A DNA stretch of 32,215 bases from Paludibacteraceae bacterium. GTDB lineage: Bacteria; Bacteroidota; Bacteroidia; Bacteroidales; Paludibacteraceae. The notes under the pieces were generated by a model. That model was not told where the DNA came from, did not search any database, and was given only the letters and a program-made list of their open reading frames with translations. The stretch covers positions 1 to 32,215 of the forward strand of contig JAFVTU010000018.1 in NCBI GenBank assembly GCA_017503075.1. Reading direction: 5' to 3'. The number at the start of each line of letters is the position of its first letter. Position 1 is the first letter of the stretch. A program made the translations under genes and the position numbers. Below, piece by piece: positions 1 to 32,215 of this stretch.

Positions 1-1137
1 AGGCACAGCCATGATAGCACCTGTTCCATAACCACTTAGCACATAGTCGCTTACATAGATAGGAATCTCAGCATTGGTGAGAGGGTTGATAGCATACGAG
101 CCCGTGAAGACACCTGTGACACGGCGGTCGGCGATACGTTCGCGCTCGGTACGGTTCTTCACCATCTGGAGGTATGCCTCCACTTCGGCGCGTTGCTCAT
201 CGGTAGTGACACGAGCCACATACTCGCTCTCTGGCGCAAGCACCATGAAGGTAACACCATAGACAGTATCTGCGCGGGTGGTGAAGATAGTGAATGGTTC
301 ATCTTGACCCTTGATAGCAAAACGCATCTCCGCACCTTCGCTGCGGCCAATCCAGTTGCGTTGGGTCTCCTTGAGGGAGTCGGTCCAATCGACGGTATCA
401 AGACCTTGGAGCAGGCGTGGTGCGTAGGCACTCACGCGGAGGTTCCATTGGCGCATGACGCGTTGCTCTACAGGGTAGCCACCGCGCACAGAAAGTCCTT
501 CGCTGACCTCATCGTTGGCGAGTACACAACCAAGTTCTGGGCACCAGTTCACCTTCGTATCTGCCAGATAAGCAATACGATAGTTCATCAGGCGTTCTTG
601 TTGTTCGCGCTCGGAGAGGGTAGCCCAAGTAGGGTCAGTTTGCTCGAATTTCTCGATGAGTTTGCTGATAGGTTGCGCTTTTTGCAGAGAAGTATCGAAA
701 TAGGAGTTGAACATTTGGATAAATGCCCATTGTGTCCATTTGTAGAAGTCTGGGTTGCAAGTTTTTACCTCGCGGTCCCAATCGTAGTTGAAGCCGATTT
801 TCTGAAGTTGCTCAATGTAGTGGGCGATGTTCTCCATCGTGGTCTTCTCTGGGTGCTGACCTGTCTGGATAGCATATTGCTCGGCAGGCAGGCCATAAGA
901 ATCAAAGCCCATTGGGTGGAGGACATTGAAGCCCTGTAGGCGTTTGTAACGGCTGTAGATATCGCTGGCGATATAGCCGAGGGGGTGACCTACGTGCAAA
1001 CCTGCGCCCGATGGATAAGGGAACATATCGAGCACATAAAATGGCTTTTTGTCGCTTTGGTTACTTACGCGGTAAGTGCCTGCTTTAGCCCATTCGGCTT
1101 GCCATTTCTTTTCTATTTCACTGAAATTGTAATCCAT
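1..1137 (-). CDS. leuS: Leucyl-tRNA synthetase, N-terminal part (runs off left edge)
   Basis: Charges tRNA-Leu with leucine in the cytoplasm. The frame is open from an ATG at 1137 to the window edge (379 codons), so the C-terminal half is missing here. The product begins [16 protein letters not shown]. It carries the class I HIGH signature as HVGHPLGY at residues 48-55, followed by the typical [13 protein letters not shown] stretch. A zinc-like CPELGC segment comes next, and the CP1 editing domain shows [12 protein letters not shown] near residue 286. A good promoter lies about 100 bases upstream. Family assignment is essentially certain; the true 3' end cannot be seen. Confidence 0.97.
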
Positions 1138-1246
1138 AAAATTATTTGTGATTTAATTATTTGCTATTTGTTCATTTCCTATTTCGGCTTGTCCGCCTCA
1201 AACAATCTGCTTACACCATGGTCATTTAGGCGTGACCTTTGCGCTG

Positions 1247-1278
1247 CAAAGGTACTACAAAAATTGCACATATGCAAA
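1247..1278 (-). promoter_or_regulatory. Promoter of leuS
   Basis: On the minus strand the -33 element TTTG (1275-1278) is followed by exactly 20 bases and a -7 element TACCTTTG (1247-1254), the Bacteroidota sigma consensus. The -33 side reads TTTGCATATGTGCAA, a small palindrome. Transcription should start near 1240, giving a leader of about 100 bases. Confidence 0.8.
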
Positions 1279-1412
1279 TTTTTTCAAAAAGAAAGAGGAA
1301 TGACCGTTTTTTTTTCCTCAATGCTACAAGTTTCGGGACCACGATAGGAGATCTGTGGGACTTCTATGGGCTTTCGGTGGCTTTTTATAAATGTGTCTCT
1401 ATAATAATGCTG

Positions 1413-1453
1413 AAAAAATCTTCGGCACAGAAGGGGTCTTGTGCCGAAGATTT
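1413..1453 (-). terminator. Intrinsic terminator after the peptidase operon
   Basis: A perfect 14-bp stem (1416-1429 with 1440-1453) encloses a 10-base loop. On the minus strand it is followed by a T run (A run at 1413-1418 on the plus strand). It lies about 200 bases after the stop of the gene at 1658-2290. Confidence 0.85.
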
Positions 1454-1657
1454 GTAAATGTTGCTATAAAAAGATGCTTAAAGTAAGCGGAAGGTGTTGA
1501 TTACCAACGCCTCCCGCGTGAGTGTTTTTTTTGAAAAAAGTTTTCGTGTGCCGACGATTGTGCCGAAGAAATTACCTGTCTGTTGTATACTCTTTGCATA
1601 CCTTTGTTTATGAGAGTGTATATAGATTAATGGCAAATGTCGGACTTCGGCAAACCT

Positions 1658-2290
1658 CTACTCTTGTGAGATGACTAACATATCTCCCAACTCAGCTTTC
1701 GTTTGGCTTTTTTCCGTTTTGTACCATAATGTTTTAGTGGAAACATCTATTATACAGTTCCAATATGTACAAATAGGAGAAGGAGCGCCTGGGTCAAGAC
1801 ATAAGATTTTTGTTGGTATATCATTCTCATTATATTCGATACCGATTGCTAATAACGCATGTGCCCACTCTTCGCCAAATACTGAAATAATGATAGGAGA
1901 ATCGTTTTCAATACTTTTTTGAATGATGTTTATTGCGTCTTCTCTACTTTTAGCAAGTTTCTGATTTGCAGTAAAGTTTGCGTAATCACGAATATCTTTC
2001 GCTAAAGTTCTAAAACAATACCCATCACGAACAAGACCTTGCTTTTCAAGAAGATATGAGAGTAGTTTACCTTTTCGCGTCCTTTTGTCTATTGAACTAT
2101 AAACACATATTTCCTCTTTTTCAATCATACCCAATATGAGCAGGTTCATTATAACGGAATAAACTGCACATGCACCATCTAAGTCTCCTTGTTGGTGGTG
2201 TACATCAATCCATTTGCCCGTACTATCTTTAGACAAAAGACCTTTTTGAGGATGCAATTTAAGATTGCTAACGATTTGTATTGTTGCCAT
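1658..2290 (-). CDS. Papain/C39-like cysteine peptidase-fold protein
   Basis: A 210-residue protein with no evident signal peptide. The segment QGDLDGACAVYSVIMNL (residues 34-50) looks like the nucleophile region of a papain/C39-type fold, with Q34 as a possible oxyanion residue and C41 as the nucleophile. H144 in EEWAHALLAIG and D166 in CLDPG complete a plausible Cys-His-Asp triad. The spacing fits papain-like double-glycine or effector-type peptidases, but no specific family is recognised. It is the last gene behind the secreted protein at 2310-3266 (19 bases apart) and is followed by a strong terminator. The function is inferred from residues only; it could be an inactive relative or an ubiquitin-like-fold processing enzyme. 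Confidence 0.6.
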   Translation of the reverse strand: MATIQIVSNLKLHPQKGLLSKDSTGKWIDVHHQQGDLDGACAVYSVIMNLLILGMIEKEEICVYSSIDKRTRKGKLLSYLLEKQGLVRDGYCFRTLAKDIRDYANFTANQKLAKSREDAINIIQKSIENDSPIIISVFGEEWAHALLAIGIEYNENDIPTKILCLDPGAPSPICTYWNCIIDVSTKTLWYKTEKSQTKAELGDMLVISQE

Positions 2291-2309
2291 AGTTTTGATG
2301 GTATTAAAG

Positions 2310-3266
2310 TTATTCTGTTACTATATCTTTTACGAGTCGGACGCTGTAGCCATAATAACGTTGAGTTGAATCATCCAAATTATATCTGCTATTAGCACAA
2401 AAATAGACATTATAAGTATAATCCATAGAATTTGGATGCACATCAGAAAGCCAATAACTACCAGCAGATTGCACGGCATATACCTTTGTCCCTTCACGAA
2501 CACCTGCCGCAGGCAAAAATACTGCCCCTGCATTTTCCATTTTAGACCATTGCTCAACAGTAAAACATTGATGAGCGGCATAATATTCTGTATCATAATC
2601 CAATTCGGAACCAGAATTGAATGTTATACCCTCTGGACAAATCCAATTGTCAGGTAACAATATCAAACCATTTACTCCCGCAACTTGAGCTATTCCATAT
2701 AATTCGGCATATATATCATCCTCAAGATTCCTATCTATTAGATAATCCCACTCTCTTTCCGTTAATGTTCTCCAAGTATTAGGCTCGTCATTATCAATTC
2801 TATTTGTTCCCCAATCCACAAAAGCATCGTAATAAGATCCGTTATTGGTGGAGGTACTCACTCCAAATTTTGCAATGCCATAGTTGCCGCTCCAACCAAA
2901 CAGGTCAATCTTATCTGCAAGTGCATTACCATCTTTGATATCACCAAATCTTGAACTAGAAGAAATGCTACCACCTGTCACATTATCAGTGCCTAACAAT
3001 TCATATTGAGTACTAGCAAAAGACCAAGTGTCTGTAGATTGAGTATATTGTAAATTACCTTTAGAAAACACAACTTGCTTGTTCTCACTAACAGAGAAAA
3101 CTCCAATTATTTTCTTGGGAGTTTCTTCGTCACCAAAGGTTATACTATCTACTTCAGAGATAACGTAGTTTGTTTTTACGCCATTTTTCCAAACATACAT
3201 GTGTGTTTGAGCAAAAGTAATGGTTACTAATGCGATGAAGATCGCTAAAGTTGTAAATCTTTTCAT
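2310..3266 (-). CDS. Secreted Bacteroidales paralogous-family protein (FISUMP-like)
   Basis: A 318-residue exported protein. The first 19 residues form a signal peptide ending TITFAQ. A short N-terminal module of the form MYVWKNGVKTNYVISEVDSI follows. The rest matches a pattern repeated in many Bacteroidales secreted proteins: FSVSENKQVVFSKGNLQY, then WSFASTQYELLG, DLFGWSG, WRTLTEREWDYLI, LILLPDNW, WSKMENAGAVFLPAAGVR, SYWLSD and GYSVRLV. This is the multi-copy family related to FISUMP/formylglycine-enzyme-like lectin folds. No T9SS tail is visible. The gene is 24 bases downstream of the T9SS-tail mini-protein and probably shares its message. The role is unknown, most likely at the cell surface or in the periplasm. 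Confidence 0.7.
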   Translation of the reverse strand: MKRFTTLAIFIALVTITFAQTHMYVWKNGVKTNYVISEVDSITFGDEETPKKIIGVFSVSENKQVVFSKGNLQYTQSTDTWSFASTQYELLGTDNVTGGSISSSSRFGDIKDGNALADKIDLFGWSGNYGIAKFGVSTSTNNGSYYDAFVDWGTNRIDNDEPNTWRTLTEREWDYLIDRNLEDDIYAELYGIAQVAGVNGLILLPDNWICPEGITFNSGSELDYDTEYYAAHQCFTVEQWSKMENAGAVFLPAAGVREGTKVYAVQSAGSYWLSDVHPNSMDYTYNVYFCANSRYNLDDSTQRYYGYSVRLVKDIVTE

Positions 3267-3290
3267 ATTCTTTTGATTTTAAGTTGTTTC

Positions 3291-3749
3291 TTATTGTTTG
3301 ATAAAGCGAATGACTTGCGTACCTACTTGCAATAGGTATGTTCCTGTATTCAAATTGCTAACATTAACTTGCGTGCTGTTTTCTATTATAAGCAAGCGAC
3401 CTTGCAAATCGAATACGCGCAAAGTTTGAGGTGTAATTCCTGCAATGTGTAAGATGTCTTGAGTCGGATTGGGATACACGACAATAGAGTTGATTGCGAC
3501 ATTCTCAGTTGTTGTTTCTGAATTGCTGATAGAGAATGTTATCTTTTTTACTTCTGCAATGGCTTCTATTGCAAGCACATTGCCATCCTTATCAATCAGT
3601 TGCAAATTCTCTTCTGTAAATACCCACTTGCCGATTTTTGCAATATCTTGCAGTTGTTGTGTTCCATCAGTCTGCAACAACACAAGGTTTGTCGCTATGC
3701 ATTGCAAAGAGCAAAGCATAGCACAAATGAGAATGAGTGTATTCTTCAT
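3291..3749 (-). CDS. Short exported protein ending in a T9SS type A sorting domain
   Basis: A 152-residue protein made of three parts. Residues 1-19 are a signal peptide. A middle segment has two WVF/ITF-type strands also found at the N-terminus of its downstream neighbour. The C-terminal part of about 70 residues has the pattern VVYPNPTQDILHIAG, LRVFDLQGRLL, NLNTGTYLLQV and a basic end. This matches the Por secretion-system sorting domain, which directs cargo through the type IX system to the outer membrane. There is almost no cargo domain between signal and tail, which is unusual. It is probably the first gene of an operon with the two genes to its left. Confidence 0.8.
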   Translation of the reverse strand: MKNTLILICAMLCSLQCIATNLVLLQTDGTQQLQDIAKIGKWVFTEENLQLIDKDGNVLAIEAIAEVKKITFSISNSETTTENVAINSIVVYPNPTQDILHIAGITPQTLRVFDLQGRLLIIENSTQVNVSNLNTGTYLLQVGTQVIRFIKQ

Positions 3750-4069
3750 TGTATCAAAATTAATCGGGAGTTGGCTCCTAACTGCCCATGAATATAAAAG
3801 AAAAAGCGTGGAACCTCTTTTTGCTTATTCTTAGATTAGAGGTACTGGAAAAACCTTACACACAAGAACAAACAATGAATGCCCACGCCGATATGTTCAT
3901 CGTCGTGAAGCACAACGAATTAAACACACCAAGGGGCATTTATCGCTCTCTTGTTTCGGGTGTGAGAAATTTTCCAGTTTTCTAATCTCCAAAACAAGCG
4001 CCAATAAACGCCTTTTATTATGTCTGCTACCCTTCGCCGCTGATGTGCAGACATCCCCAGCGCAGGTTC
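3750..4069 (-). promoter_or_regulatory. Long, probably structured 5' leader of the T9SS-tail operon
   Basis: Between the promoter at 4076-4107 and the ATG at 3749 lie about 320 bases with no convincing gene. The leader contains an 8-bp perfect stem (ATGTCTGC at 4020-4027 with GCAGACAT at 4047-4054). It could hold a regulatory RNA or simply be untranslated. A second TAATTTTG box at 3755-3762 sits too close to the start codon to be the main promoter unless the message is leaderless. Confidence 0.4.
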
Positions 4070-4075
4070 ACGATG

Positions 4076-4107
4076 CAAAGGTAGTGAATTATTTTGAATT
4101 GAGCAAG
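4076..4107 (-). promoter_or_regulatory. Promoter of the T9SS-tail operon
   Basis: The -7 element TACCTTTG (4076-4083) is preceded on the minus strand by 20 bases and CTTG (4104-4107), one base off the TTTG consensus. The only downstream minus-strand genes are the three at 1658-3749. Confidence 0.6.
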
Positions 4108-4124
4108 ACTTTTGTGACTTTTTA

Positions 4125-4187
4125 GTCAACTTTCTCAGGAAATGAGTCAACCTTTGCAGGAAATGAGTGAACTTTTTTAGGAAGCCA
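4125..4187. repeat. Three tandem 21-bp repeats
   Basis: Units at 4125-4145, 4146-4166 and 4167-4187 share the pattern GTCAAC-TTT-CAGGAAATGA with a few substitutions. They lie immediately upstream of the promoter at 4076-4107. Confidence 0.75.
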
Positions 4188-4440
4188 ATCTTAACAAAAA
4201 GCACTTTTGGGTTGCGGGGAGTTTAGTCGGAGTTCTCTCGGTCTTCTCCCGCTCGTCGGTCGGTAAAATGAGGGAAGGTATAAGAGGGGTAAAAGAGAGG
4301 GTAATCTTAACAAAACGCACATTTTTAGTTTTAGAGTTCTTTGGGTGTAGGTTGGTTCGTCCTTGGTTTCTCCTTGGTCTTTAGCCCGAGGAAGAAAGGG
4401 AGGGTACAAAGGAAGGTAATCTTAACAAATAGCACTTTTT
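4187..4440. repeat. Diverged repeat with about 116-bp period, three starts
   Basis: The sequence AATCTTAACAAA plus an A-rich GCAC-TTTT tail recurs at 4187, 4302 and 4418, spaced 115-116 bases apart. Between the conserved heads the units are purine/pyrimidine biased and only loosely alike. The array lies between the tkt terminator and the 21-bp repeats. Short frames across it are repeat-derived and not credible genes. Confidence 0.6.
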
Positions 4441-4450
4441 GCACAAGACA

Positions 4451-4481
4451 AAAAATGCTCGGCGAATGAACGCCGAGCATT
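4451..4481 (-). terminator. Intrinsic terminator of tkt
   Basis: An 11-bp stem (4454-4464 with 4471-4481) with a 6-base loop is followed on the minus strand by a T run, about 32 bases past the tkt stop codon. Confidence 0.9.
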
Positions 4482-4512
4482 AAACCAATCGCCTTTGCGA
4501 TGTGATTACTTA

Positions 4513-6522
4513 TTAGAGCAACTTCTTCACTTGGTCGTACACATTTTGTGCGGTGAAGCCGAGTTTCTCGTCGAGCACTTTGTATGGTGCGGAGAAGCCG
4601 AAGGAGTTGAGTCCCCAAACGGTACCGTGTTCGCCTACAAGGCCTTCGAGGTTACATGGCAGACCTGCGGTCAAACCAAAGCGGGTTACACCTTGTGGCA
4701 ATACTTCAGCTTGATACTCTTTGCTTTGTTGACGGAAAATAGCCTCTGAAGGTACACTCACGATTTGGAGGCGGATACCCTCTGCACGGAGGAGTTCAGC
4801 TCCAGCCATGAGGGTAGAAACTTCGCTACCAGAAGCCAGCATCACCACTTGTGGGTTCTCATCTTTGCTCACGATATACGCACCTTTCTTCACACCTTCG
4901 GCGGAAGTGTTAGGCACACTGGTCACGTCTTGGCGCGAGAGGATAAGGGCAGTTGGGGTATAGATATTCTCCATTGCCATCTTCCATGCTGCGGTAGTCT
5001 CTTCTGCATCTGCAGGGCGGAGAACCATCACGCTGGGGCGACCAGAGTGGTTGTGGAGTTTCTCCATGAGGCGGATTTGTGCTTCTTGCTCCACAGGCTC
5101 GTGGGTTGGACCATCCTCACCTACGCGGAAAGCATCGTGGCTCCAAACGAACATCATCTGAATCTCCATGAGGGCAGCCATACGGACGGCAGGTTTCATA
5201 TAATCAGAGAAAACAAAGAACGTTCCGCAGGCAGGAATGATACCGCCGTGGAGTGCCATACCGATGCAAACGCATGCCATGGTGAGCTCGCTGACACCTG
5301 CTTGCAGGAAACGGCCAGTGAAATCGTTAGGCGTGATGACGTGGGTATGTTTGAGGAAACCATCGGTCTTGTCGGAGTTGCAGAGGTCGGCGGAGGATAC
5401 AATCATGTTGCCGACATTCTCTGATAGATAGGCCAATACATTAGCAGACGCTGCACGGGTAGCCACGTTTTGCTTTTGCATGATTTCGCTCCAGTCCACG
5501 CAAGGTGCTTCACCACGCATAAAGGTCTCATACTCGTTGGCAGCCAATGGGTTAGCGGTTGCCCAATCGTGGTAAGCGGCATAGCGTTGATTGGTTATTT
5601 CGCGCAGTTCTTCGGCACGTTTGTCGTAGAGCGCTTGCACGTCAGGGAAGATTTGGAATGGGTTCTCTGGTTCACCACCGAGGTTCTTGACGGTAGCTTC
5701 GAACGAAGCACCAGACTTGCTGAGTGGTTGACCGTGGGTAGAGGTCTTGCCCTCCCAACTCTCGCCTTCGGCAGTTACGCAGCCTTTACCCATAGAGGTA
5801 TGACCGATAATGAGCGATGGGCGATTCTTTTCGTTTTGTGCGTTGATGATCGCTTGGCGGATAGCCTCTGGATTGTGACCATCAATATTTTGTACGTACC
5901 AACCCCATGCTTCGTACTTCATGGCTACATTCTCGGAACTTACCTCGTTGCAGTTGGTAGAGAGTTGTACTTCGTTGGAGTCGTAGTACATGATGAGGTT
6001 ATCGAGCTTGAGGTGTCCAGCCATACGACCTGCACCTTGGCTAATCTCCTCTTGGATACCGCCATCAGAAATGAAAGCATATATGGTTGGGTTGTGGATC
6101 TCGCCATAACGCGCATTGAACCACTTAGCTGCAATAGCCGCACCGACAGCAAAAGTGTGACCTTGACCAAGAGGACCAGAGGTGTTTTCGATGCCACGCT
6201 CCACATTGCGCTCTGGGTGACCAGGAGTAACACTGCCCCATTGACGGAGTTGCTTGAGTTCATCCATGGTGAAGTGCCCCGTCATGCAAAGTTGTGCATA
6301 GAGCATAGGTGACATGTGACCAGGATCAAGGAAGAAGCGGTCGCGCGCCTCCCAACATGGATTCTCTGGATCGTGGATAAGGAACTCTGAGTAAAGCACT
6401 TGTACGAAGTCTGCTCCACTCATTGAGCCTCCAGGGTGACCACTCTTGGCCTTCTCGACCATTGCTGCAGCAAGAATACGGATGTTATCTGCTGCTTTTG
6501 TCATTAGTTGATTTGAGTTCAT
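4513..6522 (-). CDS. tkt: Transketolase
   Basis: Transfers two-carbon ketol units in the pentose phosphate pathway using thiamine diphosphate. The 669 residues match the family's usual length. Visible motifs include KSGHPGGSMSGADF near residue 26, the GPLGQG motif near 117 and the cofactor-binding stretch ISDGGIQEEISQGAGRMAG near 153. The YDSNEVQLS segment follows, and the Pyr domain includes GEDGPTHEPVEQ. The start at 6522 gives the standard N-terminus MNSNQLMTKAADNIR; M7 is a possible alternative. No promoter is clear between it and the DUF6048 gene 73 bases upstream. Its own terminator follows the stop. Confidence 0.97.
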   Translation of the reverse strand: MNSNQLMTKAADNIRILAAAMVEKAKSGHPGGSMSGADFVQVLYSEFLIHDPENPCWEARDRFFLDPGHMSPMLYAQLCMTGHFTMDELKQLRQWGSVTPGHPERNVERGIENTSGPLGQGHTFAVGAAIAAKWFNARYGEIHNPTIYAFISDGGIQEEISQGAGRMAGHLKLDNLIMYYDSNEVQLSTNCNEVSSENVAMKYEAWGWYVQNIDGHNPEAIRQAIINAQNEKNRPSLIIGHTSMGKGCVTAEGESWEGKTSTHGQPLSKSGASFEATVKNLGGEPENPFQIFPDVQALYDKRAEELREITNQRYAAYHDWATANPLAANEYETFMRGEAPCVDWSEIMQKQNVATRAASANVLAYLSENVGNMIVSSADLCNSDKTDGFLKHTHVITPNDFTGRFLQAGVSELTMACVCIGMALHGGIIPACGTFFVFSDYMKPAVRMAALMEIQMMFVWSHDAFRVGEDGPTHEPVEQEAQIRLMEKLHNHSGRPSVMVLRPADAEETTAAWKMAMENIYTPTALILSRQDVTSVPNTSAEGVKKGAYIVSKDENPQVVMLASGSEVSTLMAGAELLRAEGIRLQIVSVPSEAIFRQQSKEYQAEVLPQGVTRFGLTAGLPCNLEGLVGEHGTVWGLNSFGFSAPYKVLDEKLGFTAQNVYDQVKKLL

Positions 6523-6595
6523 GATTGTATCTTGTTGTATTGTTTAGCGTTGTGTAGTGCCCGCGGAGCGAGCTGTGTAGTATTGTGTAGTGTGG

Positions 6596-7240
6596 CTAAA
6601 ATTTGTATGCGAGGTAGTAGTTAAATCCCCAATTGAAATCCTTGCGGAAACCTAAACCAGGAATATAATATGGCATCACTTCTCCCTCTTGGGCATTGCG
6701 TGTAAAAAGCAGTTTCATACGAACATACCATCCCATTTGAAATCCTTTATACACTTGCACTTGGCAGCCTGCTACTATCTCTCCCCAACAATCAAATCGT
6801 TGCTGGTCGTAGAAGTTCAGTCGCTGTTCTCCCCAATAATCACTATGCAGTTTCACATTCGTGAGGTCGTAGTTTTGGTACGCACTACCAAAGCGCAAAC
6901 CTACTAACATATTATTCTCCGACGCACCTTTCTTGACAACAGCCAAGTCCATTCCAATTCGTCCAAAACCACCTTGCCCTTTGTGCATTCCACCATCTGC
7001 ACCACGCTCCGCCATGGCATATCCTGCTTCAAGGGTAGGGTAGAAGCGTTTAGCAAGGCGCACATTGATGGCTGCTTCATAACTTTGTATCTTTCCCGCA
7101 GAACGCGCCAACTCAAGAACGGAGTTTCCAACATCCAACTTCACGCTCATGCCCTGATATACAGCGGTGTCTGCATACTCGCGTGCGCTCGCGCATAATG
7201 CGAGGCAACAGAGGGATACTATGAGCAATAGTCTATTCAT
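6596..7240 (-). CDS. DUF6048-like outer-membrane protein
   Basis: An exported protein of about 214 residues. The frame opens at 7288, but the ATG at 7240 starts a proper signal peptide (MNRLLLIVSLCCLALCASA) and overlaps the upstream stop codon as ATGAATAG, so it is the better start. The mature part consists of alternating beta-rich stretches (YEAAINVRLAKRFYPTLEAGY, GLGFRKDFNWGFNYYLAYKF) and ends in an aromatic F, as in small beta-barrels. It resembles DUF6048, usually encoded beside DUF6452 in Bacteroidales, as here. The function is unknown. Confidence 0.65.
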   Translation of the reverse strand: MNRLLLIVSLCCLALCASAREYADTAVYQGMSVKLDVGNSVLELARSAGKIQSYEAAINVRLAKRFYPTLEAGYAMAERGADGGMHKGQGGFGRIGMDLAVVKKGASENNMLVGLRFGSAYQNYDLTNVKLHSDYWGEQRLNFYDQQRFDCWGEIVAGCQVQVYKGFQMGWYVRMKLLFTRNAQEGEVMPYYIPGLGFRKDFNWGFNYYLAYKF

Positions 7241-7757
7241 GCAGGTAAATACACAGATTGTCTTGTGCAACTGGTTCAACACTCGCATTGATAATACTTA
7301 CACTATCCACGCGTGAATCACTTGACCATGCCGCAGTAATGGTGTGATATACCGCACAACCGCAAGCCAGACTGATAAACTGCTGACGAGGGGTGTGCTG
7401 AATATAGAGTGTATCTATTTGATTGTGATAGAGCATCAGGTAGGCTGTCAGACTGGTATCAGGTCGCAACTCTAGTCCCATGACTTTGACACCCTTGCCT
7501 TGCATACCAATGTCGCTACCGATGCCTACAACGGTGATGCTATCCCACTGGGTGTAGTGTACAGTGTCGCCTGCCGAAGTGATGGAATCTGCGGAGAGGG
7601 TGATTTGTACTGCTGATCCCAACTCTTGGTGGCATGCGGTGTCAGGCTCACAAGCTGCAAAGATGAAACAAGAAACAAACAATAGCAAACAAAGACGAAC
7701 ACACTTCGTCTGCCACGTTCTAAAGGGAGATGTCTTGATTCTTTGCTCTTGGTTCAT
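7233..7757 (-). CDS. DUF6452-like lipoprotein
   Basis: A 174-residue protein with a basic N-terminus, a hydrophobic stretch (CLLLFVSCFIFAAC) and a lipobox cysteine at about residue 36, so it is predicted to be lipid-anchored. The remainder is beta-rich with DSITVVGIGSD and MGLELRPDTSLTAYLM. It overlaps the next gene by eight bases, suggesting translational coupling. The pairing with a DUF6048-like protein is the main reason for the family name; biochemical function is unknown. It starts only three bases after the stop of the 7761-8273 gene, so these genes form one operon. Confidence 0.65.
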   Translation of the reverse strand: MNQEQRIKTSPFRTWQTKCVRLCLLLFVSCFIFAACEPDTACHQELGSAVQITLSADSITSAGDTVHYTQWDSITVVGIGSDIGMQGKGVKVMGLELRPDTSLTAYLMLYHNQIDTLYIQHTPRQQFISLACGCAVYHTITAAWSSDSRVDSVSIINASVEPVAQDNLCIYLHE

Positions 7758-7760
7758 GAC

Positions 7761-8273
7761 TCACAATAATGTCTTCGCCTCGTTTTTAAGTGCTTGCAGA
7801 GCAATATCATTTGGTGTGTCGCCATTTGATCGGTAGGCTGTGATTAGTGTCTTTGCATAATCCAAAGCACTGCTTTCTGCTGGCAACTGTTGCGCGATGC
7901 TATTCACGAAGGCAATGGTTTGTTGCTTGGCATTTTCGATTAGATTCCACACCTCATCGCTCACATAAATTTGCTGGCTGAGATTGTGGTCAAACTCCTG
8001 ACGAATGGTGTGCATTAGTTGTGCTTGCACTTGTAGGGGCGTCATTTCTGCTAGGTTAAGATCTACGAGCATGTGTTCTGGCGTAGTACGTTCTAGCAGC
8101 AACGCTAGACGCTCGTAAGCGCGCATACGCAAAGGAGAAATTTCTTTTTGAGAGAGCCGTTTGAACTCCCAGAGGCGCTTTTCGGTCTCACTTTTATAGA
8201 ATTTGTGCATAACGAGCCATGTTGCTAGAAGTACGCAAATGGCGGGGATACAGTATTTGAAAATCTCGATCAT
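7761..8273 (-). CDS. Conserved Bacteroidales membrane-anchored protein (DUF7935-like)
   Basis: About 170 residues. The frame opens at 8300, but that codon overlaps the -7 box of the promoter, so the ATG at 8273 (MIEIFKYCIPAICVLLATWL) is chosen. The start is a single membrane helix. It is followed by a cytoplasmic helical domain with LRMRAYERLALLLERTTPEH and a later QEFDHNLSQQIYVSDEVW, a pattern typical of an uncharacterised Bacteroidota family. It is the first gene of an operon with the DUF6452- and DUF6048-like genes and possibly tkt. The role is unknown. Confidence 0.65.
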   Translation of the reverse strand: MIEIFKYCIPAICVLLATWLVMHKFYKSETEKRLWEFKRLSQKEISPLRMRAYERLALLLERTTPEHMLVDLNLAEMTPLQVQAQLMHTIRQEFDHNLSQQIYVSDEVWNLIENAKQQTIAFVNSIAQQLPAESSALDYAKTLITAYRSNGDTPNDIALQALKNEAKTLL

Positions 8274-8297
8274 AATCACCCAAATAAAATTTGGGTG

Positions 8298-8328
8298 CAA
8301 AGTTACAAAAAAAATCGCACATATGCAA
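8298..8328 (-). promoter_or_regulatory. Promoter of the DUF7935-like operon
   Basis: The -7 element TAACTTTG (8298-8305), a 20-base spacer and TTG of the -33 element (8326-8328) are present on the minus strand. The start site should fall near 8291, which rules out the upstream start codon at 8300. The spacer overlaps the terminator of serS. Confidence 0.8.
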
Positions 8329-8355
8329 GGGTTTGCCTTACAAAATGTGCGATTT
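8307..8355 (-). terminator. Intrinsic terminator of serS, fused to the next promoter
   Basis: An 11-bp perfect stem (AAATCGCACAT 8312-8322 with 8345-8355) and 22-base loop are followed on the minus strand by eight T (8307-8314). The loop and one arm supply the -33 element and spacer of the promoter at 8298-8328. Confidence 0.8.
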
Positions 8356-8379
8356 GATTTTATTATGGGAGTTTTTCTC

Positions 8380-9732
8380 TTACTTTATCATGTCGCAACC
8401 CATATATGGTTGGAGGACTGCTGGTATGCGGATGCCTTCTGGCGTTTGGTTGTTTTCGAGAAGGGCAGCCACGATACGAGGGAGAGCGAGAGCAGAGCCA
8501 TTAAGTGTGTGGCAGAGAGTAACTTTCTTGTCCTCTGCGCGGCGATAGCGACAGTGCAAACGGTTGGCTTGGTAGGTGTCGAAATTAGATGTAGAAGATA
8601 CCTCTAACCAACGATGTTGTGCTTCGGAATATACTTCGAAGTCATAGCAGAGTGCTGCGGTAAAGGACATATCGCCACCACTAAGGCGCAGAACGCGGTA
8701 TGGGAGTTCTAGTTTTTGGAGTAGTCCTTCTACATGCTCCAACATCTCTTTATGGCTTGCATCGGAATGCTCTGGCGTATCAATACGAACAATCTCGACC
8801 TTGCTAAACTCGTGGAGGCGGTTGAGTCCACGTACATCTTTGCCATACGAACCTGCCTCGCGGCGGAAGCACTGGGTATAAGCGCAGTTCTTGATAGGCA
8901 ATTGTGCCTCTTCGATGATGACATCGCGGTAGATATTAGTAACAGGTACCTCGGCGGTAGGGATGAGGTAGAGGTTGTCCAATTGGCAGTGGTACATTTG
9001 TCCTTCTTTATCAGGGAGTTGGCCTGTGCCATAACCACTGGCTTCATTAACTACTGTAGGAGGCATGATTTCGGTATAGCCCGCTTGGTTTGCTTCGGCG
9101 AGGAAGAAGTTGATCAACGCGCGTTGTAGGCGTGCGCCTAATCCTATATATACAGGGAAGCCAGCACCGGAGATTTTTACGCCGAGGTCAAAGTCGATAA
9201 GGTTGTATTTTTTTGCGAGTTCCCAGTGAGGAAGTTTGTCGTTGTTGGCAAGTTGTTCGTCGGTGGCGTTATCCCAATCGCGGATTGCGATAGTGCCTTC
9301 GGCAGCAAGTTTGTCAAGCATAGGTTGGTTAGCCCAGTTGCCGATTTTTACAACGAGGTTATCCTCTGCGCTACCGCCCTCTGGTACGAGGTCGTATGGC
9401 ACGTTAGGAATAGTGAGCAGGAGAGAGGTAAGGGCTTCTTCTGTCTTTGCCATCTCTTGTTCGAAGCCAGGGATGGCTTGCTTGAGCGCACCCGTTTGTG
9501 CTTTGGCAGCCTCTGCCTCTTCTTTTTTGCCTTGCGCCATGAGTGCGCCGATTGATTTAGAGATTTTGTTCATCTCAGCTGAAGCAGCATCTTTCTTTTG
9601 TTGAGCAGCTTTGCGCTCCGTATCAAGGGCAATGACCTGCTCTATGGTTTCTGCTGCATTGGCAAAGTGCTTTTTCTCTAAGCCTGCGATGATGGCGGCT
9701 TTGTTGTCATAAATTTGTTTTAAAGTCAGCAT
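8380..9732 (-). CDS. serS: Seryl-tRNA synthetase
   Basis: Charges tRNA-Ser and tRNA-Sec-type acceptors with serine. At 450 residues it is slightly longer than the E. coli enzyme. The N-terminal long coiled-coil arm (residues about 1-110, rich in A, K, E and Q) is clear. The class II core shows the motif 2 region CFRREAGSYGKDVRGLNRLHEF and the motif 3 region around ALALPRIVAALLENNQT. The start at 9732 gives the usual N-terminus MLTLKQIYDNKAAIIAGL. The stop is followed after 25 bases by a terminator. Confidence 0.97.
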   Translation of the reverse strand: MLTLKQIYDNKAAIIAGLEKKHFANAAETIEQVIALDTERKAAQQKKDAASAEMNKISKSIGALMAQGKKEEAEAAKAQTGALKQAIPGFEQEMAKTEEALTSLLLTIPNVPYDLVPEGGSAEDNLVVKIGNWANQPMLDKLAAEGTIAIRDWDNATDEQLANNDKLPHWELAKKYNLIDFDLGVKISGAGFPVYIGLGARLQRALINFFLAEANQAGYTEIMPPTVVNEASGYGTGQLPDKEGQMYHCQLDNLYLIPTAEVPVTNIYRDVIIEEAQLPIKNCAYTQCFRREAGSYGKDVRGLNRLHEFSKVEIVRIDTPEHSDASHKEMLEHVEGLLQKLELPYRVLRLSGGDMSFTAALCYDFEVYSEAQHRWLEVSSTSNFDTYQANRLHCRYRRAEDKKVTLCHTLNGSALALPRIVAALLENNQTPEGIRIPAVLQPYMGCDMIK

Positions 9733-9739
9733 GCTATTT

Positions 9740-9814
9740 TGTTCACTTTGTTCACGTTAGTGGCTACGCGAAAATGGCTTCGCGTTGGTGGCTCACTTCG
9801 TTCACGTTAATGAC
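9740..9814. repeat. Short degenerate repeats upstream of serS
   Basis: The string GTTCACGTTA-TG-C recurs at about 9750 and 9800, with a shorter relative (CGCGTTGGTGGC) between them. This low-complexity stretch lies between the rpmA terminator and serS; no clean promoter is visible inside it. Confidence 0.45.
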
Positions 9815-9834
9815 TCTGTGTGTAAATAAAAACA

Positions 9835-9876
9835 AATTTCTCCTGCCAACTGCCGAAGCAATCGGTAGGAGAAATT
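9835..9876 (-). terminator. Intrinsic terminator of rplU-rpmA
   Basis: A 13-bp stem with one G-T pair (9835-9847 with 9864-9876) is followed on the minus strand by a T-rich tract. It begins about 22 bases after the rpmA stop. Confidence 0.85.
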
Positions 9877-9898
9877 AGGATTAGTTTTCTCTTGCCGA

Positions 9899-10162
9899 TT
9901 AAGCCTCTGCAATCGGCTGGATGGAAACGTATGATTTGTTGTTACGCTTCTTTTGGAAGCATACGATACCATCTGTAAGAGCGAAAAGAGTGTGGTCAGA
10001 ACCCATACCGATGTTCTCGCCTGGGTTGTGTACAGTACCACGTTGACGTACGATGATGTTACCAGCTTTAGCGAATTGACCACCAAAGATTTTTACACCA
10101 AGTCGTTTGCTTTCTGATTCACGGCCGTTCTTGGAACTACCGACACCTTTCTTATGTGCCAT
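9899..10162 (-). CDS. rpmA: 50S ribosomal protein L27
   Basis: A component of the large ribosomal subunit near the peptidyl-transferase centre. The 87 residues start [20 protein letters not shown] and contain the conserved GVKIFGGQ and [10 protein letters not shown] segments, with length normal for the family. It is 35 bases downstream of rplU in the standard L21-L27 order and ends with a terminator. Confidence 0.98.
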
Positions 10163-10197
10163 ATCTCTTAAACTTTGCTTTTAAAAAGGTTAAACAA

Positions 10198-10515
10198 TTA
10201 AGCCAAAACGATCTCCTTAACTACGAGATTGGTCAAATCTTGACGATGGCCGTTCAATTTACGATAGCCTTTGCGGCGTTTTTTGTGGAATACGAGAACT
10301 TTCTCGCCACGGCACTCGTTGTCGAGCACTTCGCAAACCACTTTTGCGCCCTCTACAACAGGAGCACCTACTTTTACGTCTCCGTCGTTATCCACGAGGA
10401 GTACTTTCTCGAATGTAACCTCAGCACCCTTCTCAGCTGCCATGCGGTTAACAAAGAGTTTCTTGCCAGCCTCAACCTTGTATTGGAGGCCTTGCATTTC
10501 TACAATTGCGTACAT
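10198..10515 (-). CDS. rplU: 50S ribosomal protein L21
   Basis: A large-subunit ribosomal protein of 105 residues with the standard start [20 protein letters not shown]. The conserved C-terminal basic segment [19 protein letters not shown], which contacts 23S rRNA, is present. It is the first gene of the rplU-rpmA operon, behind a promoter and a leader of about 130 bases that may be autoregulatory. Confidence 0.98.
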
Positions 10516-10646
10516 TATTACAATGTTTATTAATAAGTTACATCGGTTAGGCGAGATGCGGAGTCCTCGACGTTGGCATACTCAAAATGAGTATCATCCG
10601 TCCCCTCAGCAGCGCTACTTTGGAGCCCAAAAGCCGAAAAAGCGTG
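10516..10646 (-). promoter_or_regulatory. rplU mRNA leader, candidate L21-responsive element
   Basis: About 125 transcribed bases precede rplU. Two local hairpins are visible on the minus strand: ATACTCATTTTGAGTAT and the CGAG-CTCG stem around CGAGGACTCCGCATCTCG. Ribosomal protein operons often carry such leaders that bind the encoded protein; whether L21 binds here is inference. Confidence 0.4.
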
Positions 10647-10678
10647 CAAAGGTACTACTTTTTTTTGAATTGACCAAA
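10647..10678 (-). promoter_or_regulatory. Promoter of rplU-rpmA
   Basis: TTTG (10675-10678), 20 bases, then TACCTTTG (10647-10654) on the minus strand: an exact consensus match. It is back to back with the wza promoter. Confidence 0.85.
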
Positions 10679-10722
10679 TATTTCTTTCTTTTTTGTTGAA
10701 AAATTAATTTTGTAGTGAAAAA

Positions 10723-10754
10723 TTTGCGTATGTGAAGAAATTGTATTACCTTTG
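10723..10754 (+). promoter_or_regulatory. Promoter of wza-wzc-topB
   Basis: TTTG at 10723-10726, a 20-base spacer and TACCTTTG at 10747-10754 on the plus strand. Its position means that the ATG at 10732 lies upstream of the transcript start, so translation must begin at 10789. Confidence 0.85.
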
Positions 10755-10788
10755 CAAACTAAATTGTAATTGTAAAATTGTGATACAG

Positions 10789-11589
10789 ATGTTTCAAAAA
10801 AGATGTGGACTTTTGCTGCTTGTAGTAGCATTGATGTGTTCTTGCGTTTCTCGCAAGCAATTAGCATATTTCCGTGATGTAACGCCTGAGAGTATAGAAG
10901 AGGTAAACAAGAAGATGCAATCTCAACCAGAGCCAAGGGTGAAAATTACCGATGCTTTGGTAATAACGGTCTCTGCATTAGATCCAGAAGCTGTTTTGCC
11001 GTACAATCTTCCTAATGTAGCTTATGCTACTCCCACTAGTGAAAATATTCCTACTACACCTTCCTTCCAGTATTATACTGTAGATGCTAATGGTGATATT
11101 GAATTTCCTGTTTTAGGTAAGTTACATGTAGTAGGATTGACCCAATCTGAAGTAATAGAGATGATTAAAGGGAGATTACAAGGGCAACTGAACAACCCAA
11201 TTGTAACGATGCGTTTTTTAAATGCTAAAGTAACTGTATTAGGCGAGGTGAAGAATCCAGGTTCTTACCAATTAAATAATGGTGGCATGACACTATTAGA
11301 AGCATTGGGTGCTGCCGGTGATTTGACACAATATGGGCGTCGTGATAATATACTCATTACCCGTGAGAATAATGGAAAATTAGAGTTCGCTCGTTTGAAT
11401 TTGCAGTCTGAAGATATATTTACATCGCCTTATTTCTATTTGCAGCAAAATGATGTGGTATATATAGAACCTAACCAAGCACGAACCACTAGCAACCAAT
11501 CGCTGAGTTTGTGGCTGAGTTTGATTGGTACGCTTTCTAGCGCAACCACCGTGGTTGTGTCAGTGCTGTCGGCAACTGGACAGTTGTAA
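10789..11589 (+). CDS. wza: Polysaccharide export outer-membrane lipoprotein (Wza-like)
   Basis: Forms the outer-membrane channel for capsule or exopolysaccharide export. Starting at 10789 gives 266 residues with a signal peptide and lipobox (LLLLVVALMCSC). The poly-export domain follows with the typical segments ITDALVITVSALDPEAV, YYTVDANGDIEFPVLGKL, VVGLTQSEVIEMIKGRL and the SLBB stretch VLGEVKNPGSYQLNNGG. A C-terminal hydrophobic helix (LSLWLSLIGTLSSATTVVVS) would cross the outer membrane as in Wza. It is directly upstream of the co-polymerase kinase, 33 bases apart. Confidence 0.92.
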   Translation: MFQKRCGLLLLVVALMCSCVSRKQLAYFRDVTPESIEEVNKKMQSQPEPRVKITDALVITVSALDPEAVLPYNLPNVAYATPTSENIPTTPSFQYYTVDANGDIEFPVLGKLHVVGLTQSEVIEMIKGRLQGQLNNPIVTMRFLNAKVTVLGEVKNPGSYQLNNGGMTLLEALGAAGDLTQYGRRDNILITRENNGKLEFARLNLQSEDIFTSPYFYLQQNDVVYIEPNQARTTSNQSLSLWLSLIGTLSSATTVVVSVLSATGQL

Positions 11590-11622
11590 ATTAGTAACTT
11601 TAAAATAAAATTCTTCGAAATC

Positions 11623-13998
11623 ATGATTCAACAAGATAAATCTCAAGAAATAGACCTTCGTGCATGGGTTACTCGCTTAACTAAGAACTGGTATTGGTTC
11701 GTGGCAAGTTGTTCTGTCTTTATAATGATAGGACTATATGTGTATCTATCTACACCTAACGAGTTTGAGGTAAAAGCTGAAATTATGCTCCGTGATGAGG
11801 ACAATGGTGGCGCCTTTATGCAAGCAGAGATGTTAAGTCTAATGGGTATGGGAGGTCTTAAATTGGTAGATGATGAGATAGCAATATTGACTTCACGCGA
11901 CATAGTATCCAATGTTATATCTGATTTAAATTTGCAATTTGATTATAGAAAAAAGGATTTTTTGAAGTGGGTAGGTCAATACCCTAAAACTGATTTGTCT
12001 ATAGTTTGTCCACCTTTATTTATTGACACTCTTACTCGTACTGTGACTATTGAACTGAAGGCTCGCAAAGATGACTATCTTGTTAAAGTAAAATACAGTG
12101 ACAATCAATGTTCTAAGCACATTGTTTCAAACTTGTCGGAGGCAATTGAGACTTGTGCGGGAATTTTTTCCTTTGATATATTGCGACCAGATAAAATAGA
12201 GCTAGGTGATAGATATAGAATTAAGATATATCCGATGACAACTGCTGTCAATCGGTATAAAAACGATGTGCAGGTTTCGGCTGCGCAAAAAGACTCCAAA
12301 GTAATACAGATTTCATCTGTTACTGATATCCCTTCTAGGGCTAAGAACTATATCAGTAGATTAGTAGAGTTGTATAATTATGACGCAATCGTTGATAAAA
12401 ATATGATGGCGAATAACACTGCGGAATTCATTAATGAACGTTTGCGGATGATTGAAGAGGAACTGATACAAGCTGAGGAAAGAGCTGTGCAGTATCAAGC
12501 AAAATATGGTATCCTCAATCCTGAAGTAGAAGCTGAAATATTCTTGACAGAGAATATGGAATATCGCAAGCAACTTGCAGAAATAGAAACACAATTAAAT
12601 TGGATTAGTTTTTTATGTGATTTTATGAAGGAAGATGCAAATAAGGACTATTTGCTTCCTACGACTTTTACATCACCTTCTGCCAAGCACAATAAGTTGG
12701 AGCCAACAGTCATACCATCAAGTGTGGCAGGAACGGATATGGCTTTGATGGCTGCTATTGAAGAGTATAATTCGCTGATGCTTAAGAGAATGCGACTAGA
12801 ACGAACTTTGAAAGCAGAAAATCCTATGAGAGATCAGATGGATGAGCAATTAATAGTGCTTCGCGCGAATATTATAGGTTCGGTAGAAAATCTACAAAAA
12901 GCTTTATTGATATCAAAGCAGGATCTTGAAAAACATTTTGAACTCGCAAGCAAAAAACGTAGTGACATGCCCGATCTAGTGAGAAATTATGAGAAAATGC
13001 TACGCGAAAAGGAGTTTATCGAGAAAATGTATTTATTTATATGTCAACAGCGTGAAGAGAATGCTATGTTATTAGCTGCAGCTGTGGTTCCAGCAAAGGT
13101 TGTGACTAAACCTCAGACGGATTTAAATCTGGTACGCCCTCATTTGAAAGTGATTCTTTTAGTGTGCTTGATATTAGGACTTATTTTCCCTGTGGGTGTG
13201 ATGATTGTGTATGATATCTTGAATAATCGTATATCACATGAAGCTAAGGATTTAGAGAAACGATTAAAAATTCCATTTGCGGGTGTACTTGTAAAGAATC
13301 ATCATGGAGAACATATTGCAGTACGAGAGGGTGAGAATTCAGTATCGGCGGAATTGTTCCGTACATTGCGTACTAATCTGAGTTTTATGCAGCCATCTGC
13401 AACTAGTTGTCCCATACTTCTAGTTACCTCTAGTATTAATGGCGAAGGTAAATCCTATGTGGCTACTAATTTAGCCATATCTATGACGATACTTGGGAAG
13501 AAGGTTGCATTGGTGGGTTTGGATATTCGTAAGCCAATGTTAGCGAATTACTTAGATTTACCTACAAATGGATGCTTAACCAGTTATTTGTCAGATTCTG
13601 CATATACAATGGAAGATATCATCGTATCTACTAATATTGCCCATCTGGATGTTATTCCTGCAGGTATTATACCTCCGAATCCCAGTGAATTACTCCAAAG
13701 CAATCGATTGGATGAACTGTTTGTAGAGCTGCGAAAACGCTACGATTATATTGTAGTAGACTCTGCTCCAGTGGCAATGGTGAGTGATACTTTCTTACTC
13801 AATCGTGTGGTAGATATGACTGTGTATGTCACTCGTGCAAATTATACAACTTTCGAGTTGGTTGATTTCCTCAATCAAACGCATGAGCAACAACGCTTAC
13901 CTAAGATGGTGGCAGTTCTCAATGGTGTAGATGCGAAGAAGATAGGTTATGGCTATGGCTATGGTTATGGTCAAGATGTAAAACGCGGAAAACGCTAA
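11623..13998 (+). CDS. wzc: Polysaccharide co-polymerase with BY-type tyrosine kinase domain
   Basis: Controls polysaccharide chain length and export and autophosphorylates on tyrosine. The 791 residues run as follows: membrane helix 1 (about 18-38); a periplasmic Wzz-type domain with long coiled coils (about 260-480); membrane helix 2 (about 509-531); and a cytoplasmic kinase. The kinase has Walker A INGEGKS ending at S611, Walker A' as GLDIRKP (632-638) and Walker B as YDYIVVDSAPV (707-717). The C-terminal tyrosine cluster has Tyr at 776, 778, 780 and 782. It follows wza in one operon. No glycosyltransferase or polymerase gene is in view, so the polymer's genes must lie elsewhere. Confidence 0.92.
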   Translation: MIQQDKSQEIDLRAWVTRLTKNWYWFVASCSVFIMIGLYVYLSTPNEFEVKAEIMLRDEDNGGAFMQAEMLSLMGMGGLKLVDDEIAILTSRDIVSNVISDLNLQFDYRKKDFLKWVGQYPKTDLSIVCPPLFIDTLTRTVTIELKARKDDYLVKVKYSDNQCSKHIVSNLSEAIETCAGIFSFDILRPDKIELGDRYRIKIYPMTTAVNRYKNDVQVSAAQKDSKVIQISSVTDIPSRAKNYISRLVELYNYDAIVDKNMMANNTAEFINERLRMIEEELIQAEERAVQYQAKYGILNPEVEAEIFLTENMEYRKQLAEIETQLNWISFLCDFMKEDANKDYLLPTTFTSPSAKHNKLEPTVIPSSVAGTDMALMAAIEEYNSLMLKRMRLERTLKAENPMRDQMDEQLIVLRANIIGSVENLQKALLISKQDLEKHFELASKKRSDMPDLVRNYEKMLREKEFIEKMYLFICQQREENAMLLAAAVVPAKVVTKPQTDLNLVRPHLKVILLVCLILGLIFPVGVMIVYDILNNRISHEAKDLEKRLKIPFAGVLVKNHHGEHIAVREGENSVSAELFRTLRTNLSFMQPSATSCPILLVTSSINGEGKSYVATNLAISMTILGKKVALVGLDIRKPMLANYLDLPTNGCLTSYLSDSAYTMEDIIVSTNIAHLDVIPAGIIPPNPSELLQSNRLDELFVELRKRYDYIVVDSAPVAMVSDTFLLNRVVDMTVYVTRANYTTFELVDFLNQTHEQQRLPKMVAVLNGVDAKKIGYGYGYGYGQDVKRGKR

Positions 13999-14016
13999 GT
14001 ATTTTAGGGAATTAAG

Positions 14017-15942
14017 ATGATTCTTTGTGTAGCCGAAAAACCGTCCGTAGGACGAGATATAGCGCGCGTGCTGGGAGCTAATACCCAGCACGACGGTTTT
14101 ATGGAGGGCAATGGCTACTGCGTGACATGGACTTTTGGTCACCTATGCGCGCTGCTTGACCCACACGAATATAGCGAACAATGGAAGGGGTGGAACCTAT
14201 CTTCATTGCCGATGGTGCCAGCACGCTTTGGCATCAAAGTGACCGACGATAAGGGCGTTCAGAAGCAATTCAATACGATTAAGGATCTCATTGCCAAGGC
14301 GGATGAAGTGATTAACTGCGGTGATGCTGGGCAAGAGGGAGAGCTGATACAGCGATGGGTGTATCAGAAAGCTGGTTGCAAAGTGCCTGTAAAGCGATTG
14401 TGGATTTCGTCGCTGACGGAAGATGCTATCCGTGAGGGCTTTCAAAAGCTCAAAGACCAAAGCGAATACCAACGCCTCTACGAAGCAGGTATGATGCGCG
14501 CTATTGGTGACTGGCTGCTAGGCATGAACGCTACGCGTGCATACACTTTGCGTTTTGCGAAAGGAGTAGGTAAGGACCGCCAGGTGCTGAGTATTGGTCG
14601 TGTGCAGACGCCCACATTGGCACTGATAGTCAAACGACAACATGAGATAGAGAACTTTGTACCTCGCACTTATTGGGAACTCAAAACACTTTACCGCGAT
14701 ACCACTTTCTCTGCACAATTGCCAGTGGAAGAGGATGATTATGCGATTACTTCGCTAGAGAAAGGGCAGACGTTAGTGGATTCAATCAAGGATCTGCCAC
14801 TAGAAATCACTTCCGTGGAGAAGAAGAAAGGTACGGAATACGCGCCTCGGCTGTTTGACCTCACTTCGTTGCAGGTAGAGTGCAATAAGAAGTTCAGTCT
14901 TTCGGCAGATGATACGCTGAAGATTATCCAAAGCCTCTACGAGAAGCATGTTACTACATATCCGCGTGTGGATACCACCTATTTGAGCGATGATATCTAT
15001 CCCAAAGTGCCTGCTACATTGCAAGGTATTAAGGATTATTTCCCACAAGTGACACCATTGCTGCCACTCAAGGCGGATGGCAAGAAGGGTGCAGGCAGTT
15101 TGCCAAAGTCGAAAAAGGTCTTTGATAATAAGAAGGTTACCGATCACCATGCTATTATTCCTACAGGTCAACGACCAGACAACCTCTCGGAACTGGAGCG
15201 TAAGGTGTATAATCTCGTAGCTTTGCGATTTATAGCGGCTTTCTATCCCGATTGCGAGGTGTCGAACACAACTGTACTAGCCAAAGCAGGTGAGATTGAT
15301 TTCAAAGTGACTGGTCGCCAAATCCTCAAGATGGGGTGGCGTGAGGTCTTTGCCAAGGAAAAACAAGAGGATGAACCACAAGAAGAGCAGAAGAGTTTGC
15401 CTGCGTTTGTAAAAGGTGAGTCTGGTCCTCACGAACCACAACTGCAAGAGAAAACTACCACTCCACCGAAATATTATACCGAGGCTACTTTGCTGCGTGC
15501 GATGGAAACGGCTGGTAAGACAGTGGAGGACGAAGAACTGCGTGATGCGATGAAGGAGAACGGTATTGGTCGTCCAAGTACGCGTGCTGCTATCATTGAG
15601 AAACTCTTCCAGCGCAAATATATCGTGCGTGAGAAAAAGAATATCCACGCTACGCCGCTAGGTATCAATCTGATACAAACAATCATTTCGCCCTTGCTGA
15701 AATCGGCTGAACTCACTGGACTGTGGGAGAAGAAGCTCCGTGCTATTGAGCGTGGTGATTATACGGCACAAAACTTCTTAGATGAACTCAAGCAGATGAC
15801 TGCTGAGGTTGTGCGCGAAGTGAAGGCAGATAAATCGGGTATGCGTTGTCCTGTCTGTGGACGCGGTACTATCATTCGTGGGCGTACTCGCTATGGCTGT
15901 TCTCGTTGGCGCGAGGGCTGTACCTATGCCGAGCAGTTTTAA
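14017..15942 (+). CDS. topB: DNA topoisomerase III
   Basis: A type IA topoisomerase that decatenates and relaxes DNA. The 641 residues begin with the Toprim domain (MILCVAEKPSVGRDIARVLG, with the acidic INCGDAGQEGELIQ motif near residue 105). The catalytic tyrosine is Y315 in VTTYPRVDTTYLS. Further core motifs are HHAIIPTGQ and the GIGRPSTRAAIIEKL loop. The C-terminus ends in a short zinc-ribbon-like segment with CPVCGRGT and GCSRWREGC. It starts 18 bases after wzc, so it is probably co-transcribed. The short form resembles plasmid/Bacteroidota TopB enzymes. Confidence 0.95.
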   Translation: MILCVAEKPSVGRDIARVLGANTQHDGFMEGNGYCVTWTFGHLCALLDPHEYSEQWKGWNLSSLPMVPARFGIKVTDDKGVQKQFNTIKDLIAKADEVINCGDAGQEGELIQRWVYQKAGCKVPVKRLWISSLTEDAIREGFQKLKDQSEYQRLYEAGMMRAIGDWLLGMNATRAYTLRFAKGVGKDRQVLSIGRVQTPTLALIVKRQHEIENFVPRTYWELKTLYRDTTFSAQLPVEEDDYAITSLEKGQTLVDSIKDLPLEITSVEKKKGTEYAPRLFDLTSLQVECNKKFSLSADDTLKIIQSLYEKHVTTYPRVDTTYLSDDIYPKVPATLQGIKDYFPQVTPLLPLKADGKKGAGSLPKSKKVFDNKKVTDHHAIIPTGQRPDNLSELERKVYNLVALRFIAAFYPDCEVSNTTVLAKAGEIDFKVTGRQILKMGWREVFAKEKQEDEPQEEQKSLPAFVKGESGPHEPQLQEKTTTPPKYYTEATLLRAMETAGKTVEDEELRDAMKENGIGRPSTRAAIIEKLFQRKYIVREKKNIHATPLGINLIQTIISPLLKSAELTGLWEKKLRAIERGDYTAQNFLDELKQMTAEVVREVKADKSGMRCPVCGRGTIIRGRTRYGCSRWREGCTYAEQF

Positions 15943-16058
15943 ACTTTCGGAGATCTATATTTTTCCTGCCAATTTCAAAAACTATTATTTTTTTTGCAAA
16001 CGTACGTGTTTTGCACGGATTTTGCTGTAGGTATCTACGAACCTAAATACTTGTGAAA

Positions 16059-16472
16059 ATGAATAGTAGGAAAATGACGATGCTAAACATTGGCTTAGGC
16101 ATTTGTTTGGCAGCGGAAGCAGTTGTGTATGAACCCTTTGCAGGCGTGGACAATACGCTGCCTTCCGATAAGACTTTCGAAGAGAATTTGGGCTACAAAG
16201 CGGAGTTTAGTTATCCACAACTAAGTTCTAACCAACGTACCATTGGCGGTGGTGCTGCGTACTACTGCCCTTACTGCGGTGCACCATTAGACCCTCATGA
16301 CCATACCGAATTGGTCAGACATGGTGGCAACGGTAATGCCTATGACTACACGGGGAGAACGCACCACTGCAACATGCCGTTGCATGGAGAAGAAACGCTG
16401 CTCCTGTTTTCTGCTGCGCTACTCTGTACCAAGATTGGTACTTCACTACGTCGCAAGAAAACGGCGAGTTAG
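16059..16472 (+). CDS. Small Cys/His-rich membrane protein, unknown function
   Basis: About 137 residues; the ATG at 16059 is preferred over the GTG at 16053. It has a hydrophobic N-terminal helix (MLNIGLGICLAAEAVVY), a middle with CPYCGAPLDPHDH, which looks like half a zinc ribbon, and a later HHCNMP. A C-terminal hydrophobic helix is followed by a basic end (SLRRKKTAS), as in membrane-sorting tails. I do not recognise a family. It follows topB by 116 bases on the same strand and converges on the hydrolase gene. Confidence 0.55.
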   Translation: MNSRKMTMLNIGLGICLAAEAVVYEPFAGVDNTLPSDKTFEENLGYKAEFSYPQLSSNQRTIGGGAAYYCPYCGAPLDPHDHTELVRHGGNGNAYDYTGRTHHCNMPLHGEETLLLFSAALLCTKIGTSLRRKKTAS

Positions 16473-16486
16473 TCGTTTCGACAGAC

Positions 16487-17314
16487 TTACAGCCCCTTGA
16501 AGAAATCCATCACTAATGCTGCTACCTGCTTGGTCTTGCGGCTGATGCGGTGGTTTTCGTTTTCTACAACGATTAGTTCGGCACGTTCGCCATAGGTGCG
16601 TTTGAAATCTTCGCTACACCACATGGGTACGAGTGTGTCATCGCTACCGTGAATGATTCTAACGGGACCGTTGTAGGCCTCGGCTGTGCCATAGATGTCT
16701 AACTGCTGTGTGCTGAGGATATACTCTCGGCTGACTTTCATCATACCGAAGCACTTGACATACTCGGGTGGGTTCTTTGGGTCGAACGTCGCGCCCAGTA
16801 AACCGCCTTGATTGCACGCATTCTTCAGTACCGAAGCAGGGGCAATCAGCACCAGTCCGTATGGCTGTTTTTTACTGCCCGAAGCAGCAATTCGTCCTGC
16901 GGTCATGGATGCCACTACGCCACCTTGCGAGTGTCCTAATAGTCCAATCTTGCTCACATACGGCAGCGAACAAGCATACTGCCACATGGCTGTGGCTTCG
17001 GCAATCTCGTTCTCGATAGTCATTTTTACCATCTCGCCTTCGCTGCTCCAGTGTCCACCGAAGTTGAAGCGAATAGAGGCGATGCTTGCCTCAGCCAGTT
17101 GGCGAGCGATAGTGGGCATAGGTGTGATGCGTTGGCTGGCGAAGATGCCGTGCATGAGAATCACCATTGGGCACGTGTCCGTTTCGGGATTAAAGCCCTC
17201 TGGCAGTGTGACGGTCATTGCCAGTCCGCCTTGCGGACCATATACTTGGAAGTCTTTTGCGAAAATCGCTGTGGATAGCAGTGCAAATACTGCTACTATG
17301 AGAATTCTTTTCAT
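16487..17314 (-). CDS. Exported alpha/beta hydrolase
   Basis: A serine hydrolase of 275 residues with an N-terminal signal peptide (MKRILIVAVFALLSTAIFA), so probably periplasmic. The oxyanion region is VILMHGIFAS. The nucleophile elbow is GHSQGG with S129, the acid is D225 or D226 in HGSDDTLVP, and the base is H255 in ENENHRIS. This fits the serine aminopeptidase/dienelactone hydrolase-like esterases; the substrate is unknown. The gene follows tcdA by 36 bases on the same strand and may share its message. Confidence 0.85.
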   Translation of the reverse strand: MKRILIVAVFALLSTAIFAKDFQVYGPQGGLAMTVTLPEGFNPETDTCPMVILMHGIFASQRITPMPTIARQLAEASIASIRFNFGGHWSSEGEMVKMTIENEIAEATAMWQYACSLPYVSKIGLLGHSQGGVVASMTAGRIAASGSKKQPYGLVLIAPASVLKNACNQGGLLGATFDPKNPPEYVKCFGMMKVSREYILSTQQLDIYGTAEAYNGPVRIIHGSDDTLVPMWCSEDFKRTYGERAELIVVENENHRISRKTKQVAALVMDFFKGL

Positions 17315-17350
17315 GTGGTTGGTTTGTGTAGGTTAGGTGAATATGTTTGA

Positions 17351-18025
17351 TTATTTGGCTGCACGAACAATATCGTTGATGACCATACTGGCGAGGGTCA
17401 TGCCAAAGACGCCTACTACGGGAGCAATAGTGCCCTGCTCGCCTGCAATTTCTTCGGAATAGACACATTGAATCTTGCTTTTAGGTAGTAGTCCTGCCTT
17501 TTTCATTTTAGTGCGTAAGGCACGCGCAAGAGGGCAACCTTGCACTTTCCAGAACTCGGCTGTGCGGATGTTTTGCGGATTGAATTTGCGCCCTGCGCCC
17601 ATACTGGAATAGACATAGCAACCTGCTGCGGTGGCGTTGTAGAGCAGCAGGGCTTTGCAATCCACCATGTCAATGGCGTCAATTACGATATCGTATTGCG
17701 CGAGGTCGAAGCTGTTGGCGGTTTCGCTGTTGTATTGTCGGTCAATGATTTGGATGTCTGCTTCGGGACAGATTTGCAACAATCGCTTTTGCATTTCTTG
17801 CACTTTGTTTTGTCCTATGTTGGCTGCGGTGGCTACTATTTGGCGATTGAGATTGGTGGTATCCACCTTGTCGAAGTCCACAAGGGTCAGATGTCTGATG
17901 CCCGTGCGGAGTAGGGTTTCAGCGCACCATCCGCCCACGCCTCCTACACCAAAGAGAATAACGCGTGCATGCTGCAATGCCGCAAATCCTTCTTCGCCTA
18001 TGAGTTGTATGGTTCGAGTAAACAT
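17351..18025 (-). CDS. tcdA: tRNA threonylcarbamoyladenosine dehydratase (ThiF/E1-like)
   Basis: Converts t6A in tRNA to the cyclic form using ATP. The 224 residues belong to the E1/ThiF fold. The nucleotide-binding loop is FGVGGVGGWCAETLLRTGI (near residue 27). TLVDFDKVDTTNLNRQIVA follows with the conserved Asp, Asn and Arg residues. Further features are YDIVIDAIDMVDCKALL and a late GTIAPVVGVFGMTLAS. It is shorter than the E. coli enzyme (268 residues), as in other Bacteroidales. It has its own promoter immediately upstream. Confidence 0.9.
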   Translation of the reverse strand: MFTRTIQLIGEEGFAALQHARVILFGVGGVGGWCAETLLRTGIRHLTLVDFDKVDTTNLNRQIVATAANIGQNKVQEMQKRLLQICPEADIQIIDRQYNSETANSFDLAQYDIVIDAIDMVDCKALLLYNATAAGCYVYSSMGAGRKFNPQNIRTAEFWKVQGCPLARALRTKMKKAGLLPKSKIQCVYSEEIAGEQGTIAPVVGVFGMTLASMVINDIVRAAK

Positions 18026-18045
18026 AGTATTCTATAATTTGTCCG

Positions 18046-18078
18046 CAAAGTTAGTGTATTTTTTCTGATATATTCAAA
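18046..18078 (-). promoter_or_regulatory. Promoter of tcdA
   Basis: TAACTTTG (18046-18053) is preceded on the minus strand by a 21-base spacer and TTTG (18075-18078). Confidence 0.65.
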
Positions 18079-18119
18079 ATTTAGTGTTATATAAAGTGAT
18101 GTTGTAATATTTTGAGGGG

Positions 18120-18668
18120 TTATTTCACCACCACAAGTGTTGCGCCTTCTTCGTAGAGGGAGAAATCGGCGTCGTGTACTTCTACGCGGTTGGCAAAATC
18201 GCGACGGAGTATCTGTCGTATCTCGTTGCGCAGTACGCCGTTGCCTTTGCCATGCACAATGACTATTCGTTTGCCGCGGTAGCGGATATGCTGTTGCATC
18301 TGCATGCGGAAATAGCGCAGTTGGTATTGGTGCTTCTCCACATCGCTCATGCCTGCAGCGTTGGTGGGTAGTGCATTGATGTGCAAATCTATGACAAGTT
18401 CATCGCGTTGCCTTTTGGGGCGTTTGGCGGCGGCTGTATGGGGCGTATGTGTAGAAGGTTGTGGCTCTGCGGGGATAGGTTTGACGGTCTTGGCTACGCG
18501 TTGATAGCTTTGTGCGCTTTGGCATGGTACGCAACTACTGGCAGGTATAGGACCGACATCAAAGCCATCGTCTGTTTCTATCCAAACGAGTTGTTTATTG
18601 TTATCCACTTGAATCACAGTCCCTCCGCCTACGGTATCCAGGAATCGTATTTTATCGCCTTTTTTCAT
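18120..18668 (-). CDS. Smr-domain protein with DUF2027-type N-terminus
   Basis: About 182 residues from the ATG at 18668; the longer frame to 18716 starts upstream of the transcript start. The N-terminal beta domain (KGDKIRFLDTVGGGTVIQV) resembles DUF2027. A Pro/Ala-rich linker leads to a C-terminal Smr domain with DLHINAL, the signature HGKGNGVLRNEIRQIL and the final ATLVVVK strand. Smr domains nick or cleave nucleic acids and are related to the MutS2 C-terminus; in Bacteroidales this arrangement is common and uncharacterised. Confidence 0.8.
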   Translation of the reverse strand: MKKGDKIRFLDTVGGGTVIQVDNNKQLVWIETDDGFDVGPIPASSCVPCQSAQSYQRVAKTVKPIPAEPQPSTHTPHTAAAKRPKRQRDELVIDLHINALPTNAAGMSDVEKHQYQLRYFRMQMQQHIRYRGKRIVIVHGKGNGVLRNEIRQILRRDFANRVEVHDADFSLYEEGATLVVVK

Positions 18669-18685
18669 TTCGTTTTTTCTCGCTG

Positions 18686-18717
18686 CAAAGGTACAACAAT
18701 TTTTATAGATATGCAAA
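18686..18717 (-). promoter_or_regulatory. Promoter of the Smr-domain gene
   Basis: TTTG (18714-18717), 20 bases and TACCTTTG (18686-18693) on the minus strand. The predicted start site lies near 18679, only about 10 bases before the ATG at 18668, so the leader is very short. Confidence 0.8.
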
Positions 18718-18735
18718 TAAATATGTGGATATTAG

Positions 18736-18864
18736 CATATAAATCAAAAGTTAGAAGCATTGGCTCGTCAGTTGTACGACTATTGGTTTGTGCAATCGAA
18801 CGGGAGAATATTTGTGGTATACCACAGAAAAAGTACCCTAAAGATGATGATAACATGGTGGTAA
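18736..18864 (+). pseudogene. Relic of a type I restriction specificity subunit (HsdS)
   Basis: A 42-codon plus-strand stretch with no start codon, directly after an in-frame TAG, reads INQKLEALARQLYDYWFVQ near its beginning. That string matches the conserved spacer between target-recognition domains of HsdS proteins, which usually continues with FDFP and a Gly/Lys-rich loop. Here it changes to SNGRIF and loses resemblance, then stops at TAA. It is a fragment of a lost gene, not a functional one. No hsdM or hsdR is present in the window. Confidence 0.6.
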
Positions 18865-18873
18865 AGTGTATTT

Positions 18874-18933
18874 AGCTTGCTCCTTTTTTTGTTGAGTTTG
18901 ATGCCGTTTTTGTGAGAAAAAAAGGAGCAAGCT
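18874..18933. repeat. Palindromic element, copy 1
   Basis: A perfect 17-bp inverted repeat (arm AGCTTGCTCCTTTTTTT, 18874-18890, with 18917-18933) with a 26-base loop containing GTTGAGTTTG. It is located 80 bases downstream of the TIGR04076-like gene and right after the HsdS relic. Confidence 0.85.
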
Positions 18934-19013
18934 GTATGTGAGATATTGGTGAGGATTGGAGTGTGAAATAGAAGAGGGTGGCAGAGAAGAGGACGGATGC
19001 AATGTGCATGTGG

Positions 19014-19631
19014 TTATTGCATGTTAGTAGTAGTTAACTGAGCCCAGCGTGCTAGACCGTTGGCGGAAAGGCGGTATGCTTGTTCGGGTTTGTTTGGAGA
19101 GTCTGGATAAGCCAAAACAACATAACCTTGGGCAATAGCAGGACGAAGATAGTTATCCATGAAGTTACGGCGACTTCTTTGTTTCAGACCCAAATATGCG
19201 ATGATCTGTCGTCGTGGCATGGTTTGATCGCCAATAGCCAGTATTAGTTTTTGTATACGTCCTTCAGCTTTGTCTATGGACAGGGTAGTAAGGATTGGTT
19301 GTGATGGTTGTTCTACCGTTTGAGTTGATTCTTCTATCGCTTCAATATAGAAACTGAATGGTCTGAATCCATCGTTGCAGCTAATCATGGCGCTCATAGG
19401 GTTTTGCATCCATCCGTCGTAGAAATTGCCTTTTCCTTGAGATAGTTGCTCCACAAACTGATGCATCGTTTCCCACGCAGCTAAGCATAACCCTTCAGGG
19501 CATTTGCCATCTATGGATATCCATTGTTGTCCTTCTTGCACGCTACATGCGTGTTCAATGGGATTTTCATACTTCGCCATTAAATCAGTATATACTGTTT
19601 GGCGAATAGCGGTGATGCGAACTTTTGCCAT
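19014..19631 (-). CDS. TIGR04076-like domain fused to a winged-helix domain
   Basis: About 205 residues from the ATG at 19631; the longer frame to 19685 runs through the promoter. The N-terminal 100 residues (KVRITAIRQTVYTDL, then CPEGLCLAAWETM, and ISCNDGFRPFSFYIEAI) match the TIGR04076 pattern: a small domain of unknown function with a conserved Pro-Glu-Gly-Cys motif. The C-terminal 80 residues (RIQKLILAIGDQTMPRRQII through LRPAIAQGYVVLAYPDSPNK) look like a winged helix of the type found at the end of Fic proteins. It could be a sensor/regulator. It is flanked on both sides by the same palindromic element. Confidence 0.6.
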   Translation of the reverse strand: MAKVRITAIRQTVYTDLMAKYENPIEHACSVQEGQQWISIDGKCPEGLCLAAWETMHQFVEQLSQGKGNFYDGWMQNPMSAMISCNDGFRPFSFYIEAIEESTQTVEQPSQPILTTLSIDKAEGRIQKLILAIGDQTMPRRQIIAYLGLKQRSRRNFMDNYLRPAIAQGYVVLAYPDSPNKPEQAYRLSANGLARWAQLTTTNMQ

Positions 19632-19651
19632 AATCTGTGTGATATTTGCTG

Positions 19652-19682
19652 CAAAGGTACACAAAATTATTGAAACACACAA
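19652..19682 (-). promoter_or_regulatory. Promoter of the TIGR04076-like gene
   Basis: TACCTTTG (19652-19659), a 20-base spacer and TTG (19680-19682) on the minus strand. It abuts palindromic element copy 2. Confidence 0.75.
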
Positions 19683-19684
19683 CA

Positions 19685-19742
19685 TGCTTGCTCCTTTTTT
19701 TGTGGCAGAGGCTTCATTCTTTTAAGAAAAAAGGAGCAAGCA
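19685..19742. repeat. Palindromic element, copy 2
   Basis: A 16-bp perfect inverted repeat (19685-19700 with 19727-19742) with a loop whose sequence differs from the other three copies. It sits directly upstream of the TIGR04076-like gene's promoter. Confidence 0.85.
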
Positions 19743-19924
19743 ATATATGAGATGGATGTTTGTCATCAGCAGCGTGGAGGTTGAGACAGGATTACTATTT
19801 CGCAGATTATAGTGCTTCACCTCGTGTGACACTTGACGACTACCCTCGGTTTGAACTATTCGGAAATTCCTAATACTTGTCCCCTCTTCTAATTCATATT
19901 TAAACTACTGCAGCACGCAATTTG

Positions 19925-19949
19925 AACTGGTGACAAATTGTCACCGGTT
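19925..19949. repeat. Palindrome around GGTGACAAATTGTCACC
   Basis: The core GGTGACAAATTGTCACC (19929-19945) is a near-perfect palindrome, extended by AAC/GTT and a T-G pair to 25 bases. It could be a regulator binding site or a hairpin; the partner is unknown. Confidence 0.6.
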
Positions 19950-19996
19950 GACCTGCTTCTATCCCCTACGATCTACACCTCTTTTTGCCATCTGGT

Positions 19997-20025
19997 GCAG
20001 TTGTTCGGAAATTCCGAACAACTGC
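19997..20025. repeat. 29-bp perfect palindrome with TTCGGAA core
   Basis: Arms GCAGTTGTTCGGAA and its complement (14 bp each) flank a single central A. It is nearly identical to the palindrome at 20232-20260. Confidence 0.75.
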
Positions 20026-20044
20026 TGAGATTTGTTTTTAAACC

Positions 20045-20061
20045 TGTCGGTATTTCCGACA
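20045..20061. repeat. Short TGTCGG palindrome
   Basis: Arms TGTCGG (20045-20050) and CCGACA (20056-20061) around TATTT. Related in design to the TTCGGAA palindromes nearby. Confidence 0.5.
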
Positions 20062-20231
20062 AGTTGAACTCTCCAATAACTCTCCATATTGATATGCCCT
20101 ATCTCATATTTCAGGCACAAGTGCAAAAATTGCATTTGTACTTTCACACTGCTATTTGCTATTACTTATTCTCCCACTCGCTAATCACATCAAGATTGTA
20201 AAAGTTGGTCTCGGAAATTTAATTATCATAG

Positions 20232-20260
20232 GCAGTGGTTCGGAATTTCCGAACAACTGC
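20232..20260. repeat. 29-bp palindrome with TTCGGAA core, second copy
   Basis: Arms of 14 bp with one mismatch around a central T. It nearly repeats the element at 19997-20025 and directly precedes palindromic element copy 3. Confidence 0.75.
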
Positions 20261-20267
20261 TTTTTGA

Positions 20268-20319
20268 CTTGCTCCTTTTTTGTTGAGTTTGCTGCTTTTT
20301 GTGAGAAAAAAGGAGCAAG
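20268..20319. repeat. Palindromic element, copy 3
   Basis: A 14-bp perfect inverted repeat (20268-20281 with 20306-20319); the loop GTTGAGTTTGCTGC... matches that of copy 4. It forms the start of the first unit of a 300-bp duplication. Confidence 0.85.
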
Positions 20320-20641
20320 CTATATGTGAGTATATTAAGTATGTGTGAGTATGTGTGAGAATGTGTGGGTGTGTATAAATGTATGGGTATGTATAAATAC
20401 GTGTGGGTGTGAATAAATATGTATGAGTGTGTATAAATGTGTATGGGTGTGTATGATTTGTTTCTTTGTGTGGAGATGGAGGGATTATATCATATCAATC
20501 AGCAGTTGTCGGAGTTGTTGTCTTGTATCTTGTTGGATGATGAGGTGATGTTTCTTGTCATATTGGAGAGAAAAGTGCAAATTAGTTGTATTTTCTGTGG
20601 CTTTATATGTGGTGGATGCGGTTTTTATGATTTCATCTTTG

Positions 20642-20698
20642 GCTTGCTCCTTTTTTTTGTTGAGTTTGCTGCTTTTTTGTGAGAAAAAAGGAGCAAGC
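20642..20698. repeat. Palindromic element, copy 4
   Basis: A 15-bp perfect inverted repeat (20642-20656 with 20684-20698). It forms the start of the second unit of the 300-bp duplication. Confidence 0.85.
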
Positions 20699-21021
20699 TA
20701 TGTGTGAGTATATTAAGTATGTGTGAGTATGTGTGAGTATGTGTGGGTGTGTATAAATGTATGGGTATGTATAAATATGTGTGGGTGTGAATAAATATGT
20801 ATGAGTGTGTATAAATGTGTATGGGTATGTGTGATTTGTTTCTTTGTGTGGAGATGGAGGGATTATATCATATCTATCAGCAGTTGTTTGAGTTTCTTGT
20901 TGGATGATGAGGTGTATGTTTCTTGTCATATTGGAGAGAAAAGTGGATATGAATTGGTTTTTATGGGGTATGGGGGAGTTGGGTTTTAGAGAGTAATAAG
21001 AGAATTGGAAACTCTAAAAAC

Positions 21022-21069
21022 GTCCCACATTTGTCCCACATTTGTTCCATAAATGTCCCGAATATGTCC
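21022..21069. repeat. 11-bp iterons at the left edge of the island
   Basis: GTCCCACATTT twice (21022-21032, 21033-21043), then GTTCCATAAAT and GTCCCGAATAT, then a partial GTCC. The array ends about 20 bases before the stop codon of the membrane-protein gene. Confidence 0.75.
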
Positions 21070-21088
21070 TTATTTTTTTGGAATGATT

Positions 21089-21886
21089 TTAATCTTCTAG
21101 TTGTTCTTCTTTGGGCGCAATTGGAAAATGATAGAGTTTCAATATTCTCATTAATAGTTCCTCAGATTCTGATTCTGTTTCGGTATAGCGTTTCACCATT
21201 GTGGTAAAAGCAATATAAAATAGAAAAGCCTTTAATATTGCATCATCAATTGTTGGAGAGATTATAGCTCCTAATTGCTGAATATTGTAGATAGCATAAG
21301 TAAAGAGATATATCACATATAAAAATGAAATTAAAAAATGCATATTCTCTGTCTGGAGCATATACATAGATATATCAACAATTTCATTTGTTCTTGGCTT
21401 AGTACTCCAAATTTTACAAACACCTCTTTTTTTAATGAAATGCTTGATATAATCTGTATAATTACTAAGAATAGACGAGGTAAATGCAATTAAAAGAAAA
21501 AGACTCAAATCATGATTAATAGGAACATGTACAACTTTTAATGCAACAATAATTATTGTCATAACCCCTGCAACAAATATTACTGCAAAAAGATATGCTG
21601 AAATAATAGCGATAGATGGTATAATTAAATGCAATACACCATATAAAAGGTTAAAGGGTATTTTATATACTGTTACAATAATTTTACCATATTTATTTTT
21701 AGGAGTAGGTAAAAAGAAGAGTATCAGTGTATAAATAATACTAAAGACTATTATCCACATCCCTAACTTCAGTGAAATATTTTGAAATAGTAGTGTGATT
21801 CCACATACTATTGCAGAACTTAGCACAAATAGTAGAAGCAACAAAAGTTTCATTTTAAATAATAGGCTTATTTTCATTTTTCCCAT
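21089..21886 (-). CDS. Multipass membrane protein of unknown function
   Basis: A 265-residue protein with about six hydrophobic segments. The first covers MKLLLLLLFVLSSAIVCGI; others cover LGMWIIVFSIIYTLILFFL, SIAIISAYLFAVIFVAGVM and a late FLISFLYVIYLFTYAIY. A charged loop (KHFIKKRGVCKIWSTKPR) lies between, and the C-terminus is acidic (SESEELLMRILKLY...EEQLED). No family is recognised. It is the last gene of the island, 51 bases after the AbiH-like gene, so a role as membrane effector for that protein is possible but unproven. Confidence 0.6.
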   Translation of the reverse strand: MGKMKISLLFKMKLLLLLLFVLSSAIVCGITLLFQNISLKLGMWIIVFSIIYTLILFFLPTPKNKYGKIIVTVYKIPFNLLYGVLHLIIPSIAIISAYLFAVIFVAGVMTIIIVALKVVHVPINHDLSLFLLIAFTSSILSNYTDYIKHFIKKRGVCKIWSTKPRTNEIVDISMYMLQTENMHFLISFLYVIYLFTYAIYNIQQLGAIISPTIDDAILKAFLFYIAFTTMVKRYTETESESEELLMRILKLYHFPIAPKEEQLED

Positions 21887-21937
21887 AATCTTTTACTATA
21901 CAATAAGATGCACTTATTGTAAATTATTTTTTGATTG

Positions 21938-23638
21938 TTATTTATTAGGCTCTATCATTTCTTCTAATATGCCCTTTAATTTTTCGCGCGATTCTGTATT
22001 TATAAGTAGGGACATCAACTCATCATCTAACTTTATACCATAGTATGCTTCTCTAACACCTCCCATATCATTTGTAGATTTGTATATTTTACCAGGAAAA
22101 GGTAACAATTTATAAAAGGGTTCATCTTCCATATAATGCAGAACATTCAACAAACCATCTGATACATACTTGTTAAAAATGACAGACTGCCAAGAGTATC
22201 TTTGCCATATACATTCATACCATCGTTCTATGTTGAGATTAAAAGAAATCATTAAGTTCGGAATATCATCTACATTGAGTTTATTCCAATTTTGATTGGC
22301 TATTAAATCAATAATTGCTAACATTAACATTGGTTTATAAGGTGTTTTTGTTCCACGAATCGTTGATCGTTTCATATTCCGAAAAAGGTCAATATAATAA
22401 TCCAATGATGACAAAGTTTCCTTTTTTGTTTTTTCAATTAATGGTTGACAAAGTTTTTTATTTACGACTCGATCCCTAAGAGATTTTTTATCTTTGAAAT
22501 TGCGTGATATATTTTGTATTATATCTGTATAATTATCAGTACCATCTTCTTTTTTATAATAAAACGGTTTAATAGAAACACAATTCTTATGTTCAAAAAG
22601 TGTATTTAGCAATGTGCGATCTGAATTTCCACACGAATGCCCCATGATATATATTTGATAAGGTTTAGAGTCTATAAATTGAAGTAATTCTCGATAGTTA
22701 CTTGCTTCTAAATACTTAATAGATTTTACATTACGGAGATATTCATTGTCATTTTTGTTGGATATTTCTTTGTAACAATCATCTAATTCATCTCCATAAC
22801 CTAAAATCATTGAGTTTAAACTTTTAAGGTCCCCATGAATGTGATTTATGCGAAAATGTCTTCCGAATTTAGGTAAGTATGTATCAGCAGTATGTGTGTA
22901 GTTAAAATTTACTAACATTATGGAATTGGGTAACAAGGCAGGAGTATCATTGTTCCGCATCTCCCATATACTTTCATCTTTTTCTTGAAGATCTTTGATG
23001 TGATCCTCTACGTCATATTTATGAATAGATTTATACATTGAAAGTTCATTTATATAACTACCTATAACATCGAATATCTTATTATATTCCATGCGCTCTG
23101 CTATTAAATCTCGAAATGTTTGTTTTGCTTCAACTGCAATATCATGTTTCTTTATTGATTCATATATTTTCTTCTTAATACTATCATTTATTTCTATTTT
23201 ATGGTTATTATTATTCAATGTAAGATATTCATATAGTTTTTGAGTCAACACATCCAATTGTTTATTTAGTTCTTCATGTGTAACTCTTGGATTCTCTTTT
23301 ATTGACTCACATAGCAACTTATAATAAACACCTTCTATATCTACCCAATTGCTATGGTTGTAGATTTTCATTATATCTTCAAGTAAAGCATAGAGAGTAA
23401 ATTTGATAATAGATTGTTCTTGCAAAATGCATACAAAGTCATATCCTTCTAAACTATAATCTTCAGGGATATTCTTCAATATTTCTATTTTGCATAATCC
23501 ATCGTCAATAATTGTTTCCGAGCGAACAAATAATTTATTCATCCATTTCTCCCAATACCAATTAATGAAATCTGCATAGCTTGTTTTTAAGCCATGTGCG
23601 AGGTCAAAGCCGTTTCCTATTAAAACAATTCTATTCAT
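21938..23638 (-). CDS. AbiH-like abortive infection protein fused to an SBD-like domain
   Basis: A 566-residue protein. Residues 1-405 resemble AbiH, a phage abortive-infection family. It starts MNRIVLIGNGFDLAHGLKTS with a glycine-rich nucleotide-binding-like strand; later come MLVNFNYTHTADTYLP (about 241-256), HIHGDLKSLNSMILGYGDE (266-284) and IYIMGHSCGNSDRTLLN (329-345). Residues about 410-560 form a second domain with TPYKPMLMLAIIDLI (432-446), EPFYKLLPFPGKIY and YGIKLDDELMSLLI. This resembles the domain found in front of HNH nucleases, which in ScoMcrA binds phosphorothioated DNA. No HNH motif follows. The fusion suggests a sensor for modified or foreign DNA coupled to the AbiH effector; this is inference. 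Confidence 0.65.
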   Translation of the reverse strand: MNRIVLIGNGFDLAHGLKTSYADFINWYWEKWMNKLFVRSETIIDDGLCKIEILKNIPEDYSLEGYDFVCILQEQSIIKFTLYALLEDIMKIYNHSNWVDIEGVYYKLLCESIKENPRVTHEELNKQLDVLTQKLYEYLTLNNNNHKIEINDSIKKKIYESIKKHDIAVEAKQTFRDLIAERMEYNKIFDVIGSYINELSMYKSIHKYDVEDHIKDLQEKDESIWEMRNNDTPALLPNSIMLVNFNYTHTADTYLPKFGRHFRINHIHGDLKSLNSMILGYGDELDDCYKEISNKNDNEYLRNVKSIKYLEASNYRELLQFIDSKPYQIYIMGHSCGNSDRTLLNTLFEHKNCVSIKPFYYKKEDGTDNYTDIIQNISRNFKDKKSLRDRVVNKKLCQPLIEKTKKETLSSLDYYIDLFRNMKRSTIRGTKTPYKPMLMLAIIDLIANQNWNKLNVDDIPNLMISFNLNIERWYECIWQRYSWQSVIFNKYVSDGLLNVLHYMEDEPFYKLLPFPGKIYKSTNDMGGVREAYYGIKLDDELMSLLINTESREKLKGILEEMIEPNK

Positions 23639-23787
23639 AGTTTATTGTGGTTATTTGTTATTTTTCTATCACGAAAAAATATATATGTTGTGGAGAAATT
23701 AATAGGTGTACACAGCCATAAACCTACATAAGATTTTGCCCCAGAATGTCTGGATGGCTCTATTTTACAGAACACCTCATAAATATA

Positions 23788-24783
23788 TCATTTCTTAGTG
23801 ACATTCTTTTCTAGAGCCTGCAATCTTTTTACAATTTGCTTTAATTCAAATAAAAGTTTTTTCTGTATATCTGGATTCATTTCTGATATTTTCTCATCAA
23901 AGTCTGCATCACTTATAAATTCTTTAAACTTATTAAATTTCACCCAGGCTTCATCTATTTGACCAGACTCTTTTAATTCTGTATAAGCATCCTGTAAGGA
24001 AACTTTACCTTCTTTATATTGCCTAACAAGACGTTTAGCAGTTTTTGATTTATGTTTAACTAACTCACCAATCTTTCTTATGTCCGCAGCTTCGTGAATA
24101 TTACCTTTTTTTATTTGAGTCGCTACAATGTTTTCTAATTCTGGATCATCTTCAACAGCATGTTTAATTGATCTATTTTTTAAGAATTCTTCATAATAAC
24201 TCCATTTAGCTGGCGCTAAATCATTTTGTTCTATCATGTAATTATACACCCGAACATAATTCTTGGCTAAGGTTATCGATATACCCATTTTATTTGCCAA
24301 TTCATCTATTGGATATTTAGTGTCACGAATACCTCGAAGAATAAAACCAGCTTGTTCGAAAGGACTCCAATCCTTTCTTCCAACAATATGATATTGTCCT
24401 AAAATAGTTAATATTGTATCTTGGTCAATATCACTTGGAAGTATTTTACATTTTACTTTTCCCCATTTATTGATATCCTTACGTGCTAATTTTCTATATG
24501 CAGCTAGCCGACTATTTCCTTCTAACACCACAAAATCACCATCTCGTACAATAAGAGGATCTATTAGTCCAACTGACTCTATAGACTGTCGGAGCTGTTT
24601 AACATGCTCCATATTTAGCATGTAGTCTTCTATTTGCTCTTGAGTAGGATTTTCATCTGTACTGTGCATCATGCTATACACACGAGGATTATCCTCATAA
24701 AACTTTAGTTCTATTACAGACAACTCACCTTCTCTTACTAGAACACGTTTATTTGCGATTTCTAAATATGATGTTGAAGCCAT
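23788..24783 (-). CDS. ParB-like protein 1
   Basis: 331 residues. The N-terminal ParB/Srx-type domain (about 20-115) has YEDNPRVYSMM, LRQSIESVGLIDPLIVRDG and the motif LEGNSRLAAYRKL (87-99) in place of the GERR box of chromosomal ParB. RKDWSPFEQAGFILRG follows, then a helix-turn-helix around IDELANKMGISITLAKNYVR (160-179). The C-terminal half is helical and charged. Such non-segregation ParB-like proteins occur in phages and DNA-modification loci, where they may act as nucleotide-dependent enzymes or clamps. It starts five bases after the helicase stop. A paralogue lies at 26679-27686. Confidence 0.75.
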   Translation of the reverse strand: MASTSYLEIANKRVLVREGELSVIELKFYEDNPRVYSMMHSTDENPTQEQIEDYMLNMEHVKQLRQSIESVGLIDPLIVRDGDFVVLEGNSRLAAYRKLARKDINKWGKVKCKILPSDIDQDTILTILGQYHIVGRKDWSPFEQAGFILRGIRDTKYPIDELANKMGISITLAKNYVRVYNYMIEQNDLAPAKWSYYEEFLKNRSIKHAVEDDPELENIVATQIKKGNIHEAADIRKIGELVKHKSKTAKRLVRQYKEGKVSLQDAYTELKESGQIDEAWVKFNKFKEFISDADFDEKISEMNPDIQKKLLFELKQIVKRLQALEKNVTKK

Positions 24784-24788
24784 AATTA

Positions 24789-26258
24789 TTATTGTTTAAG
24801 AATTTCCTTAATTAGATCTCCATAACTATAGTCCATGATATCTTTGTATTGGGCTAATTGGTAATCACCTTGAGCTAAAAAAGCGGCATTTTGTTTAGCT
24901 TGCAATAATTTATCAACCCAAATATCAATGCTATCTTTAATCATTAAGTTATATATGTAACATGTTTTTGTTTGCGATATTCGATGAATACGATCTTGAG
25001 CCTGAAGATAATCATCTAGATTAAATCCTCGATCATAAAAAATGACATTATTCGCTATAGTGAGTGTTAGTCCTTCTTTCGCTGATTGTGGGGTAGCAAA
25101 TAAAACCCAACTCTCTCCTCCCTTGAAAATTTCCACTGATTTATTACGTGCTTCTATTGTCATTCCACCATGTATCTTGGTTGGTGAATATTTTTTATAT
25201 TTTTTACAAAAATAATCTACATTTTCTATAAAAGAAGACCAAACAATAACACGTTCTTTACGATTTATAATAATTTCCTCTAGTAACTTATCCAAGGAAA
25301 TCTCTTTGCCAGAAAAAGAGCCATACAAGTCATTTATCAACCTCGGATTAGATGTGATTTGAATTAAACGTAACAACCGTTTTAAACAAGCCTCCGAATT
25401 ATCCAATATTACTTCATTATCCTTCTCTACGAGTAACTCCATCTCGGATTTCACTTGTTCGTACATTTGTTGTTGTTGGATTTCAAATTCGGCAACGACA
25501 TTGCTATACACCTTATTCGGCAACGAAATTATACCACTCTTTTTTGTTTCACGTACAGCAAAATTACGTATTTTCTCATATATTGATGCAACTGTGCTTT
25601 CAAAAAAATCTCTTATTGAATCATTTTCAGTCATATCGTTTGATAAATCCGTATTTGATTTAAATGCGGCAAAATTTTCGCCTAAACTAACTCCAAAATC
25701 TAAAAAGTAAATTTGGGCCCATATGTCATAGGGACGATTAGCCACAGGCGTTCCTGTCATAATAACTCTTTTTTTAAAAAGAGGAGCCAAATAGAAAAAA
25801 TCTTTCGTTAATTTCGAATCAGGATTTTTAATTTTAGTCGACTCGTCTATTATGATTGCAGTATTTCTTGATTTGGCAAACAACTCAACACGCATTCTCT
25901 CACTCGAAATAGTTTCAAAATTAGTAATAACAATACGTGCTGGACTATTAAAAATAAAATAATTATCTCTCTTATTCGAGTTTAAAGTAGATGATTTTAT
26001 AAAAGTATGAATAGCCAATTCATTTTCCCAATTCTTCACTAATTGTTTTTTTGTAACAATTAGAACAGTATCTATATCACACTCTTGTAGCCAATATAAT
26101 AAAAGGTCTATTGCTATTTTTGTTTTTCCTAATCCTTGTTCATGAAAAATAGCAGCGTAATCCAAATCTTTTATTGCATCAAATGCATCTCGTTGATATG
26201 CAAAAGCATCCAACTTGGCAGAAAGATTTAAACTGTATTTATAGATTAATTTTCCCAT
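24789..26258 (-). CDS. SNF2-family helicase
   Basis: A 489-residue superfamily 2 ATPase. Motif I is HEQGLGKTKIAI (39-50), motif II IIDES (136-140) and motif III MTGTP (167-171). The second RecA domain has IVWSSFIENVDYF, then SAKEGLTLTIANNVIFYD and motif VI QAQDRIHRISQ (419-429), which is the SNF2 form. It is compact and has no extra accessory domains. It follows the small nuclease gene with a one-base gap, and the two probably work together, as phage VRR-NUC/SNF2 pairs do. The substrate is presumably DNA. Confidence 0.9.
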   Translation of the reverse strand: MGKLIYKYSLNLSAKLDAFAYQRDAFDAIKDLDYAAIFHEQGLGKTKIAIDLLLYWLQECDIDTVLIVTKKQLVKNWENELAIHTFIKSSTLNSNKRDNYFIFNSPARIVITNFETISSERMRVELFAKSRNTAIIIDESTKIKNPDSKLTKDFFYLAPLFKKRVIMTGTPVANRPYDIWAQIYFLDFGVSLGENFAAFKSNTDLSNDMTENDSIRDFFESTVASIYEKIRNFAVRETKKSGIISLPNKVYSNVVAEFEIQQQQMYEQVKSEMELLVEKDNEVILDNSEACLKRLLRLIQITSNPRLINDLYGSFSGKEISLDKLLEEIIINRKERVIVWSSFIENVDYFCKKYKKYSPTKIHGGMTIEARNKSVEIFKGGESWVLFATPQSAKEGLTLTIANNVIFYDRGFNLDDYLQAQDRIHRISQTKTCYIYNLMIKDSIDIWVDKLLQAKQNAAFLAQGDYQLAQYKDIMDYSYGDLIKEILKQ

Positions 26259-26259
26259 A

Positions 26260-26625
26260 TTATATTGTTAAAACAGGAATACCTGCTTCGCTTAATACGA
26301 TAACAGTTGTTGTAAAATTATTTATACGTTTAATGTATTTCAATAAATTCTTAAACATAACAGAAGCCGTCCATGAACTGGATACAATTAAATACGCTTT
26401 GCCATGAAAAAATTGACATTCTTGTAAATATGATATATATTGATTCCTACTATGTTTGGTATCTATATCATTTATTGTCTTTGCTTCTCCTATGATTAAT
26501 ACATCAGCATTTCTGTAATAAACGTCTGGATGAAAATTGTTAGTCACCTTAGGAGGTTTGCATATACTGTCAGGAGTATCAACCAAAATGTATTCTGGTT
26601 GTACAAAAGAAATACACTCACACAT
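26260..26625 (-). CDS. Small PD-(D/E)xK-type nuclease
   Basis: 121 residues from the first ATG. The active-site signature is HPDV (D34) followed by DVLIIGEAKTINDID (E47, K49) and a later SRNQYISYLQEC helix. This is the PD-(D/E)xK layout of VRR-NUC and Holliday-resolvase-like enzymes. The frame stays open for 19 more codons upstream to a TGA that overlaps the ParB-like gene's end, and that stretch reads like protein (AESEKHIEYVRRIHSYM) but has no ATG/GTG/TTG. So the real start may be a non-standard codon near 26682, or the product depends on the upstream gene's translation. It is adjacent to the helicase. Confidence 0.65.
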   Translation of the reverse strand: MCECISFVQPEYILVDTPDSICKPPKVTNNFHPDVYYRNADVLIIGEAKTINDIDTKHSRNQYISYLQECQFFHGKAYLIVSSSWTASVMFKNLLKYIKRINNFTTTVIVLSEAGIPVLTI

Positions 26626-26678
26626 ATAACTATGAATGCGTCTTACATACTCAATATGTTTTTCAGACTCGGCGATAT

Positions 26679-27686
26679 CTATTCAATATTAATATCTTTA
26701 AGTAAAGATTCTAATTCGGTATATAAATCTCCTAGGTAGTTTTTCTTTCGCTGAGTTACCTCAGTTTCGCAACTCCGTAATTCCTTCAATTCCTCATACG
26801 GTATGTTGCGCAACTTGGTTATAAGAGTACGACATAATTCCTCGTATGGTATATCCTTGAGGCTTATTGTTTCCTTTGAAGCTGTGTGAAGTTTTAGAAT
26901 AGCACTAGAAATATTTGTTTTTAAAAACTCTTTTTTAGCTGCTTCGTCAGAAAGTATTTCTGGGAGCCAGCGAACATTTTGTGCAGTATCTATATTGCGA
27001 TTGCAAACCCATATTGCAAAGTCTTTCTCAGTATACCCGTGTGCATTCAACGCATTTTTAATGCTCCTATTTTGAAGCTCTGAAAATTTAGAAAACTCTC
27101 TAACATCAGGTTTATCTCCATCTAATAATGGGATATAATATGTTAGCATGTCGTTATATGCACTTATTAACTTTAAAATTTCACCTTTCTTTCCACCACA
27201 ATAATCTACAATCGTATTTAAAGGTAATCCCTCTTCATGATATAGCTTATTTAAGTATTTTGCTTTAGAATATGGGTCCCAATCTCTAGGTCCAACTAAG
27301 TGAGATTGCAGACGTATAGCATCAATTTCTATCTTATTTAGATTTTCATAAACGATACATCTTATGTGTTCCCAGTTAGCATCCTTTGTTTTGGAATAAA
27401 AATCCTTGTATATTTGTAAACGTGTATTTCCTTCTATTACAATATAAACATCATCCGAAATATGGTTCACAATTATTGGATGAATGATGCCTTTATGTAC
27501 TCTTATCGATTCTCGCAATGAACTAAATGATGTAGAAGTCACGGAAGAACCGCTGTCATTCAATGCAAGTGCAATACCTTCCGCAGTAACATTGTCTCCA
27601 AACATTTCTAAATATTGGCAAATGCGTGGGTTATTTAAGTCTAACTGTAATTGACTGATTGGCAATATTTGATATGAACATTTCAT
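26679..27686 (-). CDS. ParB-like protein 2
   Basis: 335 residues, a distant paralogue of the protein at 23788-24783. The N-terminal domain shows LDLNNPRICQYLEMFG, LRESIRVHKGIIHPIIVNH and IVIEGNTRLQIYKDF (82-96). LVGPRDWDPYSKAKYLNKLY follows, matching the GRKDWSPFEQA segment of the other copy, and then a helix-turn-helix-like region LNTIVDYCGGKKGEILKLIS. The C-terminal 150 residues are unrelated to the other copy. It lies 17 bases after the radical SAM gene and abuts the nuclease gene, consistent with one operon. Confidence 0.75.
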   Translation of the reverse strand: MKCSYQILPISQLQLDLNNPRICQYLEMFGDNVTAEGIALALNDSGSSVTSTSFSSLRESIRVHKGIIHPIIVNHISDDVYIVIEGNTRLQIYKDFYSKTKDANWEHIRCIVYENLNKIEIDAIRLQSHLVGPRDWDPYSKAKYLNKLYHEEGLPLNTIVDYCGGKKGEILKLISAYNDMLTYYIPLLDGDKPDVREFSKFSELQNRSIKNALNAHGYTEKDFAIWVCNRNIDTAQNVRWLPEILSDEAAKKEFLKTNISSAILKLHTASKETISLKDIPYEELCRTLITKLRNIPYEELKELRSCETEVTQRKKNYLGDLYTELESLLKDINIE

Positions 27687-27703
27687 GGTATTATTAATTG
27701 ATG

Positions 27704-29170
27704 TTAATTTTTATTTTTTAAGTCTTCAAATCTTAAATCAAAATACTTAGCTGCGATCTCAGGATGTTCTCTCTCAAAGTCGAGCATTGCCTGATAGCAT
27801 GCACAATATTTCTTCTTGCGTAATCCATAGAGATCTGTTCTCAAAATAGCATTATTTTGTCCTGCTGTTTCTTTATTAAATCCCTGATGATACTCTTCAT
27901 TTCGTACACAATATTGACGGAAACTCATTTTCTTAAAGAATCCTGGCTGATTACACCATCTTGCGAGTTGAGTATACAATGTCTTATATTTGGAATCCTT
28001 GTAAGACTCATAGCGCATAATATAAGGCAAGCAACCATATTCCATCAATATCTTAATACGATAGAATGTTCCCTCAATATCTCTTTCGTCTTGACTATCA
28101 TATGCAACAAGAACATAAAGTTTTGTTGATTTGTTACAGTATTTGCGCCAAACATCTAATCCCTTAACGGTTTGTTCTACTTGTTTCTTTTCCTCTGGAT
28201 CATCTAGTTTGTAGTGGTCAAAAGCAAATATATAATCTCCGCAGTATTTGGAATTCATGAGTATCTGAGCTTTCTCCTCTGTCATTAGACGAATATCCAT
28301 ACCCTGTCTAAATTGAAAAGCTTTACCTGTTGCTTGTAATTGCTCTATAACGCTATGGAAAACTTGATATGGTGCAGCCATGATATTATCATCCCACAAA
28401 TAAATCTTACTGCGCGATTTATCTAAGAACTCGCTAACAGGAGAACAAGGTACAACTTTCTTGAGTAGGCGATTGACACAAAAGCCACATTGACGAATAC
28501 ATCCTCTAGTGGTAAAACCAATCGAATAACTCAAATAATCACCCCACTTACGTTTTTTTAATTTTTCATCTCCATTAGTTTGTATTTCGATATATTCATC
28601 ATATAGATGGTAGTCTGGCATGTGATGCTCCACTATATGTGGTAAGTTAGGACCGTCGATCTCAAAGAAACCAGTTCCACCATATACAATTTTACCTTTT
28701 TCTATCAGCTTTTGAACAATGGGGTGTATTTTCGTAAATTTGAATACACGAGATAATACGATAAGATCATAGTTTGTATAGCCATTCCCTTTTATCTCTA
28801 TTTCATCATAACTGCAAAGCAAACGAACGTCATGATTGAATCCTTTGCAGTATGCAGACATTTTGAGTAGTGCAAGATTAGGATGACGAGTGCCATTATC
28901 TAACAGATCTGCATCAATCAAACCTATTCTATAGGTTCGTTTACTATTTTCTATCAGAGTGCAGCACTCTTCATTAAAACCAATATTTGATTGAAGTTTC
29001 AACATGGTATTCTGTTCTATCCATTGGGTAGTATTTGAATCTGGCAAGATATTCCAAATACTTGTGTTCTTAACTTTAGACTTTAATGCGTTAAACTTTA
29101 GATTAATTTGAGATAAGACATTTGTTTCGTACTCTTCAAATGGAATTAGTAATGTTTGTGCCGTGTTCAT
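27704..29170 (-). CDS. Phage-type radical SAM enzyme with B12-binding-like N-terminus
   Basis: 488 residues. A helical start (1-75) is followed by a Rossmann-like region: RIGLIDADLLDNGTRHPNLA (81-100), YDLIVLSRVFKFTK and YGGTGFFE. The radical SAM core has the 4Fe-4S motif GCIRQCGFC with C224, C228 and C231, then IYLWDDNIMAAP, FQFRQGMDIRLMTEEKA and LYVLVAYDSQDERD. A C-terminal segment includes LARWCNQPGFFKKMSFRQYC. This arrangement is familiar from an uncharacterised radical SAM family common in phages and mobile elements of gut bacteria; no substrate is known. It is the first gene of the ParB-nuclease-helicase set, with a possible promoter just upstream. Confidence 0.8.
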   Translation of the reverse strand: MNTAQTLLIPFEEYETNVLSQINLKFNALKSKVKNTSIWNILPDSNTTQWIEQNTMLKLQSNIGFNEECCTLIENSKRTYRIGLIDADLLDNGTRHPNLALLKMSAYCKGFNHDVRLLCSYDEIEIKGNGYTNYDLIVLSRVFKFTKIHPIVQKLIEKGKIVYGGTGFFEIDGPNLPHIVEHHMPDYHLYDEYIEIQTNGDEKLKKRKWGDYLSYSIGFTTRGCIRQCGFCVNRLLKKVVPCSPVSEFLDKSRSKIYLWDDNIMAAPYQVFHSVIEQLQATGKAFQFRQGMDIRLMTEEKAQILMNSKYCGDYIFAFDHYKLDDPEEKKQVEQTVKGLDVWRKYCNKSTKLYVLVAYDSQDERDIEGTFYRIKILMEYGCLPYIMRYESYKDSKYKTLYTQLARWCNQPGFFKKMSFRQYCVRNEEYHQGFNKETAGQNNAILRTDLYGLRKKKYCACYQAMLDFEREHPEIAAKYFDLRFEDLKNKN

Positions 29171-29217
29171 AACCGATAAATTTTAAGTTAAACATACTAT
29201 AAAATTGAAATCGGCGG

Positions 29218-29225
29218 CAAAATTA
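29218..29225 (-). promoter_or_regulatory. Possible -7 box of the radical SAM operon
   Basis: TAATTTTG matches the Bacteroidota -7 consensus about 48 bases before the start codon. No TTTG is found at the expected -33 distance (a TTTG lies only about 10 bases upstream), so this is weak. Confidence 0.35.
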
Positions 29226-29294
29226 CTATATCAAACTGCTATTTCCTGTCAGTATCTCGAAAAAAGTTTATTTTTTTGTTAATTGTATTCTTTT

Positions 29295-30089
29295 TTACAC
29301 TCCCCTAAATATATTTTCCTTATGATATGCTAGATAGTCGCGATTAGGGGCGTGCTCTACTGGCATTAATATTTTATTTCCTGCAATACTACCAAAGTGT
29401 GTATCAAAATAGTCCTTTGTTTCGTATTCTAACAACGCAGATGACAGGGTAATCGTATAATCGTCAGGAGAAATTGTAATCAGTCCTCTGTCAAATGCCT
29501 TGTCATACAATGCAGACAAACAGATTCCGTTCTCTGGAGCCAGACGTTGCTCTGCTGTACTATCTGCCCAAGGAATAATATGGCTTGCTATCAACAGATC
29601 TGGCACATTAATTCCTGTGATCGCACACTTATTCTCATAGTTCTGCAAAATCATTGTGCGGAACACAGATTGATTAACTCTTTGCTTGATGACCGTCTCT
29701 TTCTCCTTGCCAACCAAAAGCGTCTGAGGGATATTCAAACTCTCCTCTATTGACTTCTGCATCAATTCTGCTCTAATCTGTTGTGCTTCAAAGAAAAGGC
29801 GTTCTTTATCATTGGCATACTCATCCCAAATTGGTTTACAAACAGGGATACCTGCTGGCATACCTGTACGACCAGAATTGATAATATACGGGTCACATGC
29901 TGCAAAGTTTACCAGACGCAACGCTGCGGAGTTACTCGTTCTACCCAACAAACGAGCTAATTCCATTACTTCGGGCGTTCCATGATTTAGTCGTCCGAAT
30001 GGCAATTGGAAATAAACGCTAAGAGTTAGAATCAACTCGTTGCGTGTCCATAAACGTCTTGCTTGTTGTATTTGTTGTCCTTCTGGCAT
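29295..30089 (-). CDS. HNH endonuclease (HNH_2 type)
   Basis: 264 residues from the ATG at 30089; the frame is open to 30143 but that would overlap the upstream gene, and MPEGQQIQQARRLWTRNEL is a natural start. The N-terminal part (LWTRNELILTLSVYFQLPFG, then GRTSNSAALRLVNFAACDP) is a winged-helix-like DNA-binding module. The C-terminal part has the HNH fold: CAITGINVPDLLIASHIIPW, PENGICLSALYDKAFDRG and a final HKENIFRG. This family cleaves DNA and is found in restriction and defence loci. It follows the small membrane-protein gene. The motif is intact, so activity is likely. Confidence 0.85.
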   Translation of the reverse strand: MPEGQQIQQARRLWTRNELILTLSVYFQLPFGRLNHGTPEVMELARLLGRTSNSAALRLVNFAACDPYIINSGRTGMPAGIPVCKPIWDEYANDKERLFFEAQQIRAELMQKSIEESLNIPQTLLVGKEKETVIKQRVNQSVFRTMILQNYENKCAITGINVPDLLIASHIIPWADSTAEQRLAPENGICLSALYDKAFDRGLITISPDDYTITLSSALLEYETKDYFDTHFGSIAGNKILMPVEHAPNRDYLAYHKENIFRGV

Positions 30090-30106
30090 CTTTCTTTTTC
30101 CTTCTG

Positions 30107-30538
30107 TTATATCAGGCTTACTTTCAATATGATATATGTACATGAAGCAAGAATAGCAATCACATAAAAAATGATACCGCAGATAGAATAATACTTAAAT
30201 CGTTTCACTAGTTTGTTTACATTATGGGAATAGTCTTCTCCTCGCATAACAGCAGTCAAGTGGTGCTGGAGACTAATTCCGTCTGCGATTATCCCTCTAT
30301 ATCGACCAAATAAACTACTTATAAAAAATAACACACTTATTGCATTTGCCACTACTGCACTCACATAAACCCAACCGCACACCTGAGAAGAAAAATTGTC
30401 AGGATGTAAAGCAACCAACACTCCGAAAGTAGTAGCTGTTAATCCTGCAAAGAATCGTCTCAAAGAGTTCTTCTCTGTAATTAATGCTTCTGCTAATTCA
30501 GAGAGTGATTTGTCTGGTAATATCGGGGGTGTAATCAT
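30107..30538 (-). CDS. Small membrane protein with three to four helices, unknown
   Basis: 143 residues. Hydrophobic segments cover FFAGLTATTFGVLVAL, VCGWVYVSAVVANAISVLFF and YYSICGIIFYVIAILASCTY; a basic/aromatic loop (SLFGRYRGIIADGIS) and a helix with HHLTAVMRGEDYSHNVNKL lie between. No family is recognised. It sits in a compact cassette: SLATT-like gene, 39-codon ORF, this gene, HNH gene. It may be a membrane effector or partner; this rests on context only. Confidence 0.6.
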   Translation of the reverse strand: MITPPILPDKSLSELAEALITEKNSLRRFFAGLTATTFGVLVALHPDNFSSQVCGWVYVSAVVANAISVLFFISSLFGRYRGIIADGISLQHHLTAVMRGEDYSHNVNKLVKRFKYYSICGIIFYVIAILASCTYIILKVSLI

Positions 30539-30546
30539 ATATTATG

Positions 30547-30666
30547 TTACTCGTTTTTATTTCCTGTACTGGTAGTCGGGAACTTAAATATAGGTGCCTT
30601 TTTCTCGTTTTCAATACGATGTGGCATTTGATAAAAACGTCCATCTGGATTTTGTTGTGTTGACAT
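30547..30666 (-). CDS. 39-residue ORF between two membrane-protein genes
   Basis: A short frame starting MSTQQNPDGRFYQMPHRIEN, hydrophilic and basic, ending GNKNE. It starts one base after the stop of the SLATT-like gene and ends eight bases before the next start, so it fills the gap exactly, which favours real coding. No similarity is recognised. Confidence 0.5.
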   Translation of the reverse strand: MSTQQNPDGRFYQMPHRIENEKKAPIFKFPTTSTGNKNE

Positions 30667-30667
30667 A

Positions 30668-31171
30668 TTATTCAGTTATTTTGTATTTTTGAATCAAACT
30701 TTCTGCGGTTATTTCTTGTGCCTTGTCTATAATTTTTTGAGAGTATTCAAAATCATCTCCATCATCAAAAAACTCATTCTCAGTTATTCGCTTTCTCAAT
30801 GAATTCAATAAATCCGTAGCACGAGTCGTAGTTATCTCTTCTCTCTTAACTAAATTCCATAATTCAAGTAATTCTAAAAATAGAAGTTCTTGAGTATAAC
30901 AACGCTTATTTAATGTGTGTACATGTTTCGTAAAACCCATTAGCGGTTTTATAGCAAATAGAAACTGCGACACAGCTATGATAGTTGCATTAACTATAGC
31001 ATACTTATCTTCTAGAATCCACATCGTAGCACTACCAAAAGAAGAAATAGCAACTGCCCAATTATATATATTATCATATTTTCTATACTGTTTGACAGCT
31101 AATGTCATGCAATTAACATTAAACAAACAATTTTTTATTTCCTCTTTTATTTCTTCTTCAATTTGTTTCAT
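30668..31171 (-). CDS. SLATT-like two-helix membrane protein
   Basis: 167 residues. A charged N-terminal helix (MKQIEEEIKEEIKNCLFNVN) is followed by a basic/aromatic stretch (AVKQYRKYDNIYNWA). Two adjacent hydrophobic helices come next (VAISSFGSATMWIL and AIVNATIIAVSQFLFAI), then a long helical tail with HTLNKRCYTQELLFLELLEL. This layout resembles the SLATT family, predicted pore-forming effectors in nucleotide-signal defence systems. No cyclase or SLOG gene is beside it, so the assignment is by shape rather than by motif. A degenerate -7 box (TATCTTCG) lies just upstream. Confidence 0.5.
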   Translation of the reverse strand: MKQIEEEIKEEIKNCLFNVNCMTLAVKQYRKYDNIYNWAVAISSFGSATMWILEDKYAIVNATIIAVSQFLFAIKPLMGFTKHVHTLNKRCYTQELLFLELLELWNLVKREEITTTRATDLLNSLRKRITENEFFDDGDDFEYSQKIIDKAQEITAESLIQKYKITE

Positions 31172-31248
31172 AATGCTTATAATTAGGCTATATAATTCTT
31201 TGCAATCTGCGAAGATACATCAAATTTTGCAATCTTGTTCTTGTTTGG

Positions 31249-31479
31249 TTATTTCTCTTGTAGTTTTTTGATCTCTTTATCGAAGTCAGAAACTCATTCG
31301 CCCTGCTGAAGCATATATATGGCTTTTTGTTGCTCAATCTCTTTGATAGTAATTTGGATTGTCCCGACAGTGTTGGGACAATGTTTGGAAAAGTTATATA
31401 GAAGCGTACGAAATTACGGCATTTATCTAATGACTTTAATTCGCTCCTCTAGAGCACGAATCTCTTGTATTCTGTCCAT
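31249..31479 (-). pseudogene. Decayed small helical protein gene
   Basis: One continuous frame of 77 codons begins MDRIQEIRALEERIKVIR and ends VSDFDKEIKKLQEK, but contains three internal stops (TAA, TAA, TGA). The ends are typical amphipathic-helix protein sequence; the middle, with an inverted repeat (ATTGTCCC at 31358-31365 with 31375-31382), is not. It looks like a gene broken by point changes or an insertion. The intact 18-codon start could still be made from its good promoter. Confidence 0.45.
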
Positions 31480-31497
31480 AATTGTATATTTAGCCTG

Positions 31498-31529
31498 CAA
31501 AGATACAAAAATTTTTGCATTTATGCAAA
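31498..31529 (-). promoter_or_regulatory. Promoter in front of the decayed gene
   Basis: TTTG (31526-31529), 20 bases, TATCTTTG (31498-31505) on the minus strand, an exact consensus. The next intact minus-strand gene is the SLATT-like one, about 330 bases downstream, so this promoter may drive the island's first cassette. Confidence 0.7.
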
Positions 31530-31576
31530 TAAATGGCAATTTTTCGGCATTTTCTGGTGTAAGGTGTATGGTGTAG

Positions 31577-31609
31577 GGTAGCGCAAAGGTAGCGCAAGGG
31601 TAGCGGAAA
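31577..31609. repeat. Three tandem 11-bp repeats
   Basis: GGTAGCGCAAA, GGTAGCGCAAG and GGTAGCGGAAA in direct succession. Confidence 0.75.
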
Positions 31610-31680
31610 AGTGGTATCTAGAGGTTGTACCTTTAGGCGGGCTCATAGCCCTCAAGAAGAGGGCGTTCCATCTCAATTTT

Positions 31681-31766
31681 GAGTAGGAACCGCAAGCCCT
31701 TAGTATAATTTCCCCCTGGCGGGGGAAATAGTACTATACTAAGAGGGCTCCAACGCGGTTCCACTC
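31681..31766. repeat. Large imperfect palindrome (86 bases)
   Basis: Nested arms pair in order: GAGT with ACTC, GGAACCGC (31686-31693) with GCGGTTCC (31755-31762), GCC with GGC, CTTAGTATA (31699-31707) with TATACTAAG (31735-31743), and ATTTCCCCC (31708-31716) with GGGGGAAAT (31721-31729) around a TGGC loop. A smaller hairpin (GCCCTC/GAGGGC) lies just left of it. It could be a structured RNA, a mobile-element end or a cruciform; I cannot tell which. Confidence 0.8.
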
Positions 31767-31880
31767 AACGCAAAAAAATGATAACAGAACCAAATTTCTG
31801 AACGTTATAGGTTAGAGGCGGGGAATAGCAGCGGAGCTGCGGTGTGGAGTGTAAAGTGTAAGGTGTAAAGGCTGGGGATT

Positions 31881-31902
31881 TCTCGCGATGGGAATCGCGA
31901 GA
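31881..31902. repeat. Hairpin TCTCGCGAT/ATCGCGAGA
   Basis: A 9-bp perfect stem (31881-31889 with 31894-31902) with a 4-base loop. There is no T run next to it on either strand. Confidence 0.65.
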
Positions 31903-31925
31903 GCAAGACAGATGGCGGGAAGACG

Positions 31926-32058
31926 AAAATACTCGAATGACATTCGGGACAATAAACAAAGAGAGGGATTTAGATTGGCTGTGCCCTGGAGGTCGGCTGC
32001 GCCGAGGTTGTGTGCGCGGAGCGCAAGGATACCCGAATAATATTCGGGACAATAAACC
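31926..32058. repeat. Direct repeat pair spaced 100 bases
   Basis: Two copies of a roughly 28-base sequence ending ATTCGGGACAATAAAC, at 31931-31958 and 32031-32058. The second contains the perfect palindrome CCCGAATAATATTCGGG (32032-32048); the first has an imperfect version. Confidence 0.75.
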
Positions 32059-32160
32059 AACATGAGCGGGAGGCACAACATTAATAAACAGCTGTCTTAT
32101 ACTGAAATAGGTTTACTCATAAAATGAACAAAAAGTATCAATTATTAAGATTCAAGTTTT

Positions 32161-32215
32161 ATGAAGCGAACAGTAAATTATTACTCTCAGTCATTCAAAC
32201 AACAAGTTGTTGAAG
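32161..32215 (+). CDS. IS3-type transposase OrfA, start only (runs off right edge)
   Basis: The frame from 32161 reads MKRTVNYYSQSFKQQVVE and continues past the window. Basic residues followed by SFKQQVVE are the usual first helix of the helix-turn-helix in IS3-family OrfA proteins. The upstream 70 bases (from about 32094, CTGTCTTATACTGAAATAGG) may hold the left terminal inverted repeat; the other end is outside the window. Confidence 0.6.
   Translation, partial: MKRTVNYYSQSFKQQVVE

Follow-up and report, generated by a model that had tools for sequence, protein, structure and literature searches.

The analysed window is a stretch of 32,215 nucleotides (positions 1–32,215, forward strand) of contig JAFVTU010000018.1 from Paludibacteraceae bacterium (assembly GCA_017503075.1). 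All six of the minus-strand open reading frames (ORFs) named in the original prediction are present, as listed here in order of transcription:

27704–29170, minus strand: radical SAM enzyme rSAM1, PHROG 9298 type; the first gene and the proposed DNA-marking enzyme
26679–27686, minus strand: ParB-like protein 1 (ParB1), EGNTR motif; called from PHROG and weak NCBIfam matches and EGNxR conservation
26260–26625, minus strand: small PD-(D/E)xK-type nuclease with a (G/A)EAK motif; frame open upstream to 26676
24789–26258, minus strand: SNF2-type DNA translocase/helicase (PF00176, 96.6 bits); the Walker A, DE-box and arginine motifs are conserved
23788–24783, minus strand: ParB-like protein 2 (ParB2), a diverged ParB1 paralogue (phmmer against ParB1, 1.7e-17) with ParB-type matches
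21938–23638, minus strand: AbiH domain followed by a C-terminal domain (approximately residues 395–566); Pfam AbiH, accessory, in the variable slot 6

The gaps had been described as mostly 17 bases or less, which is true of three of the five: in order of transcription, they measure 17 (rSAM–ParB1), 53 (ParB1–nuclease), 1 (nuclease–SNF2), 5 (SNF2–ParB2) and 149 bases (ParB2–AbiH). The gap of 53 bases shrinks to 2 if the nuclease starts at the N-terminus common to its relatives, which, on reading the upstream sequence by eye, lies in frame 5′ of the first ATG and has a non-standard start codon. The G+C content is 28–35% at 21–29 kb of the window, compared with 37–52% at 1–20 kb, and the low-G+C stretch around the locus also holds other possible defence genes.

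rSAM1 matched the PHROG 9298 'radical SAM domain protein' (7.7e-44) and no Pfam or NCBIfam family. The CxxxCxxC cluster motif is present in all 76 aligned relatives and in 134 out of 136 rSAM ORFs; the two without it, L066 and L068, are 192 and 104 amino acids long. Its barrel fold belongs to the radical SAM superfamily; the nearest solved folds include MgmA (a protein methylase), AprD4 (an aminoglycoside enzyme) and RNA-bound MiaB, and, as regards a B12-dependent type of radical SAM enzyme, the fold resembles those of MgmA, CysS, TsrM and OxsB. A search of the rSAM profile against PDB sequences returned nothing at E ≤ 0.1. Both ParB-like proteins scored below the Pfam ParB_N cut-off (19.3 and 21.1 bits versus 26.3), and ParB1 retains the E, G, N and R residues of its EGNxR motif in all 14 sequences. 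The nuclease has no family match over any cut-off, Pfam included; it contains the PD-(D/E)xK pattern, of which the upstream D is conserved in each of three sequences aligned and (G/A)EAK in 19 out of 19 (18 GEAK, 1 AEAK). The SNF2 protein passes its Pfam cut-off of 24.9 bits, and residues K45, D138, E139, R423, R426 and Q429 are kept in 14 out of 14 sequences.

We sought the same five-gene order elsewhere, as had been suggested, and found that rSAM–ParB1–nuclease–SNF2–ParB2 recurs in 13 out of 15 other loci of the ParB-module type; in all 15, neighbouring genes overlap or lie no more than 34 bases apart. At L090, the rSAM gene comes after the ParB module rather than ahead of it. This recurrence of the first five genes is more than chance. 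The core unit is the five genes with a variable sixth slot. The neighbourhood is conserved and is not confined to replication genes in intact prophages. At large, the genes are rare: the SNF2 profile matched one of 395 genomes at E ≤ 1e-80, namely the window itself, which was also the only match among 393 genomes across the order. We left 39 of 43 SNF2 relatives out of the ParB-module count, these being only distantly related helicases from phages (≤30% identity).

The AbiH domain scores well over its Pfam cut-off (93.6 bits versus 30.9). The label SBD, which the C-terminus of this protein had received, was not confirmed: phmmer against PDB gave one unrelated hit (E 0.74), and NCBIfam gave no match. 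In a pairwise test, this C-terminus matches the slot-6 proteins of L081 (8e-9) and L146 (2e-6). The fetched flanks of the 15 other ParB-type loci and of seven further module loci gave no AbiH match. AbiH relatives occur in six of 100 other related genomes, their alignment with the window protein (566 residues) ending at residue 409, and none of these six genomes is among the radical-SAM search matches. AbiH was rejected as a core part, since no match turned up in the flanks at other module loci and its relatives elsewhere do not align over its C-terminus. Two features of the context, the conserved order and the interchange of the partners of rSAM1 with known restriction modules (see below), support the proposal that this is an undescribed system of defence or DNA modification, with AbiH removed from its core. 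Slot 6 in the window, comprising AbiH and the C-terminal domain, might be an added sensor or suicide effector.

We examined the neighbourhoods of rSAM1 relatives in the 80 genome loci, out of 110, whose enzymes most resemble that of the window (genome-locus fractions apply to those 80). One of four modules lies near the rSAM gene in 68 out of 80 loci, and never two at one locus: PbeA/PbeC (26), NERD-helicase/DrmA/DrmB, hereafter DISARM-like (21), ParB–nuclease–SNF2–ParB (13) and DndFGH (8), the names resting on clustering with annotated representatives. Many of these loci are MAG contigs, some are near-copies (e.g. L107/L111 and L108/L126), and L073 and L071 are cut by a contig end. The five enzymes that make up alignment A2, used for the scan, were known beforehand to lie beside ParB, DndFGH and NERD-helicase sets; therefore, only the Pbe class emerged unprompted. 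In the enzyme tree, which leaves out rSAM ORFs below 330 amino acids (L080 and L101) and most viral rows, the partner modules of rSAM1 changed repeatedly. No module was found at 12 of the 80 genome loci, at 44 of the 45 viral loci that carry an rSAM ORF, or at L019 and L020, which are distant radical-SAM search matches.

In the DISARM-like class (22 loci, several contigs ending inside the set), we found the NERD helicase in 20, a protein of ∼790 amino acids in 18, a DrmA-type gene in 16 and a DrmB-type gene in 14. A protein of ∼150 amino acids accompanies 21 of the 26 Pbe loci. DndFGH follows rSAM1 in nine loci, L018 being annotated by PADLOC and the rest by clustering. DndC over the cut-off was found in none of 31 carrier genomes, the window genome included; a weak match in G505 reached 28.7 bits with a model that gave 454 bits on a control DndC. 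One DndH model matched two of 395 genomes (E ≤ 1e-60), too few for surveying DndH loci that lack rSAM. At one DndH locus found without rSAM (L288), DndCDE adjoin, and a further one (L289) carries a PbeA-like fragment, the fetched stretch matching neither rSAM1 nor rSAM2. Methyltransferase candidates lie near five of 72 module loci (two home-made profiles and two motifs, applied to ORFs of ≥180 amino acids in the fetched flanks).

A winged-helix domain, S6, is fused to the rSAM enzyme or lies beside it in 43 out of 72 module loci, and may read DNA. We did not find it in the window ORFs or, in a search run without a positive control, in the rest of the window genome; nor was it found in 20 of 22 DISARM-like and six of nine DndFGH loci. 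As it was not found at these, S6 is excluded as the sole reader. Outside the module set, the 52 loci from viruses, phages, plasmids or distant genomes yielded no S6, and one S6 query each against plasmids and phages gave no match. Comparison with PDB sequences returned two weak unrelated matches (E 0.035 and 0.39), Foldseek returned nothing at E ≤ 0.001, and a resemblance to FokI fell below the reliability level of the tool. The domain MTaX1, named in PMC10853773, may correspond to S6.

On the basis of these results, we propose, with a probability of roughly two in three, that rSAM1 installs a self-mark on DNA and that the paired module attacks unmarked DNA. We infer the DNA substrate, the mark itself, the cutting of unmarked DNA and an anti-phage effect from the conserved order, the catalytic motifs, the interchange of modules, the lack of DndC over the cut-off and the fusion of S6 to the enzyme. 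In this model, the locus would be a defence system based on DNA modification, with a novel composition: rSAM1, in many relatives with a fused or nearby S6, would place a chemical mark on host DNA, and ParB1–nuclease–SNF2–ParB2 would be the matching restriction module: the ParB-like proteins might load on DNA, the SNF2 motor might move along or remodel it, and the PD-(D/E)xK nuclease would cut DNA lacking the mark. rSAM1 would then serve as a marking enzyme of general use, with its restriction partner swapped repeatedly among the ParB module, DndFGH, PbeA/PbeC and the DISARM-like set. Several observations count against this model: the loci without a module, the gene order at L090, the loci and the window genome in which S6 was not found, the weak FokI resemblance and empty Foldseek result for S6, the methyltransferase candidates at five module loci, the make-up of alignment A2, the pairing of the ParB module with a second radical SAM family (see below) and the argument in PMC10853773 that DndFGH works alone and that Pbe does not replace it. 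We lean slightly towards the wider reading in which a radical-SAM mark, distinct from methylation by classical methyltransferases and from phosphorothioation, serves as a self-mark in general, has been combined on many occasions with four restriction machineries and is the missing modification partner of some 'solitary' DndFGH and PbeABCD loci, and in which ParB–nuclease–SNF2–ParB is an undescribed restriction module.

We also considered the possibility that rSAM1, the ParB-like proteins and SNF2 form a single modification complex, with the enzyme guided by ParB and SNF2 and with the effector or reader in slot 6 (AbiH or S6 fusions). Seven more loci with the ParB module were newly found. Six of these pair it with a second radical SAM family (rSAM2) and a GHKL ATPase and gave no match to the Pbe, Dnd and Drm queries, so that the ParB module may have its part in marking. 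A region resembling ParB_N (22.0 bits against a cut-off of 26.3) also occurs in a phage DNA methyltransferase (L010). However, in 55 of the 68 module loci rSAM1 stands with another module in place of the ParB module, and the ParB module has a conserved nuclease motif of its own, which makes a single modification complex unlikely.

The folds closest to rSAM1, which include MgmA, AprD4 and RNA-bound MiaB, are compatible with modification of RNA or of a partner protein (MiaB- or MgmA-like) that would control the neighbouring effectors. In MiaB and RimO methylthiotransferases, cysteines of the N-domain ligate a second, auxiliary cluster; however, no such column was found in rSAM1 relatives (residues 76–215, where the best column has Cys in 30 of 76 rows), the four modules were not found to share any partner protein, and a predicted DNA-binding domain is fused to the enzyme, so that this role appears improbable. 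An equally poor prospect is that the product of rSAM1 is a small antiviral molecule or a modified nucleotide while the neighbouring modules are separate genes of a defence island, a reading that has a precedent in prokaryotic viperins, radical SAM enzymes described as producing modified nucleotides (PMC12926258), and that fits the low-G+C stretch with its other possible defence genes. A chance neighbourhood without any functional unit can practically be dismissed: the G+C shift is compatible with it, but the recurring order, the short gaps or overlaps and the rarity of the SNF2 and DndH genes at large argue against it. Clustering of defence genes in genomes, the general ground for such a view, is itself well known.

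The self-marking hypothesis bears on a published puzzle, that of DndFGH and Pbe systems without phosphorothioate genes. A published survey reported that 320 of 553 PbeAC loci lack dndCD and proposed other modification partners (PMC6459918). DndFGH is described as commonly decoupled from modification genes in a paper that argues that DndFGH acts alone and that Pbe is no replacement for it (PMC10853773). rSAM1 could be the missing self-marking enzyme of several antiviral systems, and a radical SAM partner makes part of the puzzle testable in cultured strains. Cultured carriers of an rSAM–DndFGH pair include Clostridium hydrogeniformans DSM 21757 (L084) and Prevotella sp. tc2-28 (L118). Neither a description of the ParB–nuclease–SNF2–ParB module nor a radical SAM link to DndFGH or Pbe was found in the literature searched, which comprised freely accessible journal papers. 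If true, the model would imply that bacteria have a new DNA modification chemistry, together with a reader domain and an ATP-dependent restriction module that are also new. Because partners were exchanged repeatedly, the results suggest that self-marking and attack are separable parts recombined by evolution.

Several known systems resemble the locus in part. DndFGH and Pbe are known with phosphorothioation, and DISARM with methylation. Among 10 window proteins, we found no DndFGH, PbeA, PbeC, DrmA, DrmB, ZorA or ZorB, although ZorD models of Zorya match the window SNF2 protein in their helicase part. AbiH abortive infection shares the AbiH domain in slot 6, whereas the window protein has the extra C-terminal domain resembling two slot-6 proteins of related loci. 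Phage PHROG 9298 radical SAM genes, some of which lie near methyltransferase, ParB-like, SNF2 and PAPS-reductase genes, belong to the same enzyme family as rSAM1, but their products are shorter (∼360 amino acids), S6 was not found, and the viral loci, with one exception, lack a restriction module. DndABCDE–DndFGH shares the DndFGH module; however, none of the nine DndFGH-type rSAM genomes has DndC over the cut-off, and the Dnd control locus has DndCDE where rSAM loci have the radical SAM gene. The DndCDEA–PbeABCD and CxC ABC-ATPase–DndE systems have PbeA and PbeC in common with the 26 Pbe-type rSAM loci, where the partner is a radical SAM enzyme with S6, whereas the literature consulted names phosphorothioation and methylases. 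DISARM is likened by its DrmA- and DrmB-type genes, but no methyltransferase candidate was found at any of the 22 DISARM-like rSAM loci, which instead carry the radical SAM gene, the NERD helicase and the uncharacterised ∼790-amino-acid protein. With Type I, III and IIG restriction–modification, the likeness lies in the proposed logic only, a marking enzyme with a reader domain and an ATP-driven nuclease complex; Pfam found no methyltransferase family among 20 window proteins (10 of the locus and 10 others), and the window locus differs in having separate ParB-like subunits.

We searched genomes, phages, plasmids and viral contigs for relatives of rSAM1, the radical SAM protein encoded by the first gene of the locus (window 27704–29170, minus strand). 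All six minus-strand ORFs of the original prediction were found where it had placed them, and the conserved neighbourhood that it asked about was also recovered: the exact order of rSAM1 followed by ParB1, PD-(D/E)xK nuclease, SNF2 and ParB2 (the ParB module) was present in 13 of the 15 module loci besides the window. For example, the order was identical in another species of the same genus (locus L017; radical SAM protein identity, 38%) and in a viral contig (L023; 65%). In the two exceptions, the contig ends after SNF2 (L073) or the radical SAM gene lies 3' of ParB2 (L090). Intergenic gaps were at most 34 bases, or were overlaps, in all 15 loci. SNF2 was the most conserved protein (50–69% identity in 13 relatives), with its motor residues intact in 14 of 14, and the nuclease (G/A)EAK motif was retained in 19 of 19 sequences. 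An N-terminus common to the nuclease relatives lies in frame 5' of the first ATG in the window (26626–26676, minus strand), with a non-standard start codon. The AbiH and SNF2 proteins passed Pfam cut-offs; both ParB-like proteins scored under the ParB_N cut-off, yet gave ParB-type PHROG matches. No Pfam family exceeded its cut-off for the nuclease or the radical SAM protein in the Pfam scan; the latter matched PHROG 9298.

The partners of rSAM1 were compared by a genome scan whose query aligned five enzymes, the neighbours being a ParB module in three cases, DndFGH in one and a NERD helicase in one; modules were assigned by neighbour clustering and annotation of representatives. Among the best 80 of 110 relatives, 26 adjoined PbeA/PbeC, the largest class, which was absent from the query alignment; 21 a NERD helicase with a protein of ~790 aa and DrmA/DrmB relatives (DISARM-like); 13 the ParB module; and 8 DndFGH. 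The remaining 12 had no module, including one ParB-type locus broken off by a contig end (L071). The full set of 136 rSAM loci comprised 26 Pbe, 22 DISARM-like, 15 ParB, 9 DndFGH and 64 without a module, and no locus was seen to carry two of the four modules. In a quick tree of 90 rows with six labels ('none' and 'phage' included), 25 changes were needed, compared with a shuffled mean of 54.5; well-supported branches forced 7 changes each for Pbe, DISARM-like and ParB and 6 for DndFGH. These label changes indicate repeated exchange of partner modules around one enzyme family. One protein recurred within a single class:

L104, 9684–12050, and relatives: protein of 690–812 aa, in 18 loci, every one labelled DISARM-like

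Two copies of this protein had no Pfam match, and one had no PADLOC match. Among viral loci with an rSAM ORF, 44 of 45 lacked a module. Some phage and viral members (L010–L068) lie near methyltransferase, SNF2 or PAPS-reductase genes; an N6/N4 methyltransferase cluster occurred in 16 loci and a C5 cluster in 15 (one member of each annotated). Such neighbourhoods would fit phage DNA protection.

Scans with SNF2 or ParB1 rather than rSAM1 as the query yielded seven new ParB-module loci (L150, L151, L152, L198, L199, L200 and L285), and a radical SAM gene was close by in all seven. In L285 (G959:C1) it was rSAM1; ParB2 was not recognised in this copy of the set, and its SNF2 gene is interrupted, stopping early beside transposase-like genes that were named by eye. 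In the other six it belonged to a second family, rSAM2, adjoining a GHKL-type ATPase; among them, L199 yielded no nuclease ORF.

L150, 11510–15033: rSAM2 and GHKL-type ATPase, beside a ParB module
L152, 5566–8783: rSAM2 and GHKL-type ATPase, beside a ParB module
L151, L198–L200, L206–L211 and L214: other rSAM2/GHKL-type ATPase loci noted

In L214 the pair adjoins DrmA, DrmB and a NERD-helicase match, so that module types are common to two radical SAM families. From these positions, rSAM2 and the ATPase are possibly a second marking pair. The ParB module was rare, occurring in 1 of 393 genomes of the order sample (the window itself) and, for the family to which the genome carrying L075 belongs, in 3 of 247.

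The partner modules of known kind, which occur with phosphorothioation or methylation, point to DNA marking by rSAM1: passages of PMC6459918 and PMC10853773 describe DndFGH and PbeABCD as phosphorothioation partners, with cytosine methylases also found as partners in Pbe/CxC systems, and a passage of PMC12926258 describes DISARM as methylation combined with nucleases. DndC exceeded its cut-off in none of 31 carrier genomes (9 of 9 rSAM–DndFGH, 7 of 26 Pbe, 4 of 22 DISARM-like and 11 of 16 ParB-type including the window), with one weak match of 28.7 bits. A control DndFGH locus without rSAM (L288) gave DndC at 454 bits, over the cut-off, adjoined by DndD- and DndE-type proteins below theirs. 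Methyltransferase candidates lay near 2 of 15 ParB and 3 of 26 Pbe loci, and near none of 9 DndFGH or 22 DISARM-like loci. At 67 of the 72 module loci, this leaves the radical SAM protein as the sole marking-step candidate recognised, the search covering DndC and methyltransferases.

AbiH, which the original prediction had counted in the gene set, was found in none of the 15 other ParB-module loci within the flanks covered. Its position (slot 6) is mostly taken by a protein with the winged-helix domain S6, alone or joined to other domains:

L023, 13321–14487: S6 with S24 (LexA-type) peptidase domain, slot 6
L146, 8074–9771: S6 with S24 (LexA-type) peptidase domain, slot 6
L081, 15201–18257: S6 with sigma-70-like regions, slot 6

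Further slot-6 proteins join S6 to other C-termini, and that of L103 is an unrelated protein of 455 aa. The fusions to sigma-70-like regions and S24 peptidase suggest a regulatory role besides DNA reading. Over its C-terminal domain, the AbiH protein in the window is similar to slot-6 proteins encoded in L081 and L146, a likeness that ties it loosely to slot 6; AbiH relatives outside these loci did not align over this domain.

The window is a complete contig of 32,215 bases from an assembly of 2.06 Mb; outside the locus, its genes are of common chromosomal types, such as those for transketolase, seryl-tRNA synthetase and topoisomerase. The G+C content was 28–35% at 21–29 kb and 35–39% at 29–32 kb, compared with 37–52% at 1–20 kb; the low values suggest an acquired island.

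29295–31171, minus strand: HNH protein (PADLOC HNH, 1.1e-83) and two small proteins, upstream of the operon
20238–20918: GT-rich element of ~280–360 bases, two copies, near one end of the island
L017, 311–648: stretch 79–81% identical to the GT-rich element, near the island of the other species

The HNH protein and two small proteins are perhaps another defence unit. Against a PT-DNA restriction family with a cut-off of 180, the former scored 62.6 bits; the latter have a membrane-bound look, judged by eye. Matches to the GT-rich element within the window genome were confined to the window contig; the element possibly marks an insertion hotspot.

Alongside the observed gene order, motifs, partner exchange and S6 fusions, and a lack of known marking genes across the tested sets, we infer a mechanism of protection with DNA as the substrate. 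The radical SAM enzyme would put a mark on self DNA, a ParB–SNF2–nuclease complex would attack and cut DNA without the mark, and AbiH with its extra domain may be an added sensor or last-resort effector. The strongest rival explanation is that ParB and SNF2 are part of the marking step.

Searches of open-access papers turned up none that connects radical SAM enzymes to DndFGH, Pbe, DISARM or the ParB module; in the passages concerned, the term 'radical SAM' is used of DndC or the PT reaction in PMC10853773 and PMC9239176, of viperins in PMC12926258 and of a nitrilase cluster in PMC9716671. There is a real chance that the locus brings a new DNA modification. With rSAM1 as the marking enzyme, its working logic would be like that of restriction-modification, although by the features tested it is none of Dnd, Pbe, DISARM, Zorya or methyltransferase-based restriction-modification.
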